A DNA stretch of 64,000 bases from Kangiellaceae bacterium (GTDB lineage: Bacteria > Pseudomonadota > Gammaproteobacteria > Enterobacterales > Kangiellaceae). Positions 1 through 64,000 of the stretch are shown piece after piece. The translations under genes were made by a program, and so were the position numbers. The DNA is taken from positions 1 to 64,000 of the forward strand of contig JABXIQ010000027.1 of assembly GCA_013373015.1 (NCBI GenBank), read 5' to 3'. Numbering within the stretch: the stretch's first letter is position 1; every line of letters starts with the position of its first letter. The notes beneath the pieces were generated by a model that saw only the letters and a program-made list of their open reading frames with translations, did not search any database and was not told the origin of the DNA.

Positions 1-2
1 AA

Positions 3-236
3 TGGTGTGGTCCTTGTAAAATGATCGCGCCAATTTTAGACGAAATCGCTGAAGCCTATGACGGTAAAGTGAAAATTGCGAAGTTAAATATTGACGAAAA
101 TAACGAAACACCACCAAAATACGGTATTCGTGGTATTCCAACATTGATGTTATTCAAAGGCGGTAATATCGAAGCGACCAAAGTAGGCGCTTTATCAAAA
201 TCACAATTAATGGCGTTTATCGATAGTAATTTATAA
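3..236 (+). CDS. trxA: Thioredoxin, C-terminal part (5' truncated by window edge)
   Basis: Frame reads [17 protein letters not shown]...[19 protein letters not shown] active site at the window edge. Confidence 0.95.
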
Positions 237-259
237 TTAACGCTATGAATGGTAGTTTT

Positions 260-284
260 AAGGAGGCTTCGGTCTCCTTTTTTC
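260..284 (+). terminator. Rho-independent terminator after trxA
   Basis: AAGGAGGC-TTCG-GTCTCCTT stem with C(UUCG)G tetraloop followed by T-run. Confidence 0.85.
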
Positions 285-509
285 GTTATATGGGTTTATT
301 TAATGTTGTGCTTAAGTTTGTCCTTTGATTCAGATCAATCGAAACACTAGACATCAATAATAACTAATGCTACATTGACCTTGCTAATAATAAGCTTATC
401 TAAAGCCTTTGGGCAATTTCCGTTTTATTTATCCAACTAAACCGTTCATAGGACGTTTTTTAATCAATACGCTGTGCAAGCGTTTAACAACCTTTCAAAT
501 GTACAAGTT

Positions 510-1766
510 ATGAATCTCACTGAATTAAAGCAAAAATCGGCTCAAGAACTCTCTGAAATGGCCAAAGCGGTCGGTCTTGATCACATGGCGCGTATGCGCA
601 AGCAAGATATTATTTTTGGCCTATTGAAAAATCATGCCAAAAGTGGCGAAGACATTTTTGGTGGCGGAGTTTTGGAAATCTTGCCAGATGGTTTCGGTTT
701 CTTACGCTCGGCAGAAGGCTCATATTTAGCGGGTCCTGATGATATTTATGTCTCACCAAGCCAGATCCGCCGCTTTAATTTACGTACGGGTGATACCATT
801 TTTGGTAAAATTCGCCCGCCAAAAGATGGCGAACGCTATTTCGCCATGCTCAAAGTTAATGAAATTAACTATGACAGCCCAGAGAATTCGCGTAACAAAC
901 TATTATTTGAAAACTTAACACCGCTGCACCCCGACGAGCGTATGCGCATGGAGCGCGGTAATGGCTCAACCGAAGACATTACTGCTCGTGTGATTGATTT
1001 AGCTTCGCCTGTGGGTAAAGGTCAGCGTGCTTTGATTGTCTCGCCGCCAAAAGCTGGTAAAACCATGATGTTGCAGAACATCGCCCAATCCATCACCAAC
1101 AATCATCCAGAATGTATGGTGATTGTATTGTTGATTGATGAGCGTCCAGAGGAAGTTACCGAAATGCAGCGCTCGGTTAAAGGTGAAGTGGTTGCTTCAA
1201 CCTTCGATGAGCCGGCAGCGCGTCACGTGCAAGTAGCCGAAATGGTGATTGAAAAAGCCAAACGTCTTGTTGAGCATAAAAAAGATGTGGTGATTTTATT
1301 AGACTCCATCACTCGTCTAGCTCGCGCGTATAACACAGTTGTTCCCTCTTCTGGCAAAGTTTTAACGGGTGGTGTGGATGCAAACGCCTTACAACGTCCA
1401 AAGCGCTTCTTTGGTGCGGCACGTAATATTGAAGAAGGCGGTAGTTTAACCATTATTGCAACTGCGTTAGTAGATACCGGCTCAAAAATGGATGAAGTCA
1501 TCTACGAAGAATTCAAAGGCACAGGTAATATGGAATTACACCTGTCGCGTAAGATTGCTGAAAAGCGTGTGTTCCCTGCGATTGATTTCAACCGCTCAGG
1601 TTCGCGTAAAGAAGATTTACTTACTGCACCAGACGAGCTGCAAAAGATGTGGATCTTGCGCAAAATTCTACATCCAATGGATGAATTAGATGCAATCGAA
1701 TTCTTGATTGATAAGATGGCGATGACGAAGACGAATGATGAGTTCTTCGACGCCATGAAAAGATAA
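510..1766 (+). CDS. rho: Transcription termination factor Rho (start at MNLTELKQK rather than the upstream GTG at 474)
   Basis: [19 protein letters not shown], Walker [39 protein letters not shown]. Confidence 0.97.
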
Positions 1767-1798
1767 AGTCTAAAATATCTTTTTAGCAGCTTACTTTG

Positions 1799-1875
1799 TT
1801 AGTTTCTTGCTCAATCGGTCGTGTATTTTAATACACGCCTTCTTTGTGCGAGAAACTGCCTCGCAAGAACACTAA
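1799..1875. other. Structured intergenic element with nested and alternative hairpins
   Basis: CGTGTATT-TT-AATACACG (1820-1837); AGTTTCTTGC (1801-1810) can pair with GCGAGAAACT (1848-1857) or, as TTAGTTTCTTGC (1799-1810), with GCAAGAACACTAA (1863-1875). Confidence 0.5.
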
Positions 1876-1943
1876 AAATTTACTTTTATACTATTATTTT
1901 TTTATCTGGTTAGGCCTCGCCTAGAAAGAAAAATCTTAATTTA

Positions 1944-2105
1944 ATGAATAGATTAGTTAAGTTCTTTTTAATTCCAGTATCTCAAATCATTGCTGCTATG
2001 TGTGCATTGACCTTATCAGGCCAAATAGCTGCCATCTATATGCTTCAACTAATCAAGTCCAAGAAGGGCAGCCCATGTTTATGGACCTTCTTGCCCCTAA
2101 TTTAG
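1944..2105 (+). CDS. Putative small membrane protein (53 aa), overlapping ORF
   Basis: ATG frame MNRLVKFFLIPVSQIIAAMCALTLSGQIAAIYMLQLIKSKKGSPCLWTFLPLI; hydrophobic; below the ORF-track size cutoff. Confidence 0.35.
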   Translation: MNRLVKFFLIPVSQIIAAMCALTLSGQIAAIYMLQLIKSKKGSPCLWTFLPLI

Positions 2106-2212
2106 AAGATACAATTTTTCGCTCACTAGTTATGTTTGTTATATTTATAGTAACAGCATTAATTGCCTATAAAGGTAAAAAGCATTTAAGCAACCTTAAT
2201 CCCAAAATATGA
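2075..2212 (+). CDS. Putative small membrane protein (45 aa), or 3' part of a frameshifted gene
   Basis: MFMDLLAPNLEDTIFRSLVMFVIFIVTALIAYKGKKHLSNLNPKI; one TM helix; purine-rich aagaaggg upstream. Confidence 0.4.
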   Translation: MFMDLLAPNLEDTIFRSLVMFVIFIVTALIAYKGKKHLSNLNPKI

Positions 2213-2436
2213 AAACCTACGTTTATGCAAAGAACTAGGTGATTTTATCATTAAGCTTTGTTCGTTGGACGCGTTAATTGGCTTGTTTCTAAAATTAGAA
2301 GCAATGATAAAAATAATGGTAGCTTGAATCAAACTTACTTAACTTTACATGGATTTACTTAATTAAAAGCAAAAAGAAGTTCATTGTCTGGCATACTTCT
2401 TACCAATCATCTAGAGAATACAATAAGGAGTCATGG

Positions 2437-3990
2437 ATGAAAGCAATCATTGCTATCATTTTATTGTGTACAATTCTGCCTCTTTCTTCAAAAGAAGAAA
2501 AAGCTGCAGAATCTATACCTGAATTTCTGACAGTGCAGCAAAAGAATCACTTCTATGAATTAATGGTGCAGGAAATCGAACGTATTGATGCGGAAATAAT
2601 TGAAACTCGTAATCATGCTAAATCGGTTAAATGGAATGATTTTACACAGCATTACAGGAAGTTATTTGAGAAAGCTACTAGTTGGAAAGAGTTATATCAG
2701 GCCTTTCAACATTTTTCACAGGGATTAGTAAACTTACATACTCGCACCAAGTTTTTGGCCTATAAGCCGCAAAAGAAAACAAAAAACAATTGGCTCAATG
2801 ATAAAGTATTATTTGAATACCCAGCCAATAAATATTATTTGGCATCTAATAAATTCGAAATTACCCATTTGAATCAAACCCCCATTCTTGAGGCGTTTGA
2901 AGAGTTTAGTAATCATCGCTGCCGACATAACAATCAAGCTGGTTGTGTGGATATGTTTAGTGTTTACTTGCAGGCTGGGGCAATAAAAGCTGATGGCAAA
3001 GATATAACTGAATTTACGATAGCTTCACCAGATGGTAAGGTTGAAATCATTTCAGCGGAGTTTAATGCTAAGCCTATTGCTAGTACTGATCCGTTTGCAG
3101 ATAAATACTGTAGTACGCATCAAGGTTATAAAGATTTTGATTTGATATTTTCGGGGAAAAATGTGTGTTTATATCGAAAATTGGAGGTTGCAGTATTGCG
3201 TATACGCAACTTTAAATATCAAGATCAAGATGAGTCAGATATTTATTGTCAAAAACAACAAGGTGCTTTCTGCCAAGATATTCACGGCATATTAGAACAG
3301 TTACATTTGCATAAACCATCCCATCTAATTTTTGATGTGATACAAAATTTTGGTGGCAATGAAAATACAAAATTTTTGGCGGCATTTATGCCAAATAACT
3401 TTCAAGACCTGCCGGTTATGTATAAAAATACAGATGAGATGCACGATGCAACAAAAAGGCGTTGGTTATTGTGGGACAACCCCGCTGGTGAAAAGTGGTA
3501 TCAAGCGGTTAAGGATAATAAGCAAGAGTATTTTCCTATAAGAGGAGATTTCTGTCGAGGAAAGAATGGTTGTCATCTATCACTAATAAAGCCTAATCCA
3601 AAAGCGTATGTGGCTGAAAAGGTATCCATCATGTCTGATTGGATGTGTGTGTCTTCATGTGATGATTTTGTTTGGCGAATGCAGCAGTTTGCTGGTGCCA
3701 AACTTTATGGTATCTCACCAGCGCAAGATGCGACTTATGCAAGAGCGCGAATATTACTTTACTTGGATAAGAAAGGGAAAGTATCAACGGTTGTGACTGG
3801 AGAAAGCTATAATCTTGAGATTGAAGATATGGACTTTCAAATAGCGGCATTAACAATACCTTACTCAAAGACGGTTGACCTAGACGGAAAGTTAAGAAAT
3901 ATTCAGTCCGCGAAGTTAGTGGAAGTCCCTTACGCACTCCATAATCAAGAAAATTATCCGCAAGCTGTGTTGGATCGAATTCTTAATTGA
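2437..3990 (+). CDS. Secreted Cys-rich S41 (C-terminal processing)-like peptidase family protein
   Basis: N-terminal signal-like helix; SHLIFDVIQNFGGNENTKF resembles the S41 D-x-R-x-N-x-G-G strand; DWMCVSSCDDFVWRM at the expected nucleophile region; five Cys pairs. Confidence 0.55.
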   Translation: MKAIIAIILLCTILPLSSKEEKAAESIPEFLTVQQKNHFYELMVQEIERIDAEIIETRNHAKSVKWNDFTQHYRKLFEKATSWKELYQAFQHFSQGLVNLHTRTKFLAYKPQKKTKNNWLNDKVLFEYPANKYYLASNKFEITHLNQTPILEAFEEFSNHRCRHNNQAGCVDMFSVYLQAGAIKADGKDITEFTIASPDGKVEIISAEFNAKPIASTDPFADKYCSTHQGYKDFDLIFSGKNVCLYRKLEVAVLRIRNFKYQDQDESDIYCQKQQGAFCQDIHGILEQLHLHKPSHLIFDVIQNFGGNENTKFLAAFMPNNFQDLPVMYKNTDEMHDATKRRWLLWDNPAGEKWYQAVKDNKQEYFPIRGDFCRGKNGCHLSLIKPNPKAYVAEKVSIMSDWMCVSSCDDFVWRMQQFAGAKLYGISPAQDATYARARILLYLDKKGKVSTVVTGESYNLEIEDMDFQIAALTIPYSKTVDLDGKLRNIQSAKLVEVPYALHNQENYPQAVLDRILN

Positions 3991-4008
3991 AGTTAATAGA
4001 GTTAAATG

Positions 4009-4034
4009 AAGTCCTCTACCGAGGACTTTTTTTG
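4009..4034 (+). terminator. Rho-independent terminator
   Basis: AAGTCCTC-TACC-GAGGACTT followed by T-run. Confidence 0.85.
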
Positions 4035-4099
4035 TTTTGCGTATCTTTTAATAGTTAATTTAGTTAACATATCAACAGAAATAAACCTCTTGAAGATAT

Positions 4100-5584
4100 A
4101 TGCAATACAAAGATTTACGAGATTTCATCAATAAACTTGAGTCGATGGGTGAACTAAAACGCGTGTCGTTAGAAGTCGATCCTGTGTTAGAAATGACCGA
4201 AATTTGTGATCGAACCTTGCGTGCGGGTGGTCCGGCGATTCTGTTTGAGAATGTGAAAGGTCATTCTATGCCTGTGCTGGGTAATTTGTTTGGCACGACT
4301 CGCCGTGTAGCTTTGGCAATGGGCAAAGAGGATTTAACGGGTTTGCGCGAGCTTGGCGAATTGTTGGCCTTTTTGAAAGAGCCAAAACCGCCAGAAGGTT
4401 TTAAGGATGCTTGGCAGCAGCTGCCGGTATTTAAGCAAGTGTTAAACATGGCGCCCAAAGTGGTCAAAAAAGCACCTTGCCAACAAATTGTTCTAGAAGG
4501 CGATGATGTGGATTTGTCGCGGATCCCCGTACAAACATGTTGGCCAGAAGATGCTGCGCCTTTGATGACTTGGGGTTTGACGGTTACCAAAGGTCCGCAT
4601 AAAACACGTCAGAATTTAGGCATTTATCGCCAACAAGTTATTGCTAAAAACAAGTTAATCATGCGCTGGTTGGCGCATCGTGGAGGGGCTTTAGATTTTA
4701 GAGAGTGGTGCGAAAAGCATCCTGGTGAGCGCTTCCCAGTATCAGTAGCTTTTGGTGCTGATCCAGCAACTATTTTAGGGGCTGTAACCCCTGTTCCAGA
4801 TACTTTGAGTGAGTATGCTTTTGCGGGTTTATTGCGCGGCGAAAAAACCGAAATGGTTAAGTCTATTGGAAATGATTTACAGGTACCTGCTCAGTCTGAA
4901 ATTGTGTTAGAAGGTTACATTGAGCCTGATGAAATGGCCGATGAAGGACCTTATGGTGATCATACCGGCTATTACAATGAAGTGGACTCTTTCCCGGTAT
5001 TTACTGTTGAGCGCATAACTATGCGCGAAAATCCAATCTATCATTCCACTTATACTGGTCGTCCGCCCGATGAGCCTGCTATTTTAGGCGAAGCATTGAA
5101 TGAGGTTTTTGTACCTATTTTACAGAAACAATTTCCAGAGATTGTCGATTTTTATTTGCCGCCAGAAGGTTGCTCTTACCGATTGGCGGTTGTTTCAATG
5201 AAGAAGCAATACGCGGGTCATGCTAAGCGTGTAATGATGGGTGTTTGGTCATTTTTACGTCAGTTTATGTACACTAAGTTTGTGATTGTGGTGGATGATG
5301 ATGTAAACACTCGTGACTGGAAAGATGTTATTTGGGCATTGACTACACGAGTAGATCCAACTCGTGATTGTACATTGGTGGATAATACTCCGATTGATTA
5401 TTTAGACTTTGCTTCGCCTGTTTCGGGCTTGGGTTCAAAGCTGGGCATTGATGCAACCAATAAATGGCCAAGTGAAACGGATCGAGAATGGGGCAAGCCA
5501 ATTGTTATGGAACAATCGGTGAAAGATAAGGTTGATCAAATTTGGGATCAGCTAGGATTAGAACCAGCAAATGAATCCGAATAG
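4100..5584 (+). CDS. ubiD: 4-hydroxy-3-polyprenylbenzoate decarboxylase UbiD
   Basis: [80 protein letters not shown]. Confidence 0.95.
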
Positions 5585-5592
5585 GATATTGT

Positions 5593-6333
5593 ATGACACA
5601 ACAGAACCAAGAAGCCCAATTTGTTGATTGTGAAGTGAGTCTAGTTCGTCGTATTGGACGTGATGTGTATTGGGTGCAATTAGAACCGCTGAATAGCGAA
5701 TTACCTCGATATCAAGCAGGCCAGTACCTAATGCTTGAACTTGAAGATGGCTCTATGTGCCCTTTTTCCATTGCCAGTTCACCATTACAAGATGCTCTAG
5801 AGTTACATATTCGTCGTTTACCAGGACATGATGCCGCTGATAAAATTGTTAGCCAGATCAAGCATCGAAACCATGTGCGAGTTCAGTTGCCATTTGGCGA
5901 GTGTACGTTAACCGATTCGCAGCGCCCAGCAGTATTCATTGCCGGAGGTACGGGCTTCTCCCCTTTCCATTCGATTATAAAAACAGCTTTGATGAATGGA
6001 GATCAGCGCCAATTAATTTTATATTGGGGTGCGCAAACTTCTCCTGATCTCTATTTGTTAGAAGAGCCAACTGAGTGGGCAGAACAATGTGAAAACTTCA
6101 CTTTTGTTCCTGTGCTATCAGGTCTAGATGAGCAATGGCAAGGACGCAAGGGTTTTGTACATCATTCCTTTATGCTGGATTACAATGATTTAAGTGATAT
6201 GGATATTTATATTGGTGGATCAGAACCTATGGTGATGTCGGTTTATCAGGATTTATTGGATAGAGGTGTTGAGCCCCAATCGATTCACTCTGATATTTTG
6301 AATATCAAGCGTCAATTGGGGAAGTTGGAATAG
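5593..6333 (+). CDS. fre: NAD(P)H-flavin reductase
   Basis: YQAGQYLMLELEDG, PFSIASSP, FIAGGTGFSPFHSII; downstream of ubiD. Confidence 0.88.
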   Translation: MTQQNQEAQFVDCEVSLVRRIGRDVYWVQLEPLNSELPRYQAGQYLMLELEDGSMCPFSIASSPLQDALELHIRRLPGHDAADKIVSQIKHRNHVRVQLPFGECTLTDSQRPAVFIAGGTGFSPFHSIIKTALMNGDQRQLILYWGAQTSPDLYLLEEPTEWAEQCENFTFVPVLSGLDEQWQGRKGFVHHSFMLDYNDLSDMDIYIGGSEPMVMSVYQDLLDRGVEPQSIHSDILNIKRQLGKLE

Positions 6334-6339
6334 TTAAGA

Positions 6340-6795
6340 TTATCTTATTTTAGCTAAGGTGCCTTTTATAGCGGTGCCTGCCATAAGAGTTCCTGCACCG
6401 CATTCAAAGCGGTTGTTATCCGAAACTTCTTTATTGCGGTAATTGCTTTTGATATTGATTACCGCATTTGCACCCGCTTGCTTTGCTCGAGCTTGAAGAG
6501 CTTTCATTGCTCCTAAAAAAGCCCACTCGCAAGCTTCGGCATCTGTTTTATTAAAGGCATTTGTTTTCTTATTCGATTGTACTGGTCCCATTTTTTCTAA
6601 TACTTCAGGGTGTTCACTATCACCAAAATAGAAGCTAACGGAACCATCTAATATGCCTTCGCTTAATCCTCGCTCAATGGCAGCATGAGCATCGTACATA
6701 TTTTTGTCATCGCGGGCTTCGCAATTAAATGAAAAGAGTGCGATACAAAGAGTTGTAAATAATATTTTTTTCATTGCTATTTCCTTATTTAACAC
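6340..6795 (-). CDS. Small secreted protein at the end of the APE cluster (often annotated excinuclease-ATPase-subunit-like)
   Basis: Signal peptide MKKILFTTLCIALFSFNCEA; ...ARAKQAGANAVINIKSNYRN; likely start at MKKIL. Confidence 0.6.
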   Translation of the reverse strand: MLNKEIAMKKILFTTLCIALFSFNCEARDDKNMYDAHAAIERGLSEGILDGSVSFYFGDSEHPEVLEKMGPVQSNKKTNAFNKTDAEACEWAFLGAMKALQARAKQAGANAVINIKSNYRNKEVSDNNRFECGAGTLMAGTAIKGTLAKIR

Positions 6796-8011
6796 GTTTA
6801 AAAATTAATGATGTATTGATGCCACCAAAAGCGAAGTTATTGCTCATAATGTATTGGTGGTTCATTTGACGATCATTTTCAGTAATATAATCTAAATCAC
6901 CACAATCTGGATCAAGGTCGTCTAAGTTTGTGGTTGGTGCGTACCAGTTGTTATTCATCATCTCGATAGATAGCCAAGCTTCTATTGCACCGCAAGCACC
7001 TAAAGTATGGCCAAAGTAGCTTTTCAGAGAGCTGATTGGAACACGACGATTGAATACCGAACGGGTTGCATTTGTTTCTGCAATATCACCTCGATCAGTA
7101 GCTGTGCCATGGGCGCTTATATAGCCGATTTTATCGGGTGATAATTGTGCATCTTTGAGTGCTAGCTGCATGGCTATAGCCATGGTTTCTTGTTTAGGTT
7201 GGGTAACGTGCGCACCATCAGAATTACAGCCGAAACCAACGATTTCTGCTAGAATTTTCGCTCCACGCGCTTTGGCATGTTCATATTCTTCTAAAATTAG
7301 AGTTCCAGCGCCTTCTCCTACAACCAGTCCGTCGCGATTTTTATCGAAGGGTCGAGGTGTTAATTCAGGGTTGTCATTTTTAGTTGAAGTGGCAAATAAA
7401 GAGTCAAAAACTGCACTTTGACTTATACACAGCTCTTCTGCGCCACCAGCAATCATAATATCTTGTTGTCCGTATTTTATGGCTTCATAGGCATAACCAA
7501 TACCTTGACTGCCTGATGTGCAGGCGCTACTGGTTGGAATGATGCGTCCCTTGGTGCCAAAGAAAACACCCATATTTACCGGTGCGGTATGGCTCATCAT
7601 TTCAACATAGGAGGTTGAAGTAAATCCTTTCATATCACCACCACCAATTAAGTTGCCAAAAACGGGGATGGTGCTGGTACTGCCAGAAGAAGATCCATAA
7701 GAAATACCCGTTGTACCATTGGTTAAACTTTCTTGGTTGATCAAGCCTGCTTGTTCAAGCGCTTGCTGGGTTGCACAGGTGGCTAATAAAGACACGCGTC
7801 CCATACTGCGGGTTTTTTTGCGTGGGAACTTAGGCATTTGATAATCAACAATTGGCGCGGCTAAGCTGGTACGTAGGCCTTCGCAGGCTTCCCATCGCGG
7901 CATGATTTTGACTGCGTTTTGCTTTGTCATCAACGCTTGTTGGATTTGTGGCCAATTGTCACCTAGAGAGGTGATCCCCGACATTCCTGTAACTACTACT
8001 CTTCTACTCAT
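6785..8011 (-). CDS. apeR: Beta-ketoacyl-ACP synthase (ApeR-like by position)
   Basis: C-H-H triad: SSACTSGSQGIG, SAHGTATDRGD, SYFGHTLGACGA. Confidence 0.85.
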   Translation of the reverse strand: MSRRVVVTGMSGITSLGDNWPQIQQALMTKQNAVKIMPRWEACEGLRTSLAAPIVDYQMPKFPRKKTRSMGRVSLLATCATQQALEQAGLINQESLTNGTTGISYGSSSGSTSTIPVFGNLIGGGDMKGFTSTSYVEMMSHTAPVNMGVFFGTKGRIIPTSSACTSGSQGIGYAYEAIKYGQQDIMIAGGAEELCISQSAVFDSLFATSTKNDNPELTPRPFDKNRDGLVVGEGAGTLILEEYEHAKARGAKILAEIVGFGCNSDGAHVTQPKQETMAIAMQLALKDAQLSPDKIGYISAHGTATDRGDIAETNATRSVFNRRVPISSLKSYFGHTLGACGAIEAWLSIEMMNNNWYAPTTNLDDLDPDCGDLDYITENDRQMNHQYIMSNNFAFGGINTSLIFKRVK

Positions 8012-8019
8012 AACTGTGT

Positions 8020-8748
8020 TTATGCCATACCACCATTTACAGAGATCACTTGGCGAGTCAAATAACCCGCATTATCAGAAAATAAATAACTGACTAAGCT
8101 CGCAACTTCTTCAGTTGTACCCATGCGGCGGGCAGGAATAACTTTCATTGCTTCATTGACCAATTCATCATGTACCATATCGGTTTCAATTAGACCAGGA
8201 GCAACACAGTTAACGGTGATCTTACGACGAGCAACTTCAACTGCGAGTGCTTTAGTTGCACCGATTAATCCAGCTTTTGACGCACTGTAATTCACTTGGC
8301 CACGGTTGCCAAGTACACCCGAAACAGATGACATGGCCACAATACGGCCGCCCTTTTTTGCTCGGATCATCGGCATAATCAGTGGATGAACCACATTATA
8401 AAAGCCATCTAGGTTAGTATGGATAACATCGTCCCAGTCGCTCTCTGTGATTGCTGGAAATGCATTGTCACGAGTAATTCCAGCATTACAAACCACACCA
8501 TAATAGGCGCCATTTTGCTCAATATCTTGTTCAATAGCTAGTTTGACTTGACTGCGATTGGCAATATCGAATTGCAATAAGCTAGCGCTTTGTCCAAGTT
8601 GCTGGATTTGTTCTATAGTTTCTTGGGCTTGCTCAACACCTGAGCGACAATGAACAACAATATCAAATCCATCTTTGGCCAAATTTAAAGCAATTTGCTT
8701 GCCGATTCCACGGCTTGAGCCAGTAACTAAAACTCTTCTACTATTCAT
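8020..8748 (-). CDS. apeQ: 3-ketoacyl-ACP reductase, FabG-like SDR (ApeQ-like)
   Basis: RRVLVTGSSRGIGKQIA; NAGITRD; YSASKAG; APGLIETDM. Confidence 0.9.
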   Translation of the reverse strand: MNSRRVLVTGSSRGIGKQIALNLAKDGFDIVVHCRSGVEQAQETIEQIQQLGQSASLLQFDIANRSQVKLAIEQDIEQNGAYYGVVCNAGITRDNAFPAITESDWDDVIHTNLDGFYNVVHPLIMPMIRAKKGGRIVAMSSVSGVLGNRGQVNYSASKAGLIGATKALAVEVARRKITVNCVAPGLIETDMVHDELVNEAMKVIPARRMGTTEEVASLVSYLFSDNAGYLTRQVISVNGGMA

Positions 8749-8784
8749 GGTTGTTATAAAATCTCATTGGTTAATGAGGACTTT

Positions 8785-9249
8785 CTATCCTCGCATGACG
8801 TCATTTTTATTATCAGTTTCAAACACATTCAACTTGGCTTGAGCAAATATGGCATCTTGTTGATAAATGGAACAATCAAAGCTCGCCAAACCAGAGTCAT
8901 CTAAATATAACTGTTGAACCTTAATATTGTAGGTTTCGTTGACCGTTAAAAACGGTTGTTGAATGTGATATTTACGGGTTCCTAGTAAAAAACCAAGCTT
9001 AACTTCTTGGCCTTGGCTTTTAGCACGAATTCCAGCTAACGCAGCAATAGCTTGAGCCATATATTCAATGGCAACCCAACTCGCTACTCCTTGATGCTGA
9101 GAATCGAAAAAATAAGTGTCTGGCTTAATGGTAATCTGTGCCTCAAGCCAATCATCGCCGTATCCTAAAATATTATCCACAAGAACCATTGGTGGTGAGT
9201 GCGGAATTAACTCTTCAAATGGCATTTGTTTGAAATCAATCTTAGTCAT
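8785..9249 (-). CDS. apeP: Hotdog-fold 3-hydroxyacyl-ACP dehydratase (ApeP-like)
   Basis: PFEELIPHSPPMVLVDNILGYGDDWLEA; position in cluster. Confidence 0.85.
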   Translation of the reverse strand: MTKIDFKQMPFEELIPHSPPMVLVDNILGYGDDWLEAQITIKPDTYFFDSQHQGVASWVAIEYMAQAIAALAGIRAKSQGQEVKLGFLLGTRKYHIQQPFLTVNETYNIKVQQLYLDDSGLASFDCSIYQQDAIFAQAKLNVFETDNKNDVMRG

Positions 9250-10438
9250 GGTCGCTTTTACCGATTATTACACTGACATTATTACCACCAAATGCAAAAG
9301 AGTTGCTCATGGCGAAATTTAATTTGCTAGCGTATTGTTGTTTTCCAACTAATGCAACTTCACTAAGCTCTGGATCGACCTGCCCATCATACAAATGAGG
9401 AATAAGTTGTTGTTTTTTATTAAGAGAGCTGAGTAAAAGCCAACAGAAAGCAAGCTCATTAGCGCCAGCCGCTCCTAAAGTATGACCGATAAATGGTTTG
9501 GTAGAGCTGCAAGGCGTTAATGGGGTCAATATTTGTTGGTAAGCATGGCTTTCCATTGAGTCGTTCAGTGGAGTGCCTGTACCATGCAAATTCAAGTAAT
9601 GAATTTCTTTCGCTTCTAGTTGGGCATCATCTAGCGCAGCTCGCATCGCTTGCGCTGCGCCAAAACCTTGAGGATGCGGAGCAGAAATATGATGTGCATC
9701 TGATGACTCGCCTACGCCACAAAGTTGAATTTCACTAGGTTGTTTGCTCATAAAAAATAGAGCCGCACCCTCGCCAATATTAATACCTTGTCGATTAACA
9801 CTAAAAGGATTGGTTATTGATTCTGAGGTTGCTTCAAGTGCGCGAAAGCCGTTAAGGGTCATTTCGCATAAAGAGTCTACACCGCCAACTAATACCAGAT
9901 CGCAAATCCCTGTTTGGATGAGGCTTCTTGCTGAAGCAAAAACTTTTCCGCTAGAAGAACATGCGGTGGAAATAACATAGGCTGGGCCAGAAATCTTTAA
10001 GTATTGCGCCAAGAATTGTGCCGAATCACCTAGCTCTTGCTGCTGGTAATGGTAATCTTGGGGAAGCTCTTGGTTTTGTGCATAATGAGCTAAAGCCTGT
10101 TCACCCTGATCAATACCAGAGGTGCTGGTGCCTAGTACAATCCCTACCCTAGATGCGCCAAACTGCTCAATGGCTTCTATGACTGTTGTCTCAAAGGGCT
10201 GTAAAGCTTTTAGCAGTAATTGATTATTACGGCTGTTGTGTTCGGATAATCCGGCTGGGATAGTCGGCAAAGCCTCTGTGACCGCACCAACCATGAATTT
10301 ATGCCCAAGCTTCTCAGATAGGTACTCGCTCATACTGGAGTTATCGCTATTGAATAACTTATCTAAGATGTTTTGATTATCGCTTCCTAGAGAATTGATC
10401 ATTCCCATGTGGTTGAGATAAACAGGAGTACTATTCAT
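9242..10438 (-). CDS. apeO: Beta-ketoacyl-ACP synthase (ApeO-like by position); start revised to MNSTPVYLNHMG
   Basis: STACSSSGKVF, NLHGTGTPLND, PFIGHTLGAAGA triad; ATG at 10438 overlaps the upstream gene's end (stop 10431-10433). Confidence 0.85.
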   Translation of the reverse strand: MNSTPVYLNHMGMINSLGSDNQNILDKLFNSDNSSMSEYLSEKLGHKFMVGAVTEALPTIPAGLSEHNSRNNQLLLKALQPFETTVIEAIEQFGASRVGIVLGTSTSGIDQGEQALAHYAQNQELPQDYHYQQQELGDSAQFLAQYLKISGPAYVISTACSSSGKVFASARSLIQTGICDLVLVGGVDSLCEMTLNGFRALEATSESITNPFSVNRQGINIGEGAALFFMSKQPSEIQLCGVGESSDAHHISAPHPQGFGAAQAMRAALDDAQLEAKEIHYLNLHGTGTPLNDSMESHAYQQILTPLTPCSSTKPFIGHTLGAAGANELAFCWLLLSSLNKKQQLIPHLYDGQVDPELSEVALVGKQQYASKLNFAMSNSFAFGGNNVSVIIGKSDHD

Positions 10439-11027
10439 GTTTGTCAAAATCTCCATCGATATGTGCAGACTCTTCTGAACTAAGCGTTTGAATACTAATC
10501 TGGTAGCCTCGTTCAAGGTGCTTATAAACAAGGATATCTGAGTAGTTAATTTCGATGAGTGGTTTTTTACTAACCATTAATATCCGAGAGTCGGTGTTGT
10601 GCTTTATACTAACACTCTCAGCTTGCACTGCGGCTTGTATTATTTGCTGAGGCCATAAAGCAATTTGCATATCTGCGAGCAGATATTCAGGCTTTATCTG
10701 CTCTACAACTGCCTTAAACCCGTCAGCTTGAACCGTGTTCCCATCACTGATTATTGTAAATAGTCTTGTTCCACTTGGAGTTAGGCCGACCAAAATAATT
10801 CGCTGTTGGTCGATTTCCAATTGAAAAAGTAATTCGTGCTTCTGCTCTTGATACTCAATGGTGGCTAATTGAGTGGTAATAAAGTTTTTACCAAAACTAC
10901 TGGGAGATTGCAGCTCAAAGCTTACACCATTTGCAAGGTCAATAGTTGAATGCTGTTGTACCTGTCGCGTACTGCAGCTAGCAATAAATAATAATAAGCA
11001 AGTAATAAAGGTTAATTTGCTTTGCAT
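10431..11027 (-). CDS. DUF3261-type lipoprotein
   Basis: Lipobox-like LLLFIASCSTRQ; position in APE cluster. Confidence 0.7.
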   Translation of the reverse strand: MQSKLTFITCLLLFIASCSTRQVQQHSTIDLANGVSFELQSPSSFGKNFITTQLATIEYQEQKHELLFQLEIDQQRIILVGLTPSGTRLFTIISDGNTVQADGFKAVVEQIKPEYLLADMQIALWPQQIIQAAVQAESVSIKHNTDSRILMVSKKPLIEINYSDILVYKHLERGYQISIQTLSSEESAHIDGDFDKHE

Positions 11028-12256
11028 ATTTCTGCTAAAACTCCTAAGCGTCGTTCGGACTGGGCAACATATGGATTGTTAGTATCCCAAGCATAACCCG
11101 CTAAAATTGAACAAATCATAGCGCGAACCTCAGATGAGGCCTGCTCAAAGAATATGATGTCTTGAAAGCGAGTATCATACCAAGCATTAACAAAGGTTCT
11201 AAAGGTATCAACCCCTTTCTTTAATGGTTCAGCATAATCTGTTTGCCAATTAACAGGTAAACCTGCCAAATGTTGGCACACTAATTGTGCTGCCATATCT
11301 GCAGACTTAAAGGCGATGGTTACTCCGGATGAGAATACAGGATCTAAAAACTCTCCAGCATTGCCTAGTAGAGCGTAACCATCGCCATGAAGCGATTTTA
11401 CATTAGCTGAATAGCCTGTAATTTCTTGTACCGGTGTAATTACCTTGGCATTAGTCAATAAATGAGCCAGAGTTGGAGTTTGCCCTATTAATGCAAATAA
11501 CTTGTCTTGACTTGAGCCCTCTAATTGATCAATAACATGCGGCTCTGCAACGACACCTAATGAGCAGGTACCATTGGCAAAAGGTATTGACCAAAACCAA
11601 ACATCTTTATGCGAAGGGTGCACAGTAACAAGAATTTTATTGCGATCAAAGGTATTATCATCAATATTATCTTGGATATGACAAAATACTGACTTCCTAA
11701 TTGGAAAATCCGAAGGATATTCTAAATCAAGCAAACGCGGTAAAACACGACCAAATCCACTTGCATCAAGGATAAATTTAGCATTCACTTGATATAGCTG
11801 ACCTTGTGCTGACTTGATAGTGGCATTTGGAGTTTTGCTGTCAGGAGTAACGTTGAGAACTTCGTGCTGAAAACGAATTTCAACGCCTTTTTTTTGAGCG
11901 ATATCAGCAAGATTTTTATCGAAGTTTGCGCGCTGAACTTGGTACGTTGTTCCAGGGCCAGGTGAAAACTTTTCTGTAAAATTAAATTCGGTATATTGGT
12001 CGCCACAACGAAAAGCAGCGCCATTTTTAAATTGAAACTTATCGTCTTCAAATGCAGCTAACATATCTGCTTTTTCAAGAAATTCCATTGACTGAGGAAG
12101 CAGACTTTCACCAATTGAAAAACGGGGAAAGGTTTGTTTTTCAACAACTAATACCTTGATTCCTTGTTGTTGTAATAAACAAGCAGCCATAGTGCCCGAA
12201 GGACCTGCACCTATAATTAACACGTCAACATTTTGTTGAGTAAATTGAGACGTCAT
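11012..12256 (-). CDS. FAD-dependent oxidoreductase (tryptophan halogenase/geranylgeranyl-reductase-like fold)
   Basis: DVLIIGAGPSGTMAACLLQQQGIKVLVVEK; FPRFSIGESLLPQSM; LLGNAGEFLDPVFSSGV. Confidence 0.85.
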   Translation of the reverse strand: MTSQFTQQNVDVLIIGAGPSGTMAACLLQQQGIKVLVVEKQTFPRFSIGESLLPQSMEFLEKADMLAAFEDDKFQFKNGAAFRCGDQYTEFNFTEKFSPGPGTTYQVQRANFDKNLADIAQKKGVEIRFQHEVLNVTPDSKTPNATIKSAQGQLYQVNAKFILDASGFGRVLPRLLDLEYPSDFPIRKSVFCHIQDNIDDNTFDRNKILVTVHPSHKDVWFWSIPFANGTCSLGVVAEPHVIDQLEGSSQDKLFALIGQTPTLAHLLTNAKVITPVQEITGYSANVKSLHGDGYALLGNAGEFLDPVFSSGVTIAFKSADMAAQLVCQHLAGLPVNWQTDYAEPLKKGVDTFRTFVNAWYDTRFQDIIFFEQASSEVRAMICSILAGYAWDTNNPYVAQSERRLGVLAEICKAN

Positions 12257-14577
12257 ACTGTTTCCTGTTTATGAATAAGCTGGCCAATAATCGGAGAGAG
12301 CATAAAAACACTAATAATTCCAGCTAACATGGTTAAACCAAAGGAATGTAGTGCAGGAGTGCTGCTTAATGATAAAAGACCAAAAGAAAATAAAGTAGTA
12401 AATGCAGATAAAGTTACTGCTAGCACAATGCTTGGTGAGGGTTTTTTCGCTTCGGCATAAAATAAACCATAGTCAATACCAATACCAAGAATGAGAAATA
12501 GTGCCAAAGTATTAAACAGATTAAAACCTTCGCCAAAAAATAGATTAGTCATTGCAGCAATGCATATGGCGATACAAGGAGCCGCAACGACTAACAGTGC
12601 TTTACGTAAGCCATATTTGATAAAAAGCAATAATCCGATTAATGCAATTGCGACTACTAATACTTTAGCAGCAAGCAACCGGTAAGACTTAAATAGTTGA
12701 GAAATCTTACTAACTTTATTAACAAAATATATGGAAGGATTGTCTAATGCAATATGCTCTAAGGCTGATAAATCTTGAATATGATTTAAGCTCACAATGG
12801 ATGCATATTGTTGATCAATGATACCTAGCCAAAGGTAGCTTAGTTGTTGACCAAGTGGTGACGAAAGCCATGTGTCAATGGATAAATATTGATGATTAGC
12901 CGCTGTATATTGCTGACGAATATGATCAATGTCTTTTTGCTCTAGCAAGCCTGACTGGGTGAATAATTCGAAATTGGAGTTCATTAGAATACGTCCAATC
13001 AGTTTATAAGCACTTTCTTGCTGTGATTGACTTGGGATCCATTGTTGAATTGATGTATAGCCAGCAATCTTTTTTTGATCTATAAGAGGATCAAGTTGGG
13101 CCGACAAATACTGTAAGTGGTCAAGAAGTTGTTGATGGCTGTCGCCTTTAACTACAAAAAATTGGTTAGGAGCAGGTGAATTCATCATCTTGGCTATCTG
13201 CTGCTCTTGAGCTAATAATTGTGGCGGAACACTTTGCAGTTGTCGAATATTATCATCTCCCTTTCCCATTTGATAAATCATGCAAATTGTAATGATTGGA
13301 ATGACTATTAACGCAAAAAGCATTTTCCTATTGGCTAGGATGCCTCCAAAAGTTAATAAGCGTTTGCATAACGCTAAAATCTTTGTTGGGGTGTTAATGG
13401 GTTTTGCTAAGCTATCAAACAGTAAAACAACGGTTAAATAAGCAGCGGTCAAACCAATACAACAGAAAACAGCAATTTGTCTTAATCCAGGAAATGGTGC
13501 TGTATAAAGTGCAAAATAACCTATCAAACTGGAGACTAAGCCTAAAGTGATTGCGGTTATGATATGAGGTAAGGGTGTGTAATGTTCATTACTACTGGCA
13601 AAGTAGTGAAAAGCATAATCGACGGCAACACCAATAAGGCTTGCTCCAAAAACTAAAGTCAGTAAATGTATTGAGCCGTAGAGCCAATGTACAAAAGCAA
13701 AAGCCGTTACAATTCCAAAACCTAAAGCAATACTGGTTAATATTAATGGTCTTAAGCTAACGAAACAGATAATGAGCAACAACAATACACCAATAAGAGA
13801 ACCTAAACCAATGGTAGAAATTTCTTTCTTAGCACTATTTACGGCATGTTCTGCATAGAATATAGGCCCTGTTTTGAGCAGTGTAATGGTTAAACTATGA
13901 TCATCCCAAAGCTTCTCGATGGCTTGAAGGCTATTATTTATTGTTAATTGAGTTTGCGGTAAAAAAGGACTTTGATTAAGTTGGACGCTTAATAATACAA
14001 AGGATTGTTTGCCATCTTGAAAAGTGACAAAGCCATCATTTAAGGTTTGATTCTCTCGAGTAAAGTGATGAGCATTAATAAAGCGATAAGAAAGTAGAAA
14101 AGGATCGTTTAACATTAGCTCTGCAAGTTGACCAGACATAGGAGAATACAGCAATTGTAAGGCTGTTTGGGCGAAATAATCAGCACCATGTTGCGTTAAT
14201 AGATTAAAATCTTTTGTTGATAGCAGATGATGTCTATGCTGATAAAATAATTGACCAATGGCTTGCTGCTGATCATTCGTAGTTTGTGAAATGATATTCG
14301 AAACAGAAGGGTTGTTTTCGAGAGCAGTTATGGCTAAATGTGCAGCTTTAGTTGCTTGCTCTAGCTTGTCTGAACCCACCAGCAAAATAAATTGCTGCAT
14401 GTTTTTTTCAGTGAATTGAGTAAAAGCTTTTTCGGCAAAGGGGTCTGACTCTGTTGCTGGAAGTTGCTTGAGGATATTGGACTCAACATGGATACCATTG
14501 CGACCTTGTTGAAATGATAAGGCCGCAACTAAAATGAATAAAAGTATCCAAATAAAGGATTTATAGTTGATTCTCAA
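12253..14577 (-). CDS. MMPL/RND-type exporter of the APE cluster
   Basis: 774 aa, two halves of multiple TM helices; GVAVDYAFHYF and GIGIDYGLFYAEA repeats. Confidence 0.85.
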   Translation of the reverse strand: MRINYKSFIWILLFILVAALSFQQGRNGIHVESNILKQLPATESDPFAEKAFTQFTEKNMQQFILLVGSDKLEQATKAAHLAITALENNPSVSNIISQTTNDQQQAIGQLFYQHRHHLLSTKDFNLLTQHGADYFAQTALQLLYSPMSGQLAELMLNDPFLLSYRFINAHHFTRENQTLNDGFVTFQDGKQSFVLLSVQLNQSPFLPQTQLTINNSLQAIEKLWDDHSLTITLLKTGPIFYAEHAVNSAKKEISTIGLGSLIGVLLLLIICFVSLRPLILTSIALGFGIVTAFAFVHWLYGSIHLLTLVFGASLIGVAVDYAFHYFASSNEHYTPLPHIITAITLGLVSSLIGYFALYTAPFPGLRQIAVFCCIGLTAAYLTVVLLFDSLAKPINTPTKILALCKRLLTFGGILANRKMLFALIVIPIITICMIYQMGKGDDNIRQLQSVPPQLLAQEQQIAKMMNSPAPNQFFVVKGDSHQQLLDHLQYLSAQLDPLIDQKKIAGYTSIQQWIPSQSQQESAYKLIGRILMNSNFELFTQSGLLEQKDIDHIRQQYTAANHQYLSIDTWLSSPLGQQLSYLWLGIIDQQYASIVSLNHIQDLSALEHIALDNPSIYFVNKVSKISQLFKSYRLLAAKVLVVAIALIGLLLFIKYGLRKALLVVAAPCIAICIAAMTNLFFGEGFNLFNTLALFLILGIGIDYGLFYAEAKKPSPSIVLAVTLSAFTTLFSFGLLSLSSTPALHSFGLTMLAGIISVFMLSPIIGQLIHKQETV

Positions 14578-15181
14578 AATATGGTACTAGTTGTTCAATT
14601 GCGAGGTTGTCTTCATTAGGCTGCAAGGTAATTTTACTATAGTCTTGATTTGCCTCAAATAATTCGATTTTTTTAATCTTATTTGTGCTGCCAGTCAAAA
14701 CGATCTTTTGTAAAAACTTATCGACTTGTTCGTCAGTAGTAGTAAAAGTTAATAACCAATCATCTTGATAGCAATAACTATCAATCAGGAAATATTGCTG
14801 TAAACGTTCGATATCGCCAGACAATAATCCCAGAAAAATTGTTGACATAGTTAAACTTGTTTGTCCATTCATTGCACTATTAAAGCTAGAGGGATTATCA
14901 TTTTGATCAAGCTGTATAAATTGTAGAGGTGTTATAACTGTTGTGCCTTTGATTGGTGTCAAAGTTTGCCAAATAACCCCTTTTTCTTTAATCAATAATA
15001 ATTGACCTGTAGAGCGCAACGGCTTCGACAATACTTTTATGGTTTTTTCTTGCGTAAAAGTATTAAGCGATTGTTGTACGGAAATGCTTTCACTTAATTG
15101 CTCTATGTTGCAATGTGTTTGCTCCTCTTGAGCAAGAATAATGTTTGATACAAACAATAGTAATAAAAAATAATATTTCAT
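14561..15181 (-). CDS. Outer-membrane lipoprotein carrier LolA-like protein
   Basis: Signal peptide; SKPLRSTGQLLLIKEKGVIWQTLTPIKGTTVITP. Confidence 0.75.
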   Translation of the reverse strand: MKYYFLLLLFVSNIILAQEEQTHCNIEQLSESISVQQSLNTFTQEKTIKVLSKPLRSTGQLLLIKEKGVIWQTLTPIKGTTVITPLQFIQLDQNDNPSSFNSAMNGQTSLTMSTIFLGLLSGDIERLQQYFLIDSYCYQDDWLLTFTTTDEQVDKFLQKIVLTGSTNKIKKIELFEANQDYSKITLQPNEDNLAIEQLVPYFENQL

Positions 15182-15183
15182 AC

Positions 15184-15618
15184 TTATTTAAGCTCACCAC
15201 AATAATGTTCAATTTTTTGTTTAAGGACTTTTGGTGAAATCAATTGCATTTCATGATCTGTAGTAGTGATTGCGACTTGTATAGAATAACCTTTTGTTAA
15301 CTTTTTCAGGTTATTACGATCATAGATTGCATACTCAATCTTCATGCGATTTTCAATTTCAACTAATGTTGCAGTGCAGCGAAGTTGTTGCCCAAAGCGT
15401 GCAGGACTGACATATTTCAAACGTAGATCAATAATAGGCCAAAAATATCCTGACTGCTCCATTTGAGGGTAGTCATAGTCAAAAAGTCTTAAAAGGCGAC
15501 AGCGAGCCTCTTCAAAATATTTAATGTAGTTGCCGTGCCAGACGATTTTCATCGGATCCAAATCATAGAATGGAATCTCAAAATCATAATCGGCTGAAAT
15601 AGTTCTAGTTAACTTCAT
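15184..15618 (-). CDS. apeK: Acyl-CoA/ACP thioesterase, hotdog fold (ApeK-like)
   Basis: YDFEIPFYDLDPMKIVWHGNYIKYFEEARCRLL (4HBT-type motif). Confidence 0.85.
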   Translation of the reverse strand: MKLTRTISADYDFEIPFYDLDPMKIVWHGNYIKYFEEARCRLLRLFDYDYPQMEQSGYFWPIIDLRLKYVSPARFGQQLRCTATLVEIENRMKIEYAIYDRNNLKKLTKGYSIQVAITTTDHEMQLISPKVLKQKIEHYCGELK

Positions 15619-15627
15619 TAGTATTTA

Positions 15628-17181
15628 TCAATATGTTGTCCAGTGTTGATTTTGGATTAAATCAACAAAGTGTCTCAACTCATTATCTAAAGGACGGTCT
15701 TCGGTTAATAGCTGAAATTCATTGAATATTTGCTCGCGAGTAGCTGCAACTGCTTCTGAGAGTGAATTATCGTCAATTTCACCTGAATGGAGCCTTAACT
15801 CCAATCCTTGGGTTGCTGCCATTAGTGTCGCTGCAGCGACTTGTTCGGTAAGTTCTAGTACGCGCAGGCAGTCGCGAGCAGCAATTGTGCCCATACTGAC
15901 TTTATCTTGATTGTGACACTCAGTTGAGCGCGAAAACGCGCTGGCTGGCATGGTCAGTTTAAGAGCTTCTGCAGTCCAAGCGCTAACACCAATTTGTACA
16001 GCTTTAAAACCATGATTTAACATTTTTCTATCGTCTTGGGCGGCTGATAAATTGTTAGGAAGACCATTATTGAATTTATTGTCCATCAATAGAGCCATTT
16101 GACGATCCATTAAGTCTGCAAGATTGGCAACGCAGTTTTTCATGGAGTCCATTGCAAAAGCAATATGACCACCGTAAAAGTGGCCACCATGTAGAACATG
16201 TTCACCGTGTCCGTCAATAATCGGGTTATCATTGGCACTATTAAGTTCGATCTCAATGGTTTGTTTCATCCAGGGTAGCGCATCACGCAATACGCCAATA
16301 ATGTGTGGCGCACAACGAATTGAGTAGCGATCTTGGAGACGTGAAGAGTTACGTGGATGTTTATGTTGGTTAAGATCATCTCGTATCCAAGCGGCTATTT
16401 GGTTTTGCCCAGGGTGCGGCTTTACTTTAAATAAAATTTCATCAAAATGCGCTCCATTACCTTTAAGAGCAAGTGAACATAAAGCAGTGATTCTGGAGCA
16501 TAAGCGAGTAAGATATTCAGCGCGCTCATATGCTAGGCAGGCAAGCGCTGTCATTACCGCCGTACCATTCATAATAGCAAGCCCCTCTTTTGGGCGTAGC
16601 TTAATGGGTTGTATATCAAGCTGTTGAAAGACCTGCTCTGTGTTGACTTTTTTTCCTTGATAATAAACTTCTCGTTCACCAATCAAGGCCGCAGCAACAT
16701 AAGATAAGGGTGTTAAGTCACCGCTTGCACCTACAGAGCCTTCTTGGGGAATAACGGGAACGATGTTTTGGTTGATCAGTGTGACCATTTGTTTTAATAA
16801 ATCCCAGCTGACCCCAGAATAGCCCTGCGATAAAGATGCAAGACGAGCTGCAAGGATTGCGCGTCCCTCAGTTTCATTGAAGAAAGCACCAAGTCCACAA
16901 CCATGAAAACGTGTTAAATGCAGCGGCAGGCTGTTCACTTTATCGAGCGGGACATTGACCGTGACAGAGTCACCATAACCAGTGGTTACACCGTAGATGA
17001 CGCCGTCATCTTCAAGAAGTTTATCAAGGAAATTAACCCCCGCATCAATCGCAGAGCAAAATTCATTATCGTTGCTTAGAGCTACAGGAGTACGCTGCTT
17101 TGCTATTGAGGTAATGTTTTCGATTGTTAGCTGCTGTTTGCCAAACACTATAGAGTTTTGAGAAGAAGATTTTTGCGTCAT
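15628..17181 (-). CDS. HAL/PAL/TAL-family aromatic amino-acid ammonia-lyase (MIO enzyme)
   Basis: GVTTGYGDSVTV; EGSVGASGDLTPLSY (ASG forms MIO); LPLHLTRFHGCGLG selectivity loop. Confidence 0.9.
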   Translation of the reverse strand: MTQKSSSQNSIVFGKQQLTIENITSIAKQRTPVALSNDNEFCSAIDAGVNFLDKLLEDDGVIYGVTTGYGDSVTVNVPLDKVNSLPLHLTRFHGCGLGAFFNETEGRAILAARLASLSQGYSGVSWDLLKQMVTLINQNIVPVIPQEGSVGASGDLTPLSYVAAALIGEREVYYQGKKVNTEQVFQQLDIQPIKLRPKEGLAIMNGTAVMTALACLAYERAEYLTRLCSRITALCSLALKGNGAHFDEILFKVKPHPGQNQIAAWIRDDLNQHKHPRNSSRLQDRYSIRCAPHIIGVLRDALPWMKQTIEIELNSANDNPIIDGHGEHVLHGGHFYGGHIAFAMDSMKNCVANLADLMDRQMALLMDNKFNNGLPNNLSAAQDDRKMLNHGFKAVQIGVSAWTAEALKLTMPASAFSRSTECHNQDKVSMGTIAARDCLRVLELTEQVAAATLMAATQGLELRLHSGEIDDNSLSEAVAATREQIFNEFQLLTEDRPLDNELRHFVDLIQNQHWTTY

Positions 17182-17184
17182 GTG

Positions 17185-18897
17185 TTATTTCTCTTGATGC
17201 TTCCCATCAAAGGTTCTTTCAATGTATTGAGAGTCATCTTGTTGCCAAAAATTGTAAAAGTTAAACCATTGATCGGGTGCTTTTATGCAGTGATCTTGCA
17301 ACCTGTGGGCATATTTTTGAATGCTGTATTGTAGCTGTTGCTGACGCTGGTTTCTAGCAAACTTTAGACTGTCGGCGAAAGGCTCCAGATAAACATGATA
17401 TCGCCCCTGTTGCTTGGTACAGAATAATAAAAATACCGGGCAATCTAAAACGCTGGCGAGAATAAATGGCCCTTGTGAAAAAGGGGCTTTTTGCCCAAGA
17501 AAATCAGCATATTCAACGCGGCCATAATTGGTTATAGAGGTTCTATCTCCAACAATAATGACGATTTCTCCTTGGTCAACCTTGTCTTTTAGCAAGATAG
17601 CCGTATCAGCCCCCATTGCATCGACTTGAATGAGGTTAATTTGCGATTGTGGATTAATTTTGCTCAAGATAGCCTGAAACTTAAGAGCATGTTTAGTAAA
17701 AACTAGAGCGTTAATCCTATATTTTTGACCTGCGGTGCCTAACGCACGACATAGTTCTGTGTTGCCTAAATGGGATGCAATAAAAACAGCTCCTTGTTGC
17801 TGCTCTAGCAAGAAATCAAAGTGCTGTTGACCATGAATAGTGACATCACTACGCTTGATGTCGCCAAGCCAAGCACGAATTTTGTCTATCGCAGACAAGC
17901 CAAACTGATAAAAATGATTATAGACAGTCGTCCATTTAACGGTATCTTTACGGTTTTGATGTACATAAAGATTGTGCCAATATTGATAAGAAGCTTTACG
18001 AGCATCTTTACCTGTCAGTACAAAGTAACCAATTATCGGGATAAGGAATAACCGAAAAATCCATTGCCCAAATACTCGATAAAGCCAAACTAGCAGCCCG
18101 ATACCAATAGAGCTACCCCGCTCTTCTATTGACGACCAGTGCTGTTGCTTTCCTTTTCTTGTCGCAAATTTATGCTTAATAAGTGAAGGGAAGCGTCGCA
18201 ACATTCCAAAAAATAAGCGAGTGTGCATTTTGGTAATTAACCAATTGTCTTTGAGCAAATTGAAATGAGAAGAACCTTCTTCTGGATATGTCACTTTGGT
18301 GGGTAGTGAAATGATATTAACTTGTTGCCAATAGAGGCGAACCAGAATCTCGGTATCAAAATCCATACGTCGACCAATAGTAGAGCTATTGATGAGTTGC
18401 GTAGTGGTTTCTAATGGATATAAACGATAACCGCACATAGAGTCTTTAATGGTAAAAGACAAGGTCTCGACCCACACCCAAAAGTGGGTAATATAACGCG
18501 GAATTAAGCGGCCAAGAGGCACGCTATGGTCATAAATTGGAATCCCACAGATAACAGATAAGGGATTTTTTTTGCTAAGCTCAATAAACTTAGGCACGTC
18601 TTTTAAATTATGCTGACCGTCTGCATCAATTTGTAAGGCGTGACTGAAACCCATTTCAGTAGCCTTTCTCATGCCTTCCATAACCGCCCCACCCTTTCCC
18701 TGGTTTACTTCCAAATGCACTAAAGTCACTTGAGGGTGTTTAGCTTCAATTTCTGTAAGTACAGAGCGAGTTTGTTGATTGCTACCATCATTAACCATGA
18801 TAATAGGCAATTGAAAAGGTAATAAACGCCCAATAACCTGCTCGATAAATTCAGCATGATTATAATTAGGAATGATTATGCAGGGTGAGTAAGTCAT
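17185..18897 (-). CDS. Bifunctional family-2 glycosyltransferase/LpxL-like acyltransferase (ApeJ-like)
   Basis: N-term PCIIIPNYNHAEFIEQVI...MVNDGSNQ...QIDADGQHN; C-term FIASHLGNTELCRALG and VGDRTS. Confidence 0.88.
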   Translation of the reverse strand: MTYSPCIIIPNYNHAEFIEQVIGRLLPFQLPIIMVNDGSNQQTRSVLTEIEAKHPQVTLVHLEVNQGKGGAVMEGMRKATEMGFSHALQIDADGQHNLKDVPKFIELSKKNPLSVICGIPIYDHSVPLGRLIPRYITHFWVWVETLSFTIKDSMCGYRLYPLETTTQLINSSTIGRRMDFDTEILVRLYWQQVNIISLPTKVTYPEEGSSHFNLLKDNWLITKMHTRLFFGMLRRFPSLIKHKFATRKGKQQHWSSIEERGSSIGIGLLVWLYRVFGQWIFRLFLIPIIGYFVLTGKDARKASYQYWHNLYVHQNRKDTVKWTTVYNHFYQFGLSAIDKIRAWLGDIKRSDVTIHGQQHFDFLLEQQQGAVFIASHLGNTELCRALGTAGQKYRINALVFTKHALKFQAILSKINPQSQINLIQVDAMGADTAILLKDKVDQGEIVIIVGDRTSITNYGRVEYADFLGQKAPFSQGPFILASVLDCPVFLLFCTKQQGRYHVYLEPFADSLKFARNQRQQQLQYSIQKYAHRLQDHCIKAPDQWFNFYNFWQQDDSQYIERTFDGKHQEK

Positions 18898-19241
18898 TAG
18901 CTGAGTGCGATTTTTCCAGATGAGAACTTAGCATTATCATTCGCATAGCTGAAAATAAGTATATTTTTACTTTGCAAATATTCAAGTGACAACTCGACTT
19001 TACTATGGGGGGGGATCACCTGTTGAAACTTCAAGGTACTTACGTTTGAAATGATTGGGCGAGTATTAGGCTGAAAAAATTCATTATAGAACTCTAGCAC
19101 CCAATACAACTGAGCAACTCCTGGAATAATTGGGGCATCGTTAAAATGACCTTTGAAAAATTCTATATTGGGATCGATCTCAAGTGTCAAGGTTAGCCGC
19201 TGATCAGTATTATGATGTGCTAAAACAGTAGGTAAAAACAT
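18897..19241 (-). CDS. apeI: FabZ/FabA-like dehydratase (ApeI-like)
   Basis: FFKGHFNDAPIIPGVAQLYWVLEF. Confidence 0.85.
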   Translation of the reverse strand: MFLPTVLAHHNTDQRLTLTLEIDPNIEFFKGHFNDAPIIPGVAQLYWVLEFYNEFFQPNTRPIISNVSTLKFQQVIPPHSKVELSLEYLQSKNILIFSYANDNAKFSSGKIALS

Positions 19242-19256
19242 ACAGCTCTCATGGAA

Positions 19257-20618
19257 TTAAACGGATTTGAATAGTTGCTCAAGTTCATTAAGCAGCAGTT
19301 TGCCTTGAGTATTATAAGGCAATTGATCAACAAAGCGCCATTTTCTGGGAACAGTTATGGCTTGATATTTATCATTACAATAATGTTTTAGAATTCTGCT
19401 CCACTGAGCCTTTTCATTATCAAGAAGAGGATCTTGTGGTGAACGATCTAATTGTACAACTGCTGCGAGATACTGTCTTTTTTCGTGCAAGACAATGACT
19501 TTAGCATTTTTTACGTGAGGGTGCGCTTGTAAATGATGCTCTATTTCATCAAGAGAAATACGTTTCTCTTCAAGCTTAATAATACGATCTTTTCGCCCTT
19601 GCAATAAAAATTGTCGCTCACCTAAGAGCTGCAGATGATCATCTAACTCAAGAGAAGACTCAAATATATGGCCTGATGTTAATACAGTTTGTTGCTTGCC
19701 AACCTGAGTTAAATATACATCATCAAAGAGTGTCCAATGTTGCTGCTCGGTATTTTGTTGGCGATAACCAATACCTCCTGTCTCAGTACTACCGTACACC
19801 TCAATGGGTAGAGTACCAAGAAGTTGTTGTACTTGTTGCGCAGCGTTAAATGACAAAGGACCTCCAGAGCTAAATATGGTATCAATGTGTATTGTGGGTA
19901 AACTGTCATCAAGCCTGCTTAAAAAGGCAGGTGACGATACAAACACTGTGTCTTGATTAATACAGAGCTCAATCAGTTGTTCGGGGTATTGGATTAATGA
20001 TCGGGAAAAGGGGCGACTTTGCAAAAAAGGCCACAATAAGCGAAACAAAAGACCATAAATATGCTGATGACTGACGCTGGCATAAATCGAATGAGTTTTT
20101 GGTAGTTTGAATGTCTGTTGAATTATGTCTATCTCATTTAACAGTAATTTAAGAGACTTTTTAATAGATTTAGGATTTCCGCTACTTCCAGAAGTAAAGA
20201 AGTAAACTTGGGTTTCTTCAATTCCCGTAATATCGAAATTAACTGGCAAACCAGAAGGTTGCTCAGTAACAGGTTTAGAAGATAGGCTAGGTTTTGCATA
20301 TTGCTGACTTATATTATCAGTGATGATGCAATCAAAATATTGAGTAATATCATTGAGCCATAAAGGCTTATCATTAGCGGTAATGATTATAATTTTTTTG
20401 CAAATAGACAATGCTATAAAATTAACTAAAAATTGATAGCTATCCGTACAATACAAAACAAATCTTTTATAATCTGTACGCTTTATGTTTCGGATGCAAA
20501 ACGAAAGGTCGTGTAAAAATTGCTGATGGTTAATGGTATCGTTGTGATCAGAAAAAGAAACGGTATGCGTGTAACCGTTGAGTAATAAATTCTTAAACGA
20601 AATTAGCGAGCTCATCAT
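19257..20618 (-). CDS. apeH: AMP-dependent acyl-ACP/CoA ligase (ApeH-like)
   Basis: YFFTSGSSGNPKSIKKSL; EVYGSTETGGIGYRQ; GRKDRIIKLEEKRISLDEIEHHL. Confidence 0.88.
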   Translation of the reverse strand: MMSSLISFKNLLLNGYTHTVSFSDHNDTINHQQFLHDLSFCIRNIKRTDYKRFVLYCTDSYQFLVNFIALSICKKIIIITANDKPLWLNDITQYFDCIITDNISQQYAKPSLSSKPVTEQPSGLPVNFDITGIEETQVYFFTSGSSGNPKSIKKSLKLLLNEIDIIQQTFKLPKTHSIYASVSHQHIYGLLFRLLWPFLQSRPFSRSLIQYPEQLIELCINQDTVFVSSPAFLSRLDDSLPTIHIDTIFSSGGPLSFNAAQQVQQLLGTLPIEVYGSTETGGIGYRQQNTEQQHWTLFDDVYLTQVGKQQTVLTSGHIFESSLELDDHLQLLGERQFLLQGRKDRIIKLEEKRISLDEIEHHLQAHPHVKNAKVIVLHEKRQYLAAVVQLDRSPQDPLLDNEKAQWSRILKHYCNDKYQAITVPRKWRFVDQLPYNTQGKLLLNELEQLFKSV

Positions 20619-21178
20619 TATTGTTTTAATATCAATTTTCGGTATATATACTCACCGACGAACAAAATACCCATTAAAAAATAGGATAGGAATCCATTAT
20701 ATAGCGACCATATTTCAAGCGAAGAGAAAAATACGGTATAAGCTGATATGCAGATATTTATCAGGAAAAAAGAACACCAAATAAGTGTAACTTTGCGACA
20801 ATAAACAACGCCTTCTTCAGATAATCCGGGGTCTTGCGCACGCGCAAATCGTTCAATTATAGTCGGTGGATTAAAAAGAGATAATAAAAAAACAATCAGA
20901 AATAAAAAACTCATCAAGACCGGATACAGCCGAATGCCTAAATCAGTATTATTCAAAAAAGAAAAGCCAGCGATCCCTACGCCTATGGCAGTACTTGCAA
21001 TGATTAAGTGCTTGCTCTTTATGCCTGCAAAAGACGGTGAAAACAGTGCTCGCAGTATTACTAGCATACATAACCCTAAAGCAATAAATTTAGCTTCAAA
21101 TTTTTGCAGTCCAAAATAGACTGCAATCGGGTAGATTACTACTAACAGTGCGAGTACAACTTTGAATATTTTTTTCAT
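20618..21178 (-). CDS. apeG: Integral membrane protein of APE cluster (ApeG/COG4648-like)
   Basis: Multiple TM helices; position between ACP and ligase. Confidence 0.7.
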   Translation of the reverse strand: MKKIFKVVLALLVVIYPIAVYFGLQKFEAKFIALGLCMLVILRALFSPSFAGIKSKHLIIASTAIGVGIAGFSFLNNTDLGIRLYPVLMSFLFLIVFLLSLFNPPTIIERFARAQDPGLSEEGVVYCRKVTLIWCSFFLINICISAYTVFFSSLEIWSLYNGFLSYFLMGILFVGEYIYRKLILKQ

Positions 21179-21426
21179 TAACCGTGCAATAATTGATCAA
21201 TTGCATCAACAACGTGCTGAATAGTTCTAACCGATTTAAATGTTTCAGGATCAATTGACTTGCCAGTAAGTTCCTGTAGCTTAATCACTAGATCAACGGT
21301 ATCAATACTGTCTAAATCAAGTTCAGTATAGAGATGAGAGTCTAAGGTGATTTCTTCACGCTCTATTTCAAACTCATCAACTAAAATGGTTACTAACGTT
21401 TCAAAAATTTGTTCTTTGTTTTCCAT
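21178..21426 (-). CDS. apeF: Acyl carrier protein (ApeF-like)
   Basis: YTELDLDSIDTVDLVIKLQE; phosphopantetheine DS motif. Confidence 0.9.
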   Translation of the reverse strand: MENKEQIFETLVTILVDEFEIEREEITLDSHLYTELDLDSIDTVDLVIKLQELTGKSIDPETFKSVRTIQHVVDAIDQLLHG

Positions 21427-21710
21427 TAGGCTGTACCTTTTTGACCTTGAATAAATTGCGCTAAAGTTGCAACAGAATAAAAATGCTTTTTAGACTCTTC
21501 GGAGTTGGCTTCTAGTTTTATTTCAAATTCTTTTTTTAATGCTAACCCTAACTCTAATGCATCAATAGAATCAAGACCTAACCCATCACCAAATAAGGCT
21601 TCGTCAGTTTCAATTTCGTCTACACTGATGTCTTCGAGATCCAAAGCATCAATGATAAGTTGTTTAATTTGCTGCTCAAGTTGTTGCATTGACTTTACAT
21701 TCCTCTTCAA
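21426..21710 (-). CDS. apeE: Acyl carrier protein (ApeE-like)
   Basis: FGDGLGLDSIDALELGLALKKEF. Confidence 0.9.
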   Translation of the reverse strand: MKRNVKSMQQLEQQIKQLIIDALDLEDISVDEIETDEALFGDGLGLDSIDALELGLALKKEFEIKLEANSEESKKHFYSVATLAQFIQGQKGTA

Positions 21711-22464
21711 AAAATTCTTTTAAATGGGCAGTGAGTTTACGTGCCTGAAGTGAAGGACTTAACGTGGGATCAATAAAAGGCTGGATATCGATCTCTGGTC
21801 GAACACAAAGGGTGAAGTTTACCCTTTTATCAGGAATTTGGTACCACTTTTCATTTTTAGTTAAGGTTGTCGGATCACAGTCGATAAGCACTGGGATGAA
21901 ATTTCTTTGGCAACGAAGAGCGATATTGGCTGCTCCTCTTTGCAGTTTCATTGGCTTATTGGGCGTTGTCCGAGTGCCTTCTGGGAAAATTATTAAGTTA
22001 TAACCTTCTTCTAGTGATTCATCGCAAGCATTGATCAGAGGCTCTATATCTTCATCATTTTTGATGAAATTAGCAGCGGTTACCACCCCTTTCAAAAAAG
22101 GATTTTGCCATAGTCCACGTTTTACCACACAGTCTGCTCTGGGCATTATGGAAATTAGTGCAACCACATCAATTAATGATGGATGATTAGCAATAATGAT
22201 TTTCCCAGAAACATGTGCTAGATCGCGTTTTGCTTGTTCTAAATGAAAGGTAAATATACCTAAACTTTGCATCAGTTTTAGAAAAAAGGCAAAACTACGA
22301 TGAATAATGTAGCGCGCTTTTTGTTTGCGCTTATCAATGTCGCGAATAAATAGATTAAGTAGTGGAAAAACAGTAAGTGACAATACTAAGCCGCCAATAC
22401 CAAAAACAGTAAAGCTGATCCCAGTGCCAAGAACTCGCCAAAGATAATTCAACTGGTACATCAT
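21676..22464 (-). CDS. apeD: Lysophospholipid/1-acylglycerol-3-phosphate acyltransferase (ApeD-like)
   Basis: IIANHPSLIDVVAL and IIFPEGTRTTPN. Confidence 0.88.
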   Translation of the reverse strand: MMYQLNYLWRVLGTGISFTVFGIGGLVLSLTVFPLLNLFIRDIDKRKQKARYIIHRSFAFFLKLMQSLGIFTFHLEQAKRDLAHVSGKIIIANHPSLIDVVALISIMPRADCVVKRGLWQNPFLKGVVTAANFIKNDEDIEPLINACDESLEEGYNLIIFPEGTRTTPNKPMKLQRGAANIALRCQRNFIPVLIDCDPTTLTKNEKWYQIPDKRVNFTLCVRPEIDIQPFIDPTLSPSLQARKLTAHLKEFFEEECKVNATT

Positions 22465-23225
22465 GATTTACTAAAAGCCCACTCTCGTTTACCTGTAACA
22501 CACTGTTTTTGTTGCAAGTTTGAATGTAAAAAGTGAATAAATTCAAAGGCTAATGGTAAATCACTATGTTGTGTTAAGTTGTTCCTAAAGCTTACGTTAA
22601 TCATTTGATCTGCTTGCTTATGAGATAGTATTAAAGAGCTACTATAACTAATTTTTGGTTGGCTATAGGCTAAATTCAGTGGTGATGGCGGTGGCTGATC
22701 AAAGCAGGTCAATAGAATATTGTGATTTGGAAAGCGGTGCAGTAAATTGTTTGCTTCTAATAATGCAAAGCCAAAAGTATCAACACTGGCAGCTATGGTT
22801 GTTGCCGGCAAGGTATTTCCACTATTGATCGAATAAAGCCCTAGTGCACTGTTATGAACCGACAAACTGAAGTCTGTGGGTGAAATATCTTCACTCGCAT
22901 TTAAGGTGTTAATTATTTTTACTGTGCGTTCTAATTCTCCATGCTGAGAGGCGAAGATAGTGATGGGATTGCTGGCTGGTTGTTTACTTTGTTCGATAGA
23001 TTGGTAGCTAGTGTGTAAAGCCATTTTTGTCAGCGGGCTCATGCGACGTCGCTTCATTGCAGGAACTTGAGTTAAACTGATCGGATTATGGTCGATAGAG
23101 TTTGCAAGGCTTTTATCATCCAACCGTTCATTAACGTATTCTTGCCATTGCCCATCTACCCACAGACTTGTGCTATGGGTAACAAGAGGTAAACAAAAAG
23201 TGTGACTATAGCCTTGTTTGTTCAT
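22461..23225 (-). CDS. apeC: Beta-ketoacyl synthase-like chain-length factor (ApeC-like), no nucleophile Cys
   Basis: MKRRRMSPLTKMALHTSYQSI; TTIAASVDTFGFALLEA lacks Cys at the KS nucleophile position. Confidence 0.8.
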   Translation of the reverse strand: MNKQGYSHTFCLPLVTHSTSLWVDGQWQEYVNERLDDKSLANSIDHNPISLTQVPAMKRRRMSPLTKMALHTSYQSIEQSKQPASNPITIFASQHGELERTVKIINTLNASEDISPTDFSLSVHNSALGLYSINSGNTLPATTIAASVDTFGFALLEANNLLHRFPNHNILLTCFDQPPPSPLNLAYSQPKISYSSSLILSHKQADQMINVSFRNNLTQHSDLPLAFEFIHFLHSNLQQKQCVTGKREWAFSKS

Positions 23226-23276
23226 TTAACGTCAACGTGGTTGCTGTCTAAGCTGGAAAAAATAGCCGAAAATTTT

Positions 23277-23304
23277 AGTATAAAACGTGCTTAAACTCAA
23301 TAAA
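23277..23304 (-). promoter_or_regulatory. Weak candidate internal promoter for the APE core
   Basis: Minus strand TTTATT-N16-TATACT in the 122-bp gap between methyltransferase and apeC-like genes. Confidence 0.25.
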
Positions 23305-23347
23305 TTAAAGGGCTTGAGAGCCGTTTGATAGCAGGTAACCACATAGT

Positions 23348-24190
23348 CTACTCGGAATTGTTAACGCATAAAAATAATCGCGCGGGGTAAAGCTCACGAT
23401 CTTCCAATAGTTGCATTCCACGTTTTTGTAGCTCGTCTGCTAAAGGATAGTTATGCCAGCTATTAACGAATGGCTCGTGAACCCTATGAGCAAGAAACTT
23501 AAAATAAGGGCCTTGCCAGCCATGGCTCTTAAATAGTTGCCAATAACCTTGCTCAAGTTGGGTAGGAGCTGGCTCTACAATGGCGAACTTGCCGCCTGGT
23601 TTCAAGACGCGCTGGATTTGATCTAAGGCTCGAGAAACATAGCGCGGTGATAGTTCATGGAAGACAAAGCAGATGCTGATCCCATCAAATCTATCGGTTT
23701 CAAAAGGTAAGTCTTCTGCTACCCCTTGAATAAAGTTAATATCAGGGAAATCCAAAGCGGCATGCTTTAATAGATAAGGACTGGGATCGATCCCCCACAC
23801 CTCGGCTTGAGTATATTGTCGAATGGTAGCCCCCGTTTTACCGCCGCCACAACCAATATCTAAGACTGCACTGCAATCCTCGAGATGGGCGGCTATATGT
23901 TGACGTAAAGTCGGCATATGCCCCAACATACTTTTCTCAAAGCCTGTGATATAACCTCTTGATACCTTATTGGAATAATTTCCGTTGGGTAGATTATGGA
24001 ACTCTTGCAACACATATTTTGGGATTTTATCTTTATATTCAAGATGTTGCGGCAATTGAACTTTCTGCCTTTTGCCAAAAATATGGCGTAGCAATCTGAT
24101 AAAACCGTGAGGACGGTTAAGCGCCAGTTGATCAGGCCATGTGTCAGGAAGTTGAGTTTTACTCCAATTGGGGACTTGAGGATCGGGCAT
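23348..24190 (-). CDS. Class I SAM-dependent methyltransferase (APE cluster)
   Basis: CSAVLDIGCGGGKTGATI; VLKPGGKFAIVEP. Confidence 0.85.
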   Translation of the reverse strand: MPDPQVPNWSKTQLPDTWPDQLALNRPHGFIRLLRHIFGKRQKVQLPQHLEYKDKIPKYVLQEFHNLPNGNYSNKVSRGYITGFEKSMLGHMPTLRQHIAAHLEDCSAVLDIGCGGGKTGATIRQYTQAEVWGIDPSPYLLKHAALDFPDINFIQGVAEDLPFETDRFDGISICFVFHELSPRYVSRALDQIQRVLKPGGKFAIVEPAPTQLEQGYWQLFKSHGWQGPYFKFLAHRVHEPFVNSWHNYPLADELQKRGMQLLEDRELYPARLFLCVNNSE

Positions 24191-24262
24191 ACTGTGGTTT
24201 ATATATCGAGTGCTTTAAGTTAATGTTGCAGATGATAACAGACTCAGTTACAGAATAAATAA

Positions 24263-24291
24263 AAAAACGCAGGGCTCCGACCTGCGTTTTT
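24263..24291 (-). terminator. Bidirectional-looking Rho-independent terminator
   Basis: AAAAACGCAGG-gctccga-CCTGCGTTTTT. Confidence 0.85.
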
Positions 24292-24308
24292 AGGCTGAAA
24301 AGTTAGGT

Positions 24309-25109
24309 TTAAAAACTATTAATAATTTCAGCGACCTTTCCGCTATCCGCCATTTCTTTGATATTAGCCTTTAGCGTATTCAAACGCTCGCCAGTAACGC
24401 TTTTCTTACTGAACATAAAGGATACGCTTTCACTTGGAATATTGACTTTAGATTCGCGTATTTTATTGCCTAAATCTTTGCGCTTAATAATATAACGCCC
24501 TTCTACAGGATCTGATAATACGCCATCAATACGACCGTAGAGAATATTAAAGAAACTTTGTTCGCCAGATTTTTCATCGACAAACAGTTGGCCGTATTGC
24601 GGATGATTCATCAAATCGTACACTTCTTTACCGTAGAAATAATCGCTGGTCACACCGACCTTGTTCGCTCGACTTAAAAAGCCACTCAAACTATCGCCGT
24701 TATAAGTATCATCAGCGGAGATAAATAAACTAAAGGATTCTGAGCGATAGGATTCAGAAAAGTCGGCATAGACCTTACGTTCATCAGTCGCGGTGGCACC
24801 TCCAAGTACATCAATCTCGCCTTTTTCGACCCCAGTTAGCAGCTCTGACCAACTTTTTTGTATATATTGAATATCGCAGCCAGCTTTATCAGCGGCTTGC
24901 TTAAAGACTGAAATATCAATTCCCTGCATTTGTCCATTCAGTTGAAATTGATACGGTTGTCTTGGCTCCCAGCCATACTTTAAGACGCAATCCCTTTTTG
25001 TGGCGGGCGTTGCAGAGGTCGTTTGCTTAGAAGATGTTGTATCATCCCCTCCTCCACAAGCTACTAATGTCATTGATGCCGCCAGCATCAAACTCTTGAT
25101 CACTCTCAT
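24309..25109 (-). CDS. Extracellular solute-binding lipoprotein (SBP_bac_3, amino-acid type)
   Basis: Lipobox LMLAASMTLVACGGG; GIDISVFKQAADKAGCDIQYIQKSWSELLTGVEKGEIDVLGGATATDERK. Confidence 0.85.
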   Translation of the reverse strand: MRVIKSLMLAASMTLVACGGGDDTTSSKQTTSATPATKRDCVLKYGWEPRQPYQFQLNGQMQGIDISVFKQAADKAGCDIQYIQKSWSELLTGVEKGEIDVLGGATATDERKVYADFSESYRSESFSLFISADDTYNGDSLSGFLSRANKVGVTSDYFYGKEVYDLMNHPQYGQLFVDEKSGEQSFFNILYGRIDGVLSDPVEGRYIIKRKDLGNKIRESKVNIPSESVSFMFSKKSVTGERLNTLKANIKEMADSGKVAEIINSF

Positions 25110-25192
25110 GTTGAGCCTCCCCAGACTTATTATTAGATTGCTCAGAATTTATACTGCTACGAAATGTGAACTGGATCAAGTATTTACTGACG

Positions 25193-25218
25193 AAAAAGCA
25201 CCAAAAAGGTGCTTTTTT
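25193..25218 (-). terminator. Rho-independent terminator (downstream of rpoH operon on minus strand)
   Basis: AAAAAGCACC-aaaaa-GGTGCTTTTT. Confidence 0.8.
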
Positions 25219-25238
25219 TAAAGAAAAGTGTCAATTTT

Positions 25239-25460
25239 TTATACAGAGCTAGAATTTGAGCTAATTTCAGGCTTTTGGATAGGTGCGAATATCAAGAAAA
25301 AGATCCACGCAAACCATGAAATAAAGATGACTGCCAGTAGCCAGCCTAACTTTTCACTGCCTTGAGTGCGTTTTGATATGGCAATATGCAATAGTGGCAG
25401 GATCCAAAACAAGGCTACCACTAATAGAATAATAAAAAAGGAACTAGCGGCTACGCCCAT
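25239..25460 (-). CDS. Small membrane protein (PLDc_N-like)
   Basis: Two TM helices; LGWLLAVIFISWFAWIFFLIFA. Confidence 0.55.
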   Translation of the reverse strand: MGVAASSFFIILLVVALFWILPLLHIAISKRTQGSEKLGWLLAVIFISWFAWIFFLIFAPIQKPEISSNSSSV

Positions 25461-25466
25461 GCTTGA

Positions 25467-26315
25467 TTAACTAATAGCGTTTTTAATTTTGTTCATGGCA
25501 TTTTTTTCTAACTGACGGATTCGCTCCGCAGAAACACCATATTTTTCCGCTAATTCGTGCAAGGTGGCTTTTTGGTCATTCAACCAACGTTGTTGCAAAA
25601 TATCTTGGCTACGCTCATCAAGTGCTTTTAGGGCGTGGAACAAGCGTTCTTCACGTTGATCTTGCCAATCTTCTTGCTCAACCGCTAGTGCAGGGTCAGC
25701 GTTTTTAGCCTCAAGATAATGAATTGGCGCGTAAGCCTTTTCATCATCATCAATTGCTGGCGCATCGTAAGAAGCATCGTGCGCGTTTAAGCGCCCTTCC
25801 ATACGGCGAACTTCTTCAGGTTTGACCCCTAATTCTTCGGCAACCGCTTGTAATTCTTGATGATTGAGCCAGTTTAATGATTTCTTTTTAGAGCGAAGAT
25901 TGAAGAACAACTTGCGCTGCGCTTTGGTAGTGGCGACTTTAACAATACGCCAGTTACGCAGCACATACTCATGAATTTCAGCTTTGATCCAATGTACGGC
26001 AAAGGATACTAAGCGAACGCCTACATTCGGGTCGAAGCGTTTCACTGCTTTCATCAGACCGATGTTGCCTTCTTGAATCAAGTCCGCTTGTGGCAAGCCA
26101 TAACCGCTGTAGCTCTTTGCGATATGTACCACAAAGCGTAAGTGAGCCATTACTAACTGACGCGCAGCGTCAAGGTCTTCGTTATCACGAAAATTGTGTG
26201 CTAATGCCTGCTCATCTTCTACAGAGAGGACAGGAATCGCATTTACAGTGCTAACGTAACCATCGATACTGCCAGTTGGTACTGTAAGCGCCATATTCAT
26301 AGAGTTTTTACTCAT
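25467..26315 (-). CDS. rpoH: RNA polymerase heat-shock sigma factor sigma-32
   Basis: [14 protein letters not shown] (RpoH box), [51 protein letters not shown] in region 4; GGAGGG RBS. Confidence 0.97.
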
Positions 26316-26351
26316 GCATTCCCTCCAATGGGTGGTTTATTACTCTTAATA

Positions 26352-26378
26352 TTAGCACTCTTATTGCTTGAGTGCCAA
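26352..26378 (-). promoter_or_regulatory. CIRCE element I (HrcA operator) upstream of rpoH
   Basis: TTAGCACTC-N9-GAGTGCCAA (one mismatch to TTAGCACTC-N9-GAGTGCTAA). Confidence 0.9.
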
Positions 26379-26382
26379 TTTT

Positions 26383-26409
26383 TTAGCACTCCTCAATAAA
26401 GAGTGCTAA
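26383..26409 (-). promoter_or_regulatory. CIRCE element II (HrcA operator) upstream of rpoH
   Basis: TTAGCACTC-N9-GAGTGCTAA, perfect consensus. Confidence 0.95.
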
Positions 26410-26532
26410 CTATAGAGTAAATAATTGGCAAAAAGTTTCAAATGAAAAGGTGTAACAAGCTATGTCGAGCTATGGTTACACCGAGTTTTGAAGAGATAAT
26501 CTTCGATAATTCAATAGGTTAGAGATATTCCG

Positions 26533-27120
26533 TTATTTTTTAGGAACGGTAGCTTCAACTTCGATATTGATATAAACCTCATCAGCAACGGCTGGAACAT
26601 AAGTTTCCATACCGAATTCAGAGCGTTTGATCATGCCAGAAGCAGAAAAACCAATATGCGGTTTGCCGCTGAATGGATGTTCGCCCACCTGATTAAGTAC
26701 CAAATCCAATGTTACAGGCAAGGTTTTACCCAAAATCGTTAGATCACCATGTAAAAGACCTTTATTTTCATCTGTTTTTTCTAACTTGGTACTGTTAAAA
26801 GTCATGCTCGGGAATTCTTCAACATTGAAGAAATCGGCGCTGCGCATATGCTCGTTCCATTTCTTGTTTTCAAGATCGATGCTTTTAGTTTCTATGGTAA
26901 CGTTGGTGCTGGCTGTTTCCCAGTTGTCAGCATCAAAACTTACAGTGCCGTCAAATTTTTTGAATTTACCGTATGAATTTGAAAAGCCTAAGTGATTGAT
27001 TTTGAACACAATTTGGCTATGAATTGTTTCAAGTTCGTAATTAACGTTGTCGGCTTTAGTCTGACCCGATAAAGCTAATGCAGAAGCTAACACTAAAGCA
27101 CTAATAGTTGTTTTAATCAT
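26533..27120 (-). CDS. YceI family periplasmic lipocalin-like protein
   Basis: YELETIHSQIVFKINHLGFSNSYGKFKKFDGTVSFD; HMRSADFFNVEEFPSMTF. Confidence 0.92.
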   Translation of the reverse strand: MIKTTISALVLASALALSGQTKADNVNYELETIHSQIVFKINHLGFSNSYGKFKKFDGTVSFDADNWETASTNVTIETKSIDLENKKWNEHMRSADFFNVEEFPSMTFNSTKLEKTDENKGLLHGDLTILGKTLPVTLDLVLNQVGEHPFSGKPHIGFSASGMIKRSEFGMETYVPAVADEVYINIEVEATVPKK

Positions 27121-27265
27121 GATTGTTTTCCTATAATTTTTCTTGCTAAGGGGAGTGAATTGATACCATACTAGTCAAAAGCACAGAGTATATACAAATA
27201 GCATAGCGTTATTTTGAGTATTACTGCAGAGAATAGTTAGCAAGATTGAGAAAAGGAGCAATATT

Positions 27266-27640
27266 ATGATTGGTTATGTCACTTTAGGAACGAATGATTT
27301 ACAGCGCGCGGCAGCATTTTATGATCAGCTATTTGCTGAGCTGGGAGTAGGGCGCATGATGGAGACGGAGCAATTTATTGCCTGGAATGGGATCGGTGAT
27401 GCACCAGGAGTTGCATTAACGAAACCCTTTGATGGACAGCAAGCGACGGTGGGCAATGGCACTATGGTTGCTTTTATGATGGATTCACCCGAAACGGTGG
27501 ATCGCATGTATCACAAAGCCATAGAACTGGGGGCATCCTGTGAAGGACCCGCGGGACCGAGAGGGGATAGTTTTTATGCAGGTTATTTCCGTGATCCCGA
27601 TGGCAATAAATGCAATTTCTTTTACATGACACAACCTTAA
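27266..27640 (+). CDS. VOC (glyoxalase/dioxygenase) family protein
   Basis: GYVTLGTNDLQRAAAFYDQLF; FYAGYFRDPDGNKCNFFY. Confidence 0.9.
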   Translation: MIGYVTLGTNDLQRAAAFYDQLFAELGVGRMMETEQFIAWNGIGDAPGVALTKPFDGQQATVGNGTMVAFMMDSPETVDRMYHKAIELGASCEGPAGPRGDSFYAGYFRDPDGNKCNFFYMTQP

Positions 27641-27661
27641 ACTAGTAAATAACTAATTGAT

Positions 27662-28027
27662 ATGTTTAAGAAAATAGCCTTTGCATTAGCTACTTTGGTA
27701 GCCATTGAGCATATCGGAATTTTAGTCTTGGAGATGTTCTTTTGGGATCATCCGATTGGGCGTAAAGTTTTTAATATGTCGGAGCAGGTATCGAGTGCAT
27801 CAGCAACATTAGCGGCTAATCAAGGGCTCTATAATGGTTTTTTAGCAGCAGGTTTGATTTGGGGTTTGTTGACAAAAAAACGCGATATATTGGTGTTTTT
27901 CTTGAGCTGTGTGGTGGTTGCTGGGATTTTTGGCGCCATCACTGCTAAACCCAGTATTTTGTTTACTCAAGCGATGCCAGCTTTATTGGGACTGATTTTC
28001 TTGGTATTAGCCAAAAAGGAAAAGTAA
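27662..28027 (+). CDS. DUF1304 family membrane protein
   Basis: Four TM helices; EHIGILVLEMFFWDHPIGRKVFNMS. Confidence 0.75.
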   Translation: MFKKIAFALATLVAIEHIGILVLEMFFWDHPIGRKVFNMSEQVSSASATLAANQGLYNGFLAAGLIWGLLTKKRDILVFFLSCVVVAGIFGAITAKPSILFTQAMPALLGLIFLVLAKKEK

Positions 28028-28049
28028 AGGGAGCTTATTGACAGTAAAA

Positions 28050-29027
28050 CTAGTTAGGTTGAATATCGCGTAGATGTTTATTCACTGAAATCCAAGCGCC
28101 AATCAAACCCAAGCCAGCGCCAAATGCCAGCAAACTCAAAGTGTGGCTCGGCGCTAATCCCATCAAGCTGAAGCCGCTGCTGTACAATTCAGCGAGTGTT
28201 GAGGCCGAACCGCGTAATACGGCAATGACGATATTGACCATTAGCGCAGCGAGTAGGGCGGCGATCAGTCCATACCAAAAACCTGTGTATAGAAAAGGTC
28301 GACGAATAAAGCCATCGGTTGCGCCTACCAGTTTAATCACCTGAATTTCTTCACGCCGATTAAGAATGGCTAAACGTATGGTGTTACCGACGATCAGCAA
28401 AACCGCCATAGCCAATAAAATACTCACGAACGAGCCAATTTTTTGCGCCATATCGAGCATTGCATGGTATTTTTGAACCCATTGCATATCCATTTGTGCG
28501 ACATCGACAATACGCTCTTGTTGTAATTCATCAACAAGTACTTGGGCTTGGCTTGGAGTCGCAACCTCAGAGCTAGGAGTAAGTACTAACATCGCTGGAA
28601 GCGGGTTATCATCAAGGTATTCAAGAGCATCACCAAAACCTGACGAACTCTTAAACTCTTCTAAAGCTTGTTGTTTGCTGACTAACGTTACCTGATCAAA
28701 TTCGGGACGCAAATTGAGCTTTTGCATCAACTCTTGAGTAGCTTGCTCAGTAGTATTGTCTTTAAGGAATAATGCCATCTGCACACCACCATTCCAGCTA
28801 CCGCTGACCGCTTTAGCGTTTTGACTAAACACATAAAAAGCACTCGGCAAAGCTAAAGCAATGGCCAAAACTAAGATTGTCATTAAGCTATTGGCGGGTT
28901 GGCGCAAAATATCCAGCAAAGTAGAAACACTATTTTTCTTATGCAAAGAAAGTGCCATTTTGATGCGATCGAGCAGGCTAACCTTTGCGGTGGTGGCACT
29001 ATGCCCTTTATGAACGGTTTTAGCCAT
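28050..29027 (-). CDS. ftsX: Cell-division ABC transporter permease FtsX (start revised to MAKTVHKG)
   Basis: FtsX topology; NRREEIQVIKLVGATDGFIRRPFLYTGFWYG; adjacent to ftsE. Confidence 0.93.
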   Translation of the reverse strand: MAKTVHKGHSATTAKVSLLDRIKMALSLHKKNSVSTLLDILRQPANSLMTILVLAIALALPSAFYVFSQNAKAVSGSWNGGVQMALFLKDNTTEQATQELMQKLNLRPEFDQVTLVSKQQALEEFKSSSGFGDALEYLDDNPLPAMLVLTPSSEVATPSQAQVLVDELQQERIVDVAQMDMQWVQKYHAMLDMAQKIGSFVSILLAMAVLLIVGNTIRLAILNRREEIQVIKLVGATDGFIRRPFLYTGFWYGLIAALLAALMVNIVIAVLRGSASTLAELYSSGFSLMGLAPSHTLSLLAFGAGLGLIGAWISVNKHLRDIQPN

Positions 29028-29703
29028 CGAATTCAGCCTCCGCCAGTTCATTGCGAATGGTGCGACCATCTTTCAGTGTCAGTACAGGATGTTTCATGCG
29101 AGCAATCAGTCCCAAGTCGTGCGAAGCGATCAAAACGCTAACGCCAACTTGTTGAAATTGCTCAAATAATTTCATGATCTCGGCTGATAATTCAGGATCA
29201 AGATTACCAGTGGGTTCATCGGCTAATAATAACGGTGGTTTATTGACGACTGCGCGCGCAATGCCGACCCGTTGTTGCTCACCACCCGATAACTGGATCG
29301 GAAGTTGCTTTTCTTTGTTGAGTAGGCCGACTTTATCTAAAGCAGCACGCACTCGTTTAGGAATATCGCGATCGGATACTCCAGCGATAACTAAAGGTAA
29401 AGCTACATTATCATAGACGCTGCGATCGAATAATAAGCGGTGATCTTGAAAAATCATGCCAATCTTGCGGCGATGATAGGGAATATGGCGATCTTTGACT
29501 TGCGAAATATTTTGTCCATCAAGGATCACTTGGCCACGAGTAGGACGTTCCATCAAAGCAATTAATTTCAGTAAGGTGCTTTTACCAGCGCCAGAATGGC
29601 CAGTCAAAAATGCCATTTCACCATTCGCAAGGGCAAAACTAACCCCTTTTAAGGCTTCATGACCACCTTCGTATCGCTTAAAAACCTGATGAAATTCAAT
29701 CAT
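29020..29703 (-). CDS. ftsE: Cell-division ATP-binding protein FtsE
   Basis: Walker [35 protein letters not shown]. Confidence 0.96.
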
Positions 29704-29760
29704 TTATTATAAATTATACTCAAATGCGCTTTGATGGTAATAGTTGTTCGCTCTATTGGT

Positions 29761-31179
29761 TTATTCATTACTGAATAGTGCGTTGATAAAATCATTGGCG
29801 TCAAATTCACGCAGATCATCAATGCCTTCACCGACACCAATAAACCGAATCGGTACTTGCAGTTTATCAGCTAGGGCAAAAATTACACCACCTTTTGCAG
29901 TGCCGTCTAATTTGGTGATGGTTATGCCTGTTAAGCCCACTGCTTTATGGAATTCAGTGGCTTGGTTTAGCGCGTTCTGACCTGTGCCAGCATCTACCAC
30001 CAACATGATTTCGTGAGGTGCGCTTGGGTCAATTTTTTGCATGACACGTTTTACTTTGGCCAACTCGTCCATCAAATTGGATTTTGTGTGTAAACGACCT
30101 GCGGTATCAGCTATCAACACATCAATATCGCGTGCTTGAGCAGCTTGCAGTGAATCAAAGATCACTGAGGCCGAATCGGCGCCAGTATGCTGCGCGGTGA
30201 CATGAATATTGTTGCGCTCGCCCCATACCTGCAACTGCTCAACCGCAGCAGCACGGAAGGTATCACCAGCGGCTAACATCACAGATTTACCCTCGCTTTG
30301 GAATTTCTTCGCCAGCTTGCCAATGGTCGTAGTTTTGCCAACACCGTTAACACCAACCATCAGAATAACAAAGGGTTTTTTATCTAGAATCAACTGGTTA
30401 GAGCAGGGCGATACAATGTTAGATAAGAGTTCGCGTAGTCGATCCATCAAGGATTGCGGATCTTTAAGTTCTTTGCGTTCTGCTTTGTCGGTTAAATCAT
30501 CAATGATTTTGCGAGTGGCTTCTACGCCGACATCGGCCATTAATAATTGAGTTTCAATTTCTTCCAACAAATCATCATCAATCTGTTTACTACCCAAAAC
30601 TAAGTCGGCAATACCGCTGGTCAGTTGTGAGCGGGTTTTGCTTAAACCGTCTTTAAGTCGAGCAAAAAAGCCTTTCTTTTCAACCGGCTGTTGGACAATA
30701 GATGGCTCGGCTTCGGTGTGTGTTTCAGTTACTTGAGGCTCATCTGCTATCGGAGCTAAAAGCCCTTCAGATTGTACTGTCTCTTGCCTTGTTTCTGTCT
30801 CTGGCTCCTGCACTGATGACGGCTCAACTTGTGGCTGTTGCTGAGCTTCTTTATCAGCAATAGAAATGGTGATTTGCTCAGATAACTGTTGATTGAGCTG
30901 CTCGACAGCTTGCTCAAATTCTTGATGTTCTGGTGCGATTTCAGGCTTTATTTCAGAATGGGCAACTTCTTGAGTAGCGTCAACGGTATCAATCTCAGCT
31001 TCTATCTTATCACTATGCTCAGTCGCCTGTTCGATTTCTTCAGCAACTTCTTGATCCAATTCCTGCTCGATGGCCTCTTCAGCTTGCTCAAGCGCTTGTT
31101 CTGAGGACTCGGTGATGTCAGGTTGTGACGATTTTTTGCGGAAAAAACCAAATAATCCGCCTTTTTTCTTTTCGCTCAT
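29761..31179 (-). CDS. ftsY: Signal recognition particle receptor FtsY with acidic Glu/Gln-rich N-terminal A domain
   Basis: VGVNGVGKTTTIGKLA; DTFRAAAVEQL; DTAGRLH; TKLDGTAKGG. Confidence 0.96.
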   Translation of the reverse strand: MSEKKKGGLFGFFRKKSSQPDITESSEQALEQAEEAIEQELDQEVAEEIEQATEHSDKIEAEIDTVDATQEVAHSEIKPEIAPEHQEFEQAVEQLNQQLSEQITISIADKEAQQQPQVEPSSVQEPETETRQETVQSEGLLAPIADEPQVTETHTEAEPSIVQQPVEKKGFFARLKDGLSKTRSQLTSGIADLVLGSKQIDDDLLEEIETQLLMADVGVEATRKIIDDLTDKAERKELKDPQSLMDRLRELLSNIVSPCSNQLILDKKPFVILMVGVNGVGKTTTIGKLAKKFQSEGKSVMLAAGDTFRAAAVEQLQVWGERNNIHVTAQHTGADSASVIFDSLQAAQARDIDVLIADTAGRLHTKSNLMDELAKVKRVMQKIDPSAPHEIMLVVDAGTGQNALNQATEFHKAVGLTGITITKLDGTAKGGVIFALADKLQVPIRFIGVGEGIDDLREFDANDFINALFSNE

Positions 31180-31305
31180 AGGGCTTAATCGTTGTTATTT
31201 CTTAAAGGTCATCGCCAAAACTTACAATTGGCTAACTTGTTAAAATTCTTAAAGGCGCTATCCTATCACTTTCCCTAACAGGGCGTAAGATAACACTCTA
31301 TAAAT

Positions 31306-31923
31306 ATGGCCAATCGCAACAAACTCAATAGTGGTAAAAGCGCTAGCAGTAAAAGTGCCGTCAAAAGTCATGGCAAATCTGGCATTTTCCGCGTGATTGG
31401 CGGCCAGTGGAAAGGGCGCAAGTTACGTTTTATTGAAGTAGAGGGCTTGCGACCCAGTCTTGATCGAGTACGTGAAACCCTATTCAACTGGTTGCAATGG
31501 GATATTCGAGGCGCAAAATGCTTAGATTTATTCGCCGGCTCGGGCGCGCTTGGCATTGAAGCATTGTCGCGTGGCGCGGGCGAAGTACAATTCATCGAAC
31601 TTAATAAAAAAGCAGCTAATCAATTGAGAAGCAATCTTGAACAGCTGCAAACTGATGATGCTCGTTTATTTAATGGTGACGCTTTGAAGTTTGTTGAAAC
31701 TAATCAGCAAGCCTACGATATCATCTTTATTGATCCGCCGTTCCATAAAGGAATTGCTCAAAATGTCATTGATCAATTGGCGCAATCGGCGACCATTCAG
31801 TCAGAAACCTTGATTTATATCGAAGTGGAGCAGGGCTTGGAGCTGGATATCCCAGAGCATTGGCAATTATTAAAAGATAAAAAAGCAGGGCAGTTGCTAT
31901 ATAAGTTGTTTCAAGTAACTTAA
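31306..31923 (+). CDS. rsmD: 16S rRNA (guanine966-N2)-methyltransferase RsmD
   Basis: RVIGGQWKGRKL; LDLFAGSGALGIEALSRGA; IIFIDPPF. Confidence 0.95.
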   Translation: MANRNKLNSGKSASSKSAVKSHGKSGIFRVIGGQWKGRKLRFIEVEGLRPSLDRVRETLFNWLQWDIRGAKCLDLFAGSGALGIEALSRGAGEVQFIELNKKAANQLRSNLEQLQTDDARLFNGDALKFVETNQQAYDIIFIDPPFHKGIAQNVIDQLAQSATIQSETLIYIEVEQGLELDIPEHWQLLKDKKAGQLLYKLFQVT

Positions 31924-31932
31924 TTATTGGTC

Positions 31933-31952
31933 ATTCCCGCGAAAGCGGGAAT
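31933..31952. repeat. REP-like palindrome ATTCCCGC-GAAA-GCGGGAAT
   Basis: Perfect 8-bp inverted repeat with GAAA (GNRA) loop in the context GGTCATTCCCGCGAAAGCGGGAATCTA. Confidence 0.7.
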
Positions 31953-32026
31953 CTACTAAAGTTTACTCTATGAGCTTCCATCTAAAAGAGCTGTTATTGG
32001 AAATGCTTTTAATGATGGACAAATTT

Positions 32027-32311
32027 CTATGACTTATACAAAACCCGTATTAAGTGAAATCCAAAGCGGGTTTTAACTGGGCCAATAACCGATTTATCTT
32101 CGCTGCCTTTAGCAAATACCGCTTGATCGAAAGGTTTGACCATAGCACCACGTTTAAACTCGCCTAAATCACCACCCTGCTTTTTTGATGGACACATTGA
32201 ATGTTGTTTGGCTAATTTGAAGAAATCTTCGCCTTTTTCTAAACGGACTTTAAGAGCCTGCGCTTCAGACTCTGTTTTCACTAAAATATGTAATGCTGCT
32301 GCTTTGTTCAT
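32027..32311 (-). CDS. ppiC: Parvulin-type peptidyl-prolyl isomerase
   Basis: AAALHILVKTESEAQALK; SMCPSKKQGGDLGEFKRGAMVKPFDQAVF; RFGFHLIRV. Confidence 0.93.
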   Translation of the reverse strand: MNKAAALHILVKTESEAQALKVRLEKGEDFFKLAKQHSMCPSKKQGGDLGEFKRGAMVKPFDQAVFAKGSEDKSVIGPVKTRFGFHLIRVLYKS

Positions 32312-32319
32312 ATGAAATA

Positions 32320-32772
32320 TTATTGAGATTTTTGCGCATCAACTAAAGCTAGTTGATAGATGTTTTTAGAAACATGGCGTCTTAGGTTGTTAAGCCAGCG
32401 CTCATAATGTTCTCTTTTTACAGCACATTTGTCTGCACTCTTACTACAATCCACTCTTCTGTCGCTTACAGGAACAAAATGAATACTATTACCAGCGATA
32501 TCAATGCGAACAACAACATCGTTACCTTTGTAATTATCAAGCATAGCGGTAATGGAGCTATCAGTTTGTGACTGTATTTTCCATCCATTAATCTTTGATA
32601 TGGCACTAATAACAAGTGTTATTGGATCATCAACATAGTTTCCAAACTTTAGAGGAGCTATGTAAAGTTTGTAGCCATTTTCAGTTTGTGTGGCATTCTC
32701 AAGAGAATATTGCTGTGCATTGCTTGATAGGCTTATAAAAAGTGCAATACAAGTAAATAAAAGACGATACAT
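32320..32772 (-). CDS. Secreted protein of unknown function (paralog A)
   Basis: Signal peptide; AISKINGWKIQ...CSKSADKCAVKREHYERWLNNLRRHVSKNI. Confidence 0.6.
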   Translation of the reverse strand: MYRLLFTCIALFISLSSNAQQYSLENATQTENGYKLYIAPLKFGNYVDDPITLVISAISKINGWKIQSQTDSSITAMLDNYKGNDVVVRIDIAGNSIHFVPVSDRRVDCSKSADKCAVKREHYERWLNNLRRHVSKNIYQLALVDAQKSQ

Positions 32773-32783
32773 GGTTACATTCC

Positions 32784-33218
32784 TTATAAGTTATTTTGAA
32801 TATGGTGACGTAAGCGTTTTACATAACTGTAGTAATGTCTGTGATTTTCATAACAGATACGATCAATCACATTCTCACAAGCATAGTCATCATAACCATC
32901 AACGTATTTGATTTGTATTAAGCTGTCATTGTACTCAACATCAACCATGATCATTTGTCCACGATAGTCAAAACGGGCTCTTATGCGGCCATCTTCTTCC
33001 TCTTCTAGAAACCAAGCCATTCCACGGGTTTGTTTCATTGCGGTTAGGATGGCTAAGCGAGCGTAGGCCTTGTTTCCGGGGTTAAGCATTTCTTCATGAG
33101 CCGCACGAATTTTACTGTCGGAATCTTTGGGTTTGGCTGAACCATCAATGATCAGAGCGCTGGGCTCAGCAAAGCAGGGAAGCGCAATAAAAGATAGCAC
33201 TATAAGGAGTTTCTTCAT
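32784..33218 (-). CDS. Secreted protein of unknown function (paralog B)
   Basis: Signal peptide; AMKQTRGMAWF...ACENVIDRICYENHRHYYSYVKRLRHHIQNN. Confidence 0.6.
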   Translation of the reverse strand: MKKLLIVLSFIALPCFAEPSALIIDGSAKPKDSDSKIRAAHEEMLNPGNKAYARLAILTAMKQTRGMAWFLEEEEDGRIRARFDYRGQMIMVDVEYNDSLIQIKYVDGYDDYACENVIDRICYENHRHYYSYVKRLRHHIQNNL

Positions 33219-33335
33219 GGGTAAGTCCTTTTCATTAAAATTATTGGTTTTATAAAAGTAGGCTAATTTTAATCAGCTTTGACATAAACATCAAACCGAA
33301 TGTCATTATCTCTTATCTTATGGGGTTTCTGATCT

Positions 33336-33653
33336 TTATACGTTCCAAAAAGTAAAGGTAATAGCCGAGAACAGGCCGATTATTGTTAAGATTAGACTTA
33401 CACTTACACTAAAAAAAAGTCTTGTATGCTTGTGTTTTTTATATTTTAAAAAGAAAAAGGAAAACAGAGCTGTTGCAATTCCGAACCAAAACAATGAAAC
33501 GCAATAAGCTTCAAAACCATAAAACTTAGCCATGGTATTTCTGCCGAAATAGGCGATATTGTTATAAATAAGATGATAGGCTGTAATGGCTGAGAGTATT
33601 AAAGGAGCTAGTATACCTAAACAAAGCATTTCAACTTTTTCGTATTTAGTCAT
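33336..33653 (-). CDS. Small membrane protein of unknown function (start MTKYEK)
   Basis: Three TM helices. Confidence 0.5.
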   Translation of the reverse strand: MTKYEKVEMLCLGILAPLILSAITAYHLIYNNIAYFGRNTMAKFYGFEAYCVSLFWFGIATALFSFFFLKYKKHKHTRLFFSVSVSLILTIIGLFSAITFTFWNV

Positions 33654-33654
33654 T

Positions 33655-34452
33655 TTATTTAACATAAACATCAAACCTATTGCCTTTGCTTTCAATACTC
33701 ATGCTGGGTTTTTGCTCATTCAAATAAGGCGCGTAGCTGGGTCTTTTGACCACTACACGTTTTGCAGCGTTTTCTATGGCTATGGGCAGCAAGTTATTGG
33801 CATCGGGGTCTTCGCCGACTAATAATTTTACCAAACGCATTTCTTTTTTGACTGAGGCGGATTTATTGCGCGGTGGGAACATGGGGTCAAGATAAATAAT
33901 GTCGGGTTGCTCTGTTCGTGCAATTTGTTCAATTAAATCAATGGATTGACCATGATATAGCTCAAAACCTTGAGTAAATAATTGGCTTATACTAGTTGTG
34001 TCACTAGCCGCGCGATGGATAGCATCTTGCAATAAGCTGGCAACATAAGGCGAGCGTTCGATGATACGTAATTGGCAGCCTAGATTGCGCAATTCCGCTG
34101 CATCGCGTCCTAAGCCACCTGTAGCATCTAATATTTTGGGTTGCCAATTGGATTTTAATCCACAGGCTTTGGCGATATGTTGTTTGCGTCCACCGCCATG
34201 TTGGCGACGATAGGCGACTTGACCTGCGACTAGATCCACGTACATATTGACCAACTTACCATCTAATCGAGCAAAAAAACTTAACGCGGGCTGTCCATCA
34301 ACTTGCTGATAAGCAAAATAACCTTGATAATCACCTGACTCGATTGAGTCAGTCAGATCTTTATCGGTGACGATCGGTAAATGCTGCAGCCATTGTGGTG
34401 GTGATAGATTCGGGTAAGCTTGCTGATGATAAAAAGCCAGTTGCGGTTTCAA
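33655..34452 (-). CDS. rsmJ: 16S rRNA (guanine1516-N2)-methyltransferase RsmJ
   Basis: ILDATGGLGRDAAELRNLGCQLRIIERSPYVASLLQDAI; DIIYLDPMFPPRNKSA. Confidence 0.93.
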   Translation of the reverse strand: MKPQLAFYHQQAYPNLSPPQWLQHLPIVTDKDLTDSIESGDYQGYFAYQQVDGQPALSFFARLDGKLVNMYVDLVAGQVAYRRQHGGGRKQHIAKACGLKSNWQPKILDATGGLGRDAAELRNLGCQLRIIERSPYVASLLQDAIHRAASDTTSISQLFTQGFELYHGQSIDLIEQIARTEQPDIIYLDPMFPPRNKSASVKKEMRLVKLLVGEDPDANNLLPIAIENAAKRVVVKRPSYAPYLNEQKPSMSIESKGNRFDVYVK

Positions 34453-34469
34453 AATAGTAAATGTATTGA

Positions 34470-35318
34470 GTGATTATGCCTGTTGACGATAAGAATACCA
34501 TTATTGAGTTACATATTGATATTACTGAGGCCATTATTGAGCAGAAAATCAATGTTTTGGAGCTATTGGCAAGTCATACAGACTTATCTAAACAAAAGTT
34601 GAAAGATGCCATGAATAAAGGCGCGGTGTGGCTTTCTAGTAGCGCAAGCGCGAAAAACGCAAAAGTCATTCGACGTAAAAAAGCCAAGTTACAAGCGGGC
34701 AATCAACTATCCCTTCATTATAATAAAAGCGTTTTAGAACAAGAAGTTACAGAACCAAAATTGGTTGATGATCAAGCGGATTACTCGGTTTGGTATAAAC
34801 CTTATGGGCTCTGGTCACAGGGCTCAAAATGGGGTGATCATTGCTCAATTGGCCGCTTGGTCGAGCAATATTTTGATTTTGGCCGACAGAGTTATATTGT
34901 TCATCGATTGGACAGAGCAGCAAACGGATTGATGTTGATTGCTCATAACAAAAAAGCAGCACATAAACTGGCTGAGATGTTCGCCAAACGTAAAGTGCAA
35001 AAGGTTTACCACGCCACCGTAATGGGAAAATTAATTGATAAACAAACTATCAATTTAGATATTGATGGGAAAACCGCCATCAGTCACCTCGCGCCACTCG
35101 AATATCTTAATGAGCTAGATCAAAGCCGAGTAGAGGTGATCATTGAAACAGGGCGTAAACATCAAATTCGTAAACATCTGGCAGCAATAGGGCATTCAAT
35201 TGTTGGTGATCGGCTTTATGGTGGTGCTGATGATAGTTGTCCAGATTTGCAACTGACCGCCAAGCAATTAGGTTTTATTTGCCCTGTAAGCGGTGAGCAA
35301 AGAGCTTACCAAGCTTAG
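34470..35318 (+). CDS. RluA family pseudouridine synthase
   Basis: IVHRLDRAANGLMLIAHNKKAA; GRKHQIRKHLAAIGHSIVGDRLYG. Confidence 0.93.
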   Translation: MIMPVDDKNTIIELHIDITEAIIEQKINVLELLASHTDLSKQKLKDAMNKGAVWLSSSASAKNAKVIRRKKAKLQAGNQLSLHYNKSVLEQEVTEPKLVDDQADYSVWYKPYGLWSQGSKWGDHCSIGRLVEQYFDFGRQSYIVHRLDRAANGLMLIAHNKKAAHKLAEMFAKRKVQKVYHATVMGKLIDKQTINLDIDGKTAISHLAPLEYLNELDQSRVEVIIETGRKHQIRKHLAAIGHSIVGDRLYGGADDSCPDLQLTAKQLGFICPVSGEQRAYQA

Positions 35319-35336
35319 TCATTTAGTTATTTATTC

Positions 35337-35912
35337 ATGTCAGATGCTTTGATTTCTCAAGTTAAAAACTGTCGCTTATGTCAGGATTTGCCATTAGAAC
35401 CAAACCCCATAGTACAGTTTAATCCTAAGGCGAAAATTTTAATTGCTGGGCAAGCTCCAGGACGGATAACATACCATAAAAACCGTCCTTTTGATGATCC
35501 AAGCGGTGATCGTTTGCGTGATTGGTTGAGCGTTGACCGAGAAACATTTTATGATGAAACGCAATTCGCCATAATTCCCATGGCTTTTTGCTACCCAGGA
35601 ACTGGTTCGGGTGGCGACTTACCGCCACCAGCAATTTGTGCTAAAACTTGGCGGCAAAGATTACTCGATAACCTGCCAGAACTACAGCTCACATTGGTGA
35701 TTGGGCGCTATGCGATAGATTGGCATTTGCACATTGATAAAAAACAAACGGTGACGGATATTGTTAAAGCTTGGCAAAGCTACTACCCCAGAATTATTCC
35801 ATTGCCACATCCAAGTCCAAGGAATAATCGTTGGCTAAAGAGTAATCCATGGTTTGAGCAAGAATTATTGCCAGAATTACAAAGTTTAGTAGCAATAAAC
35901 CTCAATCATTGA
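35337..35912 (+). CDS. Uracil-DNA glycosylase family protein
   Basis: ILIAGQAPGRITYHKNRPFDDPSGDRLRDWL; LPHPSPRNNRWLKSNPWFEQ. Confidence 0.9.
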   Translation: MSDALISQVKNCRLCQDLPLEPNPIVQFNPKAKILIAGQAPGRITYHKNRPFDDPSGDRLRDWLSVDRETFYDETQFAIIPMAFCYPGTGSGGDLPPPAICAKTWRQRLLDNLPELQLTLVIGRYAIDWHLHIDKKQTVTDIVKAWQSYYPRIIPLPHPSPRNNRWLKSNPWFEQELLPELQSLVAINLNH

Positions 35913-36472
35913 TGAAATGCCTTTTCTAATATTTTTTCAAAAACATTGCTTCCCTGTTCTTGAGCCACTTGAATATTGCGCTCAGGAATTTCATCAGGGT
36001 TGTCAATGTTAGTAAGTGCTCGCTCTAGACTGGTTTCGCGTAAAATGTGCAAAATTGGGTAGGGTGAGCGGTTGGTATAGTTGCTGGCATCATCTTCTTC
36101 AACGCCATCAAAAAAATAATTAGGGTGGAAGCTGGCTATTTGATAAACACCTTCATAACCCTCTTTTTCAAGCAATTGATTGGCTAAATCAACCAGATCT
36201 AAATAATCATAGAATTTAGAAAAGCCATGAGAAAAAATCAGCAGGCTGGTTTCAATAGTGCTATCACTGTCTAGTAATTTAAAGACTTCAATCAACTGGT
36301 ATAAAGCCTCTTCGGGATTAGAGGTATCACTTTCTTGATAGTTAATGCTATTACGCACAAATTCGCGTTTGGCAAACGGACAAAAGTTGAAACCAATAAC
36401 GGTATGCTCTAACCAATATTGAGTGGCTTTAATGGCTTGTTGTTCAAGATGTGTAGAACTCATGTTAATCAT
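35906..36472 (-). CDS. DUF1415 family protein
   Basis: ATQYWLEHTVIGFNFCPFAKREF; YQIASFHPNYFFDGVEEDDASNYTNRSPYPILHILRE. Confidence 0.85.
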   Translation of the reverse strand: MINMSSTHLEQQAIKATQYWLEHTVIGFNFCPFAKREFVRNSINYQESDTSNPEEALYQLIEVFKLLDSDSTIETSLLIFSHGFSKFYDYLDLVDLANQLLEKEGYEGVYQIASFHPNYFFDGVEEDDASNYTNRSPYPILHILRETSLERALTNIDNPDEIPERNIQVAQEQGSNVFEKILEKAFHQ

Positions 36473-36616
36473 TAGTCGTGATAATTGTGGCTAATATAAC
36501 ATGAAGGTGAGTAATACTATAAGTTGAGCTAGAAGAAACGGTATTACAAAAAGATTAACGCATGTAAGAAATAGATGGCTCTGAAGTTCAACGCTCCAGA
36601 GCCATAAGCTGTTGTT

Positions 36617-36964
36617 CTAGGCCTTTTTGATTAAACCTATGATCAGCAGCAGTATCACTGCGCCGATAGTGGCAGAGATAATAGCATCAATAATGCCGCC
36701 ACCTAATGACAAACCAACTTTAGGTAATAGGTAGCCGCCAACAAAAGCACCTAAGATACCAACCACGATATTACCGATCAGGCCAAAACCACCACCTTTG
36801 ATGAGGTTGCCAGCTAACCAGCCAGCGATTGCGCCGATAAATAAGAAAACAATTAAGCTAGTAGGATCCATGTCATTCTCCATAAAATTATTTGATAGTA
36901 TTCTCAAATCCTGTTGGTTATTCAGTACCAATGATTCAAGCCCATTTACATTAATACATATCAA
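36617..36964 (-). CDS. GlsB/YeaQ/YmgE family stress-response membrane protein (true start probably internal)
   Basis: FIGAIAGWLAGNLIKGGGFGLIGNIVVGILGAFVGGYLL. Confidence 0.88.
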   Translation of the reverse strand: MICINVNGLESLVLNNQQDLRILSNNFMENDMDPTSLIVFLFIGAIAGWLAGNLIKGGGFGLIGNIVVGILGAFVGGYLLPKVGLSLGGGIIDAIISATIGAVILLLIIGLIKKA

Positions 36965-37043
36965 GGGCTTATACGAGGAATATGGTTACGATTTAACCAG
37001 AATTTACATTTATCAAGTTTAGAATCTGAGATTAGCAGTGTGA

Positions 37044-37370
37044 TTAAAAATATTGCAGCAAATCCTCTGGTATTGGCATTGGCTTAAAGGGGGACACATT
37101 GGCACCACCTGTGTTGCCAAGTGGGTATTTCCCAAATAGCGAGCCTATAGAGCCGAGCATACGAATAATTTGTCCAAATATTTCTTTGCCATCCAATCGC
37201 TTCAGGCCATGTATAAACATCCAATAGTGCGACGTTAAGTGCTTGATATAAAAGGGTTGGCTGAGAATATGCGCGCGTTCAAGGTGATGAAAGCTGGCTT
37301 CAAATTGTTGGTTTTTAAGTAATTGTTTTGCAAGTTGTAGTTCGTGTTTAAAGGCCTGATCAATATTCAT
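37044..37370 (-). CDS. DUF3703 family protein
   Basis: HHLERAHILSQPFYIKHLTSHYWMFIHGLKRLDGKEIFGQIIRML. Confidence 0.75.
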   Translation of the reverse strand: MNIDQAFKHELQLAKQLLKNQQFEASFHHLERAHILSQPFYIKHLTSHYWMFIHGLKRLDGKEIFGQIIRMLGSIGSLFGKYPLGNTGGANVSPFKPMPIPEDLLQYF

Positions 37371-37410
37371 AAATACTACCTAATTCACATAAAAAAAGAA
37401 CTTTGAAGAA

Positions 37411-37439
37411 TTGACAGACTAGTTGGTCTGTAGTTAAAT
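37411..37439 (+). promoter_or_regulatory. Sigma70-like promoter of the MMPL/LolA/TetR operon
   Basis: TTGACA-N17-TTAAAT, overlapping operator 1. Confidence 0.6.
37414..37431 (+). promoter_or_regulatory. Palindromic operator 1 (probable TetR-family site)
   Basis: ACAGAC-tagttg-GTCTGT perfect inverted repeat. Confidence 0.75.
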
Positions 37440-37483
37440 ATCAATCCCCTAAATGAAAAATTAGCAAAATTTTTTGCCTTTGA

Positions 37484-37501
37484 ACAAACTAAATGGTTTG
37501 T
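37484..37501 (+). promoter_or_regulatory. Palindromic operator 2 (probable TetR-family site)
   Basis: ACAAAC-taaatg-GTTTGT, same motif as operator 1 (ACARACTANWTGGTYTGT). Confidence 0.75.
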
Positions 37502-37538
37502 TGGTGAAAAAGCGAATATAGCTTGTTAAGGATCTGCT

Positions 37539-40049
37539 ATGCCAGAGAATAATACCGTTAAATTTGGCCGCTTTATTGTCAATCACAAATGGTTAGTACT
37601 GATTTTATCGGTAGTGTTGACCTTTCTTAGCACCATGGGTGCACAATTCTTAGAAATTAAGACGGATTATCGAGTCTTTTTCTCGAAAGATAATCCTCAG
37701 ATGTTGGCTTTTGAAGATATCCAAGATACCTACGATAAAGCCGATAATGTGATGTTTATCCTCACCCCGAAAGACGGAAATGTCTTTAGTAAACAATCAC
37801 TTAAAACCATTAAATGGCTAACCGAAGAAGGTTGGATGGTGCCTTATTCGACTCGCGTCGATTCTATCACCAATTATCAACACACCTGGGTCACACCAGA
37901 AGATGAAGATTATATGTTGGTCGGCGCTTTACTGTGTATTCCAGATAAAAACGCGGATATGGACAGTGAGTGTGAGCACGAGGCCGTGACCGATGAAATG
38001 GTGGATAACCTCTCTCCGCAGCAAATTAATGATTTGTCCGACATTGTTCTCAATGAGCCGCAACTGCTTAATCGTATAATTAATCCAAGCAAAACAGTAA
38101 CAGCCGTCAATGTCACGGTGCAGATCCCTTCTGATGATGATCTTGAAGGTTTAGAAGGTGATGCTTGGAAAGAAAAGAAAGCTGAAGTATTAGCCGCAGT
38201 ACCCAAAATCACCGCTTATGTGCGCGATCTAAAAGCACAGGTTGAAGCACGTGATCCCAATATGGAAGTGCGCATTACTGGCGTGATCATGATGAATAAC
38301 GCATTCGCCGAGACTGGCCAGAATGACATGATGACGCTAACGCCATTGATGTTATTTTTGGTTATTCCATTGGCGTTGATGTTTATGATGCGCAGTGTCA
38401 GCGGCACTATTGGTAGCGTTTTTGTTATTATTTTCTCGATTGTGTCGGCAATGGGCGCGGCTGGCTGGTTAGGTACATTCTTAACAGGGCCAATGTTCTC
38501 GGTGCCAACTGTGGTGGCCACCATGGCGGTGGCGGATTCAGTGCATCTGCTGGTTACCTTCTTGCAAAATATGCGACAAGGTATGAAAAAGGATGATGCC
38601 ATGGTTGAGAGTTTACGCATTAATATGATGCCAATTTTCTTAACCAGTTTAACTACCGTCATTGGTTTCTTAACCATGAACTTCAGTGAAGTGCCACCAT
38701 TGCGTGATATGGGGAATACTGTAGCTTGGGGTGTAGCTTTTGCCTTTATCTTCTCGGTGACTTTCTTGCCGGCCTTTATGTTGATTGTGCCAGTTAGACA
38801 CACTATCAAAGAAGACAATGCAGGCAATCGTGCGATGGATGGTTTTGCTAACTTCGTGATTGAAAAGCGAAAAATATTATTGCCAGTAATGGCAGTGTTG
38901 AGTATCGGAATTATTTCATTCTTACCCAAGAATGAGCTGAATGATGAGTTCGTAAAATATTTTGATGAAACTATCGACTTCCGCGTTGATTCCGATTATG
39001 TGGCGGAAAATCTAACTGGTTTATACACCATGTTTTACAGCATTAAGACTGATAAGCAAGATGGCATCCATGAACCGCAATTTATGGATACTTTGCAAGC
39101 CTTTATGGATTTCGCACATCAACAGCCAGAAGTCTTACACGTGCAAAGTTATACCGATGTAATGAAGCGCCTGAATAAGAGTATGAATGGTGATAAAGCC
39201 GAGTGTTACTCGTTACCGCGTCAAAGTTTAGGCAATGATTGTAATAGCGTTCTGCTTGAAGATGCTGAAGAACAAGTAGATATTAATACTTCGTTAAGGG
39301 AACTTACGGCACAATATACCTTGATGTATGAAACATCATTACCAAAAGGCATGGACTTAAACAATCAGTTGAATGGCGATAAGTCAGCAACCCGTTTGCA
39401 AATTGCTTTGAAGAACATTTCCAGCGTAGAAGTGATTGCTTTGGAAGACAAATTTGCACATTGGTTTGCCGAAAATGCACCAAGTTTAGAGATTGCTGCA
39501 TCAAGCCCTGCAATTATGTTTGCTCACGTAGGTCAACGTAATATTTATTCTATGATTAAAGGGACCTTATGGGCATTATTACTGATTTCATTAATTTTGG
39601 CCTTTGCATTGCGCTCGGCAAAACTTGGATTGTTGAGCTTGATCCCCAATATTATTCCTATGGCGGTGGCCTTTGGGATCTGGGGCATGTTCAAAGGTCA
39701 GGTGGGCATGGGTTTATCGGTGGTAATGGGCATGACCTTAGGAATTGTGGTTGATGATACGGTGCACTTCCTAAGCAAGTATTTACGTGCGCGTCGTGAA
39801 AAAAATATGGACTCACATGAAGCTGTGCGTTATGCCTTCCACACAGTAGGAATGGCCTTGACCGTAACCACGATTGTTTTGGTTGCTGGTTTCTTAGTGC
39901 TTGGTATGTCGCACTATGTGATGAATAGTGAAATGGGTATTTTGACTGCAATTACCCTTGCAGCAGCCCTAATCATTGATTTCTTATTATTACCTCCATT
40001 GCTGATGCTAGTGGAGCGCAAAAGAAAAACTATTGGAGAAGCGAAATGA
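37539..40049 (+). CDS. MMPL/RND-superfamily transporter
   Basis: 836 aa; two TM blocks; VATMAVADSVHLLVTFL and GIVVDDTVHFLSKYL. Confidence 0.9.
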   Translation: MPENNTVKFGRFIVNHKWLVLILSVVLTFLSTMGAQFLEIKTDYRVFFSKDNPQMLAFEDIQDTYDKADNVMFILTPKDGNVFSKQSLKTIKWLTEEGWMVPYSTRVDSITNYQHTWVTPEDEDYMLVGALLCIPDKNADMDSECEHEAVTDEMVDNLSPQQINDLSDIVLNEPQLLNRIINPSKTVTAVNVTVQIPSDDDLEGLEGDAWKEKKAEVLAAVPKITAYVRDLKAQVEARDPNMEVRITGVIMMNNAFAETGQNDMMTLTPLMLFLVIPLALMFMMRSVSGTIGSVFVIIFSIVSAMGAAGWLGTFLTGPMFSVPTVVATMAVADSVHLLVTFLQNMRQGMKKDDAMVESLRINMMPIFLTSLTTVIGFLTMNFSEVPPLRDMGNTVAWGVAFAFIFSVTFLPAFMLIVPVRHTIKEDNAGNRAMDGFANFVIEKRKILLPVMAVLSIGIISFLPKNELNDEFVKYFDETIDFRVDSDYVAENLTGLYTMFYSIKTDKQDGIHEPQFMDTLQAFMDFAHQQPEVLHVQSYTDVMKRLNKSMNGDKAECYSLPRQSLGNDCNSVLLEDAEEQVDINTSLRELTAQYTLMYETSLPKGMDLNNQLNGDKSATRLQIALKNISSVEVIALEDKFAHWFAENAPSLEIAASSPAIMFAHVGQRNIYSMIKGTLWALLLISLILAFALRSAKLGLLSLIPNIIPMAVAFGIWGMFKGQVGMGLSVVMGMTLGIVVDDTVHFLSKYLRARREKNMDSHEAVRYAFHTVGMALTVTTIVLVAGFLVLGMSHYVMNSEMGILTAITLAAALIIDFLLLPPLLMLVERKRKTIGEAK

Positions 40050-40849
40050 AAAAAGGTTTATTAGCGTTAACATTATTTTCAGTGGCTGCATTATCGATGC
40101 TAGTCTTAGCGCCGTTGGCAAATGCTGAAACGCCAGAAGAAAAAGGGTTAGCGATTGCTAAAGAAGCTAAAGCGCGTAATACCGGCTGGGGCGATAGCCA
40201 AGCGCAAATGGAAATGATATTAAGTAACAAAGCGGGTCGCGAAACTACGCGAAAAGTTCGCGTGAAGAGTTTAGAAGTTGAAGGTGATGGTGATAAAGGC
40301 CTGAGTATCTTTGACGAACCACGTGATGTTCAAGGTACAGCATTTTTATCCTATTCGCATATTGAAGGCAATGATGATCAATGGTTGTTTTTGCCTGCAA
40401 TTAAGCGTGTAAAACGTATTTCTTCTTCTAACAAGTCGGGTCCTTGGATGGGCAGTGAATTTGCTTATGAAGATTTGTCTTCTTTTGAAGTAGAAAAATA
40501 CAGCTATAAATTTTTGCGCGAAGAAGAATTGGATGGCGATAAAGTTTTCGTAACAGAATTAACGCCAACTTATAACAACTCAGGTTACAGCAAAACGATT
40601 TCTTGGATTGATCAAGAGCATTATCGTGTGCGCAAAATTGAATACTACGACAAGAAAGACGATTTATTAAAAGTAATGACATTTTCTGATTATAAACAAT
40701 ATTTAGACAAATATTGGCGTGCTCATACGCAAGTTATGGAAAACGTACAAACGGGAAAATCGACAACTATTAATTGGAGCGGTTATGAGTTTAACGTTGG
40801 CTTAGATGAAAATGATTTTAATAAAAGCAGTCTAAAGCGCGCGAAATAA
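40046..40849 (+). CDS. Outer-membrane lipoprotein-sorting protein (LolA-like)
   Basis: Signal peptide; ERT/LolA-like RDVQGTAFLSYSHIEGNDDQWLFLPAIKRVKRISSSNKSGPWMGSEFAYEDLSS. Confidence 0.9.
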   Translation: MKKGLLALTLFSVAALSMLVLAPLANAETPEEKGLAIAKEAKARNTGWGDSQAQMEMILSNKAGRETTRKVRVKSLEVEGDGDKGLSIFDEPRDVQGTAFLSYSHIEGNDDQWLFLPAIKRVKRISSSNKSGPWMGSEFAYEDLSSFEVEKYSYKFLREEELDGDKVFVTELTPTYNNSGYSKTISWIDQEHYRVRKIEYYDKKDDLLKVMTFSDYKQYLDKYWRAHTQVMENVQTGKSTTINWSGYEFNVGLDENDFNKSSLKRAK

Positions 40850-40881
40850 TTAGTTTTAGTTAGTAAATATAGGTAGGCAGA

Positions 40882-41493
40882 ATGAATAGTGCAGTAGCAG
40901 TAAGAAATCCAGATATTACACGACAAAAAATTCTTGATGTGGCCTTCGAAGAAATTTTATTGAAGGGTTATCAAGGCTTGCGTGTAGATCAAGTGTTAAA
41001 ACGTACTGCACTAACCAAAGGTGCTTTCTATCATCACTTTACCAGCAAGCAAGCGCTTGGTCATGCGGTCATTGACGAAGTATTGAAACCATGGATTGTT
41101 GAAAAGTGGGTTGAGCCACTAAAAGAGTTCAAAAATCCAGTGGATGACTTGATAAATATGTTAACCGAAGCGCGCAAAGAAATTAACACTGCTGAGCTGC
41201 ATACAGGTTGCCCGCTGAATAATTTAACCCAAGAAATGTCACCGCTTGATGAATCTTTTCGTTTGCGTATCGCCAACATTTGGCAAATGTGGCATCAGTC
41301 ATTAGCTGAAGCGTTCGAGCGAGGTCGACATAACGGCACTATTCGTACCGATGTTAAACCTGGCAATGTAGCACGATTTTTGATTGCAGCAATGGAAGGT
41401 ATTATTGGCCAATGTAAATGCTACATGAACGATCAGGCTTTTGATGAAGCAGGCGAATGCTTGCGAGATTATATTGAAAGTTTACGCGCCTAA
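40882..41493 (+). CDS. TetR/AcrR family transcriptional regulator
   Basis: ILDVAFEEILLKGYQGLRVDQVLKRTALTKGAFYHHFTSKQALG. Confidence 0.94.
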   Translation: MNSAVAVRNPDITRQKILDVAFEEILLKGYQGLRVDQVLKRTALTKGAFYHHFTSKQALGHAVIDEVLKPWIVEKWVEPLKEFKNPVDDLINMLTEARKEINTAELHTGCPLNNLTQEMSPLDESFRLRIANIWQMWHQSLAEAFERGRHNGTIRTDVKPGNVARFLIAAMEGIIGQCKCYMNDQAFDEAGECLRDYIESLRA

Positions 41494-41551
41494 GACTTTA
41501 CTCCCCCAGCTTGTTTCCCCTATCTTTTATAAACAAGCAAATTTTAGGCGC

Positions 41552-41580
41552 AAGCCCTGCCAATTGGCGGGGCTTTTTCT
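41552..41580 (+). terminator. Rho-independent terminator after the tetR-like gene
   Basis: AAGCCCTGCC-aatt-GGCGGGGCTT followed by TTT. Confidence 0.8.
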
Positions 41581-41584
41581 TATA

Positions 41585-43135
41585 TCAACCCAAAACATCT
41601 TTTATCGAGTGATAAATTGGCTTTAAACGTTTGTACATTTTCTTGTAGCCATCTTTATACAGATGTTGATAAATCTCTACATTTTCAGCAATAGGTTCAA
41701 ACGTTTCTCCATGATGACACATGGCGTTGACTGCTTGTTGATAGTTTGTAAACTCACCAATACCAACAGCTGCATTAATGGCAGCACCAAGAGCTGAGGT
41801 TTCGTAGGTGTGGGGTCGAGTGGCGGGTAAGTTAAATATATCAGCGGTTAGTTGCATAGCGACTGGGCTTTGTGAACCACCGCCTGAAACAATCAACTCG
41901 CTGATGTCGTGCTTAGTACGCTTCTGAATCGACTCCATTCCATCACGAAGACCATAAGCAATCCCTTCCAAAATCGCACGATATACGTGTGCTCTTGTAT
42001 GACCATCATTAAACCCAATAATCGCGCCTCGTGCTTCAGGACCAGGAATTTTTACCCCTGGAGACCAATAGGGTTGTAGCATTAAGCCATCTGATCCTGG
42101 TGCTATATTGGCTATGGATTGATCGAGTAATTGTTCTGCGGCAATGCCCATTTCTTCAGACAAATTTTGTTCTATATGGCCAAATTGTTCTTTAAACCAG
42201 CTAACCATCCAATAGCCGCGGTAGATTTGATATTCGATGGTATATGCATTTGCTACATTCGAGGGGTAAGGTGGGATAAAGCGTATGGGTTCAATGTATT
42301 TTGAGCTGGTGACATTGATAGTCGCGGTGGTGCCATAACTTAAACAGGCTTGGTGATCTTCAATGCAGCCTGAGCCTAAAACTTCGGAAGATTTATCAGC
42401 TCCCGCAGCGATCACAGGAATATTTTGTGGAATACCAGTAGCGATTGAGGCTGCTTTATGAATTACACCTATTTGCTCGCCTGGTTTAACTAATTCGGGC
42501 AACATAGCTTTATCGATAGGCGCCACTTGCCACTTCCAATCACCTTCTTTGGCCCAAGCGTGATGTTTGTAATCAAAAGGAATATAACCCACTTGTGAAG
42601 CTAAAGAGTCACGATATTCGCCAGTGAGTTTGTAATTCAAATAACCAGACATCAATAAATATTTGTGGGTTTGTTGCCAAATTTCAGGTTGATTTTCTGC
42701 AATCCAAGCAGCTTGGCAACTGGCTTGAAAGTTTTGGATAGTATTTTCAACCCCAGCAACTTTGAACAAATATTTCCAAATACCTTGGATGGGTTTAATG
42801 CTTTTAACTTTGCGTTGATCAGTCCAAACAATCGCAGGACGCAAGGATTCACCGGCTTGGTCAAGATTGACCACAGTATTGCGTAGAGTCGTTACCGCAA
42901 CGGCAGCAACGCTATTCTTATCCACGTCAGGCATCTGCCATAATTTATTACACGCTCGGCACAATGAGTCCCAGAAATAGTGTGGATGCTGTTCGCACCA
43001 TCCGGGTTGGTCAGAAAAATACGCATCAAGCGGCACTTGGGCTTTGGCAATTAACTTACCGTTCAAATCGAATAAAATGGCACGAATACTTTGCGTGCCG
43101 TTATCAATTGCTAATATAGTTTTATCTTTTTTCAT
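41585..43135 (-). CDS. FGGY family carbohydrate kinase
   Basis: TILAIDNGTQSIRAILFDLNGKLIAKAQVPL; VSGGGSQSPVAMQLTADIFNLPATRPHTYETSALGAAI. Confidence 0.93.
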   Translation of the reverse strand: MKKDKTILAIDNGTQSIRAILFDLNGKLIAKAQVPLDAYFSDQPGWCEQHPHYFWDSLCRACNKLWQMPDVDKNSVAAVAVTTLRNTVVNLDQAGESLRPAIVWTDQRKVKSIKPIQGIWKYLFKVAGVENTIQNFQASCQAAWIAENQPEIWQQTHKYLLMSGYLNYKLTGEYRDSLASQVGYIPFDYKHHAWAKEGDWKWQVAPIDKAMLPELVKPGEQIGVIHKAASIATGIPQNIPVIAAGADKSSEVLGSGCIEDHQACLSYGTTATINVTSSKYIEPIRFIPPYPSNVANAYTIEYQIYRGYWMVSWFKEQFGHIEQNLSEEMGIAAEQLLDQSIANIAPGSDGLMLQPYWSPGVKIPGPEARGAIIGFNDGHTRAHVYRAILEGIAYGLRDGMESIQKRTKHDISELIVSGGGSQSPVAMQLTADIFNLPATRPHTYETSALGAAINAAVGIGEFTNYQQAVNAMCHHGETFEPIAENVEIYQHLYKDGYKKMYKRLKPIYHSIKDVLG

Positions 43136-43139
43136 AGGA

Positions 43140-43979
43140 TTATTGCTTTAACTTGCGTGCTTTACCAGGGCTAATAGCAAACTGCTTTTTGAAAACTTTA
43201 CTAAAAGCGGCTTCAGATTTGTAACCATGATCTAATGCAATAGAAATAATAGGAGTATTAGTTGATGTCAATTGGTTATAGGCACATTGCATTCGCCAAT
43301 AGGTAACATATTGCATGGGTGTCATTTGGATAACCTCAGCAAATTTATCGGAAAATGCAGAGCGAGACATTAAGGCGTGCTGCGCAAGCGTCTCTACTGA
43401 CCAGGGGTTCCCCATATCATTATGAAATACAAATAAGGCTTTGCTTAATTGTTTATCAGCTAATCCAGCGAGAACACCATGGTTACTTTTTGATGCAAGA
43501 ACATAATATCGAATAATATAGACGAATAAAATTTCAGCCAGTTTATCGAGAATAAGACTTCTGCCTTCAGTTCCAGATTCAGCCTCATTAACAATTTGTT
43601 TAATAAGTGATTCGAACCAAGACAGTTGGCCGAGTTCATTGGCTTTAATATGGATAAAATCAGGCAAAGCACTAATTAGCGGGCTATGAGCATCGGAAAA
43701 TTGATAGCTACCACAAATTAAGGTTGTTGAAATCCCTCCTTCAGATGTATTTTCAATTTTATGTTTGATGTTTTTTGGAAAGAAAATCAAATCACCGGCA
43801 TTAAGTGAAATATGCAGATTATTTTCTGTTTGAATGGTGCAATGCCCATAAGCAATTACGTGAAAAGTACCCACGCTAGGGTTGTCTGATTGAAGCCCCC
43901 ATGGTGAGCAAAACTCAGAGTGCAGGTATATATTTGCATCAAAGTGTAATGACTGTAGTATTTTGCTAATAATATCCAT
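43140..43979 (-). CDS. AraC family transcriptional regulator with cupin_6 N-terminus (start revised to MDIISKIL)
   Basis: ALMSRSAFSDKFAEVIQMTPMQYVTYWRMQCAYNQL...IALDHGYKSEAAFSKVFKKQFAISPGKARK. Confidence 0.92.
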   Translation of the reverse strand: MDIISKILQSLHFDANIYLHSEFCSPWGLQSDNPSVGTFHVIAYGHCTIQTENNLHISLNAGDLIFFPKNIKHKIENTSEGGISTTLICGSYQFSDAHSPLISALPDFIHIKANELGQLSWFESLIKQIVNEAESGTEGRSLILDKLAEILFVYIIRYYVLASKSNHGVLAGLADKQLSKALFVFHNDMGNPWSVETLAQHALMSRSAFSDKFAEVIQMTPMQYVTYWRMQCAYNQLTSTNTPIISIALDHGYKSEAAFSKVFKKQFAISPGKARKLKQ

Positions 43980-44095
43980 TTGCGCCTTATATTTGGACGA
44001 ATAGACAAAAAAATAAGATTGATTGCAACAAATCATATAACAATCGCCAATAAAATACATCCTGTATTTAATCAAATCTATATAGGAGAAATTAT

Positions 44096-44482
44096 ATGAA
44101 TACGTTAAAGAAAATATTAAGCATGACTCTTTTAGTGGTTGCTACTACATTCGCTACTGCATCTTATGCAGACTTACCGACAACAGATGAAAATGGAGTA
44201 ACTCGAATTCATTTAGACCAATACGGTGGTTATTTTGACGCAAAGGAAACCCTAGCGAGTTTAAAAGCTGGTACTTATGAGTTTGTTGTAACCAACAAAA
44301 CGAATAAGGTTGTTGGCTTTCAAATTCAAAATTACAAAACACATGAGCAGTTGGATAAGTTCCCATTGGAACCAAACCAAACACGTATTTCACGAGTTGA
44401 AATAACAGAAGATGGTTTCCGTTATCGTTGTCCAATCAATCCAACGCCTTGGTATGATGTGGAAGGTGTTAGTAAAAAATAG
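44096..44482 (+). CDS. Secreted protein of unknown function, possible cupredoxin-like beta-sandwich
   Basis: Signal peptide LLVVATTFATASYA; AGTYEFVVTNKTNKVVGFQIQ. Confidence 0.5.
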   Translation: MNTLKKILSMTLLVVATTFATASYADLPTTDENGVTRIHLDQYGGYFDAKETLASLKAGTYEFVVTNKTNKVVGFQIQNYKTHEQLDKFPLEPNQTRISRVEITEDGFRYRCPINPTPWYDVEGVSKK

Positions 44483-44495
44483 TCGATATCAGCAA

Positions 44496-44527
44496 TAAAA
44501 TAAGGGCGGAGCTACGCCCTTATTTTA
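44496..44527. terminator. Bidirectional terminator overlapping the prlC stop codon
   Basis: TAAAATAAGGGCG-gagcta-CGCCCTTATTTTA, flanking A and T tracts. Confidence 0.8.
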
Positions 44528-46562
44528 TGCCTGAATGACGTAATAATGCCTCTACAGAAGGCTCTCTACCGCGAAAGGCTTTGAAGAGCTCTGCTGGTTC
44601 TTGTGAACCGCCTTTTTGCAAAACATGCTGTAAGAAATCTTGGCCAGTTTTGCGGTTAAAAACACCGTCTTCTTCAAAGCGTGAAAATGCATCGGCTGAT
44701 AAGACTTCTGCCCATTTATATGAGTAGTAGCCAGCAGCATAACCACCCGCAAAAATATGGCTAAAGCCATGTTGGAAGCGATTAAATGCAGGTGGGATTA
44801 CAACTGAAACTTGTTGGCGTACATTATCTAGAATATCTTGAATTTGATCTGGTTTTGCGGGATCAAAGTCACTATGGATAGTAAAGTCAAATAATGAAAA
44901 CTCTAACTGTCTTACCATTTGCATAGCAGATTGAAAGTTTTTCGCAGCTAACATCCGCTGCTTTTTATCTTCGGGGAGAGGTTCACCAGTTTCAAAGTGC
45001 TTAGCAATTTTTGCTAAACCTTGTTCATCCCAACAGAAATTTTCTAAAAATTGGCTTGGTAATTCTACTGCATCCCACGGTACTCCATTGATCCCAGCAA
45101 CCGCAGCATAATCAATGGTGGTGAGCATGTGATGAAGGCCATGACCGAACTCATGGAAAAGGGTATTGACTTCATCATGAGTGAATAATGCAGGTTGATC
45201 GCCAACTGGACCATTAAAATTACAAGTCAAAAATGCGACAGGCTTTTGAATGCTATCTGAAACTTTGCGTCGACCAATACAATCTGCCATCCAAGCACCG
45301 CCGCGCTTGTTCTTGCGAGCATAAAGGTCAAGGTAGAAGCTGGCAATATGATGGTTATTAGAATCAAAAATATCATAAAAGCGGACATCTTTATGCCATG
45401 TGTCAACATCTTGACGCTGTTTAAACTGCACATTAAACAATTGTTGTGTAATGTCAAACATGCCTTGAATGACGTGATCTTCAGGAAACCAAGGTCGTAA
45501 TTCTTCTTGAGAAATATCATGTTTCTCACGACGGAGTTTTTCAGAATAATATGCTAAATCCCAGGCTTTGAGATTATTAAAGCCATGCTTATCAATGGCA
45601 TATTGCGTGAGCTCGTCAAGCTCTGCTTTTGCTTGAGGTTTTGATTTGTTCGCTAAATCATTCAAAAAGCCAAATACTTCATCTGTAGAACTGGCCATTT
45701 TAGTGGCAAGTGATAATTCTGCGTAGTTATTGAAATCTAATAATTGGGCAAGTTCATGGCGTAGGCTCAGTATCTCTGGCATCAAAGAGCTGTTGTCAAA
45801 TTCATGAGCATTTGGCCCTTGATCTGAAGCGCGAGTACAGAAAGCTGTGTAAACTTCTTCTCGTAAAGCACGATCATTGGCATGCATCATTACAGGTAAA
45901 TAGGATGGATAATCAAGGGTAATACGATAGCCGTCGACATCATTCGCTTGTGCCAGTTGCTGGGCAGCGTCAATCGCCGATTGGGGCAGGCCATCCAACG
46001 CATCGGCAGAATCAAAATCTTTGTACCAAGCCATAGTAGCATCAAGCAAGTTTTGCTCAAATTTTGAAGTAAGCTCAGATAATCTGAGTTGAATTTGGCC
46101 ATAACGCTTCTTCTTTTCATCCGTCAATGAAACGCCAGATAATTTAAAATCTCGCAAGTCATCGATAAGAATTTTGCGTTGTACTGTGTCTAAGTTAAGT
46201 TGATCGGCTTTGTGATGTAGATTGGAAACTGCTTGATACAACCCATGATGCTGCCCCATTTCAGTACCATATTCCGACAATAACGGCAGACAAGCATTGT
46301 AAGCATCACGCACAGAGTCGGAGTTCATTACAGCGTTAATATGGCTGATCGGGGACCACGCCCTATCAAGTTGATCATTAATCTGTTCCATTTGATCGAC
46401 AAAGTTATGCCAACTAATTGATTCCTTTGTTAGGTTATTTGTCAATTCATCGATTTGTTTTCTGCTATCAGCAATAATTTGAGAAATTGCTTGCTGCATA
46501 TGCGACGGTTCAATTTCAGAAAAGGGAGGTAATGTATTTAAATTGAGTAATGGATTAGTCAT
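44520..46562 (-). CDS. prlC: Oligopeptidase A (M3 metallopeptidase)
   Basis: NTLFHEFGHGLHHMLT (HEXXH); GAWMADCIGRR; NPLLNLNTLPPFSEIEPSHM. Confidence 0.96.
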   Translation of the reverse strand: MTNPLLNLNTLPPFSEIEPSHMQQAISQIIADSRKQIDELTNNLTKESISWHNFVDQMEQINDQLDRAWSPISHINAVMNSDSVRDAYNACLPLLSEYGTEMGQHHGLYQAVSNLHHKADQLNLDTVQRKILIDDLRDFKLSGVSLTDEKKKRYGQIQLRLSELTSKFEQNLLDATMAWYKDFDSADALDGLPQSAIDAAQQLAQANDVDGYRITLDYPSYLPVMMHANDRALREEVYTAFCTRASDQGPNAHEFDNSSLMPEILSLRHELAQLLDFNNYAELSLATKMASSTDEVFGFLNDLANKSKPQAKAELDELTQYAIDKHGFNNLKAWDLAYYSEKLRREKHDISQEELRPWFPEDHVIQGMFDITQQLFNVQFKQRQDVDTWHKDVRFYDIFDSNNHHIASFYLDLYARKNKRGGAWMADCIGRRKVSDSIQKPVAFLTCNFNGPVGDQPALFTHDEVNTLFHEFGHGLHHMLTTIDYAAVAGINGVPWDAVELPSQFLENFCWDEQGLAKIAKHFETGEPLPEDKKQRMLAAKNFQSAMQMVRQLEFSLFDFTIHSDFDPAKPDQIQDILDNVRQQVSVVIPPAFNRFQHGFSHIFAGGYAAGYYSYKWAEVLSADAFSRFEEDGVFNRKTGQDFLQHVLQKGGSQEPAELFKAFRGREPSVEALLRHSGIK

Positions 46563-46564
46563 AG

Positions 46565-47326
46565 TTATTTCTTATTAATATTAGATTGATAATGTTCAAA
46601 TAATTTTGCTTGTTTCAAATAAGCATAATTTGCTTGTAACTTTGAGAAGATAAAACCTCGCAGACCAGCTAAAACATATCTTTGCAAAACAAAAACTTTA
46701 ATAAAAGTTAAAGGGTAAATAGTGATTAGCTTGATAAATGAAGGTTTTTTCCCTTTGCTAAATCTTTCTCGAGCTTTCAAAGAAGAGTAGTAATTATACT
46801 TATCTTCAAGAGTTTTAATTTCATTATATCCATAATGATTGAAATAATTCTTAGAGAAGAACTCTTTACCTGTAAAGTCGGGTCCCTCATGAACAAGATC
46901 ATCAACACGGTATGTTGCTGATTCTCTTTTGAATAGCCGATGATTGTTGGGTTTATGAATAATGTTTGGAAAAAAACTATTCATGAATAAATCATTTCGG
47001 TAACAGCGCATGTAATCACAATCAGTGGTAATAGCTACTTTTATGTCAATAATTAAAGCTTCAGTTAATTCTTCATCAGCATCCAAGTTTAGAACCCACG
47101 AGTTTCGACAATGCTGCATGGCAAATTGCTTTTGTTTAGCAAACCCAGGCCAAGGATTATGGATAACTTTAGCTCCGTAAGAAGTTGCTATTTGCACAGT
47201 ATTATCAGTGCTACCGCTATCTACGACGATTAATTCATCAAATGCGCCGCAACTTTCAAGAGCTCTAGCAATATGAGGTTCTTCATTCAAGGTGATAATA
47301 AAAACGCTTACTGGAATTTTTTTCAT
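46565..47326 (-). CDS. Family-2 glycosyltransferase, WaaE/KdtX-like
   Basis: SVFIITLNEEPHIARALESCGAFDELIVVDSGSTDNTV; LNLDADEEL. Confidence 0.9.
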   Translation of the reverse strand: MKKIPVSVFIITLNEEPHIARALESCGAFDELIVVDSGSTDNTVQIATSYGAKVIHNPWPGFAKQKQFAMQHCRNSWVLNLDADEELTEALIIDIKVAITTDCDYMRCYRNDLFMNSFFPNIIHKPNNHRLFKRESATYRVDDLVHEGPDFTGKEFFSKNYFNHYGYNEIKTLEDKYNYYSSLKARERFSKGKKPSFIKLITIYPLTFIKVFVLQRYVLAGLRGFIFSKLQANYAYLKQAKLFEHYQSNINKK

Positions 47327-47327
47327 A

Positions 47328-47729
47328 CTATTCATTAGAAGGAATATGACGCACGACTTCAATTATTTCTGTTGTAGAAACAGATGGTGTTCGAGGAAGG
47401 TATTTTACCTCACAATACAACTTCATATCGTCAAATTTTCCTTGCCAATCATCTCCCATAACCAGCATATTTGCTTGATATTGTTGAATATAGTCTTTCT
47501 TTAACTCTAAGGACTCTTCTAAAAAAACAAAGTCAACGCATGATAAAGCACTAACAATATGCATTCTATCTTCCTGAGAATAAATTGGATAACGTCCTTT
47601 TTTACTATTATTCAGCTCATCAGATGAAATGCCAACGTATAGTTCTGTACCAAGGGATTTCGCGCGCTCTAAGATGTTGACATGTCCAACGTGAAAAACA
47701 TCAAATGTCCCAAAAGTAATAATGCGCAT
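47328..47729 (-). CDS. tagD: Glycerol-3-phosphate cytidylyltransferase (TagD-like)
   Basis: GTFDVFHVGHVNILERAKSLG; MGDDWQGKFD; LPRTPSVSTTEII. Confidence 0.88.
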   Translation of the reverse strand: MRIITFGTFDVFHVGHVNILERAKSLGTELYVGISSDELNNSKKGRYPIYSQEDRMHIVSALSCVDFVFLEESLELKKDYIQQYQANMLVMGDDWQGKFDDMKLYCEVKYLPRTPSVSTTEIIEVVRHIPSNE

Positions 47730-47749
47730 TTTTTATCTCCAAGACTCTG

Positions 47750-48805
47750 TTAGGAGCGAGTAATTAAATATTCAGCAACCCGCTTTGATGATAGGCCATC
47801 GACGTTTCCTACAATTTGCTTAGTATAATGTTTTCTTTGTGCTTGGTATAGTTGCGGATTGTTAATGTTCTTTTGGATTGCTTTAGTAAGTTCTTGGTAT
47901 TTATTGATATTGCTACCAATTTCTGAAAAAAGTTTGTAGTCATCTGATAAGCGTTTGCCTAGGCGATATTTCAAAAAGCCTCTATATCCTAATCTTAATT
48001 TAAGAAAGTGACAAACTATGATCGGCTTATCTAAGGCCATAAATTCAAAAAGAGCAGATGACGTCTCGCTTATCATTATGTCTGCAGTATGCATAAAAGG
48101 AAGTAAACTTTGTTCATTAATGTCAGCTAAATAAACATTGTCATATTTTTGCCAGTGTTTCAGAAGTATGCGCTGTTTTTTATAAGATTTTTTAATAAGT
48201 GAAAAATAATGAGGCTTTATTAAAATATTATAGTCAGAAAAATGCTCTGGCCAGCTTTTTGGAAAATTTTCAATTGTACTCGGATAAAAAGTGGGTGAAT
48301 AAAGTATGGTTTTCTTTTTTGGATCCAAGCCAAGAGAGGGAAGGTGTAGCTTATTAATGTGGTTATTAATAATAGGGTCTAACTTGGTGTATCCCGTAGT
48401 AACGAATGTCTTGTCGGGGTAAAGTTGTTGTAAGGTATCACACCGTTCTTGGGACTCCACGAAGCGGTACTGAATATCACCAGATGAAGCATTATAGTAG
48501 GTTGATTTTGGTCCTAACCCGTGCAGAATCATGCCCGTCTTTGCAAAGGCATTAATTTGCTTGGCGTGCTCAGAAGCATGTCCAAAAATGATCCAATCAG
48601 CATGTTTTTGCTGATAGAAGTCCATGATATCATTTTCAGCAATTTCGTATATGGAAACATTGTTATTAAGCCCCAGTTTAATTTTTGATGGTGCTTTGTG
48701 GTGGAATACAATGCCAGCCTTAATGCCTAGAGATATTAGTTGTTCAATGACAGGTGTAAAGTGAGGTAAGTAATAAAGGTGGGCTACATCAAATAAAATT
48801 TTCAC
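47750..48805 (-). CDS. CDP-glycerol:glycerophosphate glycerophosphotransferase-like protein (TagB/TagF-like)
   Basis: ILYSPTFYPS...ILIKPHYFSL...ADIMISETSSALFEFMALDKPIIV. Confidence 0.85.
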   Translation of the reverse strand: MKILFDVAHLYYLPHFTPVIEQLISLGIKAGIVFHHKAPSKIKLGLNNNVSIYEIAENDIMDFYQQKHADWIIFGHASEHAKQINAFAKTGMILHGLGPKSTYYNASSGDIQYRFVESQERCDTLQQLYPDKTFVTTGYTKLDPIINNHINKLHLPSLGLDPKKKTILYSPTFYPSTIENFPKSWPEHFSDYNILIKPHYFSLIKKSYKKQRILLKHWQKYDNVYLADINEQSLLPFMHTADIMISETSSALFEFMALDKPIIVCHFLKLRLGYRGFLKYRLGKRLSDDYKLFSEIGSNINKYQELTKAIQKNINNPQLYQAQRKHYTKQIVGNVDGLSSKRVAEYLITRS

Positions 48806-48885
48806 TCATGCCTCTGTAATTTCTTAGTGATAATGTCTTTATCTGTATAATGAACTAGATTATAACGCAAAAAAGAGAACAAAAC

Positions 48886-50241
48886 ATGGCAACTAAACAT
48901 TATGATTTTATCGCTATTGGTGGAGGTAGCGGTGGTATAGCTTCTGCCAATAGGGCTGCGATGTATGGGGCTAAATGTGCCATTATTGAGGCTAAAGACT
49001 TGGGTGGTACCTGTGTTAATGTTGGTTGTGTACCCAAAAAAGCCATGTGGTATGGTGCGCAAATTGCGGAAGCAATGAAATTTGCGGCTGATTATGGTTT
49101 TAATATTCAAAGCAGCGATTTTAAGTGGTCGAAGCTGGTTGAAAGTCGTCAAGCCTATATATCTCGTATACATCAAAGTTACGATAGAGTTCTGAGTAAT
49201 AATAATGTTGATGTGATACGAGGTTACGCGGAATTTCTTGATAATAAAACATTGAAAGTTGGAGATGAGCTTTACAGCGCAGAACATATCATTATAGCTA
49301 CAGGTGGCTATCCAAGTATTCCAAATATTCCTGGTGCGGAATATGGTATTGATTCTGATGGATTTTTTGAGCTTGAGCAACAACCGAAAAGTGTTGTGGT
49401 GATTGGAGCAGGTTATATTGCTGTAGAAATTGCAGGCGTTTTCAATGCTTTAGGCACAAAAACTCATCTTGCTGTACGTAAGCATAAGCCACTGAGAGAT
49501 TTTGATGAGATGCTATCTGATACCTTGGTTGAAGTTATGCATGCAAATGGATTGCAGTTACATACACATTGTAATCCTCAATCTATAGAAAAGTTATCTG
49601 ATGGGCGGTTGCAAGTTCATTTTGATAATGGACAAAGTCTTGAGCCGGTTGATAAAGTGGTTTGGGCGATTGGGCGTAAACCTATGACTACCAACTTAGG
49701 TCTTGAAAAGACAAATATTAAGGTCGATGACAAAGGATTCATTATTACCGACAAGTATCAAAATACTAGTGTAAAAGGTATTTATGCGGTGGGTGATAAC
49801 ACTGGACGAGTGGCTTTAACGCCAGTTGCTGTGGCTGCGGGACGTCGTTTGGCTGAGCGTTTATTCAATGGCAAAACAGATGAACATTTGGATTATGACA
49901 ATGTTGCAACAGTGGTTTTTAGCCATCCTCCAATAGGAACGGTTGGTCTAACCGAAAGACAGGCTGTTGAGCAATTTGGTCAAGAAAAAGTCAAAGTCTA
50001 TCAATCGCAGTTCACAGCTATGTATTCAGCTTTGACACAGCACCGCGAACCAACTCGCATGAAATTAGTTTGTGTTGGAGAGGAAGAAAAAATTGTTGGA
50101 ATTCATGGTATAGGCTTTGCTATGGATGAAATTCTGCAGGGTTTTGCGGTAGCCTTAAAAATGGGAGCTACCAAAGCAGATTTTGATAATACGGTGGCCA
50201 TTCATCCGACGTCAGCGGAAGAATTTGTGACCATGCGCTAA
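48886..50241 (+). CDS. gor: Glutathione-disulfide reductase
   Basis: [50 protein letters not shown]-terminal [12 protein letters not shown]. Confidence 0.96.
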
Positions 50242-50323
50242 AATTGACTAGTTTTTTGATAAATGCTTTCTCAGCAAATTCATTCAAAACCATTTAAATT
50301 TACAAAAGAAATTTTTAACAAAA

Positions 50324-50347
50324 AAAGCCCTGATTATTCAGGGCTTT
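50324..50347. terminator. Rho-independent terminator between gor and the TraB/GumN gene
   Basis: AAAGCCCTGA-TTAT-TCAGGGCTTT. Confidence 0.8.
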
Positions 50348-50374
50348 ATATTTGGTATAGCTAATAGATCTGCC

Positions 50375-51406
50375 TTATAAACGCTCTACCTTAAACCCTT
50401 TTTCTTCTAAGTAATGGTTTACACTTTTCTCGCCAGCATAGTGCAATGCACCAACTACCGCGAAAATTGATTTTCCACTAACAATTACTTCAGCAATACC
50501 ATCAGCCATTGCTTGGTTACGTTGATATAAAAATATTTCGTTGAGTTGCTCTAATAATACCGGGTCAATGCCAAGCTCTTTTGATTCTTGCTCAGCCTGC
50601 ACTAAGACTTGCTCGATGTTACCGGTTTTCCATGCCGTCATTAATTCAGAAAAATCATCACCTTCTTTACTGACTGCGCCTAACAGCATCAAGTCTTGTA
50701 GCGCTACAGGCATTTGATCAAGCATATTAAGTTGACTGCCAAGACTTTCCAGCTCAACAATTTCCTTGCCTTCTGCATTGCTGACAAAATGTTTATCAAT
50801 GCCATAATTTTCACTATAACCCGCTTTTGTAAATTCAAAAGCTTCAACGGTCATCGCTGCCATCCAAGGCTCGAAGTTGTTAACCATGTTGCACACGTTT
50901 TTTGCGGTTTCGCAGTATTTATCAAATTCTTGCTTGGTTTTTTCTGATAACACGGTCGGTAAAGGGTTTTCAAAATCAATGGCCAAGGTTTGCACCATTT
51001 GCGCCATTTCCATTTGATTGACTTTGCTTAAGTCAATTTCTACTGCTAACACTTCTGATTCGTTGAAAGCGTTAGTAATATGCTCAGGAAGCGGATACAT
51101 GCTTTTGTCGCCGCCATGAATAGAGCCAAATAAGTAAGATGTTTTGCCATTATGCTCAATCTTCCAGATAGCTGGCGTGTAGGCGACTTCTTTTGTTTCT
51201 AGTGGAGCTGAACTTTCTTCAGATGTGGATGCTTGAGACTCGGCTTGTTTCTCTTCGTTGGCTTTAGGTGTTTCTTTCTCGCAGGTGTAGCAGTTTTCTT
51301 TCCAACCGTCTTTTATTCCGTGAATAAAACCAGGAAATCCGAAATAGGTTAATAATCCGAGAATTATTGCTAAGGTTATTACAACAATTTTAACTGCTTT
51401 ACTCAT
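50375..51406 (-). CDS. TraB/GumN family protein
   Basis: WKIEHNGKTSYLFGSIHGGDKSMYPLPEHI; IFAVVGALHYAGEKSVNHYLEEKGFKVERL. Confidence 0.9.
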   Translation of the reverse strand: MSKAVKIVVITLAIILGLLTYFGFPGFIHGIKDGWKENCYTCEKETPKANEEKQAESQASTSEESSAPLETKEVAYTPAIWKIEHNGKTSYLFGSIHGGDKSMYPLPEHITNAFNESEVLAVEIDLSKVNQMEMAQMVQTLAIDFENPLPTVLSEKTKQEFDKYCETAKNVCNMVNNFEPWMAAMTVEAFEFTKAGYSENYGIDKHFVSNAEGKEIVELESLGSQLNMLDQMPVALQDLMLLGAVSKEGDDFSELMTAWKTGNIEQVLVQAEQESKELGIDPVLLEQLNEIFLYQRNQAMADGIAEVIVSGKSIFAVVGALHYAGEKSVNHYLEEKGFKVERL

Positions 51407-51431
51407 TTTTTAATCCTTTGTGATATACATA

Positions 51432-52310
51432 TTATTGTGCATTAACTTTTAATAGTGCTTCAGCTAGTAAATTGCAAGCCTGCTGACCACCATGCCTGAA
51501 AAATAGTGATGGTTCTATCAGCTCCATTTCATTCAAGTAGGGCGTTCCATCCGCGTCATGTAAGAAATCGATTCTAGCATACAATAAATGACCATATTTC
51601 GCGCAAACATAGCTAAGTGCTTGTTGTGCAAGGTCTTTTTCTTTTTCGTTTAGCTGATAAGGGTAATCTTTTGCTCCATAGTCGTCCTGTACTCTAAAGT
51701 CGCCTTTGACTGGAACCTTGCGCGTACCATGACTAAATTGCTTGTTGAAGAAAATTCCGGATGTTTCTCCAAACTCTTCAACTGTTTTGAGATAAGGTTG
51801 CAGTACCAAATCTTCATTGGGCGTTAGACGATCAGCATGTTGCTGCGCTTGCGCCAAGCCTTGTGGAGTATTGTCGAAACGACAACATTCACGAGCATTA
51901 GCACCAATCAAAGGTTTGATAAATCCTTGCTGCCAGCCGCGTTTAGCCATAATGTCGCTAATATTATAAGCACCACCTTGCAGTAACCATTCAGACGGAG
52001 CAATGCTGATTCCATTATCTTCGAGTTCTTTGAGATAGCGTTTGTGGCTGTTCCATAATAGTACTTGGGTTGGATTGTATAGTTTGGTTTGTTGGCTGGC
52101 GCGTTCGATCCACTCAATAAATTCGGGAAAGCGCTCTTGATAATCCCAAGTGGTTCGGATCAGGCATAGATCAAATTGTGCCCAATCTGTATCACTGTCC
52201 CAAGCCAGAACCTGATATTCGATATCTTGTTGGGTTAGTGTTTGAAAAAACATGTGATCGTCAATTTCCCAATCGGGAAGGTTGGCACAGCTAGCAATAG
52301 CAATCTTCAT
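51432..52310 (-). CDS. ATP-grasp domain protein (RimK/glutathione-synthase-like)
   Basis: IRTTWDYQERFPEFIEWIERA; FIKPLIGANARECCRF; LYARIDFLHDADGTPYLNEMELIEPSLF. Confidence 0.87.
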   Translation of the reverse strand: MKIAIASCANLPDWEIDDHMFFQTLTQQDIEYQVLAWDSDTDWAQFDLCLIRTTWDYQERFPEFIEWIERASQQTKLYNPTQVLLWNSHKRYLKELEDNGISIAPSEWLLQGGAYNISDIMAKRGWQQGFIKPLIGANARECCRFDNTPQGLAQAQQHADRLTPNEDLVLQPYLKTVEEFGETSGIFFNKQFSHGTRKVPVKGDFRVQDDYGAKDYPYQLNEKEKDLAQQALSYVCAKYGHLLYARIDFLHDADGTPYLNEMELIEPSLFFRHGGQQACNLLAEALLKVNAQ

Positions 52311-52400
52311 AGTGTTGGCAGAAAGTCATCGGATGCCATGAGCATAGCAAAGTTAGCTATTTGATCAACGTCAAATAGCTTCTTTTATGATTTGTTGACG

Positions 52401-54824
52401 CTAGTGGGACGGGAAAGAGATGATCCCTTGGCGCAGGATATCGGTAATAGCAGTGGCTGATAACGGACGACAATACAGCATACCTTGTCCCATATCGCAG
52501 CCCAGCGATTTTAGAATCGACATTTGTTGTACGGTTTCAATGCCTTCGCCAACCGTATGTAAGTCGAGACTTTGCGCTAATGAAATGATACTGCGAATGA
52601 TGTTCACATTGATTAAGCGATCTTTCTTTTGGCTACCAAGCTGTGAAACGAAGTACATATCAATTTTAAGATTATCAACGGGCAATTGGCTCAAATAAGC
52701 TAATGACGAATAACCTTTGCCAAAATCATCAATTGACAGTTTTATGCCTAACTCTTTGAATTGATTAAGAACTTTTACCGTGTTAACCACATCAGTCATG
52801 GCGGCGCTTTCGGTAATTTCAATTTCTAATGACTCACCAGGGATATCATACATCGCCATGGTGTCGGAGAATTGGCGTACGATATTGAAGTTTTTTAGGT
52901 CTTTAATCGACAAATTCAATGCGACCGTCGTGTCTAACCCCATATTCCGCCAGGTAACTACTTGCTTACAGGCAATGTCAGTGACTAGCTTGCTCAACTC
53001 ATTGACTAAAGCGGTTTCTTCGGCGATGGGAATGAAAACGCCAGGCGAAATATCGCCACTATCAGGATCATACCAGCGACAAAGCGCCTCAACGCTTTTG
53101 ATGACACCGGTTTGAATATCGACACGCGGTTGGTAGTAAAGGCGAAGGTCGCCATTAGCAATGGCAACTTTGAGTTTTTTTTCAATAGTTCGACGGCGGC
53201 TTTCTTTTTCGCTGTGTTTAAGTTGATAAAATTGATATTGGTTGCGCTCTTTTTTCGCTGAATACATGGCGATATCGGCAAAACGGAACAAATCTTCGGC
53301 TTTTTTACTATGGTTTGGGAAAATGCTGATACCAATGCTGGCGCCAGTTTGTACTGTGTTGCCATCTGCTTGGAACGGCGTTCTAAATTGCTCTAAGATC
53401 CGCGAGGCGATATGTCCTGCTTCTTTCTCACTGGTTTCAGGCAATACAATCGTAAATTCATCACCGCCGACGCGGGCCAGAGTATCGCTAGCTCTTAAAC
53501 ATTTTTGAATCGTTTTGGCTACATCTTGTAATAAAGCATCACCAACCGAATGGCCAAGGGTGTCATTGATTTCCTTGAAACGATCCAGATCGATATACAT
53601 CAGCGCCAGTTTGGATTCGTTTTTGACAGAGTCAGCCAATCCTTTAAGCAGGCGTTTGCGGAATAAATAGCGGTTGGGCAATTGTGTGAGGGGATCGAAG
53701 TTCGCTAAGTTATGAATTTTGAGTTCTGATTGTTTACGTTCGGTGATCACATGGAAGTTAATGATCACACCTTTAATATCGGGATCATTCAGATGGTTGA
53801 CGAGACGACTTTCGATCCAAAGTACATGACCATCTTTATGGTTAATTCTTCGCTCAACAACGGATAAAGCACCAGGGTTTTCAGCTACATAGGCCAAGTT
53901 GGCTGCGGCATCCTCGCGATCCTCTTCGTAGATAAACCCCTGTAGTGTCTTGCCGAGTAAGTCTTGTTCGGTATAGCCGGTAACACGTGTTACTGAGGGC
54001 GAAATATAAGTTACCAGCATATTTTTATCGTACATTAATATACAGTCGTAACTATTTTCAACCAGAGTTCTAAAGTATTTCTCGGCTTTTCGTGAGTTGG
54101 GGTCTTTATCAATTTTATGAACTGAGCCAACCTCTACAAGCGGCTCATCATTATCGTCTCGAGCATAGATGGTGCTATGTACTTGAATCCAAATATAGTT
54201 ACCATCCTTATGTCTGATACGGAACTCAACGGGCACTACTGCTCTATCGTAACTATTCAATAATTGCTGTTCTTGTTTTTCTACCAAAGGTATATCATCG
54301 GGATGAATGACCGTATAGACACCATGCTCCATGTCTTCAATTTCTTGAATACTATAACCCAATAGATTAGCGTAATTGTCTAAGCCTTCAGTAAACAACT
54401 TTGTTTCATAATCAAGCACATAAATAAATATGGGAGCTTGGTCAAGAATGGTTCGCTTGTAGTCTTCCACAATGTGCTGCGGGTAATTCTTTCGCTCTAA
54501 ACCCAGTTCAGGGATCGGCTGTAAGGCAATTAAAGTGTGTAGGTGAGTACTTGATTTGGGTAAGCGGGTGATAGATGCAATAAACTCTTGCTCGGTATGT
54601 ACATCCGGCAAACTGACAATAGCTCGATTTTGTTGGCCATTTAACAGTTCACTAGGCAGCCAGTCTTGCAATTCAATGCCCTGTAAACTGTTTTCAGTGA
54701 TATTTTTATCAATCGAAATCGCCTTAATGACGAACTTGTCATTGCACAGTAAAACTGCAGCATAGTCATTTTCGAAAATGCCTTGAATTGTTGCTTCTGG
54801 TAAAGGTGGTTTGTTGAGCATCAA
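52401..54824 (-). CDS. PAS-PAS-GGDEF-EAL signalling protein
   Basis: ARVGGDEFTIVLPE (GGDEF); VEALCRWYDPDSG (EALxR-type position has EALCR); DDFGKGYSSLAYL. Confidence 0.94.
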   Translation of the reverse strand: MMLNKPPLPEATIQGIFENDYAAVLLCNDKFVIKAISIDKNITENSLQGIELQDWLPSELLNGQQNRAIVSLPDVHTEQEFIASITRLPKSSTHLHTLIALQPIPELGLERKNYPQHIVEDYKRTILDQAPIFIYVLDYETKLFTEGLDNYANLLGYSIQEIEDMEHGVYTVIHPDDIPLVEKQEQQLLNSYDRAVVPVEFRIRHKDGNYIWIQVHSTIYARDDNDEPLVEVGSVHKIDKDPNSRKAEKYFRTLVENSYDCILMYDKNMLVTYISPSVTRVTGYTEQDLLGKTLQGFIYEEDREDAAANLAYVAENPGALSVVERRINHKDGHVLWIESRLVNHLNDPDIKGVIINFHVITERKQSELKIHNLANFDPLTQLPNRYLFRKRLLKGLADSVKNESKLALMYIDLDRFKEINDTLGHSVGDALLQDVAKTIQKCLRASDTLARVGGDEFTIVLPETSEKEAGHIASRILEQFRTPFQADGNTVQTGASIGISIFPNHSKKAEDLFRFADIAMYSAKKERNQYQFYQLKHSEKESRRRTIEKKLKVAIANGDLRLYYQPRVDIQTGVIKSVEALCRWYDPDSGDISPGVFIPIAEETALVNELSKLVTDIACKQVVTWRNMGLDTTVALNLSIKDLKNFNIVRQFSDTMAMYDIPGESLEIEITESAAMTDVVNTVKVLNQFKELGIKLSIDDFGKGYSSLAYLSQLPVDNLKIDMYFVSQLGSQKKDRLINVNIIRSIISLAQSLDLHTVGEGIETVQQMSILKSLGCDMGQGMLYCRPLSATAITDILRQGIISFPSH

Positions 54825-55023
54825 AGCGTCGCTTTCCTCTTAGCGCTTTTTTATCAAACTGGGTATTTTATTGATCCTATTAAAAACATACCTAGAATAC
54901 CCAGCAATGAAGCTAAGTGCAAATCTGACTTAAAGAGTGAATGAATAATTCACGGGAATGAAATGGTTTGGTGATTTGGTCATTTATAGCTAGAATGGTC
55001 TCAGTTTTAACTAGGTATATTGC

Positions 55024-55557
55024 ATGACCGTAAGAAAATTTAGAAGTCATACACCGAAAATTGCTGAAAAGGTATATATCGACCCCACAGCTTTGGTGAT
55101 TGGCGATATAGAAATAGGTGAAGACACCTCGATTTGGCCAATGGCGGTGTTGCGTGGCGATGTTCATTCAATTCGTATAGGTGCGCGTACTAGCATTCAA
55201 GACGGGACTGTGTGTCATGTCACTCATGATGGTCCATATGATCCAGGTGGTCATGATTTGATCGTGGGTGATAATGTGACTGTGGGTCACAAAGCGATTT
55301 TACATGGTTGTCATATCGAGAGTAATTGTTTAATTGGTATGGGAACGGTCGTTATGGATGGAGCTATTGTTCGCGAACATTGTATTATTGGTGCCAATAG
55401 TTTGGTGTCACCTGGACGTGAACTAGAAGGTGGTTACTTATGGGTCGGTTCTCCGGCGCGTAAGATCCGAAAATTAACGGAAGAAGAAATCGGGTTTTTT
55501 AAGTATTCAGCCGATAATTATGTACGGCTGAAAAATCAGTATTTGGAAGATAGTTAG
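55024..55557 (+). CDS. Gamma carbonic anhydrase family protein (left-handed beta helix)
   Basis: SIWPMAVLRGDVHSIRIGARTSIQDGTVCHVTHDG; VGHKAILHGCHIESNCLIGMGTVVMDG. Confidence 0.94.
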   Translation: MTVRKFRSHTPKIAEKVYIDPTALVIGDIEIGEDTSIWPMAVLRGDVHSIRIGARTSIQDGTVCHVTHDGPYDPGGHDLIVGDNVTVGHKAILHGCHIESNCLIGMGTVVMDGAIVREHCIIGANSLVSPGRELEGGYLWVGSPARKIRKLTEEEIGFFKYSADNYVRLKNQYLEDS

Positions 55558-55558
55558 T

Positions 55559-55622
55559 AAAAAAACCAGCTTTTGACCAGGGCTAGAAAGGGTTCAGGCC
55601 TTGGCTTTTGGCTGGTTTTTTA
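55559..55622. terminator. Large bidirectional terminator between convergent genes
   Basis: AAAAAACCAGC...GCTGGTTTTTT outer stem with inner CCAGGGC/GCCTTGG stem. Confidence 0.8.
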
Positions 55623-55635
55623 CTAATGAGAGCTG

Positions 55636-56367
55636 TTAGAAACTGTAGCTAACACCAATAGTGGTAGTGCGGTCAGTTTTTTCAGCACCTGCAGGAACTA
55701 CTGAATTATGTTGAACTAAGTAAGCTAGTTTCAATGCCAAGTTATCCGAAATTTTAGTGGCTAGCGCAGTTTCCGAAGTATAGGTATCAACTTCTTCACC
55801 AAAAATCGCAGTAAGTTTCTGAGTAAATATTGCTGTTTCAGAAATATTATAAGCGTAATCTAGATCACCACGTAACACAGTTTCTTTTTCATCTTCACCA
55901 ATAAAGGCAGCATTAATTCGATACCCTGCGCCTATACCTAAAGAAAAGTGACCGCTGTCATCCTTGAAAAATTGGTGGCCATAACCAAAATATGCACCCG
56001 CCTGATAATCATAAGCGCCGAAACGGTCATCAACATAATCTAAAATACCGTATAAGAAGCTTTTTTCATTCAAGTCATAACGGTTGTTCCAAGCAAAAGT
56101 GTATTTTTCTGCATCACGGCTGGCACCACTTTGATTATTGATACCCGTAGCATTAATTCCACTGGAATAATTTTCACTGACTCTAACAACGTAATTAAAT
56201 GCGCCATTGAGACTCTCAGTATCAGAGTTTCCTGAAGTGCTTACATAGCCAAAATCAAAAGTACCAACATGACCTTGTTCTGGAGCATCAGAGAGCAAGC
56301 TGTTGGCATGGGTCAAACTGGAAGCGGCAATTAAAGTTATTGCAGCAAAAAAATGTTTTAATTTCAT
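55636..56367 (-). CDS. DUF481 (YdiY-like) outer-membrane protein
   Basis: Signal peptide; DFGYVSTSGNSDTESLNGAFNYVVRVSENYSSG; beta-strand-rich, C-terminal GVSYSF. Confidence 0.88.
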   Translation of the reverse strand: MKLKHFFAAITLIAASSLTHANSLLSDAPEQGHVGTFDFGYVSTSGNSDTESLNGAFNYVVRVSENYSSGINATGINNQSGASRDAEKYTFAWNNRYDLNEKSFLYGILDYVDDRFGAYDYQAGAYFGYGHQFFKDDSGHFSLGIGAGYRINAAFIGEDEKETVLRGDLDYAYNISETAIFTQKLTAIFGEEVDTYTSETALATKISDNLALKLAYLVQHNSVVPAGAEKTDRTTTIGVSYSF

Positions 56368-56455
56368 AATTGAAGCTGTAAATCATTAAGGGGAGCAGAA
56401 TTTTAGCAAAAAACAGATTTATTGCAGTAAAAAAGTGATTGCTGAAAGAGAAAAT

Positions 56456-57244
56456 TTATAGTGAATCATTGTTTAGCCAATTAAATATCGAGGGATATTG
56501 TAAACCAATCAGATCTTTATGATTAGAGGCAAACCTTCTTAACGGTTCGGATTTTTGGTAAGTGCGATTTTGCTTAAAGTCTTGTAATTGAGAACGTAAA
56601 AAAGGAGTTCCATCAGAAGCTATAGATAATGGGACTTTGTGTTGAGAAATGTATTCAATCCAGATGCAAAGATCCTGTTCGTGAATGAGATTAAGCCATT
56701 TGGGGTTATTATACTGTTCGCTATCGAATAAAGAGTTTAATAGTTTAACTCTAGAGTGCGAATATAATCCCGCGGCGCGTACGATCGAGACTGAGTGGTG
56801 GAGCAGTGTAAGATTTTGTTCAGCTTCAAGTAATGTTTCACCATTGTATTTATTAGGGCAAGGCTGTATTTGTTCATCTATCAATCCTAGCTGATGCTCT
56901 CCATATACTGCTGTGGAAGAAATAAAAGTGCAGTGGAATGCTTGATGGTCAAACTGCAACGTACGCAAAAGATTAGTGACGGCATGGATGTAAACTGATC
57001 GATAACTTGTGACATCTCTTTGATCTGGCGCTAGTATTATAAAAACGTTCTTTAAGTTTATTAAGCTAGGTAAAACAAGATCTTCCTGCAATAAATCGAT
57101 AGTTACATGGTGTTTACTCCATGACTTTTCTGATCGAGATAGAGTGTAGATTTTATCATCTGGATTTGATTGGCAAAGATATTGGTAGAAACGTTTGCCT
57201 AGCTTTCCTGAGCCGACGATCAAACTGGAGTATGGTTTATCCAT
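56456..57244 (-). CDS. NAD(P)-binding Rossmann/SDR epimerase-like protein
   Basis: SLIVGSGKLGKRFYQYL; FISSTAVYGEHQ; VSIVRAAGLY. Confidence 0.8.
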   Translation of the reverse strand: MDKPYSSLIVGSGKLGKRFYQYLCQSNPDDKIYTLSRSEKSWSKHHVTIDLLQEDLVLPSLINLKNVFIILAPDQRDVTSYRSVYIHAVTNLLRTLQFDHQAFHCTFISSTAVYGEHQLGLIDEQIQPCPNKYNGETLLEAEQNLTLLHHSVSIVRAAGLYSHSRVKLLNSLFDSEQYNNPKWLNLIHEQDLCIWIEYISQHKVPLSIASDGTPFLRSQLQDFKQNRTYQKSEPLRRFASNHKDLIGLQYPSIFNWLNNDSL

Positions 57245-57246
57245 GC

Positions 57247-57801
57247 TTATTGGTTGATACTGATGGTTTCAACTAATTTTGCTAAAGACTTTTCGATCAC
57301 CAAGGTTTCTCCTGCAAGTTTTTCTAGCGTCTTTAACCCCTTTCCAGTTAACACTAAAACAAATTGGCAGCCAAATGACTGTGCGCAGTTATAGTCAGAA
57401 GTAGAGTCGCCAACGAATAGCATTTCACTTGGGTTGGCTTTAAATTCATTGCCAATATTTTCTAGCATTTGCGTTTTTGGTTTTCTACAGTCACATCCAT
57501 CGTCTGGGTGATGCGGGCAAAATTCAATGTGATCAATATGACCATTGTGTTGAATAAGCAAATTGGACATTTTATTATGCATGGCATTTAAGGCTGCTAC
57601 ATCATAATAGTCACGACCAATGCCCGATTGATTGGTTGCAATTGCCACCTTAAACCTTTCGTTTAAGCTAGCGATGGCTGCAAGACTTCCAGCAATTGGA
57701 ACCCACTCATCGGCAGACTTAATATACTGATCTGAATCGTGATTAATAACCCCATCACGATCCAACACAATGACTTTTATTTTTGACCAATCGATCATCA
57801 A
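57247..57801 (-). CDS. gmhB: D-glycero-beta-D-manno-heptose-1,7-bisphosphate 7-phosphatase (HAD)
   Basis: VIVLDRDGVINHDSD; CPHHPDDGCDCRKPKTQML; FVGDSTSDYNCA. Confidence 0.92.
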   Translation of the reverse strand: MMIDWSKIKVIVLDRDGVINHDSDQYIKSADEWVPIAGSLAAIASLNERFKVAIATNQSGIGRDYYDVAALNAMHNKMSNLLIQHNGHIDHIEFCPHHPDDGCDCRKPKTQMLENIGNEFKANPSEMLFVGDSTSDYNCAQSFGCQFVLVLTGKGLKTLEKLAGETLVIEKSLAKLVETISINQ

Positions 57802-57803
57802 AT

Positions 57804-59864
57804 TTAATTCTGCAATAAAGAAATATCAGCCACAGAACTAAATAAAGTTTGCAGGTTATTAAGCATAGCTAGACGATTTGCTTTAATGGCAGGATCTTCG
57901 GCATTAACCATGACTTTATCAAAAAAAGCATCAACATCATCACGCAAGTTGGCAAGGTGAGCGAGCTTGTCTTGATAATTTTTAATTTCTGACATGCTTA
58001 ATAATGCATTATCTATTTTACTAGCCAACGACTTTTCTTCAGTCTCAACGAGCAGAGACGATTCAATGCTATTTGGTATTTCAATATCTGCTTTAGCAAG
58101 GATGTTCTTAACGCGTTTGTTTGCTGCTGATAGACTTTCTGCCTCTTGCAGTTTTTGAAAGAATTGAACTGCCTTAATACGAGCATCAAAGTCAAAAGGT
58201 TGCGAAGGTTGTAAAGCCATTACCGAAGCAATGATATTCGCATCAACGCCCTGATCGAGATACCAGGCCTTAAAGCGCTCTAAGATAAACTCGAAAAGTT
58301 CTTGTTGAACATTTTGGTTAGTTAACTTATCACCAAAACTTGCTACAGAGTTGCTGATTAAAGAGTTCAAGTCTAATTCAAGTTTATTCTCAACAATAGT
58401 TCTTAACAAACCAATGGCTGCGCGTCTTAAGGCAAAGGGATCTTTTGAACCTTTAGGTTTTTGACCGATGCCAAATATCCCTACAAGCGTATCCACTCGA
58501 TCAGCGATTGCAATCGCTTGCCCGACTGGATTTTGTGCTAATTTATCACCTGAGAATTTTGGTAAGTATTGTTCTGTCATGGCGATAGCGACATTCTCAT
58601 GCTCACCATCATGACGCGCATAATAGGTTCCCATCACACCCTGTAATTTATCAAACTCACCGACCATATTGGTAGAAAGATCACATTTAGAGAGTAAGCC
58701 TGCTCTTTCGGATTGCTCGGCATCTGCTCCGATAACAGGAGCAATCGACTTAGCTAATGCCGCTACACGCTCTGCTTTATCTTGAATTGAACCAAGTTGG
58801 TTTTGGAAGACGACTTTTTTTAGGTGTTCTTGATGACTTTCTAAACTAACTTTTTTGTCTGTTTCAAAAAAGAATTTAGCATCAGCCAAACGTGGACGAA
58901 TAACCTTTTCATTGCCAGAAATAATGCTGTGCGGATTCGAGCTTTCAATATTGGCAACCGTGATAAAGTTAGGCAGTAACTCGCCTTCTTTATCTAAAAC
59001 ATGGAAATATTTCTGATGCTCTGCCATTGATGATACTAAGCACTCGCTAGGTACTGATAAAAAATCATCATCAAATTTTCCGGTTAAAGCAACAGGCCAT
59101 TCTACTAAGCTAGTTACTTCATCCAATAAATCTTCAGAGATTTGTGCAACACCATTAATGGATTGCGCTTCTGTTTCAACTTGTTGTTTTACAAGCTGTT
59201 GGCGTTTTTCATAATCAGCAATGACTTTAGCATTTTCAAGCTGCGACAAATAAGTATCAGCGCTTGTAATGACAATAGCCTCAGGAGCCATAAAGCGGTG
59301 ACCAAATGATTGATTGCTTGTTTTGACGCCAACTATAGTCGCATCTAAGACTTGTTCGCCATGCAATAAAACTGCCCAATGTACGGGACGAATAAATTGT
59401 TCACTTCGATCTCCCCAACGCATTGCCTTAGGAATGGGTAATTTCTTTAATGCACCATTAATAATATCTTCAATAAACTTGGCTAAAGGCTGACCTTGTT
59501 GCGCAATGGTAAAGCCAAGACGTAAACCTTTATCCGTTTCAATCTTTTGCAACTGTTCAACTTCAACACCACAAGATTTTGCAAAGCCAATCGCTGCCGG
59601 CTTTGCCGTGCCATCATCGTTGTAAGCGGCATCAACGGCAGGCCCCAAGCGCTCAACATTTTTGTCAGGTTGACTAGCGCTCAATTGACGAACGATGACT
59701 GCTAAACGGCGTGGTGCGGCGTAAGCATCAATAGAGTCAAACTCGAAATCTTGGCTGATTAAATTAGCGGCAATATTGTCGCGTAAAGCATCGCGTAAAT
59801 TTTTAAGTGCTTTCGGTGGCAACTCTTCTGTGCCAAGCTCAAATAATAAATCTTGCTTACTCAT
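57804..59864 (-). CDS. glyS: Glycyl-tRNA synthetase beta subunit
   Basis: DLLFELGTEELPPKALKNL; MRWGDRSEQFIRPVHWAV; DPFALRRAAIGLLR. Confidence 0.96.
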   Translation of the reverse strand: MSKQDLLFELGTEELPPKALKNLRDALRDNIAANLISQDFEFDSIDAYAAPRRLAVIVRQLSASQPDKNVERLGPAVDAAYNDDGTAKPAAIGFAKSCGVEVEQLQKIETDKGLRLGFTIAQQGQPLAKFIEDIINGALKKLPIPKAMRWGDRSEQFIRPVHWAVLLHGEQVLDATIVGVKTSNQSFGHRFMAPEAIVITSADTYLSQLENAKVIADYEKRQQLVKQQVETEAQSINGVAQISEDLLDEVTSLVEWPVALTGKFDDDFLSVPSECLVSSMAEHQKYFHVLDKEGELLPNFITVANIESSNPHSIISGNEKVIRPRLADAKFFFETDKKVSLESHQEHLKKVVFQNQLGSIQDKAERVAALAKSIAPVIGADAEQSERAGLLSKCDLSTNMVGEFDKLQGVMGTYYARHDGEHENVAIAMTEQYLPKFSGDKLAQNPVGQAIAIADRVDTLVGIFGIGQKPKGSKDPFALRRAAIGLLRTIVENKLELDLNSLISNSVASFGDKLTNQNVQQELFEFILERFKAWYLDQGVDANIIASVMALQPSQPFDFDARIKAVQFFQKLQEAESLSAANKRVKNILAKADIEIPNSIESSLLVETEEKSLASKIDNALLSMSEIKNYQDKLAHLANLRDDVDAFFDKVMVNAEDPAIKANRLAMLNNLQTLFSSVADISLLQN

Positions 59865-59866
59865 TC

Positions 59867-60790
59867 TTATTTTTCCTCCGATTTATTATTGTTGAGCATA
59901 GGAAAGCCAAGAGCTTCGCGCGCGGCATAATAGCTTTCTGCCACAGAGCGAGCCAAGGTGCGCACACGTAAAATAAATCGTTGGCGTTCGGTTACTGAAA
60001 TAGCGTGACGTGCATCTAATAGATTAAAAGCATGTGAAGCTTTTAGCACCATCTCATAAGCTGGTAATGGCAAATTATGCTCCATTAAGCGCGCGCATTC
60101 ACTTTCGCAATAATCAAAAAATTCAAATAGTTTTTCAACATTAGCGTGCTCGAAGTTATAGGTCGATTGCTCTACTTCGTTTTGGTGGAATACATCGCGG
60201 TAATAGACTTTTCCTAATGGCCCATCGGTCCACACCAGATCAAAAATTGAGTCAACCCCTTGCAAATACATGGCAATGCGCTCAAGACCATAGGTAATTT
60301 CACCCATCACAGGTTTACACTCCAAGCCACCTACTTGTTGGAAATAGGTAAATTGAGTGACTTCCATACCATTAAGCCACACTTCCCAACCAAGACCCCA
60401 AGCACCGAGAGTGGGCGACTCCCAGTTATCTTCAACAAAGCGAATATCATGCTCAAGCGGGTCTATACCCAATGCTTTCATAGAGCCTAAATACATTTCT
60501 TGGATTTCTAATGGCGATGGTTTAATCACAACCTGATATTGATAGTAGTGTTGTAAGCGATTTGGATTTTCACCATAACGACCATCGGTAGGACGACGAC
60601 ATGGCTGGACATAAGCCGCACTCCAAGGCTCTGGGCCAATCGCACGTAAAAAGGTTGCAGGGTGAAAGGTACCCGCGCCCACTTCGAGATCCAGCGGCTG
60701 CTGAATAACACAGCCTTGCTCTGCCCAATAGTTTTGCAGGGTTAGGATAAGTCCCTGAAATGTTTTAGTATTTTCGTTACCAATCGTCAC
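59867..60790 (-). CDS. glyQ: Glycyl-tRNA synthetase alpha subunit
   Basis: [47 protein letters not shown]. Confidence 0.97.
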
Positions 60791-60956
60791 AATATTGCCT
60801 TTTGCTGACTATAGATAGTCAGATCAAATGTTGAATTCGCTCAAAGAGCGAAATTATACGGGAAAATGTGTGATTTTCTAACCTTTAGACGGCTTATTGT
60901 TGAATTTATTGGTTTTTCTCACTAAATTAGCTGTGCATCAATAAAAAGGAAAGCTA

Positions 60957-61517
60957 ATGAGCAAACGCTGTTTCTGGGTTTCTGACGATCCCTTGTATAT
61001 CGACTATCACGATCATGAGTGGGGAATTCCTGTTTATGATGATCAAAAGCTATTTGAAATGCTGTGCTTAGAAGGTGCTCAAGCAGGTTTAAGTTGGATC
61101 ACGGTTTTGAAGAAACGCGAGCATTATTGCAAGGTGTTTGACAATTTTGATGCGGAAAAAATTGCCAGATACACGGATAAAAAACGTGAGCAGCTATTGG
61201 CTGATCCAGGGATTATTCGTAATAAGTTGAAGGTGAACGCTTTTATCGTCAATGCGCAGAATTACCTACGCATTAAAGAGCAGCAAAGTTTTAGTGATTA
61301 TATGTGGCAGTTTGTTGATGGGAAACCGATAGTTAACCAATGGAAAGAACGCTCGCAAGTTCCTGCTAATACCCCTGAATCAGATGCCATGTCAAAACAG
61401 CTTAAAAAAGATGGCTTTAAGTTTGTGGGTTCGACCATTTGTTATGCTTTCATGCAGGCTTGTGGCATGGTTAACGACCATACTACGGATTGTGATTTTT
61501 ATAAAAAATGCTACTAA
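60957..61517 (+). CDS. tag: DNA-3-methyladenine glycosylase I
   Basis: CFWVSDDPLYIDYHDHEWGIPVYDDQKLFEMLCLEGAQAGLSW. Confidence 0.95.
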   Translation: MSKRCFWVSDDPLYIDYHDHEWGIPVYDDQKLFEMLCLEGAQAGLSWITVLKKREHYCKVFDNFDAEKIARYTDKKREQLLADPGIIRNKLKVNAFIVNAQNYLRIKEQQSFSDYMWQFVDGKPIVNQWKERSQVPANTPESDAMSKQLKKDGFKFVGSTICYAFMQACGMVNDHTTDCDFYKKCY

Positions 61518-61534
61518 ATTGATTAGGAGTTAAC

Positions 61535-62068
61535 ATGAAAATAACTTTTACGAAAGCAATCTTGGCTTTGACCATGTTTTCCAGCACGATTTTTTATCCG
61601 CTGCAAGCATTTGATTTTATAGAGAAAAATATACCTGAAACGCATTTTATCTATAAAACGATTAGTGCTGAGGCTAATGATTTTCACAGTCAGTCCAAGG
61701 CTGCGGGGATTGATATTATGCGCAAATTGGCCACCAAAATTAGAGTTAAGGCGGCAGGCGATTTTACAGGTGTTATTTTACAGTCAGAACAAAAGAACCC
61801 AAACATATTGGTGGCTCAAGTAGGTTTCCCAATTGCCAAAGCTGCAAATTCTCAAGGGCGACTAAAATACCAAAAGCTCGAATCGCTAAAGGTGGTTGCT
61901 GTGCATTACCAAGGTTCTCGAGCAGAGTTGGCTCAAGCATGGCAAGACCTATACCAATACGTTATTGCACAGGGTTATCAACTGAATGGTGAAAGCCGCT
62001 TTGTGATCAATGCGCCAGAAAAAGAGGGCATGGTGGATATGGAGTTACAGGTTGGTGTGCAGCCTTAA
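61535..62068 (+). CDS. Exported GyrI-like/effector-binding-domain protein
   Basis: Hydrophobic N-terminus; VVAVHYQGSRAELAQAWQDLYQYVIAQGYQLNGESRFVI resembles the GyrI-like fold. Confidence 0.5.
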   Translation: MKITFTKAILALTMFSSTIFYPLQAFDFIEKNIPETHFIYKTISAEANDFHSQSKAAGIDIMRKLATKIRVKAAGDFTGVILQSEQKNPNILVAQVGFPIAKAANSQGRLKYQKLESLKVVAVHYQGSRAELAQAWQDLYQYVIAQGYQLNGESRFVINAPEKEGMVDMELQVGVQP

Positions 62069-62083
62069 CTTTTAAATGCGGGG

Positions 62084-62308
62084 CTATTGTTTTTTGGTGA
62101 GGTAGTGTGCCAATTGTTTGCCAATACTCACAATTGAGCCTGCAACGCCAATGATTGCAGCAATAACCAATATGGTTATCGTGGCCTGTTGGTTCAAAAA
62201 CTGCCATGCAAAATAGTGCTTTGCAAAGATAAAACCGATAATAACCAATGATATCAGGTAGCATGCAATGGTAAATTTGGGTAAGGCTTGAAATTTAAGT
62301 TTGGCCAT
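62084..62308 (-). CDS. Small membrane protein
   Basis: Two TM helices; adjacent to the DUF1285 gene. Confidence 0.5.
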   Translation of the reverse strand: MAKLKFQALPKFTIACYLISLVIIGFIFAKHYFAWQFLNQQATITILVIAAIIGVAGSIVSIGKQLAHYLTKKQ

Positions 62309-62309
62309 T

Positions 62310-62858
62310 TCAAATACTTCCTAAGCTAAAAAATTCACCTGCAGAAATAACCCCCATGTGCTTTTGGCCGTCAATCACTCTTTCTTCAGCAATCTCAACA
62401 AGTTCATAAAACACATTACGGTGGATCAAGGCGTGTAAATTACTACGAATAGTGATGTAAGGCGAGGGTTCGCCAGTATTTGGATCTTGTTTAACCCATA
62501 ATGGATTTTCAGCCGTCAGAGCTACTTGGTTATCACAATTATCTTCAAAAACAATAACTTGGCCATGCTTGGTTACTTGGAGTTGCATTCTGATCACTAA
62601 GAAAGGTGCATCTTCGACTTGAATACCTAACTTTTCTACAGGCGTGACCAGAAAGTAGTGGTTATCTTCTTTTTTAAGCACCGAGGAAAATAATTTAACC
62701 AGTCTTTGGCGACCAATTGGTGAACCTTGGTAGTGCCATGAACCATCGCGCTTTATGAGCAAATCCATATTGCCGCAAAATTCAGGGTCCCATTTATCTA
62801 CTGGTGGCAAGTTGCCTGATTGTAGTTGTGAGAGAATTTCGGCTAAGTCATTGGTCAT
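62310..62858 (-). CDS. DUF1285 family protein
   Basis: WDPEFCGNMDLLIKRDGSWHYQGSPIGRQRLVKLFSSVLKKEDNHYFLVTPVEK. Confidence 0.92.
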   Translation of the reverse strand: MTNDLAEILSQLQSGNLPPVDKWDPEFCGNMDLLIKRDGSWHYQGSPIGRQRLVKLFSSVLKKEDNHYFLVTPVEKLGIQVEDAPFLVIRMQLQVTKHGQVIVFEDNCDNQVALTAENPLWVKQDPNTGEPSPYITIRSNLHALIHRNVFYELVEIAEERVIDGQKHMGVISAGEFFSLGSI

Positions 62859-62862
62859 AGAT

Positions 62863-63117
62863 TTAAGCCGATAATCCTTTCTTAATCAAATACTTATAAG
62901 GTGTTTGTTCAGTATCGCTGGCCAATAGTTGATGCTCCATAAAAGTACAAAACTTTGGAATATCACGGGTAGTTGAGGGGTCATCAGCAATTACCAATAA
63001 TACCTCCCCTTGCTCCATTTTACGCACGTTTAGACGCACCATCATCACCGGTTCAGGACAACGTAGTCCAAGGGCATCTAGTTTGCGATCAAATTGCTCA
63101 AAGTTGATATTGGTCAT
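62863..63117 (-). CDS. tusA: Sulfur carrier protein TusA/SirA family
   Basis: [45 protein letters not shown]. Confidence 0.93.
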
Positions 63118-63298
63118 GAAATCTTATTACACCAAGCGTATGTTAGAAGTTGAGCGAATTTTAGTCTTTTTGTGACAAGAGCTAAAGCATCCTCTCTATT
63201 GTATAGAAATTATATATCATCATTTTAGAAATGTTTAATTTTATTAATTAATCAGAAAGGTAGACAATGAATCTAAGCTAGAGATTAGGAGAAAAAAC

Positions 63299-63775
63299 AT
63301 GCAAAAGGCAATTAATATTGGTATTGATGAACAAGCCAGACAAGAGATCGGTCAAGGGTTATCACGTTTGCTGGCAGATACTTATACATTATATTTACAA
63401 ACTCATAACTTTCATTGGAATGTGACGGGACCTTTTTTTCAATCGTTGCATATTTTGTTCGAAGGCCAATACAGCGAGTTGGCGCTTGCGGTTGATGTTA
63501 TTGCAGAACGCATTCGGGCGCTAGGTATTCTAGCCCCAGGCACTTACCAAGAGTTTGCAAAGCTGACTGAGATCAAAGAAATTGAAGGTAACATAAGTGC
63601 AGAAGAGATGTTGGAACGGCTGGTGGACAGTCATGAAACCGTAGTTAGAACTGCGCGCGCAATTTTGCCATTGGCGCAAGAGGCTGCTGATGAATCCTCA
63701 ACGAGTTTGATTTCAGATCGGTTGGTGGTGCACGAAAAAACAGCTTGGATGTTACGCTCACATTTGCAGAGTTAA
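63299..63775 (+). CDS. dps: Dps family ferritin-like DNA-protection protein
   Basis: [49 protein letters not shown]. Confidence 0.94.
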
Positions 63776-64000
63776 TTTAAGTCACCCGCAAAGGTCGCGG
63801 CAACACGGTTGCGGCCTTCATTTTTTGCTTTATATAATAATCGGTCTGCACGATTAATAACAAAGTCTAAACTTTCATCTTCATCCAAATATTCTGTTAC
63901 TCCAAAGCTAGATGTCACTTTCAAACCTTGTGCTAAATGATCAAAATCAAAGGCTTCAAAGTGCTCGCGTAAACGCTCAGCAATGTTGTAGGCATCATTC
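63772..64000 (-). CDS. GGDEF domain protein, C-terminal fragment (continues past window)
   Basis: Minus frame ends ...[29 protein letters not shown]. Confidence 0.88.

Follow-up and report, generated by a model that had tools for sequence, protein, structure and literature searches.

In the source species, the heat-shock sigma factor gene rpoH is likely to be repressed by HrcA at two promoters and released together with groESL, in a feed-forward loop with GroEL feedback. What has been observed of this circuit is a set of operators and promoter-like elements, together with their conservation and their co-occurrence with hrcA. The rpoH region of the window, which is the whole 64-kb stretch of DNA that was analysed, has the following features.

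25467-26315, minus strand: rpoH, heat-shock sigma factor (sigma-32), 282 amino acids, NCBIfam TIGR02392 rpoH_proteo
26321-26326, minus strand: Shine-Dalgarno sequence GGAGGG of rpoH, read from the sequence and conserved in the genus alignment
26349-26378, minus strand: sigma70-like promoter overlapping the proximal CIRCE, -35 TTGGCA (26378-26373), extended -10 TGC-TAATAT (26357-26349)
26352-26378, minus strand: proximal CIRCE (predicted HrcA operator), 1 mismatch to the consensus; 0-2 mismatches in 20/20 genus members
26383-26409, minus strand: distal CIRCE (predicted HrcA operator), perfect match; 0-1 mismatch in 20/20 genus members
26412-26439, minus strand: sigma-E-like promoter, -35 GAAACTT (26439-26433), N16, -10 TCTAT (26416-26412)
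26533-27120, minus strand: YceI-family protein gene, the upstream neighbour of rpoH; best NCBIfam match NF002994, below its cut-off

An earlier note on this DNA had described tandem CIRCE elements, 31 bp apart from start to start and 37 bp upstream of the rpoH ATG. Scanning with the pattern TTAGCACTC-N9-GAGTGCTAA at up to 3 mismatches gave exactly two matches in the window and reproduced this arrangement; the gap between the proximal site and the ATG (A at 26315) was measured as 36 bp, which makes the description accurate within one base. The number of CIRCE matches expected by chance in the window was 0.03 as estimated from shuffles, and two sites were seen in 0 of 100 shuffles. Both matches have the arms-N9-arms form of an inverted repeat, with 0 and 1 mismatch, and lie near the start of a heat-shock gene in a genome that also carries a groESL CIRCE. 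The two sites upstream of rpoH are predicted to be operators at which HrcA would bind and regulate the gene. Their separation of about three helical turns would suit a pair of HrcA dimers bound to the same side of the helix, with putative cooperativity or bridging.

The proposed repressor is encoded in the source genome (2.58 Mb in 62 contigs, 95% complete), where one hrcA gene was found (PF01628, 211.9 bits). The gene is followed by grpE, and its 344-amino-acid product carries PF01628 (HrcA C-terminal domain) and PF03444 (HrcA DNA-binding domain). Four CIRCE-like sites were listed genome-wide: two at rpoH, one at groESL (C60:73225) and one of chance type. The last (C21:6414), with 2 mismatches and a position where an L-serine dehydratase-like frame ends, is not common to other genus genomes and was rejected as a chance match. 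Two CIRCE elements at rpoH and one preceding groES form the set in 20/20 genus genomes, and isolated 3-mismatch matches are not shared among them. The double site was also recovered in the relatives, since both elements, with no more than 2 mismatches, stand 31 bp apart in all 20 genus members. No CIRCE with up to 5 mismatches precedes hrcA in the oriented genus loci (about a third were unoriented), and none was seen by eye before hrcA in the source genome. Autoregulation of hrcA through a CIRCE of its own was considered and rejected, the best upstream sites in the oriented loci being no better than 6 mismatches.

Among 15 further members of the family, both elements are kept (up to 3 mismatches, 30-33 bp apart) in 8, and at least one is kept in all 15. 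hrcA was not detected in G025 and G027, both of them nearly complete genomes of the family. Each has a single 2-mismatch CIRCE remnant at rpoH beside an intact sigma-E-type promoter, and no CIRCE with up to 2 mismatches was found elsewhere in either genome. These remnants are suggestive, and only suggestive, of decay of CIRCE at rpoH after loss of hrcA, because the hrcA-positive family member G024 also has a weak rpoH CIRCE and no better site. In G035, neither hrcA nor rpoH was found, and an intact CIRCE with a groESL-type spacer is present; this genome may be incomplete. G029 has a second rpoH-like frame (C30:5496-6480) with seven stop codons and about 51% identity to RpoH; a perfect CIRCE is nearby, and the frame is possibly a decayed rpoH copy.

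The promoter account in the earlier note held in one part. The minus-strand TTGGCA-N18-TAATAT that it reported was located by consensus scan at 26378-26349, with TG preceding the -10, while a conserved sigma-E-like promoter, present in 30/35 family members, had been overlooked. Two bases separate the end of this element (26439-26412) from the distal CIRCE, and the element has the GGAACTT-like -35, a spacer of about N16 and the TCnnA-like -10 of a sigma-E promoter, with a difference in the fifth -10 base in the window. The pattern [GT][AG]AACTT-N16-TC[TCA] upstream of rpoH, as counted in those 30 of 35 genomes, reached a mean of 0.16 and a maximum of 1 in 300 shuffles. It was found in 0/20 genus genomes when the groESL upstream regions were searched. 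In most family members the distal CIRCE contains the -10. The window belongs to one clade in which the whole promoter is shifted upstream, by 14 bp in the window itself and by 22-23 bp in the others; its internal spacing is unchanged, so the -10 moves along with the -35. A sigma-32 promoter at rpoH was found in 0/35 family members.

The assignment of these elements to particular sigma factors is a prediction from their consensus. It is conceivable, if rather unlikely, that the upstream box is not a sigma-E promoter and that the sigma70-type promoter with CIRCE alone is functional. The box was recognised by its consensus alone, and among 36 CIRCE-rpoH loci from outside the family it is absent at that position in 13, mostly of Burkholderiales type. 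Against this stand its fixed offset and spacing, the joint displacement of -10 and -35 in the shifted clade and the presence of rpoE, which was detected in 20/20 genus genomes (TIGR02939, over cut-off). In several of these, a GGAACTT...GTCTGTG stretch was seen by eye upstream of rpoE. Moreover, conservation of the -35 and the -10 is linked. In 20 of the 36 outside loci, a GGAACTT-type -35 box precedes CIRCE by 16-17 bases, compared with no more than 5 for any four-base window in shuffles, and CIRCE runs into TCnnA in 20/23 loci with a GAAC box versus 1/13 without (p = 4e-6). The linkage of the GAAC box with TCnnA is the strongest sign that a sigma-E-type promoter is real, and such a promoter is retained in the reading preferred here.

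The case for the sigma70-like promoter is drawn from conservation, since a single match, as found here, is no more than shuffles give. At the proximal CIRCE, the right arm together with the three bases that follow it makes up an extended -10 (TGCTAATAT in the window). The final T of this -10, outside CIRCE, is kept in 35 of the 36 rpoH loci that have a single CIRCE in other taxa, and some letters of the -35 and -10 are dictated by the CIRCE palindrome itself. Given hrcA in the genome, the conserved double CIRCE and the conserved sigma70-like -10, repression of sigma-32 synthesis by HrcA, as the earlier note had proposed, is the best reading, with binding and repression as its predicted parts.

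For the distribution of the rpoH operator, 80 rpoH loci were examined; they come from named records, Beta/Gammaproteobacterial and related, and were selected for similarity to the RpoH of the window. A CIRCE with up to 3 mismatches within 330 bp upstream was present in 36/80 loci. It occurred in 33/37 hrcA-positive versus 3/43 hrcA-negative genomes (Fisher p = 1.2e-14), where p-values, as elsewhere in this work, serve as guides only because related species and family members are not independent counts and the sample was drawn by similarity. The three hrcA-negative exceptions are metagenome-assembled genomes and may be incomplete. The site at rpoH had been regarded as a departure from the usual locations of CIRCE; the 33 of 37 figure indicates that it is common instead, and there is a precedent in Geobacter (PMC545781).

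The same distribution bears on a reading at the RNA level, in which CIRCE stem-loops in the rpoH leader would alter mRNA stability or translation and would not act as an HrcA operator. CIRCE can form a stem-loop in a leader, and an effect on mRNA stability has been reported in Bacillus; the proximal CIRCE, at least, would be part of any sigma-E transcript that begins near the distal site. Nevertheless, the presence of CIRCE follows hrcA over the 80 genomes, the arm sequence itself is conserved beyond pairing and a sigma70-type transcript would begin after the proximal CIRCE. This reading was judged very improbable, and the sites continue to be treated here as predicted HrcA operators.

The tandem form is restricted. 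At the outside single-site loci, no second CIRCE with up to 6 mismatches was found within 60 bp. An exact-core tandem pattern matched 2/274 Gammaproteobacterial genomes, the source genome and G298, both at rpoH; this is a rough figure because the pattern is blind to core mismatches and found 7/20 genus members. In G298, which belongs to another family, the two elements (L248, 1495-1575) have a 42-bp spacing and are preceded immediately by a sigma-E-like box, GAAACTT-N15-TCAAA. Because this pair from another family also lies upstream of rpoH, doubling of the operator at rpoH probably happened at least twice.

Two variations on the rpoH operator were noted in passing. Xanthomonadales-type loci (L038, about 3928-3954; L068, about 3963-3989; L057 and L070, upstream of rpoH) carry TTAGCAGTC-N9-(G/C)ACTGCTAA or a weaker form with both arms changed, which may reflect a changed specificity of HrcA or the weakening of the site. 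In Pseudoalteromonas luteoviolacea the rpoH CIRCE is perfect (L027, 3671-3697), and the only HrcA match is divergent (46.6 bits versus about 210 in others).

In 20/20 genus genomes, the right arm of the groESL CIRCE is overlapped by a predicted sigma-32 promoter, CTTGA(A/G)-N13-15-CCCCAT(A/T)T. With this overlap the circuit looks feed-forward and not a simple series: HrcA would seem to control groESL both in its own right and via sigma-32. The earlier proposal of HrcA over sigma-32 in series stood as far as the HrcA sites at rpoH are concerned and was incomplete in that groESL has its own CIRCE and sigma-32 promoter.

A reading in which the two circuits run in parallel was given a low probability. 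HrcA would then bind CIRCE and only trim basal rpoH mRNA, while sigma-32 would be set post-transcriptionally as in E. coli, where sigma-32 is regulated mainly through its translation and stability (RNA thermometer, chaperone-linked degradation). In keeping with this, RpoH here is a normal full-length sigma-32 (TIGR02392 equivalog, 410.3 bits versus a cut-off of 323.1) encoded by one copy per genome in 20/20 genus members. On the other hand, double operators with a fixed spacing throughout the genus point to a selected function. In addition, when an RNA thermometer of the E. coli type was looked for, the rpoH start regions of the family were predicted to be open (mean z +0.95, n = 29) with little change with temperature, as folded with an assumed leader length and with controls that did not separate, although this folding did not distinguish CIRCE-positive from CIRCE-negative loci (p = 0.77).

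In the feed-forward circuit preferred here, HrcA made active by free GroEL would occupy both CIRCE elements on one face of the DNA under non-stress conditions and would block two rpoH promoters. The distal element would cover the start region of the sigma-E-type promoter and the proximal element the sigma70-type promoter. When unfolded protein fills GroEL, HrcA would become inactive and rpoH and groESL would be derepressed together. New sigma-32 would then drive groESL transcription from the promoter overlapping the groESL CIRCE, and the extra GroEL would re-activate HrcA, so that feedback closes the feed-forward loop. Envelope stress, acting through sigma-E, would bring rpoH to its full level only while HrcA is inactive. 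Control of HrcA by GroEL in the source species is presumed in this scheme.

The usual teaching is that heat-shock control relies either on HrcA as a repressor or on sigma-32 as a sigma factor, or on both in parallel. In E. coli, which is without hrcA, rpoH is a sigma-E target through promoter P3. The system described here resembles P3 in that a sigma-E-type promoter serves rpoH and differs in that CIRCE abuts or overlaps that promoter. The tandem form, the overlap with the sigma-E-type promoter and the breadth of the link to hrcA are new within the literature searched. The likeliest places for prior claims are reportedly Ueki and Lovley (2007) and Permina and Gelfand (2003); the latter is said to deal with beta, gamma and epsilon groups and may report more on the rpoH link.

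The closest published case is that of Geobacter sulfurreducens, for which a perfect CIRCE was predicted 51 bp before rpoH (-51) (Rodionov et al. 2004, PMC545781, Table 8). It shares with the window a perfect CIRCE close upstream of rpoH, and hrcA and a groESL CIRCE in the genome; it differs in being a deltaproteobacterium with a single rpoH site and a further CIRCE at hrcA-grpE-dnaKJ, and a sigma-E promoter is not part of the description in the portion of that source consulted (PMC545781). In Agrobacterium tumefaciens, groESL is under both RpoH and HrcA (cited in PMC11764788). The two systems are described there as differential and independent, whereas rpoH in the window also has CIRCE.

In most of the sampled hrcA-bearing Beta/Gammaproteobacteria, the data suggest a repressor acting on a sigma-factor gene, often on an envelope-stress-type promoter. 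If so, chaperonin status, envelope stress and sigma-32 output would converge on a single short segment of DNA, with E. coli as the exceptional case. The chances seem about even that a circuit in which HrcA gates a sigma-E-driven rpoH promoter is old and general in Beta- and Gammaproteobacteria and was lost with hrcA in enterics, vibrios and pseudomonads, with E. coli as a derived state and with the rpoH operator doubled independently at least twice.

Upstream of rpoH, the YceI-like gene is the adjoining gene in 14/20 genus loci. Because no terminator-like site was found between the two genes in a scan of 26200-26600, read-through from the yceI-like gene could provide an additional, HrcA-independent source of rpoH mRNA. 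The YceI-like gene and two plus-strand genes (26533-29069) separate ftsX from rpoH in the window, while in other genera of the family ftsX directly adjoins rpoH, as in E. coli. Elsewhere in the window, a run of minus-strand genes (19257-23225) was judged by eye to encode two acyl-carrier-like proteins, one acyltransferase-like protein and one AMP-ligase-like protein, and by eye it resembles an aryl polyene-type cluster.
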